From Anaerolineae bacterium (lineage in GTDB: Bacteria > Chloroflexota > Anaerolineae > Anaerolineales > DRMV01), in assembly GCA_011176535.1 (NCBI GenBank), contig DUEP01000009.1, forward strand, positions 1-56,926: a stretch of 56,926 bases of DNA. The letters run 5' to 3'. How positions within the stretch are numbered: the first letter of the stretch is position 1; every line of letters starts with the position of its first letter. The translations under genes and the position numbers were made by a program. The notes under the pieces are model-generated. The model did not search any database and was not told the origin of the DNA. It worked only from the letters and a program-made list of their open reading frames with translations. Below, one piece after another: positions 1 to 56,926 of the stretch.

Positions 1-2
1 AC

Positions 3-173
3 ATCGCCGCCCGGGAACGCGTGCCCGTAGGACAACACCTCTACCCTGGGGAACGCATCGGGCACCCCTCCTGCGAAGGCGGCATCGCCACCGGCACCCA
101 TGTCCACCTGGCGCGCAAGTTCAACGGCAGTGGATCGCCGCCGACGGGGCGTTGCCCTTTTTGTCAGGGTTGA
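3..173 (+). pseudogene. C-terminal fragment of an M23-family peptidase, frameshifted
   Basis: The reading frame entering from the window edge carries the end of a peptidase M23 (LytM-like) domain: a GHPSC-EGG segment followed by GTHVHLARKFNG, which holds the HxH metal-binding motif. After FNG (base 128) the frame turns into an unrelated tail and stops at 171-173. Assuming one missing base at 128/129, the sequence continues as -WIAADGALPF-, the usual family continuation, until it reaches the insertion-sequence end near 185. I therefore see a one-base deletion (real or an assembly error) plus truncation by the mobile element. These enzymes cut cell-wall peptides outside the cell. The N-terminal part lies outside the window. 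Confidence 0.6.
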
Positions 174-182
174 GGTTTTTAA

Positions 183-1368
183 TTAGACGAGAGCGTTCGG
201 AAACCTCCTAAACATGGGCGAGTACCATACTGCGACGGCGGAGCCAATCCGGGCGTTGATAGCGCCGGGCCGCCGGGGCCACCGCCAGAACCGCAATGTG
301 CGTCAGCAAGACATCCTGGGTTACCCAAACTATGGTATAACCTTGAAAGTCCTTCAGCCCAAAGTGGCGCTTGAGCCGGGCAAAATGGCGTTCTATGGCA
401 CCCCGAGGACCCAAGACCGGCCGCCGCCATGGCCCGATGAAGAAAGGCGTGGTCCACTGCTGCTTTCCTCGTCGCCGAGGGTGGTAATCTACGGCCGGAT
501 GCGCGCCAACCCATTGGGTGACCACGCGGAAAAAGCGCCGGTCAAAGGAGGCGGCATCGGCATAGACTACCCAGGGCAGCAAGCGAAACAGGAGTGCTAC
601 CAGGCCAACCCACAGCAGCCCACCACGCTATCATGGGACATTGGCCGGGGTGACGGCCACAAAAATGAGGAAGCTGGGTGACCTGGCAAAGCCCCCATGC
701 ACCTTGGAGCCCCAAACGGCGCGCCGCCGGGCGTAGGTCACCCAGGCTGCGTCGGGGTCGTCCCGGCGCCAGGCTTGCAGCAAGGTGGAGTCCACCACCA
801 AGGCCGTTCCGGTGAGCACGCCCAAGCGGATGAGTTGGGCGGCCAAACCCAGAAAGAAGAACACCAAGGGCCACAGGCCCAGGGCTTGGCGGCGCGTCCG
901 GTGTGCCCCTGCTGTTCGGGCAGCCCCAGGGCCTGGGCCAGGGTGGCATCGGTGGCAACCCAGTCCACCATTTGACGATACGATTTGCGTCCCAGGGCCT
1001 GCACCACCGCCATCAGCAAGATGCTGGTATCGTGGTAAAGGCGCGGTTGGCCCCCCCGGCCCTTGGGGAAGGGCCCGGGGCCCGGTGCCGCAACCGCCGG
1101 GCCATGGACAAGGCCCAGGCCACACCTCGTGGGCATGAAGGACAGCCCATCCCCGGGCCGGGCCCAGACGCAAGCGCCCTTGGCGTTGAGCCACAGCCGG
1201 CAAAGCACCCTTGTTACCAAAGCGCGGCACGAGATGCGCGAAGAGATGGGCTATAATTGCTTTGCGCATTAGGCCACTCCAAGGTAGAGGGTTGTTCTCT
1301 TCAAATCCCCCATTTCCCCGGAGCGGTCAATTTTTTCTGGCGAGCAGTTTCCGAACGCTCTCGTCCAA
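183..1368. mobile_element. Decayed insertion sequence with perfect 19-bp terminal inverted repeats
   Basis: GACGAGAGCGTTCGGAAAC at 186-204 is exactly repeated in inverted orientation at 1347-1365, bounding an element of about 1.18 kb. Between the ends, the minus strand holds a broken DDE-type transposase. The size, single gene and short inverted ends fit IS4/IS5-type elements. No clear target-site duplication is visible (left flank ..TTTTTAATTA, right flank CAACATTT..). The element lies between a truncated M23 peptidase gene and a ferritin remnant, so it probably took part in breaking this locus. Confidence 0.75.
208..1269 (-). pseudogene. DDE transposase, multiply frameshifted
   Basis: Recognisable transposase segments lie in different minus-strand frames. 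An N-terminal part contains HDTSILLMAVVQALGRKSYR (near 980-1050). A middle part contains ALVVDSTLLQAW and FVAVTPANV, the first catalytic Asp region (near 640-830). A C-terminal part has AIERHFARLKRHFGLKDF followed by a conserved hydrophobic tail (208-430). At least two or three frame changes separate them, one of them just after the PANV segment near 630. No single frame gives a complete protein of the expected length of about 330-350 residues, so this copy is inactive unless the frameshifts are sequencing errors. Confidence 0.65.
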
Positions 1369-1481
1369 CATTTTTCCCGGCGAGAAAGGGTTGATCCCCT
1401 CCACACTACCCCAATTTCCCCCCGAAGCCTTGCGAAGGGCCGAGGGGGGAAAGGTGGGGATGTCCAGTCCGGCCGGCCTCC

Positions 1482-1867
1482 ATCCAGGAGTGTAAGAACA
1501 CGAAAAAGCCCTGATGCTCCATGTGGAGCGCCTGGCCGAGCGCATCCTTTTCCTCGGCGGCGAGGTCGAGATGACCGCTTCCGCACCGGTGAGCAAAATC
1601 CACGACCCGGCGGAAATGTTGACCAAGGCCCGCGAAATGGAAATCCAGGCCATTCGTGACTACAATACCTGGGCCCAGGAAGCCGCCGCCAACGCCGACT
1701 TGGGCACCAAGCAAATCTTCGAAGCCCTGATCAACGAAGAAGAAACCCACTACGGCCGGTTTGACACCGAGATGCAACACCTGGCCAAATTCGGTGCGAA
1801 CTACCTGGCCTTGCAGGCCATTGAGGGGAGCAAAACGCCTCCCGCAGCCGGAGGCCAGGGGACGTAA
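1482..1867 (+). pseudogene. Bacterioferritin-like protein, N-terminus lost and frameshifted
   Basis: The open frame from the ATG at 1514 gives 117 residues that match the second half of a bacterioferritin/ferritin-like four-helix bundle: HVERLAERILFLGG near the start and EEETHYGRFDTEM near residue 80, holding Glu and His ligands of the di-iron centre. Intact bacterioferritins have about 155-160 residues. In-frame codons just upstream (EHEKALM) are cut off by a TAA at 1493-1495. One extra base near 1495 would join them to IQECK in the adjacent frame, giving a family-like sequence. Upstream of 1480 no ferritin sequence is seen; the insertion sequence ends 110 bases earlier. It is probably a remnant, although the fragment could still be translated from 1514. 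Confidence 0.6.
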
Positions 1868-1913
1868 CCGCTTCTTTTGAAAGCCGCCCGTTCCCAAATC
1901 AACCTGTCCCCCC

Positions 1914-1946
1914 AAGGGCTGCCCAGCACCCCGGCAGCCCTTTTCC
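1914..1946 (+). terminator. Rho-independent terminator after the ferritin remnant
   Basis: GGGCTGCC (1916-1923) pairs with GGCAGCCC (1933-1940) around a 9-base loop and is followed by TTTT. It separates the ferritin remnant from the secA promoter. Confidence 0.65.
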
Positions 1947-1949
1947 CTG

Positions 1950-1958
1950 TGCTATAAT
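1950..1958 (+). promoter_or_regulatory. Extended -10 promoter for secA
   Basis: TGCTATAAT contains a perfect TATAAT at 1953-1958 with an upstream TG, 41 bases before the SecA start. No good -35 box is visible because the upstream bases belong to the terminator hairpin. The same extended -10 pattern recurs at 16127, 25708 and 50726. Confidence 0.5.
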
Positions 1959-1999
1959 CGGGGGCATCAAATCTCCGTTTCTTCCCGAGGGAAATCTCT

Positions 2000-4900
2000 A
2001 TGCTCAAAAGGTTGGTCAGACTCTTTGGGGGGGATCCCGTCAAACGTACCCTCCAGGCCTATCTTCCTTTGGTCGATCAAATTAACGCCTTAGAAACCAC
2101 CTTTGAAAAAGAATACAGCGACGCAGCCTTGCGGGCCAAAACAGTAGAGTTCCGCCGCCGGCTGGCCCAGGGCGAGACCTTAGACGACCTCCTGCCCGAG
2201 GCCTTCGCCGTGGTCCGCGAAGCATCCAAACGCACCATTGGGTTGCGCCACTATGATGTGCAGATTATCGGTGGCGCAGTGCTGCATCAGGGCAAAGTGG
2301 CCGAGATGAAAACCGGCGAAGGCAAAACGCTGGTGGCCACCTTGCCTCTGTACCTCAACGCCCTCACCCTGAACCCGGAATGGGTCGAACAGGCCCGCGA
2401 GCGGTGGGGCGACGATCCCGAAAAGTGGACCTTCGAACCGCTGGACGACATCCCCGTGGGACGCGGGGTGCATCTGGTGACGGTGAATGATTATTTGGCC
2501 CGCCGCGACGCTCGCTGGATGGCGCCCATCTACGATTTGCTGGGCCTCAGCGTGGGCGTGCTGCAAATGGCCTCGCGCACCGAAAACGGCAAGAAGGCCT
2601 TCCTCGTCGATTTGACGAAAACCTCCCCCCAGGAGGACCAGCACCAGTTGCGCATGGTGCCGCGCCAGGAAGCCTACAAAGCCGACATCGTGTACGGCAC
2701 CAACAGCGAGTTCGGCTTCGATTACCTCCGCGACAACATGGCCATGCGCTGGGAGGACAGGGTGCAGCGCGGGCATCATTACGCCATCATCGACGAGGTG
2801 GACAATGTGCTCATCGATGAGGCCCGCACCCCGCTCATCATCTCCGGCCCTGCCCAGGAAGCCGCCGAGTGGTATGTGCGCATGGCCCAAATCGTGCGCC
2901 GCCTCAAACCGGGCGAGGATGTGGAAATCAACGAACGCGACCGCACCGTCACCCTCACCGAAATCGGCGAGGCCAAGGTCGAAGACGCCCTGGGCATGCC
3001 CCTGCGGGATCCCGAACGACCGGAAGACCTCACCCCCGAGCAGGAGCAAATCTGGGGGTATCTGGAGCAAGCCCTCCGGGCCCAGTTCCTCTTCAAGAAA
3101 AACAAAGATTATATCGTCCAGGGCGGCAAGGTCATCATCGTGGACGAGTTCACCGGCCGTCTGATGCCCGGCCGACGCTGGTCCGACGGCCTGCACCAAG
3201 CCGTGGAAGCCAAGGAGGGGGTGCGCGTCCAGCCGGAGAACATCACCTACGCCACCATCACCATCCAGAACTACTTCCGCATGTACGAAAAACTGGCCGG
3301 TATGACCGGTACGGCCGCCACGGAGGCGGAAGAATTCCATAAAATCTACAACCTGGATGTGATGGTCATCCCCACCAACCTGGAGTACCTGGCCGCCCGG
3401 CCGGATACCGACCTCATCGCCCTGGAAGCCACCGACGAAGAAGGCTACCGCTACACTTACTACGCCGACAAGAACGACCCCGAGAAAAAGCCCCTCTACT
3501 GGAAGCGCAAAGACTACCCTGATGTCATCTACCGCACCGAGGAGGCCAAGTTTCGCGCCATCGCCTGGGAAATCCTGCGCTTCCATGTGCAGGGCCGCCC
3601 CATTTTGGTGGGCACCACCTCGGTGGAAAAATCGGAGCGTCTCTCCCGACGGCTCAACGCGGAAAACCTGCGCCGTCTGGCCTTGATCATGCTCTTGCGC
3701 GACGCCTTCCTGCGGCAGGGGGATCGGGAGGAAGGACGCCAATATCCCGAACTGGAACCGCTGTACCGTCCTCTGGACAAATTGAGCATGGGCGAACTGC
3801 GCAATTACGCCCGCCAATGGGGCATCTCGGCCAACCCCGAAAAAGAGGACAACCTGGAGCGGCTGCGAGACCTGCTGCTGCCCACTCCCACGGAACAAAG
3901 CCGCTGGGAGGAGGTCAAACCCCGGCTCATTCAGGCGCTCCGCGCGGGCATTTCCCATCATGTGCTCAACGCGCGCAAACACGCCGAGGAAAGCCAGATC
4001 ATCGCGGGCGCCGGTGCCTTTGGCGCGGTGACCATCGCCACCAACATGGCCGGTCGCGGTGTGGACATCAAACTGGGCGGCGAACTGGCCGAGGAGGTGC
4101 TCACCGCGGTCAACCGGGTGCTCAAGCGGGCGGGGTACGCCGACCCGTACGACATGCGCCTGGAAGAGCGCTACCAGGCCCTGAAGGAACTCGCTTCTGA
4201 GCAGTACGGCATCTACGAAGCCGAGGTCCGCCATTTTCTGCAGTACATGGACGACATGCGTCGGGTGCGGGAGGTCGGCGGTCTGCATGTCATCGGCTCC
4301 GAACGCCACGAATCGCGGCGTATCGACAACCAGTTGCGCGGTCGCGCCGCCCGCCAGGGGGACCCCGGTTCCTCGCGCTTTTTCCTTTCCCTGGAAGACG
4401 AACTAGTGCGCCTCTTCGGCGGTCAGACTTTGGAAAATGTCATGGCCCGCCTGCAGGTGGACGAACTGACGCCCCTGGAGCACGGGTTGGTCAACCGCCT
4501 CATCGAACAGGCCCAGACCCGGGTGGAGGGCGCCAACTTCGACATGCGCAAACACCTGCTGGAATACGACGATGTGCTCAACCAGCAGCGGGCCAAAATC
4601 TACGCCCAACGGGACCGCGTCTTCCTCAAAGACGACCTCACCGAAGATGTCAACGCCTTGCTGGAGGAGGAAATCCGCCAGCGGGTGGCCGAGGTGGTCG
4701 CCGAGCCGGAGGGCGCCTGGCGCCTGCTGGCCTACCTGGAGCAAATCCAGCCCACCCTTTCAGCCGGGCCGCGCCTCTACCCCTCCTACACCATGTACCT
4801 CCTGCTGGAAGAAATCCCACCGGAGGCCCGCCAGGACGAGGCGCGTTTGCGTCAGGCCCTCCTGGATGTGGCCCGGCGCGCCATGGAAGCCGAACACGGC

Positions 4901-6202
4901 CACCTGCGCACCTGGACCGAAAACCTGATCGCCACTCTGGACGAACACCTGGACAACCTGCTGCGCGAACGGGAGGAGGCGCTGGACACCTTCCTCGAGG
5001 GGTTGTCGCTGAGCGAGTCCTTCCCGCGCCGGGAAGAGGTGCAGCAGGAACTCCAAAGCATCCTGCAAATCCCTGTGGCGCTGAAACCCGCCGAATGGCA
5101 GGCCCTGCAGGAGGACCCCTGGAGCATCAAAGAGGACTTGTTGGCCGAACTGGAAGCCTACGGCGTCGAGCGCAACCTCAAGCGGGCCCTGACCACCTTG
5201 CAGCGGATAAGCGGTACCGAACTGGCCCCTGCTGGAACGCTCTTACGCCGCATGGAAGAGGAGGACCTCACCTGGGGCGAGGTGGTGTTGCAGACCCTGG
5301 ACACCGTCCTGGCGCGGCGTGCCGAGCGGCTCTTCGGCCCCGCCGGGAGCATCCCTGCCGATCTGGACCTGGAACTGAAGCATCTGCTGCGGGAACGCCC
5401 ACCGCTGAGCGCCACGCCGGCCACGGATGCAGAAATCCTGGTGCTGCTCGGTCGCCTGCAAGAAGGCCGGCAAACCACTTTCGACCGCAAGACACATCGG
5501 GCCATCAAAGTGGCCACCACCCGGCTGCGCTACCTTTACCTGGCCGCCACTCTGCTGGATGTCCAGGACGCTGAGGCCGTGGCCGAGGAGGTGCTGGAAC
5601 ACCTGCAGGAGGCCCAAACCTTTCGCCAGGAGGCGCTGGGGGCCGAGGAATGGGCCCGACTCAAAGAGGTGCCCTCCCGCCTGCTACCCCCAAAAACTCA
5701 GCGTGGGCTACGCCAGGCCCTGGGCGACGACACCTTGCAAGCCCACTGGGACACCCCCCTGGGCGTGTTCCCCGAGCCGTTGCACCAGCCCCTGGTGCAG
5801 GAGTTGGGGCGTCAGGTGCTCACCGAAATCTACCGCGCCCTGCTCCTCCACAGCATCACCAACGCCTGGGTGGAGTTCCTGACCCGCATGGAGGCCCTGC
5901 GCGTCTCCATCGGTCTGGAAGCCTACGCCCAGCGGGATCCCCTGGTGCAGTACAAGGCCAAAGCGTTCGAGGAGTACGAACGCCTGATCCGCGAAATCCG
6001 GGCCGGTGTGGTGAATCACCTATTCACCTACCGCCCCGCCGGGGTGCAGATTCAAGCCCCAGGCCGAGGAGAGACGGCCAGCGAAGCGACCCAGACCGAA
6101 GAGCCTGCCCCCGCCTCGGAGGGGAGCAGCGCCCCGGCCCCAACAACGGCCTCTTCCGGTGGCAAGAAAAAGCGTCGCCGACGCCGCCGAAAGAAAAAAT
6201 AA
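2000..6202 (+). CDS. secA: Preprotein translocase ATPase SecA, unusually long
   Basis: SecA is the motor that pushes unfolded preproteins through SecYEG. The Walker A motif MKTGEGKT lies near residue 103, [19 protein letters not shown] near 266, the [12 protein letters not shown] region near 155, and [20 protein letters not shown] near 760. All motor domains are present. At 1400 residues it is far longer than the usual 800-950. Extra sequence includes about 35 residues near 130-155, about 100 residues between the TTSVEKSE and [10 protein letters not shown] motifs (about 550-650), and about 350 residues of mostly helical C-terminal extension. It ends in a Lys/Arg tail and has no C-terminal Cys-rich SEC-C metal motif. 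The start is the ATG at 2000. A DsbA-like gene follows 15 bases after the stop, so the two may be co-transcribed. Confidence 0.97.
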
Positions 6203-6217
6203 ATTTCAGGAGAGATC

Positions 6218-6955
6218 ATGGTTCGCAAAAAGGTGCACCCTGTATCCACGCCGCGTCCCCAGACGCGTTTCTCCCCCGGCTGGGTGGCCAGCCTCCTGGT
6301 CGCCCTGCTGGTGGGCCTGTTCGCCGGGTATCACTGGGGATACACCAACGCCAGGCAACAGCAAGCCGCTGCGGTCACGCCGCCGCCCAGCCGGGCCAAC
6401 GCCGTCCCGGCGAACAACGAGCCCCAGCGCTTCGAGGTCTCGGCCGACGACGACCCCGCCCGCGGGTCGGAAGACGCGCCGGTGGTCATCATCGAGTTCT
6501 CGGATTACCAGTGTCCCTTCTGCCGCCGCTTCCGCCAGCAAACCTTTGACCGCCTTTTCGAAACCTATGGCGACCAGATTCGCTTTGTCTATCGTGACTT
6601 TCCGCTGACGCAAATCCATCCCGAGGCGGTGAACGCCGCCATTGCCGCCAACTGCGCCGGGGAACAGGGGCAGTACTGGGCCTATCACGACAAACTTTTC
6701 GAGCAGGCCCAGGGATTGAGCCACGAGGCCTACCTGGCTTACGCTAAGGAACTGGGGCTGGATATGGAAGCCTTCCAGGCCTGCCTGCAGGACCCGGCTC
6801 AGGAGAAGGAAGTGCTGGCCGACTGGGATGCCGGTGTCCAACTGGGCGTTACCGGAACCCCCACCTTTTTTATCAACGGGATCCCGGTGGTGGGTGCCCA
6901 GCCCTTTGAAGTGTTTCAGCAGATCATCGACCAGGAATTGCAGAAGTCCCCTTGA
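6218..6955 (+). CDS. DsbA-family thioredoxin-fold protein, membrane-anchored
   Basis: This 245-residue protein has a basic N-terminus and one hydrophobic segment (about 21-40), a Pro/Ala-rich linker, then a DsbA-like thioredoxin domain. CPFC (Cys99, Cys102) is the redox site, preceded by EFSDYQ. The cis-Pro loop GTPTFFING lies near residue 212. Such proteins act outside the membrane as thiol oxidases or disulfide isomerases on exported proteins, which suits a position directly after secA (15-base gap, AGGAGA ribosome site). The anchor has no lipobox cysteine. A dedicated role, such as partnering a VKOR-type enzyme, cannot be judged from this window. Confidence 0.9.
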   Translation: MVRKKVHPVSTPRPQTRFSPGWVASLLVALLVGLFAGYHWGYTNARQQQAAAVTPPPSRANAVPANNEPQRFEVSADDDPARGSEDAPVVIIEFSDYQCPFCRRFRQQTFDRLFETYGDQIRFVYRDFPLTQIHPEAVNAAIAANCAGEQGQYWAYHDKLFEQAQGLSHEAYLAYAKELGLDMEAFQACLQDPAQEKEVLADWDAGVQLGVTGTPTFFINGIPVVGAQPFEVFQQIIDQELQKSP

Positions 6956-7007
6956 GGGGGGCGCCCCCCATGGGCCGAGAACGGCCCCCTGAGTCCGGCC
7001 CAACGAA

Positions 7008-7040
7008 CAACCCCCGGAGGCGGTCGCCTTCCGGGGGTTG
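7008..7040. terminator. Bidirectional terminator between DsbA-like gene and methyltransferase
   Basis: AACCCCCGGAGGCG and CGCCTTCCGGGGGTT form a long GC-rich hairpin with a one-base bulge, located exactly between two convergent genes. It may end transcription from both sides. Confidence 0.7.
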
Positions 7041-7043
7041 CGT

Positions 7044-7959
7044 TTACCGCCGGGGAGCGGTGAGTGGTTCCTTGAAGTCGTACAGACCATCCCGCACGGT
7101 CCAGATTGCGCCGCAGGCCGTGCAGGGCAAACGGTCCCCCTCCTGGTGCAGAGGCTGGCCACAATGCGGGCAGCGGAAGAACGCGCCCTCACGGGCAACC
7201 GGGGTGTCGCCCACGGCGCGGGCGCGTAGGAACACCGAGGGGGTCAGTTGCCACCAGTCGCCGGTGTATTGGGCCAGGGCGTCCAGGTTCACCAGCACGA
7301 CCAGCGGCACCAGGCGCTTGAGCAGGCCGAGGCGGAAGTGCGAGACGGTCAGCCGACGCTCGACGGCAAACCCGACCTCGGCCAGCCAGGCCTCCACCTG
7401 CCGGGGGTGAAAGTCGAAGTTGAGGGGGGCAAATTCCACGGGATCGAGGGTGAAGGGATTCCAATTCTGGCGGCGCAGCCACCAGCGCAGGATGGCCTTG
7501 AGATTTCGCTTGTTGGCGAACTCCAGGATGAAGGTACCCTGGGGACGCAAAACCCGCCGCACCTCGGCCAGCACCCGCGGGGCATCGGCCATGTGGTGCA
7601 ACACGCGGATCATGGCGGCCGCATCGAACAGGCCGTCCATAAAGGGCATGGTGTAAGCGTTGGCGGCCACATAGAGATAGCGTCCCTCGCTCCCCAGACG
7701 CTCCTGCGCCTGGCGCAACATGGTGCGCGAGTAATCCAGGAGCACCACCCGTCGAAAGTGCCGGTAGCGCGGGGTGTTGCGCCCGGCCCCGGCCCCTACT
7801 TCCAGCAGCCACTCACCCCCCTGGCCCCGGAGCAAGCGGCGCAAGGCGATGGCCTCGACCCGGTCCTCATAGGCCCGGTTGGCCTGCTCCCAAAAGCGGC
7901 GCTGATAATCCGAGCCTTCGTAATCGCAGACCGGGGGCAAATCCGCCGGGGACGCAGGT

Positions 7960-7970
<11 letters not shown>
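7044..7970 (-). CDS. SAM-dependent methyltransferase with C-terminal zinc ribbon
   Basis: The class I methyltransferase motif [11 protein letters not shown], lies near residue 55, with IRVLHHM (motif III/IV region) downstream. The C-terminus has two CxxC pairs (CPHC near 267, CTAC near 284), a Trm112/YcaR-like zinc ribbon often fused to ubiquinone-type or carbohydrate-acting methyltransferases. The start used is the ATG at 7970, giving 308 residues and overlapping the end of ugd by 11 bases, which suggests translational coupling. A longer reading upstream would sit entirely within ugd. As the last gene of the polysaccharide cluster it may methylate a sugar, lipid or precursor, but the substrate is unknown. 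Confidence 0.8.
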
Positions 7971-9345
<1,375 letters not shown>

Positions 9346-9372
9346 CTCGCTCTCCTTCGCTTAGAGATGAGG

Positions 9373-9389
9373 TTTTGTGCAACACAAAA
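9373..9389. promoter_or_regulatory. 17-bp palindrome upstream of ugd
   Basis: TTTTGTG-CAA-CACAAAA is a perfect 7-bp inverted repeat with a 3-base spacer, 28 bases upstream of the ugd start, in a 239-base gap between the bcsA-like gene and ugd. It is AT-rich in a GC-rich setting, as many operators are. The rest of the gap (9390-9584) shows only a tandem pair of the 10-mer ACACCTATCC at 9571-9590, next to the bcsA-like stop. No strong -10/-35 pair was identified. Confidence 0.4.
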
Positions 9390-9584
9390 GCGGCCCCGCC
9401 ACTGGCGTGCGCTGTGCGCGGAGGCCCCATCGGTGCACCGATCCCTCGCTGAGAAGAAACCCCTTGCGGTAGCCACCCGGCCCATTGACAGCGTTCCTCT
9501 CCTCGATGTTCCCCAACGCAACGGGCGACGACCGCCGCCAAATGATACCACAAGCCCGCTGAAGACACCCACACCTATCCACAC

Positions 9585-11957
9585 CTATCCCTGAGCCTCA
9601 CCTTCCGCTGCGGCCATGGCGCGGTAACGCGGGGGCAACACCCGCGCTGGCGGCCAACGCGGCCCGACAGGCTGGGAAACCGCCGCGCGCACGATGGCCT
9701 GCAACATGAACACATCATAGGCCGCCCAAAACACATTGATCAGGATCCCCACGGCGTCGGTGCGCCAGCCCAACCCCAGGGCCACCAGGCCAAACAAAAT
9801 GCTCAAAAGCAACAGCACCAGCACGGCCAGTTGAGGCACCACCAGGTGGAGGTAGACCCCCTGCCTGCGCTCCTTGGGCGTGACGCGAAACCCCATCCGC
9901 CGCCCCCCGAAGGCGATGACCACGGCCTGGATCCACAACGGGAACAACGCCAGGTTGTACTGCTCTCCGCGCAACGGTTTCATGCCCCAGGCGGCAATCA
10001 TGAACATCAACTGGTTCATGAGCAGGTAAGGCACAATGCGCACCAGGAAATCGCCGGCAAACGAAACCACGGGCGCGATGCCAAAAAGCAAATAAATCGC
10101 CGGGGCCAGCAGATAGACCACACTGGCGAAACCAGAAAAATAACTGTAGATGGTCATGAAGTACTGCAAGCGCTGCCCAAGGGTCAGCCCGGGCAGGGTC
10201 AGGGGGTTGTAATGCAAAAAGACCTGCAAGGTGCCCACCGCCCAGCGCAGGCGTTGTTGCAACACACTGCCCAAATCCTCCGGCGCCAGGCCGTAGGCCA
10301 GAATCTCCGGGTGGAAAACAGACTTCCAACCCAAAGCGTGGAGTTGCAGGGCCGTGGCCATGTCTTCGGTGATGCTCACCGTCTCCAAAGCCTGGATGTC
10401 CAACGCCTCTCCGCTCTCCAAACGCAGGGCCTGGGCCACGGTCTCGTCCAGGCCCAGCGCCTCCATCGGGGGAGCCGCCACCTCGCTAAGGTCATACAGC
10501 AACCCCCACAACCCTTTCTCGATGGCCTGCCCCACCTCGTGGGTCGTCTCGACGGCGACCACGCGGGTGGACGTGGCTGCGGGGCCCAAGGCCCCGCGCA
10601 GGAACTCCAGCAAACTGAAGGGTTCAGTAAACACCTGGAAGATTTTCTCCGGTGCCACCCCTACCAACTGCTGCAATTCGCTCATCGCCGAGAGGTCCTG
10701 ACGCCGGATTTCTTCCTCGAGCTTCGCCTCGGACAACGGCGCTTCGAGCAGGGCGACCACCTCTTCTGGGGTCCCCAGCACCTGTTCCACCGTATCCGCC
10801 TCCACGCCCAGGGCTTCCACCCGCTCCACGGCCCGCTGCTGCTCCAGGGCACCCATGGCCTTCAGGTCGGCGGCGATGCGCTTCAAATCCTCCAGGATGA
10901 TTTCCCGCTGGATATCCTCCACTTCTTCGTTGAAGCGCGCCAAGATAGCCTCCAGCGTCATTTCTCCCTCACGGAGGGCCTGCGAAGCCTCAACAGCAGC
11001 GCGGGAGATTCGCCGGGCGTAGTGGCGAAAACGGCGCGGGATGCGGACATGGCCCATTTGCATCCGCACGGGCAACTCGCTGATGGCCCGAAGAATGCGG
11101 CGCTCGGTTTGCCGCACATACCGCCAGATCCCCAAATGCAGCAACGCCTCTCGCCGCAACACCGCATTGGTGCCAGTAAAGAAGGCGGCGTTCCACCCAT
11201 CCTTTCCTTGCTGAATGGGGCCGTAGAACAGCGGGGCCTGGCTACCAAAGGGGTCTTCCTCGCTCACATTGTAGAAATACTGAGGGGTCTGGACAAAGGC
11301 CACCTTTGGGTCGCGGAAATACCCCAGGGTGCGATCCAGGATTTCAGGCGCAGGCACCTGATCCGCATCCAGAATAAGGATGAACTCCCCCGAGGTGCGC
11401 AGCAGGGCATTGTTGACATTTCCCGCCTTGGCGTGCCGGGGTTTGCCTTCCCACTCCGGACCTCGGGTGATGTACCCCACCCCCAGGGTGGCGCACAGCG
11501 CCCGAAATTCGGGGCGGTCGCCGTCGTCCAGCACATAGGTGCGATGAGGGTAGCGAATGCGCAAAGCCGCCTCCACGGTGAGGCGAACAAGATCCAGCGG
11601 TTCATTGTAGGTGGTGATGAACACATCCACCGTGCGCCCTTCTGGCAGGGGCGGAGGCTGGCGGCGGAAAGTAGGCTTCCACAGGGTCATCACAAAAAGC
11701 AGGGTGCCGATGAAGGAATAGGTCTCCGCGGCCAGCAAAGGCAGGGCAAACCAGGGCGCTTCCCAGTTGATGGAGCGGGTGTAGCGGAAAGAAAAATAAT
11801 ACAACCCCAGGAAAAGGGTGCTCACCGCCACCAACCGGATGACCCACATCCGCAGCCGGAACCGCACATAGGGGTCGTGGGGCAACCAGGGATCCAGCAA
11901 GCGGTTGATCATCCGCTGGAAGCGGTTGTAGCGCAAGAACTCAGTGGACGATGCCAT
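9585..11957 (-). CDS. BcsA-like processive family 2 glycosyltransferase with large catalytic-domain insertion
   Basis: This 790-residue membrane glycosyltransferase resembles the cellulose synthase catalytic subunit. Two N-terminal membrane spans (about 38-95) precede the GT-A domain. Motifs are TTYNEP (115), DDGDRPE (144), ILDADQVPAP (195), FFTGTNAVLRREAL (259-272), SITED (528-532, catalytic base) and QQRLRW (567-572, the QxxRW acceptor motif). Further membrane spans follow. The C-terminus lacks the PilZ c-di-GMP domain of classical BcsA. Between the NAVLRREAL segment and the TED motif, about 250 extra residues (about 277-525) are inserted; these are usually adjacent in the family. The product may be cellulose-like or, given ugd beside it, uronate-containing. 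It overlaps the upstream PAP2 gene by 17 bases. Confidence 0.88.
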   Translation of the reverse strand: MASSTEFLRYNRFQRMINRLLDPWLPHDPYVRFRLRMWVIRLVAVSTLFLGLYYFSFRYTRSINWEAPWFALPLLAAETYSFIGTLLFVMTLWKPTFRRQPPPLPEGRTVDVFITTYNEPLDLVRLTVEAALRIRYPHRTYVLDDGDRPEFRALCATLGVGYITRGPEWEGKPRHAKAGNVNNALLRTSGEFILILDADQVPAPEILDRTLGYFRDPKVAFVQTPQYFYNVSEEDPFGSQAPLFYGPIQQGKDGWNAAFFTGTNAVLRREALLHLGIWRYVRQTERRILRAISELPVRMQMGHVRIPRRFRHYARRISRAAVEASQALREGEMTLEAILARFNEEVEDIQREIILEDLKRIAADLKAMGALEQQRAVERVEALGVEADTVEQVLGTPEEVVALLEAPLSEAKLEEEIRRQDLSAMSELQQLVGVAPEKIFQVFTEPFSLLEFLRGALGPAATSTRVVAVETTHEVGQAIEKGLWGLLYDLSEVAAPPMEALGLDETVAQALRLESGEALDIQALETVSITEDMATALQLHALGWKSVFHPEILAYGLAPEDLGSVLQQRLRWAVGTLQVFLHYNPLTLPGLTLGQRLQYFMTIYSYFSGFASVVYLLAPAIYLLFGIAPVVSFAGDFLVRIVPYLLMNQLMFMIAAWGMKPLRGEQYNLALFPLWIQAVVIAFGGRRMGFRVTPKERRQGVYLHLVVPQLAVLVLLLLSILFGLVALGLGWRTDAVGILINVFWAAYDVFMLQAIVRAAVSQPVGPRWPPARVLPPRYRAMAAAEGEAQG

Positions 11958-12675
11958 AGCCCGTCATCCATTTCATCAATGCGAAGAGGAAGGTGAACTT
12001 CTGGGAAAGGTCGTAGAGGAAGAGGTACCCCACAAAGTAGAACGCCCCGGGGTAGCGATACACCAGAGAAAGCACAAAGTCATAGATGGGGCGCAAAAAG
12101 CGCTCGGCCAGCAGGAACAACCCCAGGCTTCCAACGCCGATGAGTGCCCCGCCCAGCATATCGCTAGGCCAGTGAAACCCCAGCGCAATATGCAAGGCGC
12201 TGAAATATCCCATCAAGGCCAGCATCAACCAGCCGGCGCGTCGCTGAAGCGTCCAGAGCCCCAACGCCAGGGCAAAAAACATCACCGCGTGGTCGCTGGG
12301 AAAAGCGCCCTGGACCGCCAAGCCGGAGGTCACCCTTCGCCAGATTTGCGGTGGGATGGGGATTTGCAAAGAGAAAACGGCAAAAGGTCGCACCCGGGGG
12401 ACCATGCCCTGGAGCACCGACGCGGCGAAGAAACTGGTGATCAACGCGCCAAACACGCTCAACACCCGACGGCGCGCTTCTAAACGGGTGACCCGCGCCG
12501 AAATGGGGATCACCCCCGGATCGCCATAAAACCACATCCAGGTCAGCCCCATGGCCGCGACCATCCAGGGCAGGCGGTCCGAAACAGTCAACGCATGATA
12601 AAACCGGTCGGGGCTTTGCGCTACCCAGCGGTTCAGGACCTGCAGCAGCCATACATCGAGCATCATCCAATTCAT
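11941..12675 (-). CDS. PAP2-family membrane phosphatase (first of two)
   Basis: This 244-residue polytopic membrane protein carries the PAP2 (type 2 phosphatidic acid phosphatase) motifs: a PRVRPF segment near residue 93 (degenerate KxxxxxxRP), GAFPSDHA near 123 (PSGH-like), and HIALGFHWPSDMLGG near 160 (SRxxxxxHxxxD-like, with HW-SD). Such enzymes remove phosphate from lipid phosphates or undecaprenyl diphosphate. The start ATG at 12675 lies 25 bases after the neighbouring PAP2 gene and the end overlaps the BcsA-like gene by 17 bases, so all are one transcription unit. A role in recycling or processing a lipid intermediate of the polysaccharide pathway is inferred. Confidence 0.85.
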   Translation of the reverse strand: MNWMMLDVWLLQVLNRWVAQSPDRFYHALTVSDRLPWMVAAMGLTWMWFYGDPGVIPISARVTRLEARRRVLSVFGALITSFFAASVLQGMVPRVRPFAVFSLQIPIPPQIWRRVTSGLAVQGAFPSDHAVMFFALALGLWTLQRRAGWLMLALMGYFSALHIALGFHWPSDMLGGALIGVGSLGLFLLAERFLRPIYDFVLSLVYRYPGAFYFVGYLFLYDLSQKFTFLFALMKWMTGYGIVH

Positions 12676-12700
12676 AGGTTCCCTCTACCGCCGCCGGGCG

Positions 12701-13432
12701 TCAATGAGGAAAATAAACCCCCAGCCAGGTCGCCAGAAGACCAAAGAACCACGCCATGCGTTGCGAAAGATCCAGCAGGATCAGCAGGCCCAGGGCATAA
12801 GCCCAATGAGGCCGGGCATCCACCTGCATCAACAAGGGGTTCAACAACCAACTCATCTTACGGCGCAAGGCAAAGGCGATGGCCAAGCCCATCATCCCCA
12901 AAGCGAAACCGGCCACCATGTCGGTGGGGTAATGATAGCCCAGGGCCACCCGCAAGGCGCTGAAGAACATCACTCCCAAAAACACCACCCCGCTCCAGCG
13001 CCGCGAGACCAGCCAGACGCCCGCGGTCAGGGCGCCCCAAAAGGCAGCATGGTCGCTGGGGAAGGCCCCATGTTGCTGACGGAACACCTCCACCACCTGC
13101 GCCCAGACCGTCGGGTCAATAGGCGCCTGCAAGGGCATCCAGGTCAACGGCACGGGGCGCGCGGTCCAAAACGCCAGAGGACGCGCCGCCGCGAAGGCCA
13201 GCACGGCACCGATGAGGGTGGTCAGCACCGCCAGACGATGCCGATACACCTCGTCTTCTTCGTCCCACTGCTCCGCCTGCTGCTCCCCCTGGGCAAACCA
13301 CAGGGCCACCAGGATGGCGCTGGCCAGGATCCAGGGGGTCACATCCGAGAGAAACAGCGCCGCATGGAAGTACTGGGGCTTGAGCGCAATGAGGTGATTC
13401 AGCCACAAAACCGCAGACTCATCCCAACCCAT
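12701..13432 (-). CDS. PAP2-family membrane phosphatase (second of two)
   Basis: This 243-residue polytopic protein has the same architecture as its downstream neighbour: N-terminal MxWxE..LLWLN region, a loop with ARPVP near 90, GAFPSDHAAFWGAL near 122, and LRVALGYHYPTDMVAGF near 160. His-Asp residues of the third motif are kept; the first motif (normally KxxxxxxRP) is weak. The pair looks like a tandem duplication that diverged. It starts 18 bases after the BcsB-like stop. Function as a lipid phosphate phosphatase is inferred; one of the two may have lost activity because the early Lys/Arg motif is poorly kept. Confidence 0.83.
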   Translation of the reverse strand: MGWDESAVLWLNHLIALKPQYFHAALFLSDVTPWILASAILVALWFAQGEQQAEQWDEEDEVYRHRLAVLTTLIGAVLAFAAARPLAFWTARPVPLTWMPLQAPIDPTVWAQVVEVFRQQHGAFPSDHAAFWGALTAGVWLVSRRWSGVVFLGVMFFSALRVALGYHYPTDMVAGFALGMMGLAIAFALRRKMSWLLNPLLMQVDARPHWAYALGLLILLDLSQRMAWFFGLLATWLGVYFPH

Positions 13433-13450
13433 GCCGCCTTATCCTTCGCC

Positions 13451-15661
13451 TCATTCGAACACTTCTTCCTCGGCCTCTTCCTTGCGTCCAAACCAGCGTC
13501 GGCCGAAGAACACAATGGCCCAAACCGCCAGCGCCGTAACCACGATGGCGGCGGTGATCACCATCCAGGGCTTGGGCAATGGGAGCAACGGCTCCCGTTT
13601 CACAACCACCGGTTTGAATTCCGGCGACTGCTCCACCGCGCGGTAGATAACCTGCGTGCGGCCATTGTCGCGCACCAGAGCGACCGAGCCGGGCTCGTCC
13701 ACCGGCGGGACCTGCTTCAGGAGCGCTTCCAGGGCGCGTTGGGCACCCGCCGAGGTGGCTCCAAAAGCCAGCAAGGCCACCCGGTCTTTGTTCCAGGGCG
13801 AGGGACCTTCGCGCAACAGTCCCTGTCCGGGGTCTTGCAAGGCCTGATAAAGCCCTTCCTCGCCGCGATAGCCCGGCACAGCGCCCATTTTCTCCAAAGC
13901 CGCCTGCAGCAAGGGGTGCTCCTCCTTGGCCCCGAAGAGCACCACATGCGCCTCAACCAGCCGGGGGTCGTCGGCCTTCACCTGCGCCACCAGCCGAAAG
14001 CCCAGGTCAGGGTGACCATAGAGCCCCAGCAGCGCGGACAGGGCCAGTCCCTGTTCGATTTGTTGCGCAACGGGTTGGGGCGGCAAAATCAACAGGGTGG
14101 GTTCTATGGCATCCGTGCGCACAAAGGGATACGGGAAAGCCTGCAAATCGGGCAGGGAATCGTAAACATGAGGCACATAAAAGGTGGTATCCGCCTGGAG
14201 AATGGTCCAGGCCGCGTCGGGATGCACCACCTCACAATCCTGTTCCCGGAGATAGTTGCCCACCTCCATGCGCACGATGAGCCTCGATGGGACACGGCCC
14301 TGCAAATCGCGGTTCAGGCGGGCGACAGGCAAATCGAAGGCCATCTCATGTTGATCAAAATCTGGCCCGGTGCGCACGCTGCCCACCGGCACATCGTTGA
14401 TGTACACCGTGATGTACGATTCGCGGGAGGTAAGGGCCGGGCTGGTCTGGTAGCGCAAGATGAGTTGGCTTCCCTTATCCCACACCCAGCCGGGGGGGCG
14501 ATAGAAGTAAAAGTACTCGTTGTGCACCCCCGTCCCTTTGACCTTGCGATCCGTCTCGCCCAACTGGGCAAAAGTGGTCATATCGGTGGACCAGGGCGGC
14601 GGCACGGGGGCCACCTCGGGAAGCGGGTCGCCCACAAACTGGAAAGTGCCCTGCAGCGCGGCAAAGGTGCGCGACCGGGCGAAAACCTCTCCAGCCCGCC
14701 TGACCCCTTCCTGCGTAGCGCCACTGACCACCAACACATAGCGGGCCGCGTTCCAGGGGGCCATCAGGAGTTGGATCACGCCGTGCCCGGCCGGCGCCAC
14801 CTGCCCGGCCGCGTCCACAAAACCGCTCCCTTTCCAGGGCGCCGGCAAACGAGCGCCGTTTTCCTGCAGCCAGGGCAATCGCTCCGGTGGCCCCACAAAG
14901 ATCACCTGGGCATCCGGCACATTCTGAGGGTCGAACGCCGAGGCCAGGATAACCTGGAAGGCCGGTTGGGTGTTGGCCGCCTGGGCCAGACGGGCGGCCA
15001 ACCATCCTGCGGTGGTCAACTCTGTGTCGGTCGGTTCATCAGGCAAGACAAACACCAGGGGCGGCGCGGGAGCGTACTCCTCGGCCCCCTGCACCACCAG
15101 ATCCAACGCCAACTGGCCCAGGTCGGGTTTGGGTTCGCGCAACGCGGGGGTGATGGTCAACGCCGTGCTCGGCGCGATTTCCACCCATTGCGCCGGGTTG
15201 TTCGTCTCCTCACACACTTCGTCGGTCACCCGCAGGTAGCCCTGAAAGCGCAAGGAAAGGCCCTTGCGCCCCAGCCAGTTAGCCGGGATGGGAATCTGCA
15301 CCGTGTGCCAGGTCTCATCGGCCTCCAGCGAGATGCTGGCCACCTCCAACCCGTTGGCGATCACCGTCAAGGTGGAACGGGGGCGCAGAAGCGAGGAGGC
15401 GCGATAGGTCAGCGAGAGTTCGGCCGGAGAGGAAAAGGCCCAATCCGTTCGAAAGGGGATCCACACCCGAACCGTGCCGTACATCCCCCGGAGGGCCAAA
15501 GGCTCGCGATACCCCACTTGCTCCAGGGTCACCGTCTGCTCGCCCGGTGCCGGGGTGCGCTCCAACCTTGGGGCGGCCTGGGCATCGGGGAGCCCCCCGA
15601 ATAGAGCCAGCCACCCCAACAGCGCGACAAGCACACTCCTTACCCACAAGTGCTGGCGCAT
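13451..15661 (-). CDS. BcsB-like cellulose synthase regulatory/accessory subunit
   Basis: The 736-residue product starts at the ATG at 15661, preceded by AGAAAGGAG. It has a signal peptide (hydrophobic segment about 8-22 ending in DAQA), a large extracytoplasmic region with two BcsB-type carbohydrate-binding/flavodoxin-like repeats, and one C-terminal membrane span (about 700-722) followed by an acidic cytoplasmic tail. In BcsA-BcsB pairs this tail-anchored subunit guides the emerging glucan and is needed for synthase activity. An upstream in-frame start would add about 23 residues but has no ribosome site and would spoil the signal peptide. It is preceded by a STAS gene 65 bases upstream and followed by two PAP2 genes. 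Confidence 0.82.
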   Translation of the reverse strand: MRQHLWVRSVLVALLGWLALFGGLPDAQAAPRLERTPAPGEQTVTLEQVGYREPLALRGMYGTVRVWIPFRTDWAFSSPAELSLTYRASSLLRPRSTLTVIANGLEVASISLEADETWHTVQIPIPANWLGRKGLSLRFQGYLRVTDEVCEETNNPAQWVEIAPSTALTITPALREPKPDLGQLALDLVVQGAEEYAPAPPLVFVLPDEPTDTELTTAGWLAARLAQAANTQPAFQVILASAFDPQNVPDAQVIFVGPPERLPWLQENGARLPAPWKGSGFVDAAGQVAPAGHGVIQLLMAPWNAARYVLVVSGATQEGVRRAGEVFARSRTFAALQGTFQFVGDPLPEVAPVPPPWSTDMTTFAQLGETDRKVKGTGVHNEYFYFYRPPGWVWDKGSQLILRYQTSPALTSRESYITVYINDVPVGSVRTGPDFDQHEMAFDLPVARLNRDLQGRVPSRLIVRMEVGNYLREQDCEVVHPDAAWTILQADTTFYVPHVYDSLPDLQAFPYPFVRTDAIEPTLLILPPQPVAQQIEQGLALSALLGLYGHPDLGFRLVAQVKADDPRLVEAHVVLFGAKEEHPLLQAALEKMGAVPGYRGEEGLYQALQDPGQGLLREGPSPWNKDRVALLAFGATSAGAQRALEALLKQVPPVDEPGSVALVRDNGRTQVIYRAVEQSPEFKPVVVKREPLLPLPKPWMVITAAIVVTALAVWAIVFFGRRWFGRKEEAEEEVFE

Positions 15662-15726
15662 GTGTTGTCTCCTTTCTGCATGACGCGGCACACGCCGATC
15701 TCCCCCCATCTGTCCCCTGGTAGGCC

Positions 15727-16080
15727 TCAAGCCTTAACCAAAGATTCGATGGCTTCTTCCACCGAAGGATAGACGCGAAACACGCGATCCAACAAAGTCA
15801 ATTCAAGCGCCCGCCGGACCTGACCGCCCACCCGGGCGAGAACCAGCGTGCCGTCTTGTTCACGCGCCGCCCGCAAACCCGAGACGAAGAGGCTCAACAC
15901 GGTGGAGTCGATGAAGGTCACTTCTCCCATATCCACGACGAGTAGCGGTGTATGCTCGGTGGTCAATTGCTCCAGCGTTTTGCGCAATTTGTCCAGGTTA
16001 CCCGCGTGCCATTTACCTTTCAGGTGCACCACGGCCACCCCCAACATGGGGCGCTCAACCCGGATGGTGAATTGGGCCAT
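15727..16080 (-). CDS. STAS-domain anti-sigma factor antagonist (SpoIIAA/RsbV-like)
   Basis: This 117-residue single-domain protein has the STAS fold pattern. VVDMGEVTFIDSTVLSLFV near residue 50-68 holds the DS motif whose Ser is phosphorylated in SpoIIAA/RsbV proteins, followed by LVLARVGGQVRRALELTLLD. The ATG at 16080 is chosen because a GGAGG lies 9 bases upstream; an ATG three codons earlier would sit directly on that site. STAS antagonists release a sigma factor or other target when dephosphorylated. No partner kinase or sigma factor is in the window. It heads the polysaccharide gene set, which suggests a regulatory link, but this is inference. Confidence 0.85.
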   Translation of the reverse strand: MAQFTIRVERPMLGVAVVHLKGKWHAGNLDKLRKTLEQLTTEHTPLLVVDMGEVTFIDSTVLSLFVSGLRAAREQDGTLVLARVGGQVRRALELTLLDRVFRVYPSVEEAIESLVKA

Positions 16081-16126
16081 ACCCTCCATCCTCCAAGGCA
16101 AGAGAAGAAGCGGCCATGTAGCCAAA

Positions 16127-16135
16127 ATTATACCA
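16127..16135 (-). promoter_or_regulatory. Extended -10 promoter for the STAS-led operon
   Basis: On the minus strand TGGTATAAT ends with TATAAT at 16132-16127, 46 bases upstream of the STAS start. No convincing -35 box is present at the expected distance, so this would rely on the extended -10. It could drive the whole STAS-bcsB-PAP2-PAP2-bcsA(-ugd-methyltransferase) run. Confidence 0.5.
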
Positions 16136-16240
16136 GCAACCCGGCGCCGGCCTAGTGTTGCCCCGTGGGAACGCCCCCTTGAGGCTCCTGCGCGAGGCCC
16201 TGGCGGCGTTCGATGGCGAGGCCACTTTGTCCCCAAACAC

Positions 16241-16268
16241 TTGACATCACCCCGTATCCTATTACAAT
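16241..16268 (+). promoter_or_regulatory. Promoter for speD-speE
   Basis: TTGACA (16241-16246), 16-base spacer, TACAAT (16263-16268). A transcript starting near 16275 would have an untranslated leader of about 175 bases before speD. Confidence 0.6.
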
Positions 16269-16269
16269 T

Positions 16270-16450
16270 GCCCCACGCGCGGCAGGCACAAGCCGTGCGT
16301 CCCACCGCACGGTCTGCAACGCCCACGTGCGGTGTCGTCTTAGGGGATGACCGCCGGAGACGGTGGGTCCCCCTCGGCCGTCTGCCTGGCAGACTGGCTT
16401 CTCTTCCCCTGCCCCTGGGGGGCACAAACCCTGTGCAAAGGAGGTTCTTT
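16270..16450 (+). promoter_or_regulatory. Long structured 5' leader of speD
   Basis: The leader contains several local hairpins: CCGTGCG-TCCCAC-CGCACGG (16299-16318), a CACCG/CGGTG-type stem around 16350-16366, GTCTGCC-T-GGCAGAC (16379-16393), and GCACA-AACCC-TGTGC (16424-16438) directly before the AAGGAGG ribosome site at 16440-16446. The last hairpin could control access to the ribosome site. I do not recognise a known riboswitch class. Bases 16081-16240, before the promoter, show nothing beyond the opposite-strand promoter. Confidence 0.4.
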
Positions 16451-16906
16451 ATGGAGAAGGTTGTGGCTTCTCTGGGGGACCTTCGGGGGACGGCCGAGCG
16501 TAACGCTCTTGGGCGTCACCTGATTGCAGAAATTTGGACCGAGCACCCCCACCTGCTGGACGATTTGGAACACCTGAAGGACGCCGTCAAAACCGCCTGT
16601 CGTGCAGGCAACCTGACGGTGGTGGATGTGTTGGCCCATAAGTTTGCGCCCCATGGGGCCACCCTCATCGCGTTGCTTATGGAATCCCACCTCTCCATTC
16701 ACACCTGGCCAGAGCACGGCTACGCCGCGGTGGATGTGTTCGCCTGTGCGGGAGATCCTGAGCGCGCGCTGGAGGTGCTGGCCCAGGAATTACAGGCCCA
16801 TCGTGTGGAAATCGTGGATCTGGACCGGGGCCTCCTGCCGGAAGGCGAAACGCCCGTCTGCCGCTTTGAGCCCCACAGTGAAGTACCCACCAGTTTAGCC
16901 ATATGA
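16451..16906 (+). CDS. speD: S-adenosylmethionine decarboxylase proenzyme (SpeD/SpeH type)
   Basis: The enzyme makes decarboxylated SAM, the aminopropyl donor for polyamines. The 151-residue proenzyme has the self-cleavage site in MESHLSIHTWPEHGYAAVD: cleavage before Ser79 (after Glu78) yields the pyruvoyl group. GRHLIAEIW near residue 21 and VFACAG near 95 (catalytic Cys) are family features. The start ATG at 16451 has a strong AAAGGAGG site; the frame is open much further upstream, but only as non-coding leader. The stop overlaps the start of speE by four bases (ATGA). Confidence 0.95.
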   Translation: MEKVVASLGDLRGTAERNALGRHLIAEIWTEHPHLLDDLEHLKDAVKTACRAGNLTVVDVLAHKFAPHGATLIALLMESHLSIHTWPEHGYAAVDVFACAGDPERALEVLAQELQAHRVEIVDLDRGLLPEGETPVCRFEPHSEVPTSLAI

Positions 16907-17865
16907 ATTTCTCTGGCGCAGTGGCGGAAAGCGGCTTCCCTCACCGTTGGGTGCTCACCTTTGTCGAGCACTGGCTGTACCGAGGGAAGTCGCCTTTCCA
17001 ACAAATCGACATCGGCGAGGCCGGCCCTTTAGGCCGGTGCCTCTTTTTAGACGGCTGGCTGCAACTGGCCGAAGCGGACGAACACATTTACCACGAACAC
17101 CTGGTGCTCCCGGCGCTGCTGGCCCATCCTCATCCCGAACGGGTGCTGGTGTTGGGCGGCGGGGATGGGCTGGCCGTGCGAGAGGCGTTGCGGCACCGCG
17201 CGGTGCGCCAGGTGACCATGGTAGACATCGACGAGCAGGTAGTCACCGCCTGCCGCACCCACCTAGGGTCGCTCCAACAAGGCGCGCTGGATGATCCCCG
17301 GGTGCAGGTGCTCATCAAAGACGCGCGCCGCTACCTGCGTCAAATCCCGGCACGCTTCGATGTCGTGCTGGTCGATCTGGTGGACTTTACTCCGGATAGC
17401 CTCGCGCTCTACGCCGACATCCTGGACCACCTTCCGCGCGTGCTGCAACCCGGAGGCATCGTGGTGGGCCATGGGCCGGATCCCGGCCCACCCCACTTCA
17501 CGGGGCTGTATCTGGTGGCCTTCCTGGGCCAACGCTTCCCTGCCACGGCGTGGTTCACCGGTTTCGTGGGCAGTTTTGGCGAACCATGGACCTTTGTCTT
17601 TGCCGCGGCCCAACCTCTTTGGGCCGCGCTTTCACCCCGCGCGTGGCAGGAGCGGGCCAAAGCGTTGGTCACCCCCCCGCGCTCCTTCCTCCCCGAAAAC
17701 CTGCCCGCTATGCTGCGCCACCCTTCCGCCGAGGAGGAGCGCATCCGGCGCTTCGGCCAGCGTCCCATCACCACCCTTCCTGAACCCGCCTGGCATGCCC
17801 GGGTGTTGCATGCTGGGGCCGCCCAACGGCTTTTCACGGCACTCCGCCCCCCTGAGGAGACCTGA
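16903..17865 (+). CDS. speE: Spermidine synthase-like aminopropyltransferase
   Basis: This 320-residue enzyme of the SpeE family transfers an aminopropyl group from decarboxylated SAM. The N-terminal strand domain is followed by HIYHEHLVLPAL, LVLGGGDGLAVREAL (GGGDG near 85-89, nucleotide binding), VDIDEQVV and KDARRYL. The usual DxxDP-GP gate-keeping segment reads VDLVDFTPDSLALY, a somewhat altered active-site motif, so the amine acceptor (putrescine, agmatine or a longer amine) is not fixed by sequence reading. The C-terminus is about 35 residues longer than in typical members. It is translationally coupled to speD through the ATGA overlap. Confidence 0.9.
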   Translation: MNFSGAVAESGFPHRWVLTFVEHWLYRGKSPFQQIDIGEAGPLGRCLFLDGWLQLAEADEHIYHEHLVLPALLAHPHPERVLVLGGGDGLAVREALRHRAVRQVTMVDIDEQVVTACRTHLGSLQQGALDDPRVQVLIKDARRYLRQIPARFDVVLVDLVDFTPDSLALYADILDHLPRVLQPGGIVVGHGPDPGPPHFTGLYLVAFLGQRFPATAWFTGFVGSFGEPWTFVFAAAQPLWAALSPRAWQERAKALVTPPRSFLPENLPAMLRHPSAEEERIRRFGQRPITTLPEPAWHARVLHAGAAQRLFTALRPPEET

Positions 17866-17903
17866 GCACACCCGGCCCCGGCCCAAAACCCGGGGGCTTC
17901 GAA

Positions 17904-17940
17904 CGAAAACGCGCGGCCAGATGGCCGCGCGTTGGTTTTG
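17904..17940. terminator. Bidirectional terminator between speE and the E1 gene
   Basis: CGCGCGGCCA-GA-TGGCCGCGCG (17910-17931) is a perfect hairpin flanked by AAAA on the left and TTGGTTTT on the right, between two convergent genes. Confidence 0.75.
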
Positions 17941-17956
17941 CCAGGCTCCCTCGGGG

Positions 17957-20389
17957 TCAGAAGAACAAGGGGTACTTCTGGGGATTCACCTCGTGCATCA
18001 TGCGATACACCTTGAAGAAAATCTCTTCCACATTGGGTTTGGAGAAGTAATCCCCGTCAAAGCCATAGGCGGGGCGGTGTTCCTCGGCCGGAATGGTCAG
18101 CGGCGGCGAATCCAGCCACTGATAGCCCCCCTGTTTCTCCAGCACTTCCTGCATCATGTACGCCGTGGCCCCGCCAGGCACATCTTCGTCGGTGAACACC
18201 ACGCGGTTCGTCTTCTTCAGCGACTCCACGATGCGCCCGTGGATATCAAAGGGCAGCAAAGACTGCACATCGATCACCTCGGCCTCAATCTCCACCTTCG
18301 CCAGTTCCTCGGCGGCCTGTAGCACGATGCGGCACATCGCGCCGTAGGTCACGATGGTCACATCGCGCCCTTCTCGCAACACCTCGGGCACGCCCAAAGG
18401 CACGGTGAACTCGCCCAAGTTGCTAGGCAGTCGCTCCTTGAGCCGGTAACCGTTGAGCACCTCGACCACCACGGCGGGATCGGGGCTTTCGGCTTTGAGC
18501 AGCGTATTGTAAAAGCCCGCGGCGCGGGTCATGTCGCGGGGCACCAGCACATGCATCCCCCGCACCAGGTGGATCAAGCCGGCCATCAGCGAGCCGGAGT
18601 GCCAGACCCCCACCAGGCGGTGCCCCCGGGTGCGCACGATGACCGGCGCGATTTGCCCACCGGCCGAGCGCCAGAGCATGGTCGCCAGGTCATCGGACAT
18701 GATCTGCAGGGCGTACAGCAAATAGTCCAGATACTGGATTTCCGCGATGGGCCGCAGCCCGCGCACGGCCAATCCAATGGCCTGTCCGATGATGGTGGTC
18801 TCGCGGATGCCCGTATCCGAGACACGCAACGCACCGTACTTGGCCTGCAGGCCCTTGAAAGCCTGATTCACGCCGCCCAGGTAGCCCACATCTTCGCCAA
18901 AGGCCACCACCCGCGGGTCACGGGCCAGGGCGATGTCGAAGAAGCGGTTGAGGAGCTGGAAGCCCGGCAGTTCGGGGGCGTCGGGCGCATAAGTGGGCTT
19001 GACTTCGGGTACATACAAGGCCGAGGTGGGCCAGGGGTTGTAGAGATGGGAGCCGTAGCGCTGCCGGTTCTCTTCTTCATGGCGTTGTCGCCAGGCGATG
19101 AGCACCTGCTTTCCGGGGTGGGGATCGTCCTTGAGGGCCAGCAGCGCCCTGCGGGCGGCGGCTTGAATGTCCTTGCGCAGCAGTTGCTCCTTTTGCAACA
19201 GTTCCTCTTTGATGCGGCGCAATTCCTCGGCGTGGGCCGAGGTGGCGGCCACCTCATCCAGAATATCGGCGAATTCCTGTGCTTCGCGCCGCATGGGGGC
19301 AAGGAAGTCGGCATAGGCTTGCTTCTGCACCCGACGCACATAGTCCCGTTCTTCTTTCTCCAGGGCGTCCAACTCGGCTTCGGTGGCCAGATGCTGCGCC
19401 AGAATCCACTCCCGGAACTTGCGCAGGGCATCGTGCTCTTCTTCCCACTTCAGGCGCTCTTTGGACTTGTAGCGGGTGTGCGTCCCCGAAGTGGAATGCC
19501 CCTGAGGTTGCACCAAATCGGTGACATGGATGATGGAAGGCACATGCTCTTCGCGGGCCAACCGCCCGGCTTGCTGATAAACCTCCACTAGAGCGGGATA
19601 ATCCCAGCCTTTGACGGTGAACAGTTCATAGCCCAGCCGATCCGGCCCTTCCCGTCGAAAGCCCGAGAGAATGGCCGAGAGGTCCTCTTTGGTGATCTGA
19701 TACTTGTTGGGGACCGAGATGCCGTACCCGTCATCCCAGATGGAGATCACCGCCGGGGCTTGCAGTACCCCGATGGCGTTCACCGTTTCCCAAAACATGC
19801 CCTCGGCACAGGTAGCGTTGCCGATGGTGGCCCAGGCCACCTCGTTGCCATTGCGCGAGAACTGGGTGAAGCGCTTGAGTTCCTCCAGTTGACGGTAAAG
19901 CACCGAGGCGTAGGCCAGCCCCACCAAACGCGGCATCTGGGAGCCGGTGGGCGAGACATCGGCCACGACATTGTAGCGATCTATTTGCGGCTTCCAGGTG
20001 CCATCCGGATTGAGGAAGGGCGCGCCAAAGTGATTGTTCATGTTGCGCCCTCCCGTGGCCGGGTCATAGGAGGTGTCGGCATGGCCGTAGAGTTGGGCGA
20101 AGAAACCCTCCAGGCTGAGCAGCCCCACAGCCATCATGAAAGTCTGGTCCCGGTAGTAGCCTGTGCGCCAATCCCCCTTACGGAAGGCTTTGGCCCAGGC
20201 GATTTGAGCGATCTCCTTCCCGCCGCCGAAGATACCGAACTGGGCGTGGCCCAGCATCACCTCCTGGTAGCCGATCAGGCTGGCCTGGCGGCTGCGATAG
20301 GCCAGCCGATAGTCGGCCAGGATTTCTTCACGGGTGAGGGTAAGGTCGCCGATTTGTACCTCATCAAGCAACGGGGCGGTTTCGGCCAT
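17957..20389 (-). CDS. 2-oxoacid dehydrogenase E1, fused alpha and beta subunits
   Basis: This 810-residue thiamine-diphosphate enzyme fuses E1 alpha (about 1-320), a charged helical linker (about 330-450) and E1 beta (about 470-810, with AFGEDVGYLGG and IRETTIIGQAIGLA). It decarboxylates a 2-oxoacid and acylates the E2 lipoyl group. The ThDP motif, normally GDG...NN, reads GNATCAEG...WDDGYGIS here, a variant seen in fused E1 proteins. The ATG at 20389 is used because AAAGGAGAG lies 8 bases upstream. It is the last gene after E2 and E3. Substrate (branched-chain 2-oxoacids, pyruvate or 2-oxoglutarate) is not decided; the fused form is most like branched-chain/pyruvate-type E1. Confidence 0.88.
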   Translation of the reverse strand: MAETAPLLDEVQIGDLTLTREEILADYRLAYRSRQASLIGYQEVMLGHAQFGIFGGGKEIAQIAWAKAFRKGDWRTGYYRDQTFMMAVGLLSLEGFFAQLYGHADTSYDPATGGRNMNNHFGAPFLNPDGTWKPQIDRYNVVADVSPTGSQMPRLVGLAYASVLYRQLEELKRFTQFSRNGNEVAWATIGNATCAEGMFWETVNAIGVLQAPAVISIWDDGYGISVPNKYQITKEDLSAILSGFRREGPDRLGYELFTVKGWDYPALVEVYQQAGRLAREEHVPSIIHVTDLVQPQGHSTSGTHTRYKSKERLKWEEEHDALRKFREWILAQHLATEAELDALEKEERDYVRRVQKQAYADFLAPMRREAQEFADILDEVAATSAHAEELRRIKEELLQKEQLLRKDIQAAARRALLALKDDPHPGKQVLIAWRQRHEEENRQRYGSHLYNPWPTSALYVPEVKPTYAPDAPELPGFQLLNRFFDIALARDPRVVAFGEDVGYLGGVNQAFKGLQAKYGALRVSDTGIRETTIIGQAIGLAVRGLRPIAEIQYLDYLLYALQIMSDDLATMLWRSAGGQIAPVIVRTRGHRLVGVWHSGSLMAGLIHLVRGMHVLVPRDMTRAAGFYNTLLKAESPDPAVVVEVLNGYRLKERLPSNLGEFTVPLGVPEVLREGRDVTIVTYGAMCRIVLQAAEELAKVEIEAEVIDVQSLLPFDIHGRIVESLKKTNRVVFTDEDVPGGATAYMMQEVLEKQGGYQWLDSPPLTIPAEEHRPAYGFDGDYFSKPNVEEIFFKVYRMMHEVNPQKYPLFF

Positions 20390-20399
20390 GGTTCTCTCT

Positions 20400-20633
20400 C
20401 CTTTCTGCAAAGGTCGGCCTCCGACTGAGCCCTGGTACGGAATGCTAACGAGCGGCTCCGACCAGCCGGGGCCCGGCGCTGGGAAGGGTGCGTGCCCCGA
20501 CTCACCGTCCCGGACAGGGAAGCGGAGGCTTCCTATGAGGTTGTCAAAGGGCCATGCCCCGGCTGGTCACCGGGGAACGGGGACGCGAAAGCGGGGCGGC
20601 AGGCAGGCCCCGCCTCGCTCAGGGGAACACAGG
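20400..20633 (-). promoter_or_regulatory. Structured intergenic region before the E1 gene
   Basis: This gap between lpdA and the E1 gene has several inverted repeats. GACCAGCCGGGG (20460-20471) pairs with CCCCGGCTGGTC (20557-20568), 12 bp perfect. On the minus strand GGTCGGAGCC and a later GGCTCAGTCGGAGGCCGACC can form a second compound stem just upstream of the E1 ribosome site. A GGGGCCTGCCTGCCGCCCC hairpin near 20590-20615 could terminate lpdA transcription. No match to a riboswitch class I know; it may be an attenuator or RNA processing region. Confidence 0.35.
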
Positions 20634-22028
20634 TCAAATGTGAATGGCGTGCCCCTCGGCGGCGTGTGCCGCTTCCATGAGGACCTCGCTCAGCGTGGGG
20701 TGAGCGTGCACATTGCGGGCGATCTCCGCGCTGGTGAGTTCCATCATCCGCGCCAAGGTGAGTTCGGGCAGAAGTTCGGTCACTTCGGGGCCAATCATCT
20801 GCGCCCCTAAAATCTCGCCGTATTTGGCATCGGTGACAATTTTCACCCAGCCCTGGGATTCACCCAACCCCAGCGCCTTACCGTTGGCCTGGAAGGGGAA
20901 CTTACCCACCCGGACCTCATAGCCCCGTTCCCGGGCCTGGGCCTCGGTCAGCCCAAAGGACGCCACCTGGGGAATGCTGTAGACCGCGCGCGGCATCATC
21001 TCGTAGTCCAAGGCCACGCTTTCCGCCCCCGCGATGTTCTCGGCGCACACGATGCCCTGAGCCGAGCCCACGTGGGCCAGCATGAGTTTCCCGGTCACAT
21101 CGCCGATGGCCCAGATGCCGGGCACATTGGTCGCCATGCGCTCATCCACCTCAATGGCGCCCCGTCGGTCCAGCCGCACGCCCAACGCCTCCAAGCCCAG
21201 GCCGGCGCTGTTGGGCCGGAACCCGATGGCGAGCAGCGTCTGCACCGCTTCCAGCGTCTTCTGCTCGCCCTTCTCATCGCTGACCGTGATCCAGACGCCC
21301 TTGTCCCCGGCCTCGACCTTCTCTACCTTGTGGCCGGTGAGGCTCTTAATGCCGCGCTTGGCAAAGGCCTTCGCCAACTCCTTGCCGATTTCCTCGTCCT
21401 CCAGCGGCAACAAGCGGGGCAGCATCTCGACCAGGGTCACCTCGACGCCGTAAGCGTTCCACACGGTGGCGAACTCCACCCCAATGGGGCCAGCCCCGAT
21501 GATGACCACCGATTTGGGCAGATGAGATTGCAAAATGGCCTCGCGGTAGGTCAGCACCCGCTTGCCGTCGGGCTCCACACCGGGGAGAAGGGCCGGCCGG
21601 GCTCCGGTAGCGACCACAATGTTTCTAGCCTGCAGGGTGGTCACCTTACCATCGTTGTCGGTCACTTCCACCGTCTCCGGGGCCACAATGCGCGCCGTGC
21701 CCATGTGGACCTCAATGCCGTTTTTGCGCATGAGGAAGGCCACCCCCTTGGTCAGCCGCTGGGAGACCCGCCGGCTGCGCTTTACCGCGGCCGCGTAATC
21801 CAGTTTCAGGTCGCTGAAGGTGATGCCGTATTCCTTGGCGTGGCGCTTCAGCAGCAAGGCCAGTTCGGCGTTGCGCAACAGCGCCTTGGAAGGGATGCAG
21901 CCCACATTGAGGCACACCCCGCCCAACCATTCCTTGTCCACAATCGCCGTTTTCAACCCCAACTGCGCGGCACGAATCGCACTGACATAGCCAGCAGGAC
22001 CGGCACCAATGATGAGCACATCGTACAT
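20634..22028 (-). CDS. lpdA: Dihydrolipoamide dehydrogenase (E3)
   Basis: This 464-residue FAD disulfide oxidoreductase reoxidises dihydrolipoamide of the E2 subunit with NAD+. The FAD motif GAGPAGYVSAIRAAQLG is at residues 8-24. The redox disulfide lies in GGVCLNVGCIPSK (Cys39, Cys44). The NAD-binding GAGPIGVEFA is near 178, and the C-terminal active-site His-Glu pair is in HAHPTLSE near 445. Start ATG at 22028 is 42 bases downstream of the E2 stop, so E2 and E3 are co-transcribed. Confidence 0.95.
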   Translation of the reverse strand: MYDVLIIGAGPAGYVSAIRAAQLGLKTAIVDKEWLGGVCLNVGCIPSKALLRNAELALLLKRHAKEYGITFSDLKLDYAAAVKRSRRVSQRLTKGVAFLMRKNGIEVHMGTARIVAPETVEVTDNDGKVTTLQARNIVVATGARPALLPGVEPDGKRVLTYREAILQSHLPKSVVIIGAGPIGVEFATVWNAYGVEVTLVEMLPRLLPLEDEEIGKELAKAFAKRGIKSLTGHKVEKVEAGDKGVWITVSDEKGEQKTLEAVQTLLAIGFRPNSAGLGLEALGVRLDRRGAIEVDERMATNVPGIWAIGDVTGKLMLAHVGSAQGIVCAENIAGAESVALDYEMMPRAVYSIPQVASFGLTEAQARERGYEVRVGKFPFQANGKALGLGESQGWVKIVTDAKYGEILGAQMIGPEVTELLPELTLARMMELTSAEIARNVHAHPTLSEVLMEAAHAAEGHAIHI

Positions 22029-22070
22029 GGTGTCCTCCGAGTGGATGAAGTTGCCAAAGCCGGATGGCGA

Positions 22071-23462
22071 TCAGCCCTCGATGGGCCAGTTTTCCAACAC
22101 CTCAACGATTTTCGCGACAAACATATCGGCCATCGCCCCGTCGATCAAACGATGGTCGAAGCTCAACGAAAGGTACACCATGGGGCGGATGGCGATACTG
22201 TCGTTGCCCCAGTCATCGGTGACCACCACGGGGCGCTTTTTGATGGCGCCCACGCCCAAAATGGCCACATTGGGCTGGTTGATGATGGGGAAAGCAAACA
22301 ACGAACCGGTCACACCGTGATTGGTGATGGAGAAGGTGCTCCCGGAGATGTCATCAGGCTGCAATTTACGGTTGCGGGCACGCTCTGCCAGATCGTTCAC
22401 CGCTCGGGCCAGCCCCAGCAAAGAGAGTTCGTCTGCGTTCTTGATCACCGGCACGATAAGTCCTTCCTCGCCCAGCGAAACCGCCATGCCGATGTTGATC
22501 TGGCGGTGCATGACCATTCCCTGGTCGCTCCAGGAAGCGTTGACGATGGGATAGGCCTGCAGCGCCTGAGCGGCGGCGTACACGAAATACGGCGTGAAGG
22601 TCAGGCGCACCCCGGCCTGGGCAAAGGCTTCTTTGTGCGCTTTGCGATGGGCCACAACACGGCTCAGGTCGGCCTCGAACACGGTGAGCACATGGGGCGC
22701 CGTGTACTTGGAGTACACCATATGCTCGGCGATGGACTTGCGGATGCGGTCCAGGGGCACGATGGTATCGCCCGGCAGCGTGGGCACAGGCCTGGCTTTG
22801 AGGCCCGCCGGCCCGCTCGGGGTCACCGTGACCACCGCAGGAGCCACCTCGCCTGCCGGCGGGGCTGCCGGTGCCGGTGCCGGAGCGGCCTGCCGCTGGG
22901 CCAGATAGGCCAACACATCCTCCTTGGTGATGCGCCCCCCCAGCCCGGTTCCTCTCACCTGACTCAGGTCCACCCCGTGCTCATTGGCCAGTTTGGCCAC
23001 CAGAGGCGAGATGAACCCCAGTTGAGGATGCCGCCCGGGCTGGTAATGCACCTCCACGCGCGGCCGAGGCGGAGTTGCCTCAGGAGCAGGAGCGGGGGCC
23101 TCAGGTGCCGAGGGCACCGGGGCAGCCTGGGGAACGGCCCCCGCCTGTGGGGTCCCGGCCTGCACCTCAGGGGGAGACGCCGCGGTCTGGGGTTTTGGCG
23201 CTTCTTCTTCGGGGATGGCTTCCCCCGATTCGCCGATCCAGGCCAGCAAACCACCCACCGGAACTACCGCGCCTTCCGGCGCCAGAATCTTCAGCACCAC
23301 CCCGTTGGCCGGGGCGGGAATCTCGGTATCCACCTTATCGGTGCTCACTTCCACCAGAGGCTCGTTTTCCTCTACTGCATCGCCTTCAGCCTTCAGCCAG
23401 CGATTCACCGTGCCTTCGATGACGCCTTCACCTAACTGGGGCAACAAGACTTTGACCGGCAT
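22071..23462 (-). CDS. 2-oxoacid dehydrogenase E2 (dihydrolipoamide acyltransferase)
   Basis: The 463-residue product has the E2 domain order: one lipoyl domain with STDKVDTEI (lipoylated Lys43), an Ala/Pro-rich flexible linker (about 85-150), a peripheral subunit-binding domain (ISPLVAKLANEHGVDLSQV, then GRITKEDVLAYL), a second Pro/Ala linker, and the catalytic domain ending with SFDHRLIDGAMADMF, containing the HxxxDG active site. The ATG at 23462 is chosen because GGAGGG lies 5 bases upstream; the frame is open nine codons earlier. It forms the core of the complex with the downstream E3 and E1 genes. Confidence 0.95.
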   Translation of the reverse strand: MPVKVLLPQLGEGVIEGTVNRWLKAEGDAVEENEPLVEVSTDKVDTEIPAPANGVVLKILAPEGAVVPVGGLLAWIGESGEAIPEEEAPKPQTAASPPEVQAGTPQAGAVPQAAPVPSAPEAPAPAPEATPPRPRVEVHYQPGRHPQLGFISPLVAKLANEHGVDLSQVRGTGLGGRITKEDVLAYLAQRQAAPAPAPAAPPAGEVAPAVVTVTPSGPAGLKARPVPTLPGDTIVPLDRIRKSIAEHMVYSKYTAPHVLTVFEADLSRVVAHRKAHKEAFAQAGVRLTFTPYFVYAAAQALQAYPIVNASWSDQGMVMHRQINIGMAVSLGEEGLIVPVIKNADELSLLGLARAVNDLAERARNRKLQPDDISGSTFSITNHGVTGSLFAFPIINQPNVAILGVGAIKKRPVVVTDDWGNDSIAIRPMVYLSLSFDHRLIDGAMADMFVAKIVEVLENWPIEG

Positions 23463-23485
23463 GTCTTCCCTCCGAGTGATGGTAA

Positions 23486-23520
23486 ACAAAAGGGGAGCGG
23501 TGGCTCCGCTCCCCTTTAAA
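23486..23520 (-). terminator. Hairpin terminator between the Fe-S oxidoreductase and E2 genes
   Basis: AAAGGGGAGCGG (23489-23500) pairs perfectly with CCGCTCCCCTTT (23506-23517) around TGGCT; on the minus strand it is followed by TTTTGTTTACC. It should end or attenuate the Fe-S oxidoreductase transcript ahead of E2. No E2 promoter was recognised in the short remaining space. Confidence 0.65.
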
Positions 23521-23578
23521 GGGCGGCCCTACAAAAGAAACAACACAATAAGCATGCGGGCGATGAACAACACGCGCT

Positions 23579-25603
23579 TTACTCCTTGAGGTGGGTTGCC
23601 ACGATTTCGGCGATATCCTGGACCGGCGGGGCGCCTTCCCCGGCTTCCTTCGAGGCGTCGTTGAGCATGATCATGCAGAAGGGGCACCCCACGGCCACCG
23701 TTTCGGCACCGACGGCCTGGGCCTCGGCGTAGCGGATCAGGTTGATGCGTTTGGTGCCTTCCTCTTCCTTCCACATCTGCGCGCCGCCTGCGCCACAGCA
23801 AAGGGAGAGGTCCTTGCTGTGCGCCATCTCGACCAGTTCACCACCGGCCTGCTGCAACACAAAGCGCGGCGCTTCGTATTGTCCGTTATGACGGCCCAGG
23901 TAACAGGGGTCGTGGAAAGTGATCTTGCCCAGGCCCTCAGCGTCCAGTTGAATTTTACCATCCTTCAGCAATTCTTCGATGAACTGGCTGTGATGCACTA
24001 CATCATAGTGGCCGCCGAATTGAGGATATTCGTTCTTCAGGGTATGCAGGCCATGGGGGCAGATGGTGACGATGCGCTTGGGGTTGATCTCGTTGAGCAT
24101 CTCCACATTGGCCGAAGCCAACTCAAAGAAGAGGTATTCGTTGCCCGCACGGCGAGCCGAATCGCCGCAGCAGGTTTCCTGCTCGCCCAACACGGCGTAA
24201 TTCACGCCTGCTGCGTTGAGGATCTTGGCAAAGGCGCGGGCGACTTTCTGCACGCGCGCGTCGGTGGCCGCCGCACACCCCACCCACCAGAGCACCTCGG
24301 GTTCGGGGTTGTCTTCAATGGTGGGCACTTCCAGCCCTTCGGCCCACTTCATCCGCTCGTTGGGCGGCACATTCCACGGGTTCATGGTCCGTTCCATGCC
24401 GCGGAAGGCCTGCTGCCACTGATCGGGGAAGGTGTTCTCCATGAGCACCAGGCTGCGGCGGATGTCCATGATGTCGCGCATGGGTTCGTTGCCCACCGGG
24501 CAGACTTCCACACAGGCGCCACAGGTGGTACAGGAGAACACCGCCTCCTCGGATATCACATACTCCCACAGCGGCTGCTCGGTCTCGGCGCCCTGGGCGA
24601 ATTCGGTGCCGTGCTCGTTGAAGTAATAACGCTTGTTAATTTCCAGCGCCGCAGGAGAAAGGGGCTTGCCCGTGTTGTAGGCCGGGCACACCTCCTGACA
24701 CCGCAGACACATGATGCACGCGTAGGCATCCATCAGTTGGTACCACTGGAGGTCCTCCATCTTCGTGGCACCAAACTGCTCAATGCTCTCATCTTCAAAA
24801 TCCAGGGGGGCCAGTTCGCCAATGGAGCGGCGTTCCGGCTTGAGCAAGAAGTTGAGCGGGGTGAAGAAAAGGTGAATGTGCTTGGAGTAGGGGAAGTAAG
24901 GAATGAAGAGCATGATCAGGCCAATGGCGATCCAGAAGGAAAGGTGAATCGCCACCGTAAGGGCGGTGGGGCCGAAACCTTGCCAGAGATGGGCCACCGC
25001 CGAGGCAAAGGGTTGCCAGGCATCGAGGGTCCCGGCCTCCGCCGCCTCCTGAGCGATCTTGAAACTCTCACCCAAGAAGCGAAAGCCCACATGGAAAAGG
25101 ATAAACAGCCCCACGATGAGCGAGTCGCGATTCACCTTCCCCTTGCGCACCTTGGGGTGCAGCAAAATGTCGTCGCGAATTTGCAGATTTTGAGGCTTGA
25201 GGACAAAGCGACGGATAAGCAGGGCCGTCATGCCCACCAACACGCCCACGCTGAGCAAATCGGCGCCCAGGCGGTAAAGGTCCCCCAAGATGCCGTTCCC
25301 CAGAAAGCGAAAACCGGGGATGAAGCCTTCCAGCACATCCCCAAGGTTGACCAACACATAGTACATGAACCCCCAAGCCACAAAAGCGTGGAAGAGGGTC
25401 GGCCAAAGGCGCAATTTCCAGGTGGGTTGGAGGGTAAAGGTCTTGACAAGGGCCTCGATCAGGCGCTTGCGGGCCAGGTCCCAATCGGGTTTCCCCTGGC
25501 CGCGGGAGATGATACCCACGAGGTGCTGGATGGCTCGCCAGGCTGCGTAAATGGTCGCCAGCGTAGCCAGGATGAAAAGGATCTTTTCGGGCAAAGTCAA
25601 CAT
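23579..25603 (-). CDS. Membrane Fe-S oxidoreductase with CCG domains (EtfAB:quinone oxidoreductase/HdrD-like)
   Basis: This 674-residue protein begins with about six membrane spans resembling a NarI/cytochrome-b-like domain (1-270). A ferredoxin domain follows with CIMCLRCQEVCP near 325 and CTTCGACVEVCP near 385, which bind two 4Fe-4S clusters. Two CCG (DUF224) domains come last, with CCGDSARRAGN near 515 and CCGAGGAQMW near 617. This architecture matches membrane oxidoreductases passing electrons between electron-transferring flavoprotein and menaquinone, and HdrD/GlpC-type proteins. The start is ATG at 25603 (GAGGGAG site). No etfAB genes are in the window. The partner and direction of electron flow are inferred. 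Confidence 0.85.
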   Translation of the reverse strand: MLTLPEKILFILATLATIYAAWRAIQHLVGIISRGQGKPDWDLARKRLIEALVKTFTLQPTWKLRLWPTLFHAFVAWGFMYYVLVNLGDVLEGFIPGFRFLGNGILGDLYRLGADLLSVGVLVGMTALLIRRFVLKPQNLQIRDDILLHPKVRKGKVNRDSLIVGLFILFHVGFRFLGESFKIAQEAAEAGTLDAWQPFASAVAHLWQGFGPTALTVAIHLSFWIAIGLIMLFIPYFPYSKHIHLFFTPLNFLLKPERRSIGELAPLDFEDESIEQFGATKMEDLQWYQLMDAYACIMCLRCQEVCPAYNTGKPLSPAALEINKRYYFNEHGTEFAQGAETEQPLWEYVISEEAVFSCTTCGACVEVCPVGNEPMRDIMDIRRSLVLMENTFPDQWQQAFRGMERTMNPWNVPPNERMKWAEGLEVPTIEDNPEPEVLWWVGCAAATDARVQKVARAFAKILNAAGVNYAVLGEQETCCGDSARRAGNEYLFFELASANVEMLNEINPKRIVTICPHGLHTLKNEYPQFGGHYDVVHHSQFIEELLKDGKIQLDAEGLGKITFHDPCYLGRHNGQYEAPRFVLQQAGGELVEMAHSKDLSLCCGAGGAQMWKEEEGTKRINLIRYAEAQAVGAETVAVGCPFCMIMLNDASKEAGEGAPPVQDIAEIVATHLKE

Positions 25604-25707
25604 GGCGCTCCCTCGTCGTTGAATTTGGCGTGTTGCCAGCAAAGGCTGACGAAAGCCCCGGAATGGGGGTTTTGCCCTGTCCCTGTTTATGCTCACTGCA
25701 GGGTTTC

Positions 25708-25716
25708 ATTATACCA
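25708..25716 (-). promoter_or_regulatory. Extended -10 promoter for the Fe-S oxidoreductase
   Basis: On the minus strand TGGTATAAT ends with TATAAT at 25713-25708, about 105 bases upstream of the Fe-S gene start; the -35 region is weak. The rest of the 220-base divergent gap shows no gene. Confidence 0.45.
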
Positions 25717-25755
25717 AATCTGAGACAGGCCCCCTGGGAGAGCCCCGGCCGGGAG

Positions 25756-25784
25756 TTGTGCGAAATGTGCAGGTGTGGTATGTT
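25756..25784 (+). promoter_or_regulatory. Possible promoter for the site-2 protease gene
   Basis: TTGTGC (25756-25761), 17-base spacer, TATGTT (25779-25784), 39 bases before the ATG at 25824. Two mismatches in each box, so only moderately supported. Confidence 0.35.
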
Positions 25785-25823
25785 TAGACCACCCTGTGTT
25801 GAGGTACCCCGATAGGAGCGACC

Positions 25824-27044
25824 ATGTATCCCATCCTTTCCGAGACCCCTGCGGCGGATCTGTCCACAGAGACTCTGGTGCGCCTGGTGGCGCGCTTCAT
25901 GCGCATCGAAGCCATCACCTGGGGCGGCCAGGAGCCGGTGGTTGTTCGCTTCCGCGGCGAAATCCTTGGCGACACCGCCGAAGCCTACGACCGCCTGGTC
26001 CAGATGCTGGAGCCCCAGGAGATGACGCCGTTGTTCCGCTTTCGCGGAGGGCAACACGAGGTGATCCTCTTGCGTGGCCTGTTGCGTCCCGGCCCTTCCA
26101 ACCCCTGGGTCAACCTGCTCATGTTCCTCTTCACCGTGGCCAGCGTGTTCTTTGCCGGGATGATGTACGCCTACCAAGGGCCGCCCACCTGGGGGCCGGA
26201 GGCCCTCCCCTATCTCAAAACCGCCCTCGGCGGCAGCCTGGCCTTCACCGCGAGCCTGCTGGCTATCCTGCTGGCCCACGAGTTCGGGCATTACCTGGCC
26301 GCCCGTTACCATGGCACGGCGGTCACGCTGCCCTACTTCATCCCCTTCCCCTTCAGTTACTTCGGCACCATGGGGGCCTTCATTCGCCTGAAAACCCCAC
26401 CGAAGAACCGGCGCATTTTGCTGGACATCGGCCTGGCCGGGCCGGTCGCCGGGATGGTGGTCGCCCTTCCGGTGCTTTATCTGGGTTTGCGCCTTTCCCA
26501 AGTCGCCCCCCTTCCCGCCGTGCTACGGGCCGGGGAAGGGTTGATGCTGGAAGGCAACTCGCTGCTCTATCTGTTCATGAAGTGGCTGGTGAAAGGTCAA
26601 CTGCTCCCCCATCCCGCCGTCTATCAAACCGCGCCGTTGTGGCACTGGGTGCGCTACATCTTCACCGGGCGCCCCTTGCCCCTGGGCGGCACCGATGTGC
26701 TGCTGCATCCGGTGGCCTGGGCCGGGTGGGCCGGGCTACTGGTGACGGCCCTCAACCTCATCCCCGCGGGCACCTTAGACGGCGGCCATGTGCTTTTCAG
26801 CGCCTTGGGCGACAAAGCGCGGCGCTTCTTCCCCTTCATCCTGGGCGGGCTGGCGTTGCTGGGTCTGGTGTGGACCGGCTGGTGGCTGTGGGCCTTCCTG
26901 CTTCTCTGGCTGGGCCGCACCTATGCCGAGCCGCTGGACATGGTGACGCCCCTGGACACCAAGCGCCGCTGGTGGGCCTTTTTCGGCCTGGTGCTCTTTC
27001 TCCTGGTCTTCACTCCTGTACCTTTGGCGGTGGTGATGCCATGA
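25824..27044 (+). CDS. M50-family site-2 protease (intramembrane zinc metalloprotease)
   Basis: This 406-residue polytopic protein has about 95 residues of soluble N-terminus before the first membrane span. LLAHEFGHYLAARYHG (HExxH near 152-156) and NLIPAGTLDGGH near 310 supply the zinc ligands of an S2P-type protease, which cuts within membranes. No PDZ domain is seen between the two motifs; the protein resembles the EGY1/plant-type and cyanobacterial S2P group. RBS is TAGGAGCG. Its stop overlaps the DHH gene start by four bases (ATGA), so the two are translationally coupled. Its substrate is unknown. Confidence 0.88.
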   Translation: MYPILSETPAADLSTETLVRLVARFMRIEAITWGGQEPVVVRFRGEILGDTAEAYDRLVQMLEPQEMTPLFRFRGGQHEVILLRGLLRPGPSNPWVNLLMFLFTVASVFFAGMMYAYQGPPTWGPEALPYLKTALGGSLAFTASLLAILLAHEFGHYLAARYHGTAVTLPYFIPFPFSYFGTMGAFIRLKTPPKNRRILLDIGLAGPVAGMVVALPVLYLGLRLSQVAPLPAVLRAGEGLMLEGNSLLYLFMKWLVKGQLLPHPAVYQTAPLWHWVRYIFTGRPLPLGGTDVLLHPVAWAGWAGLLVTALNLIPAGTLDGGHVLFSALGDKARRFFPFILGGLALLGLVWTGWWLWAFLLLWLGRTYAEPLDMVTPLDTKRRWWAFFGLVLFLLVFTPVPLAVVMP

Positions 27045-27955
27045 GCCAAACGCTGTGTCTGCACCACAATGACGCCGACGGACGGGCCTCGGCGGCCATC
27101 GTTCGTCGCTTCTACGGCCCCGAGACTCTGTGCTATGAAATGAACTACGGCGACCCGGTCCCCTGGGAGCAAGTGCAGCAAGCCGACCGGGTCGTGATGG
27201 TGGACTTCTCGCTGCCCTTGGAGGACACACAGCGTCTGGCCGAAGGGCGGGAGTTCATCTGGATCGACCACCACAAATCCTCCCTTGAGACGCTGGGGCC
27301 GGAGGCCGACCGCCGCGGCTGGCCGGGGCTGCGCAACACGGAAGAAGCCGCCTGCGTGCTCACCTGGCGGTTCTTCTTTCCGGACCAGCCGGTACCCCGC
27401 GCTGTGGTGCTCATCGGCGACCGCGACATCTGGCGCTGGGCCGAAGAGGACACCGGCCCCTTCAACGAAGGGCTGTATCGCGAACCCGACACCTCCCCCT
27501 GCAACGACGCCCTCTGGCAGCCCTTGCTGGACGACGACCCAGAAGCCCTGCAGCGACTCATCGAGCGCGGGCGTGTGCTGCGCGAAGCCCGGCTGCAGGA
27601 TTTGCAGCGCGCTGTGGAGCGCCGCGCCTTTCCGGTGCTCTTCGAGGGCCATCGCACCCTGGCCATCAACCATCCCGGCAGCGGCGACCTGGGCGCCATC
27701 ATCCGGGGCCTGGGGTACACCATAGCGTACACCTATGTGGACGGCGTGCAAAACGGAGAACTGCGCACCTTCGTCACCCTGTACTCCGACCAAATCGATG
27801 TCTCGGAAATTGCCCGGCGGTTCGGAGGTGGGGGACACGCCGGAGCCGCCGGGTTCAGTTTCCCCCGCGGGGTCGCCCCCTTCCCTCCCGGATCCCAGTG
27901 GGCCTTGCTCGATCCAGAACAAGAACACCCCCCTGAAAGCGAACACCAGCCCTGA
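27041..27955 (+). CDS. DHH-family phosphoesterase with DHHA1 domain
   Basis: The 304-residue product has metal-binding motifs of DHH phosphoesterases: HHNDADGRAS near residue 8, VDFS near 54, IDHHKS near 75 (DHH signature) and IGDRDIW near 127. A C-terminal DHHA1-type RFGGGGHAGAAGF near 265 binds the nucleotide or phosphate. The family includes nanoRNases, c-di-AMP phosphodiesterases and exopolyphosphatase-like enzymes. There is no extra domain that would decide between them. It starts inside the last codons of the M50 gene. Confidence 0.85.
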   Translation: MSQTLCLHHNDADGRASAAIVRRFYGPETLCYEMNYGDPVPWEQVQQADRVVMVDFSLPLEDTQRLAEGREFIWIDHHKSSLETLGPEADRRGWPGLRNTEEAACVLTWRFFFPDQPVPRAVVLIGDRDIWRWAEEDTGPFNEGLYREPDTSPCNDALWQPLLDDDPEALQRLIERGRVLREARLQDLQRAVERRAFPVLFEGHRTLAINHPGSGDLGAIIRGLGYTIAYTYVDGVQNGELRTFVTLYSDQIDVSEIARRFGGGGHAGAAGFSFPRGVAPFPPGSQWALLDPEQEHPPESEHQP

Positions 27956-27995
27956 GGTCCCGCCGGGCCTCTGGGCTTATCCGTGTTTCCCAGGC

Positions 27996-28024
27996 TTGTC
28001 CCCCACGCCAAATTCCTGTACACT
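27996..28024 (+). promoter_or_regulatory. Promoter for the dGTPase-like gene
   Basis: TTGTCC (27996-28001), 17-base spacer, TACACT (28019-28024), 35 bases before the ATG at 28059. Confidence 0.45.
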
Positions 28025-28058
28025 TTAATCCCCCAACCCCTTCTCTGTGAGGACGGCC

Positions 28059-29210
28059 ATGATTTTCACCCGCGAACAACTGGAAGCCTATGAGGAGCAG
28101 ACCTTAGCGCCCTACGCCTGCAAAAGCAAGTACACCAAAGGGCGGGAATACCCCGAGGACGAGCCGGAGTACCGCACCGCGTTTCAGCGCGACCGGGAGC
28201 GCATCCTGCACACCACGGCCTTTCGGCGGCTGGAGTACAAAACCCAGGTCTTCATCAACTACGAGGGGGATTACTACCGCACCCGACTGACGCACACCCT
28301 GGAAGTAGCCCAGATTGGCCGCGCCATCGCCCGCGCTTTGGGGGCCAACGAAGACCTCACCGAGACCATTTGCCTGGCCCACGATCTGGGGCACCCGCCT
28401 TTCGGGCACTCTGGCGAGATGGTGCTGAACAGGTTGATGAAGGACCACGGCGGGTTCGACCACAACAAACAATCCCTGCGCATCGTCACCAAACTGGAGC
28501 GCCGCTATCCTGACTTCCCCGGGCTGAACCTGACCTGGGAAGTGCGCGAAGGCATCGTCAAACACGAAACCGAGTACGATGTCTCAGACGCCAAAGATTA
28601 CAATCCCGAACTGCGGGGACATCTGGAAGCCCAAATCGCCAATGTGGCCGATGAGTTGGCCTACACCGCCCACGACTTGGACGACGGGCTGCGTTCGGGC
28701 ATGATCACCCCCTTCATGCTCGATGGGCTGGAACTGTGGGAAGTGCTCAAAGAGAGCATCGGCTGGAAGAACGGCGAACTGGACGAACTCACCCGCCATC
28801 GGCTCATCCGTCGGCTCATCGGTCTGGAAGTCACAGACCTGGTCCACATCACGGCGCAACGGCTACGCGAAAGCGGCGTCCAGTCCGTCGAGGAATTGCA
28901 GCGCCTGCCTTACAATATGGTGGCCTTTAGCGAAACCATGACCCGCCGCAATCGGGAACTGAAGGACTTTCTCTACCGCAACCTCTACCGCCATTATCGC
29001 GTGGTGCGCATGGCCGTCAAAGCCGAGCGCATCATCAGCGACCTTTTCGAGGCCTACACCTCCGAGCCAGCCACCCTACCGCGCCACATCCACCAATGGG
29101 TCGAAGAGCGCGGGCTGTATCGCGCCGTGTGCGACTACATCGCCGGGATGACCGACCGCTTCGCCATCGAAGAACACCGCAAACTCTTCGACCCTCTGCG
29201 CCGTCCGTAA
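28059..29210 (+). CDS. dGTP triphosphohydrolase-like HD-domain protein
   Basis: This 383-residue protein of the dGTPase family removes triphosphate from deoxynucleotides. The HD metal site is spread over FRRLEYKTQVF, RLTHTLEVAQIGRAIARALG, and AHDLGHPPFGHSGE (HD near residue 110), with a later DELAYTAHDLDDGLR. Length suits the shorter dgt group. An in-frame GTG at 28047 exists, but the ATG at 28059 has GTGAGGAC at a suitable distance. It heads a run of plus-strand genes with short spacing. It may help keep the dNTP pool balanced; enzymatic activity is inferred from family. Confidence 0.9.
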   Translation: MIFTREQLEAYEEQTLAPYACKSKYTKGREYPEDEPEYRTAFQRDRERILHTTAFRRLEYKTQVFINYEGDYYRTRLTHTLEVAQIGRAIARALGANEDLTETICLAHDLGHPPFGHSGEMVLNRLMKDHGGFDHNKQSLRIVTKLERRYPDFPGLNLTWEVREGIVKHETEYDVSDAKDYNPELRGHLEAQIANVADELAYTAHDLDDGLRSGMITPFMLDGLELWEVLKESIGWKNGELDELTRHRLIRRLIGLEVTDLVHITAQRLRESGVQSVEELQRLPYNMVAFSETMTRRNRELKDFLYRNLYRHYRVVRMAVKAERIISDLFEAYTSEPATLPRHIHQWVEERGLYRAVCDYIAGMTDRFAIEEHRKLFDPLRRP

Positions 29211-29231
29211 AGCCCCCTGCGAAGAACGCCC

Positions 29232-30083
29232 ATGGTTCCCATAGACTACCTCGCTTTGCGACTCATCCGCCGGTGGCTGCCTGCGCCGGTGATGCGCTTT
29301 CTCATGCGTCAGCGCTGGTTCGTCCGCCCGGGGCTGGAAACCTCCGCCCCCAGCGCCGCGGTGGACCGCTACCAGCGCCTCTTGCACCCGGCCCGGCGAG
29401 ACTGGTCGAGAAGCACCGTCTTCCTGCTCGGCTACGGCGGCTTCCTCGGCGTGGCCGTGGAGTTGCTGCGCCGCGGCGCGGCTCATGTGGTGCTCTACGA
29501 CCCCTTCGCGCCCTTAGACCACGCCCGGAACGCCACCCTGTTGCCGCAGTACACCCACTACCTGTTGCCCCAGGGCGACCGGGTGCTCCCCCACCCCACC
29601 TTCATGACTCTGCTGCCCGCCATAGACCTGGACGCGGCCCTCAGGGAGCGTGCGGTCCCTCCCCTGGACCTGGTGCTCAGTTCCTCGGTGTACGAGCACA
29701 TCACCGCCGAAGCCCTGGAGCGCACCACCCGCACCCTGGCGCAACACACCGCGCCCACCGGACTGCATTTGCATTTCATCGACCTGCGCGACCACTTCTT
29801 CAAGTACCCCTTCCAGATGCTCACCTTCTCGGAGAAAGTCTGGCGCCGATGGCTCAACCCGCCCAGCAACCTCAACCGCTGGCGGTTGAAGGACTACCGG
29901 GCGTTGTTCCAGCGTCACTTCGCCGAGGTGGAGATTCACATTCTGGAACGCGATGTGACGCGCTTTCGCCAGGTACGCGCCCGGATTCGCCCCGAATTTC
30001 TGACCCGCGACGAGGCCACCGACGCCGTCACCCAAATCGCCGTGGTGGCGCAACGGCCAAGAGTAGCGAATTCGCCCCCTTGA
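29232..30083 (+). CDS. Class I SAM-dependent methyltransferase-like protein
   Basis: The 283-residue protein has a methyltransferase-like core: VFLLGYGGFLGVAVELLRRGA near residue 63 (motif I position), VVLYDPFAP near 86, and LDLVLSSSVYEHIT near 150 (motif IV). The C-terminal half has the pattern of domains acting on small molecules or sugars (FFKYPFQMLTFSEKVW). Motif I is degenerate, GYGGFLG, so SAM binding is likely but not certain. It starts 21 bases after the dGTPase-like gene and precedes the FAD oxidoreductase by 8 bases. The substrate cannot be told. Confidence 0.65.
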   Translation: MVPIDYLALRLIRRWLPAPVMRFLMRQRWFVRPGLETSAPSAAVDRYQRLLHPARRDWSRSTVFLLGYGGFLGVAVELLRRGAAHVVLYDPFAPLDHARNATLLPQYTHYLLPQGDRVLPHPTFMTLLPAIDLDAALRERAVPPLDLVLSSSVYEHITAEALERTTRTLAQHTAPTGLHLHFIDLRDHFFKYPFQMLTFSEKVWRRWLNPPSNLNRWRLKDYRALFQRHFAEVEIHILERDVTRFRQVRARIRPEFLTRDEATDAVTQIAVVAQRPRVANSPP

Positions 30084-30091
30084 GGTGACAC

Positions 30092-31348
30092 ATGACGGAA
30101 ACCCACCCCGAGGTCCTGATCATCGGCGGGGGGATCATCGGGCTGGCGACGGCCTACGCCCTGAGCCAGGAGGGCGCCCGGGTCACCGTGGTAGAACGGG
30201 ACGACTTGGGTGCGGGGAGTTCCACCGGCAACGCTGGGTGGATCGTGCCCAGTTACAGCATTCCGCTGGCCTCCCCCCACGCCCTGAGGAACGGCTTGCG
30301 CTGGTTGCTCGACCCCCGCAGCCCCTTTTACATTCGGCCCCGCCCCAGCCCGGCCCTGCTGGGCTGGCTGTTGCGCTTCGTTTGGGCCAGTCGTTCCCGC
30401 GCCATGCGGCAGGGGCTAGCCGTGCTGCGTGATCTGGGCTTCGCCAGCCAGCGCCTGCTGGAGACCTGGCTCGAGCGAGAAGGCATCGAGTGCGGCTACC
30501 AGCGCCGGGGCGTGCTCACCCTGCACCGCACTCCCGAAGCGCATCGCGCTGCGGACGAAGAAGCCGCCCTGTTGCGCGAATTCGGTATTCGCGCCGAGGT
30601 GCTGACGAGGGAGGCCACGCTGAGCAAAGCCCCCTGGGTGCAGCCTTCCGTGGTGGGCAGCCTGTACACGCCCGACGACGGCCACCTGGACCCCGCGGCG
30701 CTGCTCCAAGGCCTGGCCCGGCGTCTCCGGCAACAGGGCATGGCGATTCACACCCACACCCCCGTGACCGGGCTCCGGGTGGCCGACGGACGGGTGCGCG
30801 AGGTGCTCACCCCCTCGCGGCGCTGGCAGCCCGAGGTGGTCGTCCTGGCGACCGGCGCCTGGAGCGCCGCCCTGGCGCGCCCCCTGGGCCTGGGTTTGCC
30901 CCTCCAGGCCGCCCGCGGGTACAGCGTAACCATGCCCCGACCACCCCAGGTCGGCGCGTTGCCCCTGATGCTGGGGACGAGCAAAGTGGCCGTCACCCCC
31001 TTGGGGGACCGCCTGCGCCTGGCCGGAACGCTGGAACTGGCCGGGGTGGAGGTGCGCCTCAATCCCCGCCGCGTGGAGGCCATCCTCGACGCCGTGCCCC
31101 GCTACCTGCGCCTGGAACGCCCCCAGGTGGATGTCCAGACCGCCTGGGTGGGGTTGCGCCCCTGCACCCCCGACGGGCTCCCGGTGATCGGCTGGGCGCC
31201 AGGGGTGCGCAACCTGCTCATCGCCACCGGGCATTGCATGTTGGGCGTCTCGCTGGCCGCCATCACCGGCCACCTGGTGGCGCAGTTGGTCACCGGCGCG
31301 CCCCCCACCCTCAATCTGCATCCCCTTCGCGTGACACGGTTCCGCTAA
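30092..31348 (+). CDS. FAD-dependent amino-acid/amine oxidoreductase (DadA/DAO family)
   Basis: This 418-residue protein has an N-terminal FAD-binding motif GGGIIGLATAYALSQEGA at residues 12-29, GAGSSTGNAGWI near 47 (typical of D-amino-acid dehydrogenase DadA), and the C-terminal PDGLPVIGWAP near 360. It probably oxidises an amino acid or amine. The DadA small subunit of E. coli is about 430 residues, close to this size. The next gene is a PLP enzyme of sulfur amino acid metabolism, but a promoter between them suggests separate expression. Substrate and electron acceptor are not shown by sequence. Confidence 0.82.
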   Translation: MTETHPEVLIIGGGIIGLATAYALSQEGARVTVVERDDLGAGSSTGNAGWIVPSYSIPLASPHALRNGLRWLLDPRSPFYIRPRPSPALLGWLLRFVWASRSRAMRQGLAVLRDLGFASQRLLETWLEREGIECGYQRRGVLTLHRTPEAHRAADEEAALLREFGIRAEVLTREATLSKAPWVQPSVVGSLYTPDDGHLDPAALLQGLARRLRQQGMAIHTHTPVTGLRVADGRVREVLTPSRRWQPEVVVLATGAWSAALARPLGLGLPLQAARGYSVTMPRPPQVGALPLMLGTSKVAVTPLGDRLRLAGTLELAGVEVRLNPRRVEAILDAVPRYLRLERPQVDVQTAWVGLRPCTPDGLPVIGWAPGVRNLLIATGHCMLGVSLAAITGHLVAQLVTGAPPTLNLHPLRVTRFR

Positions 31349-31350
31349 GG

Positions 31351-31356
31351 TATAAT
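31351..31356 (+). promoter_or_regulatory. -10 box upstream of the PLP enzyme gene
   Basis: A perfect TATAAT lies 37 bases upstream of the ATG at 31394. The -35 region inside the FAD gene is poor (GTGACA with a 14-base spacer). Confidence 0.45.
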
Positions 31357-31393
31357 CTTTTTCGCACATCAAATCCTATCCGAGGAGCGAGCG

Positions 31394-32638
31394 ATGTCGA
31401 GCAGCAAACCTCTATCCGAGATGGGCATGTGTAGCCTCGCCATCCATGTTGGCGAGGGTGAAAATCCTTACCATGCCCACATCACCCCCATCTTCCAAAC
31501 CTCCACTTTTGGGTTCCCGGATGTTGCCACGGGAGCCGCTTTGTTTAAAGGGGAGGCATCAGGGTATGTGTACACCCGGATCGGCAACCCCAACCACACC
31601 CAACTGGCCAGGAAAATCGCCGCCCTGGAGGGCTACGACCTGATTAAAGCCAACCCCGACCGCGACCCCGACGACATCGTGGGGGGTATGGTCTTCGCCA
31701 CGGGGATGGCCGCCATCAGCGCTGCCGTGTTGGCCCGGGTGCACGCCGGGCAAACCATCATCACCCAGCAGGCCATCTACGGCTCCTCGTTCAACCTGCT
31801 CCACGATGTGTTGACCCACTACGGGGTGCAGGTGGTTTTCGTGGACGGCACCGAGCTCAACGCCTGGGAAGCCGCACTGCAGCGCCACGAGAATGTGGCC
31901 CTGGTCTATGCGGAGACCCCGGCCAACCCCACCATGGCCATCGTGGATCTTCAGGCCGTGGCCGAGTTGGCCCACGCCCACGGCGCCTGGCTCATGGTGG
32001 ACAACACCTTCGCCTCGCCCTACTGCCAGCGCCCGCTGACCTTAGGCGCCGATGTGGTCGTCCACAGCACCACGAAGTACATCTCCGGTCACGGGTTCAT
32101 CGTCGGTGGGGCCGTGGTCACGCCCCACCTCGACTTCCTGCGCACCGACCTGAAGAAGATTCTGAAAACCTTTGGCGGCACACCCAGCCCCTTTGACACC
32201 TGGCTGACCTCAATCGGGTTGAAGACCTTCGCCCTGCGCATGGAGCGCCACTGCAGCAACGCCATGCGCATCGCCCGCTACCTGCACGATCACCCCAAAG
32301 TGACACGGGTGTTCTACCCCGGCCTGGAAGACGACCCCGGCCACGAAATAGCCAGGAAGCAAATGCACTGCTTCGGCGGCATGCTTTCCTTCGAACTCAA
32401 AGGCGGCTTTGACGCCGGCGTCAAGTTGATGGAGAGCGTGCAGATGATGACCCTGGCCGTCAGCCTGGGCAATGTGGACACCCTCATCCAGCACCCGGCC
32501 AGCATGACCCACGCCGTCGTCCCCCCCGAAGATCGCCGCAAGGCCGGGATTTCCGACGGCCTGGTGCGCCTCTCCGTGGGCGTGGAAGATGTGGACGACC
32601 TGCTCAATGACCTGGAGCAGGCCCTGGCGAAAGTGTAA
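31394..32638 (+). CDS. Cys/Met metabolism PLP-dependent enzyme (gamma-lyase/synthase family)
   Basis: The 414-residue protein belongs to the cystathionine gamma-synthase/lyase, methionine gamma-lyase and O-acetylhomoserine sulfhydrylase family. The PLP lysine is in HSTTKYISGHGF near 228, with YTRIGNPNH near 56, ETPANPT near 175 and DNTFASPYCQRPL near 202 as family motifs. The substrate loop reads QAIYGSSFNLL: Tyr is kept, but the Cys typical of methionine gamma-lyase is Ser. This makes a dedicated methionine gamma-lyase less likely. A 28-residue segment around DLIKANPDRDPDD looks like a small insertion. RBS is GAGGAGCGA. Confidence 0.87.
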   Translation: MSSSKPLSEMGMCSLAIHVGEGENPYHAHITPIFQTSTFGFPDVATGAALFKGEASGYVYTRIGNPNHTQLARKIAALEGYDLIKANPDRDPDDIVGGMVFATGMAAISAAVLARVHAGQTIITQQAIYGSSFNLLHDVLTHYGVQVVFVDGTELNAWEAALQRHENVALVYAETPANPTMAIVDLQAVAELAHAHGAWLMVDNTFASPYCQRPLTLGADVVVHSTTKYISGHGFIVGGAVVTPHLDFLRTDLKKILKTFGGTPSPFDTWLTSIGLKTFALRMERHCSNAMRIARYLHDHPKVTRVFYPGLEDDPGHEIARKQMHCFGGMLSFELKGGFDAGVKLMESVQMMTLAVSLGNVDTLIQHPASMTHAVVPPEDRRKAGISDGLVRLSVGVEDVDDLLNDLEQALAKV

Positions 32639-32645
32639 ACCCAAC

Positions 32646-32679
32646 CTCTTCTGGCGGGGTTGGAGCCCCGCCAGAAGAG
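32646..32679. terminator. Bidirectional terminator between PLP enzyme and thiolase genes
   Basis: CTCTTCTGGCGGGG and CCCCGCCAGAAGAG form a perfect 14-bp stem with a 6-base loop; its right edge abuts the thiolase stop codon. Confidence 0.75.
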
Positions 32680-33816
32680 TTATATCCGCTCAATAATCGT
32701 GGCCGTGGCCATGCCGTGGCCGATACACATGGTTTGCAGGCCGTAGCGCCCCCCCACACGCTCCAACTCGTAGAGCATCTTGGTCATCAGGATGGCCCCG
32801 GTGGCGCCCAGGGGATGCCCATGGGCAATGGCACCGCCGTTGGGGTTCACTTTGTCCACATCCGGCGGCTCCACCTCTCGCATCCAGGCCAGCACTACAC
32901 TGGCGAACGCCTCGTTGATCTCAATGACATCCATATCAGCCAGGGTCAACCCCGCCCGCTGGAGCACCTTGCGCGTCGCCGGGATCGGTCCATCCAGCAT
33001 CAACATCGGGTCCGTACCCACCACCACCCGCGCCACAATGCGCGCGCGGGGCATCAGGTTCCAGCGTCCCACCGCTTTGGCCGAAGCCAACACCAACGCC
33101 GCCGAGCCGTCGCTGATCTGGCTGGCGTTGCCCGCGGTGATCACCCCATCGGGCTTGAAAGCGGGCTTGAGTTGCGCCATGGCCTCGCGGTCGGGGTTCA
33201 TCCGCACACCTTCGTCCACCGTGACCACCTGCCCGTCGGGGCGCTCGATGGGCAAAATCTGCCCCTCCCAGCGGCCCTCACGAATGGCCCGCGCCGCCCG
33301 CAGGTGGCTCTCGTAGCCGAAATCGTCCAGCTCCTCGCGGGTCAGGCCCCACTTCTCGGCCATCAACTCCGCGCTGATGCCTTGGTGGACCAAACGATAG
33401 GGCAAATCGGGCCACTGGGCCGGGTAGTCACTGCCCAGCGGCACCCGGGACATCATCTCCGTGCCCCCGGCGATGACGATGTCCATATCGCCCGCCAGGA
33501 TGGCCTGAGCGGCAAAGTGCACCGCCTGCTGACTGGAACCGCACATCCGGTTCAGGCTCACCGCCGGCACTTCCACGGGGAAGCCGGCTTTGAGCACAGC
33601 CAGCCGGGCCAGGTTGGCCCCCTGATCGCCCACGGGCGACACCACACCCCAAACCACATCGTCCACCCATTTGGGTTTCACACCAGCCCGACGCACGGCC
33701 TCTTGCAACACCCGCGCGCTCAGGTCCACCGGATGGATGGGATGCAGCGCGCCATGGGGCTTCCCCCTGCCGATAGGGGGGCGCACCGCGCTGAGGATAA
33801 ACACATCACCACTCAT
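32680..33816 (-). CDS. Acetyl-CoA C-acyltransferase (thiolase)
   Basis: This 378-residue thiolase condenses or cleaves acyl-CoA. The nucleophile is in LNRMCGSSQQAVHFAAQ near Cys92. The His loop NEAFASV is near 320 and GGAIAHGHPLGATGA near 345. The C-terminal Cys loop reads QTMCIGHGMATATI, where most thiolases have CIGGGMG, so a loop glycine is replaced by His. The start ATG at 33816 has GGGAGG nine bases upstream; an earlier in-frame start would add an unlikely Arg/Pro stretch. The gene stands next to the phosphodiesterase-like gene on the same strand with a 103-base gap; no other fatty-acid genes are adjacent. Confidence 0.92.
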   Translation of the reverse strand: MSGDVFILSAVRPPIGRGKPHGALHPIHPVDLSARVLQEAVRRAGVKPKWVDDVVWGVVSPVGDQGANLARLAVLKAGFPVEVPAVSLNRMCGSSQQAVHFAAQAILAGDMDIVIAGGTEMMSRVPLGSDYPAQWPDLPYRLVHQGISAELMAEKWGLTREELDDFGYESHLRAARAIREGRWEGQILPIERPDGQVVTVDEGVRMNPDREAMAQLKPAFKPDGVITAGNASQISDGSAALVLASAKAVGRWNLMPRARIVARVVVGTDPMLMLDGPIPATRKVLQRAGLTLADMDVIEINEAFASVVLAWMREVEPPDVDKVNPNGGAIAHGHPLGATGAILMTKMLYELERVGGRYGLQTMCIGHGMATATIIERI

Positions 33817-33919
33817 GGGAAAAGGCCTCCCATCAAAAAGTTTCCGGCCGGACCTCACGGGCCGGTCCCGCGCCCAGGGGCGCGGCCAGCCCCCAGGGTC
33901 CTGCCCCATTTTCAGGGGA

Positions 33920-35212
33920 TCAGCAAACCGCCAAAGGCACGGCCAACAAGGGGATCAGCATCTCCTCCGAGCTGAGGCCCCCGTGGCGTCCCAAAAGGTG
34001 GTTCTCCTTGGCCGCCCACCACAGGTAAGCGTGGTTCCGGGCCAACGCCACCCAGTCGCCCGTGCGGTCGCGCAGAGCGGGATGCGGTTCTCCCGGGCCC
34101 AACAAGCCGCTGCGCAGCACCTCCTCAGTACGACACAGGGCGAAATCGTCCGGCCAGGTCTCGACAAAATATTCCCGCACCGCGCGGGTGTGGCCCGGTC
34201 GGGGGTAGAGAAACATCAGGCGGTTTTCCCCGGTGGGCAAGAGATGCAAGTGCTCCATCAGGCGAGGGTGATGGCTCAATTCGTAGTGCGGATGCCTGGG
34301 CGTGGCAATCTGCCCATGGTCCGCGGTGAGGAGCAAGAGCGTGCCTTCCCGCGCCTGGGGAGAAAGCGTACGCAGCAAGTAGGCCTGCATGGCCGCTAGA
34401 AAGGTCTGCGCTTCCGCCAGCACGCGCGGATCGTCCGGGGAATGGCGGTGCGCCAGCGTGTCCACCGGCGACCAGTACACCCAGATGTAGGCCCGTTCCT
34501 CAGGGCGCTCCTCCAGCAGCAGGCGCAGGGTGATCCACAGGTCCGCCGGCGTGGTGAAACCGGCCGTCTCCACTTCGGGGAGCAGCATCCGCGAAAGGCC
34601 TGATCCCAAAATCTGATAGGGCTGCAGGGCGTACACCTTCACGCCCCGCGGGCGGAAAAGTTGTCCCAGCGTGGGGTGAGGCAAAAAACGCTCCGGCCGA
34701 AAGCCTGCCTTTTCCAGGCTGCCCACATCGCGGGTGAAGGAGATGGGCGCGTGATAGATCATGTTGGCCACCATCCCGTACTCCTTCAACCACACTTCAT
34801 AGCCCACGATGCCGTGCTCGGTGGGCGAACGGCCCGTCCACAAGGTGGTCAGGGCGGCCGAGGTGGTGCTGGGCGTGATAGAGGTCAGGGGCGTAAACAC
34901 GCCACAGAATGCCAGCCGCTGCCACCCGCTCAGCAGGCCCTGCTGGCAGGCCCGCCGCACCATCTCCATCCCAAACCCATCGATCAACACAAGAATCACC
35001 TTGCGAAACCGCTCGGGCAGGGCCTGCAAAATGTCAGGGGCCAGAGGCCGATGGGGCAGAGGGTTCTCCACACCCAGCCAGCGAAACACCGTCGGCGGGA
35101 GGTTGAGCAACCCCCATCCTTGGTAATGCGGCGGGAGGTGTTCAGGAGCCAACAGAAGTTGCGCAAAACGGGCTTCACGAAGGCGCGCTTCGGCTACAGC
35201 GGTCAGGTCCAT
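33920..35212 (-). CDS. Alkaline-phosphatase-superfamily enzyme (type I phosphodiesterase/nucleotide pyrophosphatase-like)
   Basis: The 430-residue protein carries the two-metal site of the phosphodiesterase/nucleotide pyrophosphatase group: VLVLIDGFGMEM (Asp near 75), TSITPSTTSAALTTLWTGRSPTEHGIVGYE (nucleophile Thr/Ser near 118), SPVDTLAHRHSP near 255 and TADHGQ near 300. It hydrolyses phosphodiester or phosphomonoester bonds of an unknown substrate. There is no signal peptide, so it is probably cytoplasmic. The ATG at 35212 with GAGGAGAT upstream is preferred over a start 30 codons earlier. Upstream is a divergent region shared with an ABC importer. Confidence 0.82.
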   Translation of the reverse strand: MDLTAVAEARLREARFAQLLLAPEHLPPHYQGWGLLNLPPTVFRWLGVENPLPHRPLAPDILQALPERFRKVILVLIDGFGMEMVRRACQQGLLSGWQRLAFCGVFTPLTSITPSTTSAALTTLWTGRSPTEHGIVGYEVWLKEYGMVANMIYHAPISFTRDVGSLEKAGFRPERFLPHPTLGQLFRPRGVKVYALQPYQILGSGLSRMLLPEVETAGFTTPADLWITLRLLLEERPEERAYIWVYWSPVDTLAHRHSPDDPRVLAEAQTFLAAMQAYLLRTLSPQAREGTLLLLTADHGQIATPRHPHYELSHHPRLMEHLHLLPTGENRLMFLYPRPGHTRAVREYFVETWPDDFALCRTEEVLRSGLLGPGEPHPALRDRTGDWVALARNHAYLWWAAKENHLLGRHGGLSSEEMLIPLLAVPLAVC

Positions 35213-35325
35213 GAGCCATCTCCTCAAGAAAGCGAATCGGCCTGACGGCCACGACCGGGACGGCCATCGGCACCTCTCCCTCCTGAGCGCAGGGCCAGCC
35301 AATCACGCGCCAGCCGTTTTTGCAG

Positions 35326-35331
35326 TATAAT
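35326..35331 (+). promoter_or_regulatory. -10 box upstream of the sugar ABC importer
   Basis: TATAAT 32 bases before the ATG at 35364, within a 151-base divergent gap. No strong -35 partner; the rest of the gap shows nothing distinctive. Confidence 0.45.
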
Positions 35332-35363
35332 GGCAGCAACTTCTACGCGCCGGAGAGAAGGCT

Positions 35364-37028
35364 ATGATAGCCCATTGGCACTCGTTGTGGCAAGGCCGTC
35401 GTGGCCGTCAATTGCGGGAATATCTTACCGCATATCTGATGATCGCGCCCGCGCTTGCTCTGATCTTCACCTTCGGCATTTTCCCCATCTTCTTTGCCCT
35501 TTATGTCAGCTTGCACCGCTGGCACATCCGCCAGGGCAAGTTCCTCGGCCTGGGGAACTATGTGAAAGCCATCGACGCCCTGGCGTATGTGCTCTTTTTC
35601 GCCACCGCGTTGGGTTTGCTTTACTTAGGGTGGCGCACCCTGCAAAACATACGCCAGACCGCGCAAACCAACCGCGAGCAACCCTGGAGCCTGGCTGTAC
35701 CGGGCCTCGCCTTTACGGCGGCAGGGTTGCTTTTTTTGCGCTGGGGTGTCCTGGCGCTGCCTGCCGTGCTGGGGATCGCCGACAAAGCCCTGCACATGGA
35801 GCGCACGCCGGGATTGTTCCGCCGCCTGCTTTTCGAAGCCCTCAGTGAACCTCCCATTTGGAACGCCTTCTGGCAAAGCGTGGGGGGCTTGCTGGTCGCG
35901 GTCATCCTGGCCCAGTTGAGCCGCCGATGGTTTGCCTCGCCTCGGCGGACCACCTACCTGCTCCAATGGTTTAGCGGCAGCCTGTTCCTCACCGTGGGCG
36001 GCCTGACCGCCTGGTTCACCTACGCTCAGTTGCGGCAGGCCGTTCAGAAAGCCCTGGAAAGCGGCAAAGAGCCGTCCATGGGCATCCATGTGGTGCTCAT
36101 CACCTCAGGCTTGCTGCTATTGTGGGCTTCCTGGCGTCTGTGGCAAAGCGCCGTGCGCCACGACAACGACAAAGTGTTTCTCCTGCGGGGATTCGCGGCT
36201 TTGCTGCTCATCGTGGCTGGCTGGGTGCTCATCGGCGAATTGCCCCCGGTGATCCAGGAAGGCGATAAGAACCTCTGGGAAGGACTGCTGCACACCGTGT
36301 ATTACGCGCTGGGAACCATTCCCTTCCAACTCAGTATCGCGCTGGTGCTGGCCTATATTCTTTTCCAGAATGTCTGGGGGCGGGAATTCTTCCGGGTGGT
36401 GTACTTTTTACCCTATGTGACCCCGGCTGTGGCCAGCGCCGCCGTCTTCCGCCTGCTTTTCCTGGGCCATCCAGCCGGGTTGGTCAACCAGATCCTGCGC
36501 CTGGTGGGCATCCCCTCTCTCAAGTGGCTCTGGGAACCCCGGGGGGTGTTCCAAGTCATCGGCGACCTGTTGGGGATCTCCGTGCCTTCCTGGGCGGGCG
36601 GTCCCAGCCTGGCGCTCACGGTGGTCATCATTTACTCCATCTGGACTTTCGTGGGCTACGATACGGTGATCTACCTGGCCGGGCTGGGGAACATCGACCG
36701 CGAAATCAACGAGGCGGCGGCCATTGACGGCGCCAGCAGATGGCAAATCTTCCGCTATGTCACCCTGCCGCTGCTCTCGCCGACCACCTATTTCCTCTCG
36801 GTCATCGCCGTCATCGGCACCTTCAAAGCCTTCAACCACATCTATGTGATGCGCGAAGCCGCCGCATTGGGCACCATGGATACCTTCTCGGTGGTCATCT
36901 TTGACACCTTTTTCACCGATACGCGCTACGGCTACGCCTCGGCGATGGCCTTCATCCTCTTTGCCATCATTTTGCTCCTCACCTACTTCAACAACAAAAT
37001 CCAGGGCTCACGCGTGTTCTACCAATAG
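35364..37028 (+). CDS. Sugar ABC transporter permease (MalF/UgpA type) with large membrane insertion
   Basis: This 554-residue permease has the first membrane span (about 22-48), then [12 protein letters not shown]. Normal homologues (about 290-320 residues) continue there directly to the TLYYT-like segment, found here only at residue 309 ([14 protein letters not shown]). In between are about 230 extra residues (about 72-300) with five or six hydrophobic helices. The rest is standard: [18 protein letters not shown], and the EAA loop [27 protein letters not shown] near 447-473, which docks the ATPase. It is followed 13 bases later by the second permease. No ATP-binding protein is present nearby. 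Confidence 0.9.
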
Positions 37029-37041
37029 GGGAGGCTGACCC

Positions 37042-37905
37042 ATGATTGCCAAAACCCAGTGGCGTTATCGCCTTCAACGCACCATGCTCCGCACCCTCAT
37101 GTACGCCGTCCTCGCCCTTGGGGCCGTCATTGCCATGCTCCCCTTTTTGTGGATGCTCTCCACCTCTCTCATGACCTTAGGGGAAGCCATCAACGGACGG
37201 TTGTTGCCCGAGGTTCCCCAGTGGCACAACTATGCCGTGGCCTGGAAAGAGGCCAACTTCTCCGAGTATTTCGTCAACTCGGTGCAAATCACCCTGATCA
37301 CCCTGGCCGGTGAACTGACCTTCAGCGTGCTGGCCGCCTATGCCTTCGCCCGGATTCGTTTTCCAGGGCGAGACATCATCTTCGGCATCCTGCTGAGCAC
37401 CATGATGATCCCGGCCATGGTGTTGGTCATCCCCAACTTCCTGACGGTGACCTGGCTGGGACGGGTCGGCCCCATCAAATGGGTCAACAACTGGCCCGCA
37501 CTGACCATCCCTTTCATGGGGAGCGTGTTCAGCATCTTCCTGTTGCGTCAGTTTTTCGCCCAGATTCCGAACGATTTGTTCGATGCGGCCCAAATCGACG
37601 GGGCCGGACACTGGCAATTTCTCTGGCATGTGGCCCTGCCCCTGGTCAAAGCGCCCATTTTGGTGATCACCGTCCTCTCCTTCATCGGCTCGTGGAACGC
37701 CCTGGCCTGGCCGCTGCTGGTGACCAACACGCCCGATTGGCGCCCCATCGCCGTGGGCTTGTATAATTTCATCGACGAAGCCGGTTCCGAACTCAACCTG
37801 CAAATGGCCGGCTCGGTGATCACCATCTTGCCCATTTTGATCCTTTACTTCCTCACGCAGCGTCAGTTCACCGAGAGCATCGCCCGCAGCGGCTTGAAAG
37901 GGTGA
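37042..37905 (+). CDS. Sugar ABC transporter permease (MalG/UgpE type)
   Basis: The 287-residue product has six predicted membrane spans and the cytoplasmic EAA loop [21 protein letters not shown] near 190-210 of the carbohydrate-uptake (CUT1) permease family. It pairs with the unusual MalF-type subunit upstream (13-base gap; GGGGAGG site). The binding protein follows after 84 bases containing a small hairpin (GGGTTT-CCGGC-AAACCC around 37949-37965). The missing ATPase is presumably a shared MsmK/UgpC-like protein elsewhere. Confidence 0.93.
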
Positions 37906-37989
37906 GGCGTTCGGTGGTACACTATAAACCGCCGTTCCGTAATCGCCGGGTTTCCGGCAAACCCACAAACCCTCAAGGAGGTGGTCGAA

Positions 37990-39447
37990 ATGTCTCGCAA
38001 ATGGTTCTTTGTGCTTGCCTTAGTGGCCTTGGTGTTGCCTCTTGCCCTCACGGGGTGCAAGAGCGCCACGCCGACGCCTGAGGCCCCGAAGGCCACGGAA
38101 GCCCCTGCCGCCACCGAGGCCCCTGCCGCCACCGAGGCCCCTGCGGCCACAGAAGCCCCCACCGAAGCGGCTCCCGAGTCCACCTTAGGGGTGAAGCCCG
38201 AGGACCTGCAGGGCGTCACCATCACCTTCTGGCATGTGTGGAGCCGCGGCACAGGTGAGGAGTTGCAAAAGTTGGTGGACGAGTTCAACGCCACCAACGA
38301 GTGGGGCATCACCGTCGTCGCCGAGAACCAGGGCGGTTACGGGGACATGTTCGACAAGATGAACGCCGCCATTCAATCGGGTGAACTGCCCAACATCACC
38401 GTGGGCTACCAGAACCAAGCCGCGGCCTGGGATCAGGCGGGCGAGATCATCGCCGACCTCAACCCCTACATCAACGACCCGGTGTTCGGCCTGAGCCAGG
38501 ACGAGGTTGCCGACTTCCTGCCCATTTTCTGGGATCAGGATGTGCTCAACGGCAAGCGCATGGGCATTCCGGCGCAGCGCTCCGGCCAGTTCATGTTCTA
38601 CAACGCCGGCTGGGCCAAGGAACTGGGCTTCGACAAGCCGCCGATGACCCCTGAAGAATTTCAGGCCCAGGTGTGCGCCGCGGCCGAGGCCAACAACAAC
38701 GACGACAACCCCGACAATGACGGCACGGGCGGCTACATCTACAACGCCGGTGCTTCGGTCATCGCGGGCTGGGTGTGGGCCTTTGGCGGCGACATCGTGG
38801 ACGCCGAGGGCAAGTACACCCTCAACACCCCCGAAATGCAGAAGGCCCTGGAGTACCTCTATGACCTCAAGCAGGCCGGCTGCGCCTGGCCCGGCGTGAA
38901 CCGCTACCCCAACCCCGAGTTTGCTTCCCGCCAGGCCCTGGTGACCACCAGCAGCATCGCCGGGATCCCCTACCAGGCCAAGGCCATGCAGGAGGCCGGC
39001 AGCACTGACGAGTGGACTTTGATCCCCTTCCCCGCCGCGGGTGACAAGCCCGTGATGGACATCTACGGTCCGTCCTTCTTCGTGGTCAAATCCACCCCGG
39101 AGAAGGAGGTCGCCTCCTGGCTCTTCCTCAAGTGGTTCACCATGCCGGAGAACCAGGCGCGCTGGGCCAAGGTGAGCGGCTACCTGCCCACCCGCAAGAG
39201 CACGGTGGAATACCTGAAGGATTACCTGCAGGAGAACCCGCAGTACGCCGCGGGCTTCAACGCCGTGTTCGGCGGCGAGGTCGAACTGAAGTTCGAGCCG
39301 CGGGATGCCTCCTGGAACGCGGTGCGCCGCGCCATCTTTGACAGCCTCAGCCAGGTCTTCGCCGACGACTTCACCAAGGACCAGATCCCTGCGCTGCTCG
39401 AAGAACTCCAGAAGACCGCCGACGACCTCTACGCCGAATACCACTAA
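37990..39447 (+). CDS. Sugar ABC transporter substrate-binding lipoprotein
   Basis: The 485-residue protein has a lipoprotein signal with lipobox LALTGC (Cys near 22), a linker made of TEAPAA repeats (about 32-58), and a solute-binding protein family 1 domain (ITFWHVWSRGTGEELQKLVDEF near 75, GIPAQRSGQFMFYN near 195, GPSFFVVKSTPEKEVASW near 355). It captures an oligosaccharide or polyol outside the membrane and delivers it to the two permeases upstream. The ATG at 37990 is chosen because AGGAGG precedes it; a GTG at 37981 would overlap that site. Confidence 0.93.
   Translation: MSRKWFFVLALVALVLPLALTGCKSATPTPEAPKATEAPAATEAPAATEAPAATEAPTEAAPESTLGVKPEDLQGVTITFWHVWSRGTGEELQKLVDEFNATNEWGITVVAENQGGYGDMFDKMNAAIQSGELPNITVGYQNQAAAWDQAGEIIADLNPYINDPVFGLSQDEVADFLPIFWDQDVLNGKRMGIPAQRSGQFMFYNAGWAKELGFDKPPMTPEEFQAQVCAAAEANNNDDNPDNDGTGGYIYNAGASVIAGWVWAFGGDIVDAEGKYTLNTPEMQKALEYLYDLKQAGCAWPGVNRYPNPEFASRQALVTTSSIAGIPYQAKAMQEAGSTDEWTLIPFPAAGDKPVMDIYGPSFFVVKSTPEKEVASWLFLKWFTMPENQARWAKVSGYLPTRKSTVEYLKDYLQENPQYAAGFNAVFGGEVELKFEPRDASWNAVRRAIFDSLSQVFADDFTKDQIPALLEELQKTADDLYAEYH
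38101..38154 (+). repeat. Three 18-bp tandem repeats in the lipoprotein linker
   Basis: Unit GCCCCTGCCGCCACCGAG (38101-38118) is repeated exactly at 38119-38136 and with three changes at 38137-38154, encoding APAATE. It lies in the flexible linker between lipid anchor and binding domain. Confidence 0.8.
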
Positions 39448-39469
39448 CCCCGTGGGCGCGGAGAACCCT

Positions 39470-39507
39470 GACCTGCCAGGCGCTTTGCCTGGCAGGTCTT
39501 TTTGTTT
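39470..39507 (+). terminator. Strong rho-independent terminator after the ABC importer
   Basis: GACCTGCCAGGC and GCCTGGCAGGTC form a perfect 12-bp stem with loop GCTTT, followed by TTTTTGTTT. Confidence 0.85.
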
Positions 39508-39534
39508 GACACCATGGCCCCCTTAGGGTATATT
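39506..39534 (+). promoter_or_regulatory. Strong promoter for bpsA
   Basis: TTGACA (39506-39511), exact 17-base spacer, TATATT (39529-39534). It begins inside the T-tract of the preceding terminator. Start of bpsA is 84 bases downstream. Confidence 0.7.
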
Positions 39535-39617
39535 TTCCCCATCGTCAGTGGCGACCGAGCGGGTTCCCGGCGGGGCCTGCTCGGTTGCTTCTCATCCCTC
39601 TCTCTGCCGAGGTGACC

Positions 39618-40667
39618 ATGGAGGTCTTCCCCAAGAATCGCGCTCTTCAACGCATCGCCCAGCAAATCCTGCAAAGCCTGCGCCAGGGGCCACAAAGCCC
39701 CTATCGGCTCATCGACGCCCAGGATGGCTCCCTGCCCGAATTTCTGCAGGTGTGGCAGACGCTTCAGGAACAAGGCTTGCTCCGGGTGGCGCAGGGCAAG
39801 GCCAGCCTTACGCCGCAGGGGGAACAGACCGCCGAGGGCCTACGCCCCGCAGAAGGCGTGCGCTGCCCCCACTGCGCGGGCACAGGCTATCGGCTCGCCC
39901 CCTTCCATCAGGAGGTGCTGAAACGCTACCGCGCGTTGATCCGCCATCGTCCCCCGGCGACAGAGGCCTACGATCAGGGCTACATCGACCCCGAGGGGGT
40001 GGTGCGCCGGTTGGCTTTCATTCACGAGCGGGGCGACCTCAACGGCACCCGGCTTTTCATCGTGGGCGACGACGACCTGCTGAGCCTCGCCGCCGCGCTG
40101 ACCGGTTTGCCCGAGCACATCACAGTGGTGGACATCGACCAGCGCATCGTGGATTTCATCAATCAAACCGCCAGGGCGCAGGGCTTGCCCATTGGGGCCG
40201 CGGTTTACGATGTGCAACAGGCCTTCCCGGCCCACTGGCAGGGGCACTACGATTTGTTCATCACCGACCCCGTGGAAACCTTGCCCGGGCTGGAGTTATT
40301 CCTCTCCCGGGGCGTCTCCACCCTCAAAGGGCTGGGGTGTGCCGGATACTTTGGGTTGACCACCCTGGAAGCCTCCCGAAAGAAATGGCTAGCCATCCAG
40401 GAGATGATTCACCGGATGGGGTTCGTCATCACCGACATCCGCCGCCGGTTCAATGTGTACCCCGACGAAGGGGAGACCAACTTCTTCCGCTACCAGGAGA
40501 AACTCCCCATCGTGCAGAAACTGGGCCTCCAGGTAGACTACAACTGGTACACCTCGGCGCTCTACCGTATTGAGGCGGTGAAAACGCCCCGCCCCGTGGT
40601 CACAGGCCCGCGGATCATCGACGAGCAGGTGTACAAAGACGAAGAAAGTTGGGCTACCCCCAAATGA
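39618..40667 (+). CDS. bpsA: N4-bis(aminopropyl)spermidine synthase (branched-chain polyamine synthase)
   Basis: BpsA adds aminopropyl groups to the central nitrogen of spermidine, giving branched polyamines found in thermophiles. The 349-residue product has an N-terminal winged-helix-like region (about 8-75), a CPHCAGTGY zinc-like pair near 83, and the catalytic Rossmann domain with LFIVGDDDLLSLA (GDDDL near 150) and ITDPVETLPGL near 214, matching the family's GDDD and DPPET-type signatures (here DPVET). The C-terminus has NFFRYQEK and DYNWYTSALYRIE. The start at 39618 follows GAGGTGACC. It uses decarboxylated SAM, supplied by SpeD about 23 kb away. Confidence 0.88.
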   Translation: MEVFPKNRALQRIAQQILQSLRQGPQSPYRLIDAQDGSLPEFLQVWQTLQEQGLLRVAQGKASLTPQGEQTAEGLRPAEGVRCPHCAGTGYRLAPFHQEVLKRYRALIRHRPPATEAYDQGYIDPEGVVRRLAFIHERGDLNGTRLFIVGDDDLLSLAAALTGLPEHITVVDIDQRIVDFINQTARAQGLPIGAAVYDVQQAFPAHWQGHYDLFITDPVETLPGLELFLSRGVSTLKGLGCAGYFGLTTLEASRKKWLAIQEMIHRMGFVITDIRRRFNVYPDEGETNFFRYQEKLPIVQKLGLQVDYNWYTSALYRIEAVKTPRPVVTGPRIIDEQVYKDEESWATPK

Positions 40668-40704
40668 GCGTAGGGCAGGTCCCACACGCAAGGACGGTGG
40701 CGTG

Positions 40705-43140
40705 ATGCCGTTTTCCCAAATTCGTTGCACAGGGATGCTCCTCCTCCTGGCGGCCCTCTTTGGGTTGGCGGGCTGCAACCTGCCGGCACAAAGCCTGCCC
40801 TGGAGCGCCACGGCCACCCCGACGCCGACGGCCACCTACACGCCTACCCCATCCCCCACCCCTACGGCCACCCCCACGTCGACACCCACCCTCATTCCTG
40901 ATCGGCTACGCGAGGCCCAGCGCCAACTGTTCTACGGCGATTGGGACGCAGCGCTGCAGGCCTACCAACTGGCTTACGCCCAGGCCGACCCCAAAACCCA
41001 GGCCCGCGCGCTGGTCGGGCAGGGGCGCGCCCTGCTTTACGCCCGCCGTTATGTGGAGGCCCTGGCCACGCTGCGCAAGGTCGTCCAGCGGTTTCCCCAG
41101 GAACACGATGCCCGCGCCGACGCCGCCTTCTTTATCGCGCAGACCTATGCGGTCCTGGGTCGCTGGGCCGAGGCAGCCCAGGCCTACCAGGAATACCTCC
41201 AAAACCGCCCCGGCTTCATCGACGCCTACATCCACGAATGGCGCGGCGATGCCCTGTTCAACGCCGGGGACTACGCCGGCGCCGTCCAGGCCTACCAGGC
41301 CGCCCTGGACGCCCCCCATCTTCCAGAGCGCGAGTACGGCCTCCTTCTCGGCATGGCGCGCGCCTATCACCAGCAGGAGGACTACACGAAAGCCATCGAG
41401 CTTTACCGCCAACTCTACCTCTCCACCCACCAGGTGTACCGGCTGGCCTACCTGGATTACCTCATAGGGGATGCCTACCTTCGTTCCGGCGATCCGGCCC
41501 AGGCCTACGCCGCTTTCCAGGACGCCGTGACCAACTATCCCTCGGCCTACGGGGCCTATCTGAGCCTGGTCGCCCTGGTGGACGCCGACCAGCCCGTGGA
41601 TGACTTTCAGCGCGGTCTGGTGGACTACTACGCCAACCAGTATGGTCCGGCGGTGGAGGCGCTGCAACGCTATCTCAACACCCAACCCCAGGGCTCCCAC
41701 CGCGCCGCGGCCTACTACTACCAGGGGCTGGCTCAACGGGCCCTGGGCAAGCCCGAACAAGCCCTCGCCGCCTGGAACCTACTGATCGAACAGTTCCCCG
41801 ACGCCGCCCTCTGGGATGAGGCCTGGGAGCAAACGGCTTACACGCTGTGGGCCTGGCTGGACCGCTACCAGGAAGCCAGCCAAACCCTGGTGCGCTTCGT
41901 CAACCAGGTTCCCAATCACCCCCGCGTGGCCGAGTTCCTCTTCGATGCTGCCCTCATCCAGGAACGCGCCAAAAAACTGGACGCCGCCATCGCCCTGCTG
42001 GAAGAAGTAACTGCTCGTTACCCGGGCACGCCCTACGCCTACAAAGCCCTCTATCGGGCCGGCGTGCTCCGCTATCGCACGGGGGATTGGCAGGCAGCCT
42101 TAGAGACCTTCCAGCGGGCCACCGGCTACACTGCCGGACCAGAAGAACTGGCGGCGGTGTACCTGTGGATCGGCAAGGCGTATCAGGCAGGCCAGCAACC
42201 GCTGGAAGCCCAAACCGCCTGGGAGCGGGCTGCGGCTGCCGCCCCCACCGCCTATTACAGCGAACGAGCCCGCGATCTGCTGCACCGCCGCCCGCCTTTT
42301 GACCCGCCGCAAACCTACAACCTGGGTGTCGATTGGGAAGCCGAATACGCCCAGGCCGCCCAATGGGTGCGGGAGGCCTTCGCCCTCCCTGCGGACCTGG
42401 ATCTCAGCGCCCCGGGCGTGCTACTCGACGACCCGCGCACCCTCCGCGCCGCCGAATTGTGGCGGTTAGGGAAATACGCCGAAGCCCGCAGCGAACTGGA
42501 GGCGCTGCGCAACGACCTCCAGGACGACCCGGCCCAACTGCTCCGGCTGAGCAAATTCGCGTTGGACCTGGGGGCCTATCGTGTGGCCGCTTTTGCCGCC
42601 AGGGGGGTGCTAGACCTCGCCGGACTGCCCGAAACCCGTTTGCTCTCCGCTCCCCATTACTTCTCCCACCTCCGTTTTGGCCCCTTCTTCGCCGACCTAG
42701 TGGCGCCGCTGGCGCAAACCTACGACTTCCACCCCCTGTTTCTCCTGGCCGTCATCCGTCAGGAAAGCCTGTTCGAGCCTTTCGTCACCTCTTCCGCCGG
42801 GGCGCGAGGGCTCATGCAAATCATCCCCAGCACCGGGGAGGAAATCGCCCAACAACTGGGCTGGCCTCCCGACTTCACCGAGGAAGACCTGGAACGCCCC
42901 AAAGTCAACCTGACCTACGGCGCTTACTACTTGGCCCGTCAGCGGGACTTTTTAGGCGGGGATCTCTTCGCCGCCCTGGCCGCTTACAACGGCGGCGCTG
43001 GCAACGCCCTCCGCTGGCAGGAGACCGCTGGCGACGACCCGGATATCTTCCTGGAAACCGTGTCCTTCACCCAAACCCGGAATTACATCCGGCGGGTGTA
43101 CGAAACCTTCGTCATCTACCGGCAACTGTATGCCCCCTGA
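40705..43140 (+). CDS. TPR-repeat lytic transglycosylase lipoprotein (Slt70-like)
   Basis: The 811-residue protein has a lipoprotein signal (LAGC, Cys near 24), a Thr-Pro linker (about 36-64) typical of Chloroflexota surface proteins, about 550 residues of TPR-like helical repeats (LREAQRQLFYGDWDAALQAY onward), and a C-terminal SLT domain. There AVIRQESLFEP holds the catalytic Glu near 688, SSAGARGLMQIIPST is the second motif and AAYNGGAGNALRW the third. It cleaves peptidoglycan glycan strands. An in-frame GTG lies one codon before the ATG chosen. It follows bpsA by 37 bases. Confidence 0.92.
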   Translation: MPFSQIRCTGMLLLLAALFGLAGCNLPAQSLPWSATATPTPTATYTPTPSPTPTATPTSTPTLIPDRLREAQRQLFYGDWDAALQAYQLAYAQADPKTQARALVGQGRALLYARRYVEALATLRKVVQRFPQEHDARADAAFFIAQTYAVLGRWAEAAQAYQEYLQNRPGFIDAYIHEWRGDALFNAGDYAGAVQAYQAALDAPHLPEREYGLLLGMARAYHQQEDYTKAIELYRQLYLSTHQVYRLAYLDYLIGDAYLRSGDPAQAYAAFQDAVTNYPSAYGAYLSLVALVDADQPVDDFQRGLVDYYANQYGPAVEALQRYLNTQPQGSHRAAAYYYQGLAQRALGKPEQALAAWNLLIEQFPDAALWDEAWEQTAYTLWAWLDRYQEASQTLVRFVNQVPNHPRVAEFLFDAALIQERAKKLDAAIALLEEVTARYPGTPYAYKALYRAGVLRYRTGDWQAALETFQRATGYTAGPEELAAVYLWIGKAYQAGQQPLEAQTAWERAAAAAPTAYYSERARDLLHRRPPFDPPQTYNLGVDWEAEYAQAAQWVREAFALPADLDLSAPGVLLDDPRTLRAAELWRLGKYAEARSELEALRNDLQDDPAQLLRLSKFALDLGAYRVAAFAARGVLDLAGLPETRLLSAPHYFSHLRFGPFFADLVAPLAQTYDFHPLFLLAVIRQESLFEPFVTSSAGARGLMQIIPSTGEEIAQQLGWPPDFTEEDLERPKVNLTYGAYYLARQRDFLGGDLFAALAAYNGGAGNALRWQETAGDDPDIFLETVSFTQTRNYIRRVYETFVIYRQLYAP

Positions 43141-43150
43141 ACAAAACCAG

Positions 43151-43177
43151 ACCGCCGACGGATCGTCCGTCGGCGGT
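43151..43177. terminator. Bidirectional terminator after the lytic transglycosylase
   Basis: ACCGCCGACGGA-TCG-TCCGTCGGCGGT is a perfect 12-bp stem between two convergent genes; the plus side is followed by TGTGTG rather than a T-run. Confidence 0.65.
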
Positions 43178-43217
43178 TGTGTGTTCCGTGCGCGTTTGCT
43201 TTGCTGCCCGCACGCCG

Positions 43218-44957
43218 TTATGGCGTCGTCGTTCCCTCCTCCAGGGTCGGGAGCACGGACGCCGGCGCGGCCTGCATGTGCCACTTGTGAATTCCGTTGA
43301 AACGATCGCTCAAGTCGAACACCGGCCCCAGCCGGATCCCCTGCACTGTGGCATCCACGGCATAGGTGTAAAGGGGGTAAAAGAGGGGCAACGCCGGCAA
43401 TTCACGGGCGAAGTACACCTGAAAGTTGCGGTACAACTTCATCCGCTGGGCCATGTCGGGGGTGGTGCGCGCCTGTTCCAGATACTCGCTGGCCCGACGG
43501 TCATCCCACATACTGTAGTTCTGCCCCCCGGTGATCATCGCCTGATGCCAGAAAGGATAGGGGTCCGGATCCGGCGTGCGGCTCAGATCCAGGTCCACCA
43601 ACGCTGCCTGATAGGTGCGCGGCTCCAGGTAGTCGCTGATGAGCCGGCCGTACCCCACTGGCACCAGATTGACCGCCACACCTAACGCCGCCCAATCTTC
43701 CCGAATGGCTTCCGCCAGGGCCTGATGCTTTTCATCGTCCGGATAGACCAGATCAAAGGCCAACTTCTGGTCGTCCTTGGCCCGCACTTTGGCCCCCTCC
43801 TCGGGGAAAGTGTATTTCGCCTCCCGCAGCAGGCTCACCGCCCCCTGGGGGTCATACGCCACCCTGGGCACCCCGTCGTAATACGCCCAGGTGCCCGGGA
43901 AAATCGGGCCGTCGGCCAGAATCGCCTGCCCTTGCAGAATGCGATCCACCATCCACTGGCGATTCAGCCCTCGATACAGAGCGCGGCGGACCACAGGGTC
44001 CTGGAAGAACGGCACCTCGGAGTTCTGCAGATTGAACAAAATCAAACTCAGTTTGGGCAACCGGGCGGTGTAGAAGTTCAAATTGGGCTCCGCCAGCGTC
44101 GCAGCAAGAATGTCCGGCGTTATCCGATCAATACCCAGCACTTCCTCAGCCCGATAGGCCTGCAGGGCTTCTTGAGGCGAGGCGTAATAGCGAAAAGTCA
44201 CCTGGTCAATGTATGGCCGACCCAAATAGTAGTACTCGTTGGCCCGCAGGACGACCCCGGTAATCGCTTCGTGCTCTACCAGCAAATGGTCAAACTGGTA
44301 GGGCCCACACCCCAGGGGCTGCAGATTCAGCGGGGAATCGGGGATTTGCTCCGGCGGCACATTGGCCCACACATGTTTGGGCACCAGGCCAAAGGTCAGG
44401 TAATCGAGGAAAGGGGCAAAAGCCTCCGGCAAACGGAACTGGATGGTGCGCCCATCGCCTAAGGGCTCCACCTCCACCTCGGACCAGAAAGCCCGCACAT
44501 CGGTTGGGACGGGCAGCGCGGGGTTGCGCATCAACTCCACGGTGAACACCACATCTTCCGCCGTGACAGGCTGACCATCGTGCCAGGTCACGCCATCCCG
44601 CAGGGCGAAATTGTAGATCGTGCCGTCTTGAGAAATCCCCCACGACTCGGCCACAGCGCCTTGGGGCACGCCCCGGCTGTCAAAACGGATCAGGGAGCAG
44701 TAGAGCAACCGATCCACATCCCGATCCACGCGGTTATAGCCGTCGAGCAGAGGATTGAAACGGGCAGGCTGCCCCACCAGGGCTTCGATGTAATGCCCAC
44801 CGCTCACCGGGGTCGGGGCCAGGGCCGGGTTTCCGCCGGGCAGGGGCTGTTCGCGGCTTTGTTGCTGCCAGAGCAACGCCCCCACGACCACCAGCGCGAC
44901 CACAGCCAGCACCACCAGCACCCGAAAGCGCTGCCACAAACTCTTTTGAGTGTCCAT
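43218..44957 (-). CDS. Peptide/nickel-type ABC transporter substrate-binding protein, membrane-anchored
   Basis: The 579-residue protein belongs to solute-binding family 5: GVPQGAVAESWGISQDGTIY, FALRDGVTWHDGQPVTAEDVVF near 120, and KLSLILFNLQNSEVPFFQDPVVRRALYRGLNRQ near 305. The N-terminus has one hydrophobic span (about 16-32) without a lipobox Cys, so it is a transmembrane-anchored or signal-peptide form. No permease or ATPase genes lie nearby. The ATG at 44957 is used; a TTG three codons upstream is also possible, since SecG ends 15 bases upstream and a clear ribosome site is missing. Ligand unknown: oligopeptide, metal or sugar. Confidence 0.88.
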   Translation of the reverse strand: MDTQKSLWQRFRVLVVLAVVALVVVGALLWQQQSREQPLPGGNPALAPTPVSGGHYIEALVGQPARFNPLLDGYNRVDRDVDRLLYCSLIRFDSRGVPQGAVAESWGISQDGTIYNFALRDGVTWHDGQPVTAEDVVFTVELMRNPALPVPTDVRAFWSEVEVEPLGDGRTIQFRLPEAFAPFLDYLTFGLVPKHVWANVPPEQIPDSPLNLQPLGCGPYQFDHLLVEHEAITGVVLRANEYYYLGRPYIDQVTFRYYASPQEALQAYRAEEVLGIDRITPDILAATLAEPNLNFYTARLPKLSLILFNLQNSEVPFFQDPVVRRALYRGLNRQWMVDRILQGQAILADGPIFPGTWAYYDGVPRVAYDPQGAVSLLREAKYTFPEEGAKVRAKDDQKLAFDLVYPDDEKHQALAEAIREDWAALGVAVNLVPVGYGRLISDYLEPRTYQAALVDLDLSRTPDPDPYPFWHQAMITGGQNYSMWDDRRASEYLEQARTTPDMAQRMKLYRNFQVYFARELPALPLFYPLYTYAVDATVQGIRLGPVFDLSDRFNGIHKWHMQAAPASVLPTLEEGTTTP

Positions 44958-44972
44958 AGAAGCCAAAAACGC

Positions 44973-45197
44973 CTACCCGACCACGATGACCGAGGCAATG
45001 GCCAGCAAGAAGAAAATCACGCTCAAGGCAATGGTGATGTTGAACAGGGTTTTCTCCAGGCCACGCCGCGTGGTCGCAAAGGTGCCCATGTCGCCCCCCG
45101 TCAAGCCCCCCAAACCGGCGCCTTTGCTTTGCAAAACCACACTCACGATCAGGGCAATTGAAGTTATAATCAAGGCCAGGTTCAAATAAGTTTCCAA
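44973..45197 (-). CDS. secG: Preprotein translocase subunit SecG
   Basis: This 74-residue protein has two membrane spans (about 4-22 and 52-72) around the conserved KGAGLGGLTGGDMGTFATTRRGLEKTLFNIT segment of SecG. It assists SecA-driven translocation. The start is a TTG at 45197, supported by GGAGG five bases upstream. An earlier in-frame start would give an implausible Arg-rich tail. The gene is followed by the binding-protein gene after 15 bases, so both share the promoter at 45259-45287. It is far from secA (2000). Confidence 0.85.
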   Translation of the reverse strand: METYLNLALIITSIALIVSVVLQSKGAGLGGLTGGDMGTFATTRRGLEKTLFNITIALSVIFFLLAIASVIVVG

Positions 45198-45226
45198 AGC
45201 AACCTCCCATGTCGTGCGCAAGAATT

Positions 45227-45245
45227 CACGGCTTCGGGCCGTGAG
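45227..45245. promoter_or_regulatory. Hairpin in the secG leader
   Basis: TCACGGC-TTCGG-GCCGTGA is a perfect 7-bp stem with a stable TTCGG-type loop, 30 bases upstream of the secG start and just downstream of its promoter. It could stabilise or regulate the leader. Confidence 0.4.
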
Positions 45246-45258
45246 AGGTACGCGGCGG

Positions 45259-45287
45259 ATTATACCGCTGCCCAGGTAAATCGTCAA
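45259..45287 (-). promoter_or_regulatory. Strong promoter for secG and the binding-protein gene
   Basis: On the minus strand TTGACG (45287-45282), exact 17-base spacer, TATAAT (45264-45259). The start would be near 45252, giving a leader of about 55 bases. Confidence 0.7.
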
Positions 45288-45312
45288 ACAGGCACTCCAC
45301 CAGGGAAGCGTC

Positions 45313-46374
45313 ATGCACGAAATTGTCCTCAATCTGCACATGCACACCCGCTACTCTGACGGCACCGGTCTGCACCGGGATCTGGCCAGGGCGGCCTGGA
45401 AGGCGGGCGTCGATGTCCTCCTGGTCACGGATCACAATGTGTGGGTCGATGGCGTGGAGGGATACTATGCCAACGGCAACCACAAAGTGCTGCTGCTGGT
45501 AGGGGAAGAGGTTCACGACCGCACCCGGCAGCCCCAAAAGAACCACTTGCTGGTTTTCGGCGCCCAGCGGGAGATGGCCCCCCTGGCGGACGACCCGCAG
45601 CGTCTACTGGACGCTGTCAACCAGGCCGGGGGGCTGGCCTTCATCGCCCATCCTCACGACCCCGCCGCGCCCACCTTCCACGAGCCCGACATCTCCTGGG
45701 TGGACTGGGAGGTGACCGGCTACCACGGCCTCGAACTCTGGAACGCCATGAGCGAATTCAAAGGGCACTTGCGCAGTTGGGCCCACGCTCTGTACTACAC
45801 CTTCCAGTTCCACCAGATCGCCCAGGGGCCGTATCCCGAAGCCTTGGAACGGTGGACCAGCCTGCTGGCCGCCGGCCAAAAGGTGGTCGCCGTGGCCGGG
45901 TCCGACGCCCACGCGCTGCATAAGCGCCTGGGGCCGGTGCGCAAAGTGCTCTTTCCTTACGAGTGGCACTTCCGGGCCGTCAACACCCACCTGCTGCTGC
46001 CCGAGCCCCTGAGCGGCGACCTGAGCACCGACCGGGGACGGGTTTACGCCGCGTTGCGTCAGGGGCGCGCTTTTTTGGCCAACGATCTGCTCGCCGAGGC
46101 CCGGGGTTTTCGCTTCACCGGCCAGGGGCAAGGGCAGGAAGCGTTCCCCGGCGAGAGCCTGCCGCTCAACGGCGGCGTCACGCTGAAAGCCCGCCTGCCC
46201 CGCAAAGCCGAAATCCGTCTCCGACGCTACGCCGAGGTCATCCAGACCTGGAAGAATCACGAAGTTATGGCCTACACAGCCACGCGACCGGGGGCCTACT
46301 GGCTGGAGATGTTCCTCTTTCGTTGGGGGCGCAGGCGTACCTGGATCATCAGCAACCCCATTTATGTCGAATAA
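45313..46374 (+). CDS. PHP-domain metal-dependent phosphoesterase
   Basis: The 353-residue protein starts with LNLHMHTRYSDGT (PHP motif 1) and has TDHNVW near 40 (motif 2), FIAHPHDPAAP near 113 (motif 3) and AGSDAHALH near 200 (motif 4), all metal-binding His/Asp clusters. The last 80 residues form a beta-rich domain similar to those after CehA/McbA-type PHP domains. It probably hydrolyses a phosphoester or similar bond; the substrate is unknown. It stands alone, transcribed away from secG. Confidence 0.83.
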   Translation: MHEIVLNLHMHTRYSDGTGLHRDLARAAWKAGVDVLLVTDHNVWVDGVEGYYANGNHKVLLLVGEEVHDRTRQPQKNHLLVFGAQREMAPLADDPQRLLDAVNQAGGLAFIAHPHDPAAPTFHEPDISWVDWEVTGYHGLELWNAMSEFKGHLRSWAHALYYTFQFHQIAQGPYPEALERWTSLLAAGQKVVAVAGSDAHALHKRLGPVRKVLFPYEWHFRAVNTHLLLPEPLSGDLSTDRGRVYAALRQGRAFLANDLLAEARGFRFTGQGQGQEAFPGESLPLNGGVTLKARLPRKAEIRLRRYAEVIQTWKNHEVMAYTATRPGAYWLEMFLFRWGRRRTWIISNPIYVE

Positions 46375-46385
46375 CCAGGGCACAC

Positions 46386-46416
46386 GAAAAAGCCACCGAC
46401 GGATTGGTGGCGGCTT
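46386..46416. terminator. Bidirectional terminator between PHP-domain gene and hisS
   Basis: GCCACC (46392-46397) pairs with GGTGGC (46406-46411), extended by AAGCC/GGCTT outer bases; on the minus strand it is followed by CTTTTTCG. Confidence 0.6.
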
Positions 46417-46448
46417 GCGTTTTGGCCCAAGTGCTCCTGGGACGCCGC

Positions 46449-47723
46449 TCACCCTGCCAGCAGCGCCTGCACCCGCTGCGCCACCTCGGCGCGCGGCACG
46501 GCGACCTGTTCGCCCGTGCGCAAATCTTTCACCGTCACCACCCCCTGCGCCAACTCGTCGGGGCCGAGCACCAGGGCCACCTTCATCCCCAACCGGTCGG
46601 CAAACTTGAACTGCTTGCCCAATTTGGCCGGTTCGGGATAGGTCGTCACATTCAACCCGGCCTCCCGCAACTCGGCCCCCAAACGGTAGGCGACCAACAA
46701 ATGCGCCTCATCGAACACGGTGACCAGCACCGGCGCGGGGTGAGCGCTTAAATCGGGCAGCCGTCCGTACTTCTCCAGTACCAGGGTGATCACCATATCG
46801 CCCATGGCAAAGCCCACGCCCGGTAAGGGCGCGCCGCCCACATCGGCCACCAGATTGTCGTAGCGCCCGCCCCCCAAAATGGCGCGGAACTCGCCTTGCG
46901 TGTCCCGTGCTTCAAACACCGTGCCGGTGTAATAGTCCAACCCGCGAATGATGTACGGCGCAAAGCGGATGTACTCCCGCGCCCCCAGGGCCTCGCAGGC
47001 ACGGAAGAACCGCACCAACTCCTCAGAGGTCTCCCACAGCCCTTCGTTTTCCAGCAGCCGGTACAGGCCCTGGATTTGTTCGCCATCCAGACCCAAATCC
47101 CGCGCATAAGCCTCCCAGGCCGGAGGCTTCATCTTCTCCTTGCGGTCGATGAGCCGGAAAACCTGCCCCCGCCCTTCAGGAGGGATGCCCAGCCTCTCCA
47201 GTTGAGCATCCATCAACCGGCGGTTGTTCACCAAAATCTGGACCTCCTCGGGGGTCAACCCCACCCGACGGAAAAACGCGGCCCCAATAGCGGCCAACTC
47301 GGCGTCGGCTTCAGGCGAGTTTACGCCAATCATGTCGATGTTCCACTGGAAGAATTCGCGGGCCCGTCCGCGCTGCGGTCGCTCATAGCGCCAAAAGGGG
47401 CCAAAAGACCACCAACGCAGCGGAAACCGCAACTGCCCCTGCTTTTGGGCCACCATCCGGGCCAAAGTGGGCGTCAGTTCCGGGCGCAGGGCAATGAGTT
47501 CCCCGCTACGATCGGGAAAGACGAAGGCCTGTTCTTGGACCAGTTCCTCGCCCGACTTGGCGGCGTAAAGGGCCAGAGGTTCCAACGCCGGCCCATCGTA
47601 CTCCTGATAGCCAAAGGCCTCGGATACAGCACGCATCTGGGCATACAGCCACGAACGCACGGCCATCCGTTCCGGATAAAAATCCCGGGTGCCTTTGACG
47701 GAAGCGATCACCTTTTTGCTCAT
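46449..47723 (-). CDS. hisS: Histidyl-tRNA synthetase
   Basis: This 424-residue class II aminoacyl-tRNA synthetase carries motif 1 around KGTRDFYPERM, motif 2 SFGPFWRYERPQRGRAREFFQW near 105, the histidine-specific GLDYYTGTVFEA near 260 and motif 3 GGGRYDNLV...GVGFAMGD near 290-310. The C-terminal anticodon-binding domain covers about 330-424. The ATG at 47723 with GGAGCGGGAAG is used; an ATG seven codons earlier has no ribosome site. It is the last gene of a minus-strand operon after a LOG-family gene and a small membrane-protein gene. Confidence 0.97.
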   Translation of the reverse strand: MSKKVIASVKGTRDFYPERMAVRSWLYAQMRAVSEAFGYQEYDGPALEPLALYAAKSGEELVQEQAFVFPDRSGELIALRPELTPTLARMVAQKQGQLRFPLRWWSFGPFWRYERPQRGRAREFFQWNIDMIGVNSPEADAELAAIGAAFFRRVGLTPEEVQILVNNRRLMDAQLERLGIPPEGRGQVFRLIDRKEKMKPPAWEAYARDLGLDGEQIQGLYRLLENEGLWETSEELVRFFRACEALGAREYIRFAPYIIRGLDYYTGTVFEARDTQGEFRAILGGGRYDNLVADVGGAPLPGVGFAMGDMVITLVLEKYGRLPDLSAHPAPVLVTVFDEAHLLVAYRLGAELREAGLNVTTYPEPAKLGKQFKFADRLGMKVALVLGPDELAQGVVTVKDLRTGEQVAVPRAEVAQRVQALLAG

Positions 47724-47750
47724 CTTCCCGCTCCTGACCTCCATGCAAAC

Positions 47751-48032
47751 TTAATGCCCGATGTGCCCCGGGTTCGCCATCTCCAGCGAGTCATCCCACA
47801 AACGCCAGCGGCGGTGCCAGGAAAGGATCTGGGGCACCACATAGGGCAACAGCCACAGGCGTCGGCTGGGGGGAATCGGCGTCAGGCCCACCAGGTCCAG
47901 GTACAAATCCAGCGCCAGCATCTGCGTCATGCTCTGGCGGCGTCGCAGGAGATAGGGCACCGCCACCCAGGAGAGGGCGGCGCCAAACATGAACGAAAAG
48001 ACGGCGGTCCGCACATCCTCCCAGCAGGACAT
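47751..48032 (-). CDS. Small hypothetical membrane protein
   Basis: A 93-residue protein with one clear hydrophobic stretch (about 10-25), an Arg-rich RRRQSMTQ turn, and a second weaker stretch near 40-70. I recognise no family. It is placed between the LOG-family gene (stop 2 bases upstream of this start; AGGAG site) and hisS (27 bases downstream), so it is co-transcribed with both. An in-frame alternative start would lie within the LOG gene. Confidence 0.6.
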   Translation of the reverse strand: MSCWEDVRTAVFSFMFGAALSWVAVPYLLRRRQSMTQMLALDLYLDLVGLTPIPPSRRLWLLPYVVPQILSWHRRWRLWDDSLEMANPGHIGH

Positions 48033-48034
48033 GG

Positions 48035-48634
48035 CTACTCCTGCCTGAGCCAACGCGCCACTCCACCGGGATGGCGGTAACCCACCATGGCGTCCAGCAA
48101 CGATTGCGGCTCCTCGGCCACGACGAACAACCGCTCATGCTCGTCGTAGAGGAAGCCCTCGGCGCGCGCCCGCCGGATGAACGCCAGCAAGGCGTCGAAG
48201 TAGCTCTGGACATTGAGCAGCCCAATGGGTTTGGTGTGCAGGCCGATTTGGGCCCAGGTGAGCACCTCAAAAAGTTCCTCCATCGTGCCAAAACCCCCGG
48301 GGAGAGCAATGAAGGCATCGCTCAAGGCCGCCATGCGGGCCTTGCGGGCGTGCATGTCGGGCACCACCTCCAGGCGGGAAAGCCCCTGGTGCGCTAAACG
48401 GGGTGTGTTGAAATGCTCCGGGATCACCCCGATGACCTCGCCGCCCTTTTCCAGAGCGCCGTCGGCCACGACGCCCATCAGTCCGGTGCTCCCCCCGCCG
48501 TAAACCAAAACAAAGCCGCGCTGTGCCAACGCACGGCCCAGCGCCCGTGCCGCCTGATAGAACCTTTCGTCCACCTCGTCGGCCGAGCCACAAAACACAC
48601 AAATGCGCTGCAATGGAGTTTCTGCCTTTTCCAT
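48035..48634 (-). CDS. LOG-family protein (TIGR00730 type; cytokinin-riboside monophosphate phosphoribohydrolase-like)
   Basis: This 199-residue protein has the LOG/lysine-decarboxylase-like fold signature: ICVFCGS near residue 10, VYGGGSTGLMGVVADGAL near 45, and ALPGGFGTMEELFEVLTWAQIGLH near 108-132, containing the PGGxGTxxE motif. These proteins hydrolyse nucleoside monophosphate N-glycosidic bonds. The ATG at 48634 is preferred. It has no ribosome site, but an extended -10-like TGGTAGAAT ends 7 bases upstream, so a leaderless transcript is possible. Longer starts upstream would begin in the hairpin region at 48651-48667. Confidence 0.87.
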   Translation of the reverse strand: MEKAETPLQRICVFCGSADEVDERFYQAARALGRALAQRGFVLVYGGGSTGLMGVVADGALEKGGEVIGVIPEHFNTPRLAHQGLSRLEVVPDMHARKARMAALSDAFIALPGGFGTMEELFEVLTWAQIGLHTKPIGLLNVQSYFDALLAFIRRARAEGFLYDEHERLFVVAEEPQSLLDAMVGYRHPGGVARWLRQE

Positions 48635-48641
48635 GAGCGCA

Positions 48642-48650
48642 ATTCTACCA
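48642..48650 (-). promoter_or_regulatory. Extended -10 box implying a leaderless LOG transcript
   Basis: TGGTAGAAT on the minus strand ends at 48642, with the ATG beginning at 48634. A transcript would start at or beside the A of ATG. A perfect hairpin CCATCCC-CAA-GGGATGG (48651-48667) lies just upstream. No good -35 at 17 bases. Confidence 0.4.
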
Positions 48651-48720
48651 CCATCCCCAAGGGATGGCGGCAAGTCAGGCACGCTTTTCTCGCCCAACTT
48701 ACCGCCATCCCCGTCTCATC

Positions 48721-49905
48721 CTAACGCAAGCGGGATGGCGTGGCCGGGCTGCCGGAAGTTTCCACCGCCGGGGGCTTTTCCTCAATACGGAACAACTGCA
48801 AAATGCGGCGCACCATATCGTAGGCCACATTCTGCTGAAAGCCTGTAACCCAGGCCAGCACGAACACCATGGCCGCCGAGGTGATGTTCTGCTGGGCGCT
48901 GGCCGTCAACGAAAACAATCCGGCCTGGATGACCAGATAGACGAACGCGCCCAAAGCCAGCCCCATGATGGGGTTGGTGATGTACCACATGGTGTATTGT
49001 TTGTCGAAATCCTGCTCGCGGGCCACATGGCGCCAGAGCGCATACAACGCCCCGGTGACGCCTCCCAGGCCTCCCCAAATCACGCTTTTCAGCGCCACCA
49101 CCAGCCACAGGACGCTTTGCGGGCCGGCCATCGCATTCGGGGAATATCCCAACGAAGGTCCCACTCGATAGATCACCCAGGGGAGGAAGAACATCCCCAC
49201 AGCCAACACCACCACCCACGCCAACTCGTAAAACAGCAGGCGTACGCCTATGGTGTACGACCATTCCCGGACACGGCGAGCTAAGGCGACCCGATAATCC
49301 ACCTCGTTGAGCAGGCGCTCGGCCTCCTCGTAATACTCCAGGCCGGCCATCAGATAGTTGCGCGCCGCCTGCAAATCGTCCAGCAACCGCCGCGCCAGGG
49401 GGAGGCTGCTGATCTCCTTCTTGACGCTCTGATGCAAGTTGTCCACCCGGTCCCAGAGTTCCTGTACCCTTTGCAAGGGCACCAACTGCTTGACCATTTC
49501 CGGAGAAGGGGGCACCGGTTCGCCGAGGGGCGGCGGTTGCGAAGGCCCCACCGGTCCCGGCGCCTCCAGGGCCGCCGAGGTGAACACAGGGGCGCCCCGC
49601 ATGGCCTCGGGCGGCGGCAAAGGCACCTCGGCTTGTGGGCCGGCCGTCTCGCCCAGGACCTCAGGGGGCAACAGCGGTTCCATGGCCCCCATTCCCTTGT
49701 CCTCCTCGGCCGGGGGCGGGCCTTCCGGAAACGCTTCACCTTCCACGCCGCCGACATGGGCCACCACTTCTTCGGGGGTCAAAGCGGAAGGCAAGGCCTC
49801 CTTTTCCGCCGCTGGCGTCGGCTCTTTGGCGGCCGGCACCTCCTCCAGCATCTCCTCAGGCACCATCTCGCGCCCAGCGCCTTCCAGGGGGTTCTCTTCA
49901 GACAC
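48721..49905 (-). CDS. Uncharacterised membrane protein with disordered acidic N-terminus
   Basis: The 394-residue protein begins with about 140 residues rich in Glu, Pro and Ala, with no fold signal. A helical stretch follows (about 140-210, LVPLQRVQELWDRVDNLHQSVKKE onward, possible coiled coil), then four membrane spans: about 217-245, 262-288, 308-333 and 340-365. I recognise no family. It begins with a GTG that overlaps the ParA stop by eight bases (GCAGGAGGTGAG site), so the two proteins are translated together and may work together. Its tail after the last span is short and Pro-rich. Confidence 0.75.
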   Translation of the reverse strand: MSEENPLEGAGREMVPEEMLEEVPAAKEPTPAAEKEALPSALTPEEVVAHVGGVEGEAFPEGPPPAEEDKGMGAMEPLLPPEVLGETAGPQAEVPLPPPEAMRGAPVFTSAALEAPGPVGPSQPPPLGEPVPPSPEMVKQLVPLQRVQELWDRVDNLHQSVKKEISSLPLARRLLDDLQAARNYLMAGLEYYEEAERLLNEVDYRVALARRVREWSYTIGVRLLFYELAWVVVLAVGMFFLPWVIYRVGPSLGYSPNAMAGPQSVLWLVVALKSVIWGGLGGVTGALYALWRHVAREQDFDKQYTMWYITNPIMGLALGAFVYLVIQAGLFSLTASAQQNITSAAMVFVLAWVTGFQQNVAYDMVRRILQLFRIEEKPPAVETSGSPATPSRLR

Positions 49906-50671
49906 GGCTCACCTCCTGCCATAACTCGTCGGCCAACATGCGAAAGGCACGGGCCGCCGGCGACTCCGGACGATACCCCAACACCGTTTTGCGGGCCGCC
50001 GGGGCCACGGCCACGCTCTCATCCAGCGGAATGGTGGTGCGGGTCACCCGCGCGCCAAACACGCGCCGCATCTCGGCCACCGCGGTCTCGGCGTACACGG
50101 ACCCCCGCTGCACCCTGGTGGGCACCAGAGCCAGCAGGCGCAGATGGGGATTCAGGCGCGCCTGGACCCGCCGCACGGCCTCCAACAGCAGGCGCACGCC
50201 CCGCATGGCCAGATACTCGGCGGCCACCGGGATGAGCAGATGGGTCCCCGCCACCAGGGCGTTGGCCGTCAGCACCCCCAAATTGGGCGGGGTGTCCAAA
50301 AGCACCACTTCCACGCCCTCCGGCATCACCCCGGGCAGATGCCGCTTCAGGCGCGTCACCCGATCCGGTTGGGAAAGCAACCGATACTCCAACAGCAACA
50401 AATCCCGATGGGCGGGGAGGAGGAACAACCCCGGTCGCACCCTTTTCACCGCTTCGCGCCCTTGCGGCCCGGGCTGCGCCAAAACCTGGGCCACAGAACC
50501 GTCCCCATGGTAAGGGTCCAGCCCAAAGGTGCTGGTCAACGCGCCCTGAGGGTCCAGGTCCACCAACAGGGTCACGATTCCCCGTTCGGCCAGGGCGGCG
50601 CCCAGGTTGGCCGCCAGGGTGGATTTCCCGACTCCGCCTTTCTGATTGGCGATCACCCATACATGCGTCAC
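49898..50671 (-). CDS. ParA/Soj-type ATPase
   Basis: This 257-residue deviant Walker A ATPase has ANQKGGVGKSTLAANLG at residues 8-24 (signature Lys11 and Lys16), LVDLDPQGALTSTFG near 38, and LLDTPPNLG near 125. Such proteins position chromosomes, plasmids or protein clusters. No ParB gene or obvious parS site is near. The start is a GTG at 50671, directly after a full promoter whose predicted start is the GTG itself; nothing suits an upstream leader. It precedes the membrane protein it overlaps, suggesting a membrane-linked positioning role (inference). Confidence 0.85.
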   Translation of the reverse strand: MTHVWVIANQKGGVGKSTLAANLGAALAERGIVTLLVDLDPQGALTSTFGLDPYHGDGSVAQVLAQPGPQGREAVKRVRPGLFLLPAHRDLLLLEYRLLSQPDRVTRLKRHLPGVMPEGVEVVLLDTPPNLGVLTANALVAGTHLLIPVAAEYLAMRGVRLLLEAVRRVQARLNPHLRLLALVPTRVQRGSVYAETAVAEMRRVFGARVTRTTIPLDESVAVAPAARKTVLGYRPESPAARAFRMLADELWQEVSRV

Positions 50672-50677
50672 GCTTTG

Positions 50678-50706
50678 AGTATAGAGGAGATTGGAGCCCA
50701 AGTCAA
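50678..50706 (-). promoter_or_regulatory. Promoter giving a leaderless parA transcript
   Basis: On the minus strand TTGACT (50706-50701), exact 17-base spacer, TATACT (50683-50678). The GTG start of ParA begins 7 bases further at 50671, so no room is left for a ribosome-binding site. Confidence 0.6.
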
Positions 50707-50722
50707 CTGAGCGGGAAGCCCA

Positions 50723-50731
50723 TGGTATAAT
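50723..50731 (+). promoter_or_regulatory. Extended -10 promoter for the LysM protein gene
   Basis: TGGTATAAT, with TATAAT at 50726-50731, lies 27 bases upstream of the ATG at 50759; it is divergent from and about 20 bases away from the ParA -35 box. Confidence 0.55.
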
Positions 50732-50758
50732 CGGCGCGCCAAACTGGAGAACTTGCCT

Positions 50759-51889
50759 ATGAGTGAAAACACAAAAATTTGCCCAACTTGTGGTACGCGT
50801 ATTCCGGCAACGGCCACCCGTTGTCCGGTTTGCGGCACGGCCTTCACTGCGGGTGAAGGCACGCCGCAACTCAAGCCGGGGCGTTTCCCCGAAGTGACGC
50901 TGAGCCTGCCCCTGGCCCTGGCGATGCTGGCTTTCTTCGTTGCCCTGGGCGCCGGGATGGTGTACTTCGCCCTGAGCCAGATGAACCGCATCGCCGAACC
51001 CACCCCCATCCCTTCGGCGACGCCATCCCCCAGCCCCACGCTGACGCCCACGCCGGTGACCCCCACTCCCACTTTCACGCCCCTGCCCTCGCCAACGCCG
51101 TTCATCTATGAAGTCAAAGCCGGCGACACCTGTTCCAGCATCGCGCTGGCTTTCGGCATCTCGGTGCGCAGCCTGGTGTTGCTGAACAATCTGCCCGCAG
51201 CCTGCGACACCCTCTTCGTTGGGCAGAAGTTGCTCATCCCGCAACCCACCCCCACCCCTTCGCCTCAGCCTACCGGCACGCTCAGCCCTGCCGAGGCCAC
51301 CAAGCAGGCCTGCGACCGGGTCATCTACGAGGTCAAGGAAAACGACACGCTGAGCAGCATCGCTTTGAATTACGGTGTGCCCATGGACGCCATCCGCCGC
51401 TACAACGGTCTGGTGGGCGACCAGGTGTTCTTCGGACAAAAGTTGATCATTCCACTATGTGAGCGCAACCCCACTCCAGGGCCCACGCCCACGCCCACGC
51501 CGCCGCCGCCGTATCCGGCGCCCAGCCTGCTGTTGCCTGTGGACGGCGCGGTGTTCACCCTGGCCGACGAAGCCGTGGTACTGCAGTGGGCCTCGGTGGG
51601 CGAACTGCGGGACAACGAAGCGTATGCCGTCACCGTCGAGGATGTGACCGCCGACCGGGGGCGCAAGCTGGTGGCCTATGTCACCGATACGAAGTATATC
51701 GTGCCCAACGACTTCCGCCCCACGGAAAGCAAGCCGCATGTCTTCCGCTGGTGGGTGGTCACCGTGCGCCAGACGGGCACCGACGAGAACGGCAACCCCA
51801 TCTGGACGCCGGCCGGTGCACGCAGCGAATCCCGCACCTTTGCCTGGGTCGGCGTGGCCCCGGCGGCGACCCCCACGCCGTCCCCTTAG
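50759..51889 (+). CDS. Zinc-ribbon, single-span, double LysM protein
   Basis: The 376-residue protein starts with a zinc ribbon (CPTC at Cys8/11, CPVC at Cys22/25), followed by one membrane span (about 47-72). A Thr-Pro linker leads to two LysM domains (about 117-160 and 189-231, YEVKAGDTCSSIALAFG and YEVKENDTLSSIALNYG), then a Pro-rich linker and a C-terminal beta-rich domain (about 255-365). LysM domains bind peptidoglycan, so the C-terminal part is outside the cell while the ribbon is inside. Such a protein could link an internal signal or partner to the cell wall. Several of these elements are common in Chloroflexota; the precise role is unknown. Confidence 0.85.
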   Translation: MSENTKICPTCGTRIPATATRCPVCGTAFTAGEGTPQLKPGRFPEVTLSLPLALAMLAFFVALGAGMVYFALSQMNRIAEPTPIPSATPSPSPTLTPTPVTPTPTFTPLPSPTPFIYEVKAGDTCSSIALAFGISVRSLVLLNNLPAACDTLFVGQKLLIPQPTPTPSPQPTGTLSPAEATKQACDRVIYEVKENDTLSSIALNYGVPMDAIRRYNGLVGDQVFFGQKLIIPLCERNPTPGPTPTPTPPPPYPAPSLLLPVDGAVFTLADEAVVLQWASVGELRDNEAYAVTVEDVTADRGRKLVAYVTDTKYIVPNDFRPTESKPHVFRWWVVTVRQTGTDENGNPIWTPAGARSESRTFAWVGVAPAATPTPSP

Positions 51890-51918
51890 TACCCCCCTCG
51901 ATTCGACATCAAGACCCG

Positions 51919-51957
51919 GCGGGCGCAGGAAACAAACCATCCTGCGCCCGCTTTTTC
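51919..51957 (+). terminator. Terminator after the LysM protein gene
   Basis: GCGGGCGCAGGA and TCCTGCGCCCGC form a perfect 12-bp stem with a 9-base loop followed by TTTTTCG. Confidence 0.85.
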
Positions 51958-51982
51958 GTCCCTTGTTGGGCCCAAAAAGAAA

Positions 51983-52010
51983 ACCACCGGGACGGCACCG
52001 TCCCGGTGGT
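51983..52010 (-). terminator. Terminator of the citrate synthase gene
   Basis: ACCACCGGGACGG-CA-CCGTCCCGGTGGT is a perfect 13-bp stem; on the minus strand it is followed by TTTTCTTTTTGGG. Confidence 0.8.
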
Positions 52011-52036
52011 CTGCTGCCTTTTTCCCAGGGTCCGGA

Positions 52037-53344
52037 TTAGCCCTGGGCCTCCTTGACGGCCTCTTCCAGCATGGCCGTGGTGACCGACTTGGGGCGCTCG
52101 ATGGGATGGCCCAGAGCACGGGCCCAAACCACATTGGCCGTCACGCCCAGCGCGCGGCCCACGCCGAACATCACCGTGTAGAAGTCCGACTCGGTGACCC
52201 CGTAGTGCTGCTGCAGGGTACCGCTGAGGGCGTCCACATTGGGCCACGGATTCTTGGCCTTGCCGTGCTCCTTGAGCACCTCGGGGATGACCTCGTAGGC
52301 CACCTTGGCCGTCTGGAACAAGGGGTCTTCGGGCATGTGCTCCAGGGCAAATTCGAACTGCGCCTTGTAGCGGGGGTCGGTGCGGCGCAACACGGCATGG
52401 CCGTATCCGGGGATCACCTGACCGCTGTTCAGGGTGTCCCAGGCGTACTGGCGCATCTGCTCGTGGGTGGGCACGCCGCCGAACTTGTCCATCACGCCCT
52501 TCAGCCAGTAGAGGCAGTTCTGGTTGGCCAGGCCGTGCAACGGGCCCGCCAGGCCATCCATCGCCGCGGAGAAGGCGTAGTAAATGTCGGAGAGGGCCGA
52601 AGCCACCAAGTAGGTGGTGTGAGCGCTCACATTGCCGCTCTCGTGGTCCGAGTGCAGGATGAAGTACAGGCGGCTAAGGTTCTTGTACTTGGGGTCCTCC
52701 ACGCCCATCATGTGGGCAAAGTTGGCCCCCCAATCCAGGTCAGGATCCGGCTCGATGAACTTGCCATCCTTGTACTTCAGCCGGTAGATGAAGGCCGCGA
52801 TGGCGGGCAACTTGGCCGTCAGGCTCAAGGCGTCTTCCAGCATGGGGTCCCAGAAATCGGTCTTCTTCAAGCCCTCTTTGTAACGCTTGGCGAAAACCGA
52901 TTCCGGCTGCAGCGCCAGCACCGCGGCGGAGAACATGGTCATGGGATGGGACTCTTTGGGGAAGGCCCGCAACACATCAAACACATGCTGCGGCAGGGCC
53001 ATCCGCTTCTTCCACTCTGCCTCCACCGACAGGGCCTCTTCCTTGGTAGGGAAATCGCCCGTCAACAGCAGCCAGTACAGGCCGCCCACATAGGGCATAT
53101 CACCGTCGGAGGGCTTGGGCAACTTCTCCAACACTTCGGGGATAGTGTGCCCACGGAAGCGGATGCCCTCATACGGGTCCACATAGGAAATATCGGTGAC
53201 CAACACCTTCAGGCCGCGCATCCCGCCCAAAATCTGGCGGACATGCACCTGGTCCACGACCACATCACCGTACTCCTTGGCCAACTTCCGTTGGCGCTCA
53301 CGCCATGCGGGGATCTCGGCAGCAAGCCGTTCCTTCAGCAACAT
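52037..53344 (-). CDS. Citrate synthase, mitochondrial (eukaryote-like) type
   Basis: This 435-residue enzyme condenses acetyl-CoA and oxaloacetate. The active-site histidines are in GLAGPLHGLANQ near 255 and PGYGHAVLRRTDPRY near 300. HSDHESGNVSAHTTYLVASALSD near 228, FRGHTIPEVLEKLP near 67 and LHG-based segments resemble the animal/plant mitochondrial enzyme far more than typical bacterial GltA. There is no N-terminal NADH-binding Cys domain, so NADH inhibition is unlikely. ATG at 53344 has GGAAGGAGGAG. It follows mdh by 61 bases, with a hairpin between, so the two TCA enzymes are probably co-expressed. Confidence 0.93.
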   Translation of the reverse strand: MLLKERLAAEIPAWRERQRKLAKEYGDVVVDQVHVRQILGGMRGLKVLVTDISYVDPYEGIRFRGHTIPEVLEKLPKPSDGDMPYVGGLYWLLLTGDFPTKEEALSVEAEWKKRMALPQHVFDVLRAFPKESHPMTMFSAAVLALQPESVFAKRYKEGLKKTDFWDPMLEDALSLTAKLPAIAAFIYRLKYKDGKFIEPDPDLDWGANFAHMMGVEDPKYKNLSRLYFILHSDHESGNVSAHTTYLVASALSDIYYAFSAAMDGLAGPLHGLANQNCLYWLKGVMDKFGGVPTHEQMRQYAWDTLNSGQVIPGYGHAVLRRTDPRYKAQFEFALEHMPEDPLFQTAKVAYEVIPEVLKEHGKAKNPWPNVDALSGTLQQHYGVTESDFYTVMFGVGRALGVTANVVWARALGHPIERPKSVTTAMLEEAVKEAQG

Positions 53345-53375
53345 AGACTCCTCCTTCCATCCGAGGCAAAATGAT

Positions 53376-53399
53376 GGGGGAAGGATTTTTCCTTCCCCC
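53376..53399 (-). terminator. Intercistronic hairpin between mdh and citrate synthase
   Basis: GGGGGAAGG-ATTTTT-CCTTCCCCC is a perfect 9-bp stem in the 61-base gap. On the minus strand no long T-run follows, so it may set relative expression or stabilise mdh mRNA rather than fully terminate. Confidence 0.45.
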
Positions 53400-53405
53400 A
53401 AAGGG

Positions 53406-54341
53406 CTAAATCAGGCCAAACTCGGTCAACTTGGCGACATTGGTGCGCACATGGGCCACCGACTTCTTGAAAGCCGCCGTTTCCTCCTCGTTGAGGTCGT
53501 ACTCGATCACCTTCTCCACGCCCTTGCGGCCCAACATGGCCGGCACGCCGATGAAGATGTCCTTTTCGCCATACTCGCCGTTCAGATAGACCGTGGCCGG
53601 GACAATGAGGTGCTTGTCCTTCAAGATGGCCTCGGTCATCTGAGCCAGCGCCGCGGCCGGCGCGTAGAAGGCGCTCCCTTTCTTGAGCAGGCTGACGATC
53701 TCGCCACCGCCCTTGCGGGTGCGCTCCACGATAGCGTCCAGTTTGTCCTTGGGGAGATACTTTTCTAAGGGCACACCGGCGATGTTGGAGTGACGGGTGA
53801 GCGGCACCATGCTATCACCATGGCCACCCAGCACATAGCAGTGGATATTCTCCACGCTGACGCCGGTTTCCATGGCGACGAAAGCGCGCATACGGGCCGA
53901 GTCCAGAATGCCCGCCTGCCCCATGACCCGGTAAGCAGGCAGCCCGGTGACCTTCCAGGTGAGGTAGGTCATCACATCCAGCGGATTGGTGAGCACGATG
54001 TAGATGGCGTCCGGCGACTGCTCCAGGGTCTTGCGGGCCACATCGGCCACGATCTTGGCATTGGTGGTCAGCAAGTCGTCGCGGCTCATCCCCGGCTTGC
54101 GCGGCAAACCGGCGGTGATGATCACGATGTCCGAACCTTTGGTGGCCGCGTAATCATTACTCCCCACAATGGTGACATCTTTGCCGACGACCGGCATGGC
54201 CTCCTGCAAATCCAACGCCTTCCCCTGAGGCATGCCCTCCACGATATCCACCAAGACGATATCGGCAATCTCGCGCTCGGCCAACCAATGGGCCGTGGTC
54301 GAGCCCGTCATGCCAGCACCGATAATAGAAACCTTGGCCAT
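53406..54341 (-). CDS. mdh: Malate dehydrogenase (LDH-like type)
   Basis: This 311-residue NAD-dependent enzyme interconverts malate and oxaloacetate. The Rossmann motif is GAGMTGSTTAHWLAE near 8. The substrate loop GLPRKPGMSRDDLL has Arg (near 84), the residue that selects malate over lactate. The proton relay His lies in VLGGHGDSMVPL near 177. ATG at 54341 has GGAGGAGGTTTTT upstream. It lies upstream of citrate synthase and 125 bases downstream of a thioredoxin reductase gene, with its own promoter between. Confidence 0.95.
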   Translation of the reverse strand: MAKVSIIGAGMTGSTTAHWLAEREIADIVLVDIVEGMPQGKALDLQEAMPVVGKDVTIVGSNDYAATKGSDIVIITAGLPRKPGMSRDDLLTTNAKIVADVARKTLEQSPDAIYIVLTNPLDVMTYLTWKVTGLPAYRVMGQAGILDSARMRAFVAMETGVSVENIHCYVLGGHGDSMVPLTRHSNIAGVPLEKYLPKDKLDAIVERTRKGGGEIVSLLKKGSAFYAPAAALAQMTEAILKDKHLIVPATVYLNGEYGEKDIFIGVPAMLGRKGVEKVIEYDLNEEETAAFKKSVAHVRTNVAKLTEFGLI

Positions 54342-54410
54342 AAAAACCTCCTCCATCGCAAGATAGCGCTGAGAGCGCCTGAGGCTGCTCAGAGCAAATA
54401 CCCATTTCTA

Positions 54411-54451
54411 ATTATATACCTATTTGGCTTCTTGACAAGTGCCAATTGTCA
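54411..54451 (-). promoter_or_regulatory. mdh promoter with overlapping inverted repeat
   Basis: On the minus strand TTGTCA (54438-54433), 16-base spacer, TATAAT (54416-54411). The -35 box is one arm of a TGACAA-N7-TTGTCA inverted repeat (54433-54451), a likely operator site. The predicted leader (about 54342-54403) has two small hairpins, CTGAG-CAGC-CTCAG and GCGCT-CTC-AGCGC. Confidence 0.55.
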
Positions 54452-54466
54452 CAAATTCTGGACGAT

Positions 54467-55396
54467 TCAGGATTCCCCGGCCTCTGCGCTCAGAAAATGC
54501 ACCACCTCCATGGCCGCCTGCGCCCCCATGCCGGCCGAGGTGATGACCTGTCGATAGCGCGGATCGGCCACTTCGCCCGCGGCGAACACGCCAGGCACGC
54601 TGGTGCGGGTGTAGGCATCCACCTTCACATATCCCCGCTCGTCCAGGGCCAACTGCTCGTGGAAAAGCGCGGTGTTCGGCTCGTGACCGATGAAGATGAA
54701 GACCCCGGCGGTAGGGTACACCTGCTCCTCGCCCGACACCACATCGCGCAGTCGCACCCCTTCGACCACATCTTCACCCAGGATCTCGGTGACCACCTTG
54801 TTGAACAAGAACCGGATTTTGGGGTGGTTCCGGGCCCGCTTTTGCAGCAACGGCCCGGCGCGCAACTGCTTCCGCCGATGAATGATGGTGACCTGGGTGG
54901 CGTACCGGGTCAGGAAAAGCCCCTCTTCCAGGGCGCTGTCGCCCCCGCCGATGACCACCACCTCCATCCCTTTGAAGAAGTGACCGTCACAGGTGGCGCA
55001 GTAGGACACGCCCATGCCCACCAGGTCCTCCTCGCCGGGGACACCCAGGCGCCGGGGGGCGGCCCCCGTGGCGATGATCAACGCCCGGGCCTCCACCTCG
55101 CCCCCCCGGACGACTATACGAAACGGTCGCCGCCGCAAACCCACCGCCGTGGCCATATCCAGGCGAATCTCTGCCCCAAAGCGCTCAGCCTGGTCCTTCA
55201 GCCGCTGCACCAACTCTTGCCCCCCCACCCCCTCGGGAAAGCCCGGGTAGTTCTCCACGATGTGGGTCAGGGAAACCTGACCGCCCAAGTCCGGCCCGGC
55301 GATGACCAGAGGGGCCAGTTCGGCCCGCGCCGCGTAGAGCGCCGCCGTCAGCCCAGCCGGACCCGAGCCCAAAATCACCACCTGTCGCCTTTCCAT
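54467..55396 (-). CDS. Thioredoxin reductase-like flavoprotein (first of two)
   Basis: The 309-residue protein has FAD motif GSGPAGLTAALYAARAE at 10-26, the redox pair in SYCATCDG near 131-134, GGGDSALEEG near 151 for NAD(P)H binding and AAGEVADPRYRQVITSAGMG near 275. It reduces thioredoxin or a similar partner with NADPH. Compared with its upstream paralogue, it reads GGGDS where the other has GCGNS. A terminator-like hairpin lies in the 80-base gap upstream, at 55429-55461. No thioredoxin gene is in the window. Confidence 0.9.
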   Translation of the reverse strand: MERRQVVILGSGPAGLTAALYAARAELAPLVIAGPDLGGQVSLTHIVENYPGFPEGVGGQELVQRLKDQAERFGAEIRLDMATAVGLRRRPFRIVVRGGEVEARALIIATGAAPRRLGVPGEEDLVGMGVSYCATCDGHFFKGMEVVVIGGGDSALEEGLFLTRYATQVTIIHRRKQLRAGPLLQKRARNHPKIRFLFNKVVTEILGEDVVEGVRLRDVVSGEEQVYPTAGVFIFIGHEPNTALFHEQLALDERGYVKVDAYTRTSVPGVFAAGEVADPRYRQVITSAGMGAQAAMEVVHFLSAEAGES

Positions 55397-55428
55397 AACA
55401 AGTGCCTAATCCTTCTGCGGAAGAAGAT

Positions 55429-55461
55429 AAAGCGGCGCCTCATTGACCGAAGCGCCGCTTT
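55429..55461 (-). terminator. Hairpin between the two thioredoxin reductase genes
   Basis: AAAGCGGCGC and GCGCCGCTTT form a perfect 10-bp stem with a 13-base loop; the minus-strand tail ATCTTC is not T-rich, so termination may be partial. Confidence 0.55.
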
Positions 55462-55476
55462 GTGCTTTCTCCATGG

Positions 55477-56469
55477 TCAGGCCTCGATGGCCATCAACTC
55501 AGGATGGGCCTGCAGGTACTCCCGCACCGCAATGGCCGCCTTGGCCCCATCGCCCACGGCCACCGCCACCTGGGCTAGGTTACCCGAGCGCACATCCCCG
55601 GCCGCGAAGACTCCTTCCACATTGGTGCGCATGTGCCGGTCGGTGACGATGTACCCGCGCTCATCCAGTTCCACCACGCCCTTGACGAAGTCAGTATAGG
55701 GCTGGTAACCCACATAGATGAACACCGCCTTGGTGGGGAGCTCCTTCAGTTCACCCGTCTCGCGGTCCTTGATCACGACCGCCTCGACGAAGTCGCTTCC
55801 CTTGATCTCCACGGCCATGTGGGAGAAGTAGCACTTGACCTTGGGATGGTTCATCACCCGGTCGCGGAGCACCTTCTCAGCGATGGAGTGGTCGAGGAAT
55901 TCCACAAAGGTCACCGACTTGGCGTATTCCAGCAAAATCTGGGCTTCCTGCAAGCCCGAATTCCCGCAGCCGATGACCACCACATCCTGGTCCTTGTACA
56001 GCGGGCCGTCGCAGGTGGCGCAATAGGAAACGCCTTTGTTGGTGAACTCCGCCTCGCCAGGGATGCCCAGTTTCTTTGGCCGGCTACCCGTGGCCAGGAC
56101 GACGGTGCGACCTTTGAACACCTGCCCGTCGCTGGTGGTGACCTCGAAGATGCCGTCTTCCCGCTTGCGCAGGCCGGTCACCTCTTCGAATTCCACGATT
56201 TCGGCGCCAAAGCGCTTGGCCTGAGCCACAAACTTTTCCATCAACTCCGAGCCGTCGATCCCCTCAGGGAAGCCCGGGTAGTTTTCGATCAAATGCGTGG
56301 TGGCGGCCAGGCCTCCCGTGGTTTCCCGCTCCAGCACCAGCGTCTGCCACCCATCACGGCTGGCATAAATGGCCGCCGTCAATCCGGCCGCCCCGGCCCC
56401 CACCACCAACAGGTCGTACACCTTGCTGGCATCTGCCTGCGTGTTTCCACCGACATTCAATTGAAACAT
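55477..56469 (-). CDS. Thioredoxin reductase-like flavoprotein (second of two)
   Basis: The 330-residue protein has a short N-terminal extension, FAD motif VGAGAAGLTAAIYASRDG near 23-40, redox pair SYCATCDG near 146-149, IGCGNSGLQEA near 167 and AAGDVRSGNLAQVAVAVGDG near 290. Unlike the neighbouring paralogue, the ATTHLIENYPGFPEGIDG region is followed by a longer FAD domain, and conserved dinucleotide-binding residues differ. ATG at 56469 is used because CAGGAGG precedes it; an earlier GTG overlaps the ribosome site. The physiological partner is unknown. Confidence 0.9.
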   Translation of the reverse strand: MFQLNVGGNTQADASKVYDLLVVGAGAAGLTAAIYASRDGWQTLVLERETTGGLAATTHLIENYPGFPEGIDGSELMEKFVAQAKRFGAEIVEFEEVTGLRKREDGIFEVTTSDGQVFKGRTVVLATGSRPKKLGIPGEAEFTNKGVSYCATCDGPLYKDQDVVVIGCGNSGLQEAQILLEYAKSVTFVEFLDHSIAEKVLRDRVMNHPKVKCYFSHMAVEIKGSDFVEAVVIKDRETGELKELPTKAVFIYVGYQPYTDFVKGVVELDERGYIVTDRHMRTNVEGVFAAGDVRSGNLAQVAVAVGDGAKAAIAVREYLQAHPELMAIEA

Positions 56470-56514
56470 AGCCACCTCCTGGTGATCTGCTTGCCTTACC
56501 CGAACCTCGGGCCG

Positions 56515-56548
56515 GTCGAGGGGTGGCTACCTGCAGCCACCCCTCGAC
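56515..56548 (-). terminator. Terminator-like hairpin between groES and thioredoxin reductase
   Basis: GTCGAGGGGTGGCT-ACCTGC-AGCCACCCCTCGAC is a perfect 14-bp stem; downstream on the minus strand the sequence is CGGCCCGAGG, without T-run. It may be partial or an mRNA-stability element. Confidence 0.55.
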
Positions 56549-56595
56549 TTACCCCAACCCGTTCCAAAAACGCCTTGAGCCGCTGATCCTGTGCC

Positions 56596-56880
56596 TTACT
56601 CTTCCACAATCGCCAGGATATCGTCGGAATCCATGATCAAATGTTCTTCACCGTCGATCTTGATCTCGGTGCCCGTGTATTTGGGGAAGAGCACCTTCTG
56701 CCCCACCTTCACCTTGATATCTTCTTCCTCGTCACCGATGGCGACGACCACGCCCATCTGGGGCTTCTCTTTGGCCGTCTCCGGCAGCAGAATACCGCTC
56801 TTGGTGCGCAGTTCTTCCTCTTCAGGGCGGACCAATACGCGAGTACCCAAGGGTTTGACCTTCAAAGTCTTCTCAGCCAT
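56596..56880 (-). CDS. groS: Co-chaperonin GroES
   Basis: This 94-residue protein matches GroES: KVKPLGTRVLVRPEEEE at the start, the mobile loop TKSGILLPETAKEKPQMG (26-43) that contacts GroEL, and GQKVLFPKYTGTEIKIDGEEHLIMDSDDILAIVE at the end. It caps the GroEL chamber. The RBS GAGGAGGT lies 7 bases before the ATG. groEL is not on the downstream side here; if present it would be outside the window or elsewhere. The 46 bases upstream to the window edge show no complete CIRCE element. Confidence 0.97.
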   Translation of the reverse strand: MAEKTLKVKPLGTRVLVRPEEEELRTKSGILLPETAKEKPQMGVVVAIGDEEEDIKVKVGQKVLFPKYTGTEIKIDGEEHLIMDSDDILAIVEE

Positions 56881-56926
56881 GTGTACCTCCTCGATGTAGA
56901 GTTTCCTTTTATTGAGATGCAGATCA

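Follow-up and report, generated by a model that had tools for sequence, protein, structure and literature searches.

A helical domain inserted ahead of the TED motif of PilZ-less BcsA-type synthases, a candidate docking site for a STAS partner switch

Control by c-di-GMP through PilZ is the textbook picture for processive GT2 synthases, and in BcsA the gating loop, with its motif FxVTxK, is the loop that PilZ controls. The stretch of DNA analysed here (56,926 nucleotides of an Anaerolineae bacterium, contig DUEP01000009.1, referred to throughout as the window) encodes a synthase of this type with a long insertion beside its catalytic base, which raises the question of what the insertion is and through which partner such an enzyme could be controlled. 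The synthase and the positions that define the insertion are as follows.

9585..11957, reverse strand: BcsA-type processive GT2 synthase with an inserted domain and without PilZ (open reading frame; Pfam Cellulose_synt and Glycos_transf_2 above cut-off)
10383..11129, reverse strand: the insertion, residues 277-525 (split alignment and motif spacing; no Pfam or NCBIfam family above cut-off)
10362..10370, reverse strand: TED motif, residues 530-532, capping the finger helix (58-sequence alignment and AlphaFold2)

The synthase frame encodes 790 residues with no internal stops, and was assigned to the BcsA type on its GT2 motifs (D, DxD, TED, QxxRW) and channel transmembrane helices. Superposition of its model on BcsA 9b8v using VIA-align gave a Z of 30.7 over 480 aligned residues, at an rmsd of 2.5. 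In an alignment of 58 sequences, DDG 144-146, DAD 197-199, TED 530-532, and Q568, R571 and W572 of QxxRW were intact and invariant, as the initial annotation had stated for the catalytic motifs, and gating-loop residues F690, V692, T693 and K695 of FxVTxK were invariant as well. Like BcsA (7lby, 9b8v, 4hg6), the enzyme has a GT2 domain, a transmembrane channel and all catalytic motifs, and a gene for the partner subunit BcsB lies in the window; unlike BcsA, it has no PilZ, carries extra residues before TED, and scores 353.1 bits against TIGR03030 (UDP-forming cellulose synthase equivalog), under the 699.1 cut-off of that model. No PilZ match was obtained for the window synthase at E up to 1, its chain ending 100 residues after F690, and PilZ was found in 0 of 3 insert-bearing enzymes scanned (the window, L006 and L013) versus 6 of 8 insert-free relatives scanned.

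An insertion of about 250 residues inside the glycosyltransferase catalytic domain had been read from the letters alone, and this reading was confirmed by alignment and by motif spacing. Using phmmer, the window protein matched E. coli BcsA (7lby) as two pieces, 41-276 and 525-761, whose ends correspond to residues 447 and 450 of E. coli BcsA and are thus near-adjacent in the BcsA chain, and a family profile run against E. coli and Rhodobacter BcsA was split at the same point. Spacing from the GTNAVLRR-type motif to TED was 268 in the window synthase, about 246 residues more than the 21-22 measured for insert-free enzymes of the same phylum (16 of 18 relatives, the remaining two not being matched by the motif pattern), and residues 277-525 map to 11129..10383, in agreement with the initial annotation. 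The insertion was present in 80 of 80 full-length relatives aligned with the window (9 partial matches were left out of this alignment), drawn from Chloroflexota, Actinomycetota, Spirochaetota and Thermomicrobiota, and measured 148-194 residues in these, versus 250 in the window by the same measure. Because relatives from other genomes carry an alignable insertion in the same place and frame, a frame error or misassembly was ruled out. The initial annotation had also allowed that the insertion might be common to all BcsA homologues of the family; this held throughout its own clade and failed for the sister BcsA-like enzymes sampled.

Relatives were collected by one scan of 84,980 species genomes, and the 80 best of the 380 that it returned were retained; since two of the six search peptides lie in the insertion, this set leans towards insert-bearing forms. 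A search with TIGR03030 is unbiased with respect to the insertion: among 251 genomes of the window's phylum 73 matched, the split match of the insert-bearing form was seen in 10 of these 73 among the matches listed, the window's own genome included, and the highest-scoring matches were without the insertion. In a tree calculated for 29 insert-bearing and 18 insert-free enzymes, with the insertion excluded and without L093 and L102 (absent from the alignment), a branch supported at 98/99 sets the insert-bearing enzymes apart. Insert-bearing forms were rare elsewhere, with at least 2 of 296 genomes drawn from the actinobacterial phylum of L013, and at least 1 of 149 drawn from the spirochaete phylum of L035, the centre genome being counted in both cases. 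Given the branch support and this rarity, the insertion marks one patchily distributed clade, and since it occurs throughout that clade and is absent from the sister BcsA-like enzymes sampled, it is a shared derived domain rather than a private oddity. As judged from sequence comparison, it is a family hallmark of one BcsA-type clade.

Alignment and structure prediction divided the insertion into parts of different character.

10812..11153, reverse strand: shared core, predicted helices 269-300, 308-330 and 335-382 forming a three-helix bundle (AlphaFold2, ten-residue block means 80-94)
10518..10805, reverse strand: lineage-specific extension, residues about 385-480, mostly of low confidence (alignment and AlphaFold2)
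10404..10409, reverse strand: invariant Glu517-Ala518 at the end of the insertion, ahead of TED (alignments of 58 and of 42 sequences)

The initial annotation had treated the 249 residues as one unit; the shared domain comprises only about 150 of them, to which the window adds a longer middle. Structure prediction, which it had suggested as a check, gave a confident three-helix bundle in the core: the full window protein was modelled with a mean pLDDT of 81.5 (AlphaFold2, 58-row alignment), most of 385-480 being of low confidence, with pLDDT below 50 at residues 428-434 and 438-477, and the core of a Chloroflexus relative, folded alone, reached a mean pLDDT of 85.4, with long helices at 2-38, 41-66 and 71-103 and block means mostly at 90-97. 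Helix 269-300 is predicted to run on from the conserved catalytic-domain helix that follows NAVLRR, and the end of the insertion is predicted to lead into the TED-capped finger helix. As the first helix begins inside the conserved RREAL segment, the bundle appears, in these models, to be rigidly joined to the catalytic domain. About 100 residues of the middle are lineage-specific overall, about 50 of which are missing from the nearest relatives, L003 and L004, and identity to L003 is 50% in the insertion versus 84% and 72% in the flanks, indicating that the insertion evolves faster.

A search with the insertion for independent known domains, also suggested at the outset, recognised neither a family nor a fold. 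The best weak Pfam matches, to PDC10_C and DALR_1, were rejected, as they look like chance matches of helical sequence. A profile of the insertion gave only weak helical matches among PDB sequences (LidA scoring best, at E 0.004), the core model gave 0 Foldseek matches at E up to 0.001, and VIA-align with the core returned many tied helical bundles at Z below 10, with no fold kin singled out. Since the helical bundle is a common arrangement, these ties speak neither for nor against kinship.

The synthase lies in an operon ordered STAS, BcsB, PAP2, PAP2, synthase, UDP-glucose dehydrogenase, methyltransferase, whose annotated members besides the synthase are listed below.

15727..16092, reverse strand: STAS-domain protein (RsbV-like) at the operon head, likely start near 16092, site motif DSTVL (Pfam STAS 63.8 bits; TIGR00377 above cut-off)
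13451..15730, reverse strand: BcsB-like periplasmic subunit (PF03170, 184.7 bits)
12701..13432, reverse strand: PAP2-family phosphatase (profile search)
11941..12675, reverse strand: second PAP2-family phosphatase (profile search)
7960..9345, reverse strand: UDP-glucose 6-dehydrogenase-like enzyme (profile searches)

The PAP2 pair between BcsB and synthase (11941-13432, reverse strand) was also found in L003 and L004. The UDP-glucose 6-dehydrogenase-like gene directly follows the synthase; glucuronic acid could be a constituent of the polymer.

A STAS gene was likewise found beside most synthases with the insertion. Of the insert-bearing loci for which 1.5 kb or more of downstream sequence was available (78), 64 carry a STAS gene on the same strand no more than 400 bp downstream. 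Local HMMs found STAS, an RsbW-like HATPase_c_2 kinase and a SpoIIE-type phosphatase together in 63 of the 80 insert-bearing loci, the others having STAS and kinase (5), STAS only (1), phosphatase only (2) or none of the three (9), and all three families were confirmed by Pfam on representatives from several phyla, in which the phosphatases carry receiver, GGDEF, GAF or PAS domains. None of the three was found in the flanks of 20 insert-free loci; flanks were 6 kb in the insert-bearing set versus mostly 1.5 kb in the insert-free set, and the 400-bp adjacency count fits both. Insert-bearing synthases thus co-occur with genes of an Rsb switch. The association was also seen in a draw from the window's phylum, where 8 of 10 loci with the insertion have STAS (one of the remaining two stops at a contig edge), and in L181, which was retrieved by the insertion alone and has all three switch genes. 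The phospho-site motif DSSGL was kept in 67 of 69 related STAS genes, the exceptions being one DSTGL and one DGGSA. In the Chloroflexus islandicus locus (L006:1029-3854), the phosphatase gene also bears Hpt, three receiver domains and a GGDEF domain, through which c-di-GMP may still feed in.

The window holds a reduced form of this set. Its STAS is 37% identical to that of L003, and in its site, DSTVL, the serine is kept and the following positions are changed versus DSSGL. Immediately before STAS, L003 and L004 have a phosphatase-kinase fusion (Pfam on L003), where the window has frames at 15848-17865 that, by eye, resemble spermidine genes. A search of the window's genome (listed as 97.42% complete) with the L003 fusion found no counterpart, its 18 HATPase_c_2 places included no recognised RsbW-like kinase, the best four being sensor histidine kinases, and its best SpoIIE-type match was a stand-alone 302-residue frame away from the locus. 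With kinase and phosphatase unrecognised in this lineage, and the site changed to DSTVL, the STAS protein there may be a fixed subunit or may answer to another enzyme.

Seven Arthrobacter loci (L026, L046, L053, L056, L060, L061 and L071) keep the insertion with no STAS in the 14-kb locus. In a copy check covering six of these seven genomes (L046 was left out), the synthase was single-copy in five, and the sixth has two copies, both without STAS nearby. In L060 (7995-10598), the gene that follows encodes an OpgC-type acyltransferase fused to a weakly GH26-like stretch.

Tree-distance correlations were calculated after near-identical loci were removed (59 to 49). Distances correlated more highly between STAS and the insertion than between STAS and the catalytic domain, and the partial r was 0.43 for the insertion and STAS and 0.41 for the insertion and the phosphatase. 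As the phosphatase signal is equally strong, the positive STAS signal is not specific, and the correlation was dropped as proof of STAS-insertion coevolution.

An insertion predicted to fold thus lies between the donor-site segment and the TED-capped finger helix of an enzyme without PilZ, and in relatives the gene is linked to an Rsb switch; most simply, this is explained if the insertion is the route by which the switch acts on the synthase. That the insertion is a regulatory docking domain, by which a STAS partner switch replaces c-di-GMP/PilZ control in a distinct PilZ-less BcsA-type clade, is given an even chance; that the output of an Rsb partner switch is here the synthase itself rather than a sigma factor, by way of a helical domain inserted beside the catalytic base, falls just short of that. 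The three-helix bundle, with the NAVLRR segment on one side and the TED-capped finger helix on the other, would most probably have as its ligand the unphosphorylated STAS protein encoded in the synthase operon. Where relatives have all three switch genes, the RsbW-like kinase would phosphorylate STAS at the DSSGL serine, turning it off, and the SpoIIE-type phosphatase, with its response-receiver, GAF or PAS sensor domains, would take the phosphate off again; STAS, once free, would dock on the bundle and thereby release the finger helix and gating loop, or position them, for chain elongation. Activation by unphosphorylated STAS as the direction of control is assumed by analogy, and we infer both STAS binding to the insertion and the link from the insertion to the finger helix and gating loop. 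The initial annotation had proposed a regulatory domain replacing PilZ, or one binding a cytosolic partner; the absence of PilZ and the genetic linkage of a candidate STAS/Rsb partner support this in part, regulation and binding being what we infer from them.

Precedents exist for a STAS protein on a helical part of an enzyme. MlaB binds the helical subdomain of MlaF, an ABC ATPase (PMC7367683), and SiaC binds the stalk of SiaD, a diguanylate cyclase, phosphorylation preventing the binding (PMC8457831); STAS would sit on the insertion in a like manner, with the difference that those targets are an ABC ATPase and a diguanylate cyclase. These precedents, together with the retention of STAS in the window without a recognised RsbW, make STAS a better candidate ligand than the kinase. 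Anti-sigma kinases (RsbW/SpoIIAB) bind helical targets, so classical partner switching, in which an RsbW-like kinase binds the bundle as it would a sigma factor and holds the synthase off until STAS frees it by sequestering the kinase, would suit a helical insertion, and RsbW-type kinases are separate neighbours in many loci. This arrangement is nevertheless considered unlikely, given the window, and given that the kinase domain sits inside a large phosphatase fusion in L003, L004 and L035. Known partner switches mostly control sigma factors, and the switch genes might act on transcription through a sigma factor in trans and merely share the operon, the insertion having an unrelated or purely structural role. 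The STAS-less loci that keep the insertion agree with this; against it, the linkage is specific to insert-bearing synthases across several phyla, and no sigma factor was seen among the few neighbours scanned, and the reading is accorded a low likelihood.

The insertion could instead be an assembly element that holds synthase units together, the Rsb genes acting elsewhere. The comparison is with the class-specific region (CSR) of plant CesA, which sits between YVGTG and VTED (529-531 and 673-676 in poplar CesA8; PMC10592267), is mostly disordered, and serves inter-isoform, trimer-trimer contact (PMC12077881). Split alignments place the window insertion at the equivalent point, from NAVLRR/YVGTG to VTED. 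No sequence relation was detected, however, as there was no plant CesA chain among 28 matches of the insertion profile at E up to 10 (weak evidence, the CSR being variable), the bacterial core is predicted to be folded where the CSR is largely disordered, and the STAS linkage would be left unexplained; an assembly role is regarded as improbable. The additional residues of the window synthase could also have no function and stem from degenerate or neutral expansion. This is consistent with the lowest-confidence residues of the extension, 428-434 and 438-477, and with an extension not fully common to the nearest relatives, but the core is kept in all 80 aligned relatives and Glu517-Ala518 is invariant, which leaves this explanation with very little probability.

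With respect to the RsbU/RsbV/RsbW switch itself, the relatives are alike in having a SpoIIE phosphatase, a STAS protein with DSSGL and a HATPase_c_2 kinase, and unlike in that these are linked to a polysaccharide synthase; the window locus has the STAS gene only. If the switch does act on the synthase itself, STAS proteins would have an enzyme as a direct target, outside transcription, and PilZ control would have a counterpart independent of c-di-GMP, with polymer output set by the sensor domains on the phosphatase. In a review, the direct targets of some STAS switches tied to polysaccharide or biofilm (SypA, HmpV) are described as unknown, and an Anabaena protein is said to join STAS and a glycosyltransferase (PMC8256260); insert-bearing synthases offer a concrete candidate kind of target for such switches. 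The Sinorhizobium mixed-linkage glucan synthase BgsA differs from the window enzyme in being reported as c-di-GMP-responsive, by way of its own novel binding domain (PMC5567048). Within the titles and abstract beginnings of open-licence literature, no STAS/Rsb switch on a BcsA-type synthase was found. A PilZ-less clade with a predicted bundle in the slot of the plant CSR, and with linked Rsb-type genes, means that a second logic of control can be put to the test in culturable actinobacteria and in Chloroflexus, and the STAS-less Arthrobacter loci provide a natural test of whether the insertion needs the switch. Elsewhere in the window, the frame at 2000-6202 on the forward strand presumably encodes a SecA-like protein, which at 1400 residues is longer than usual and whose sequence suggests extra segments.
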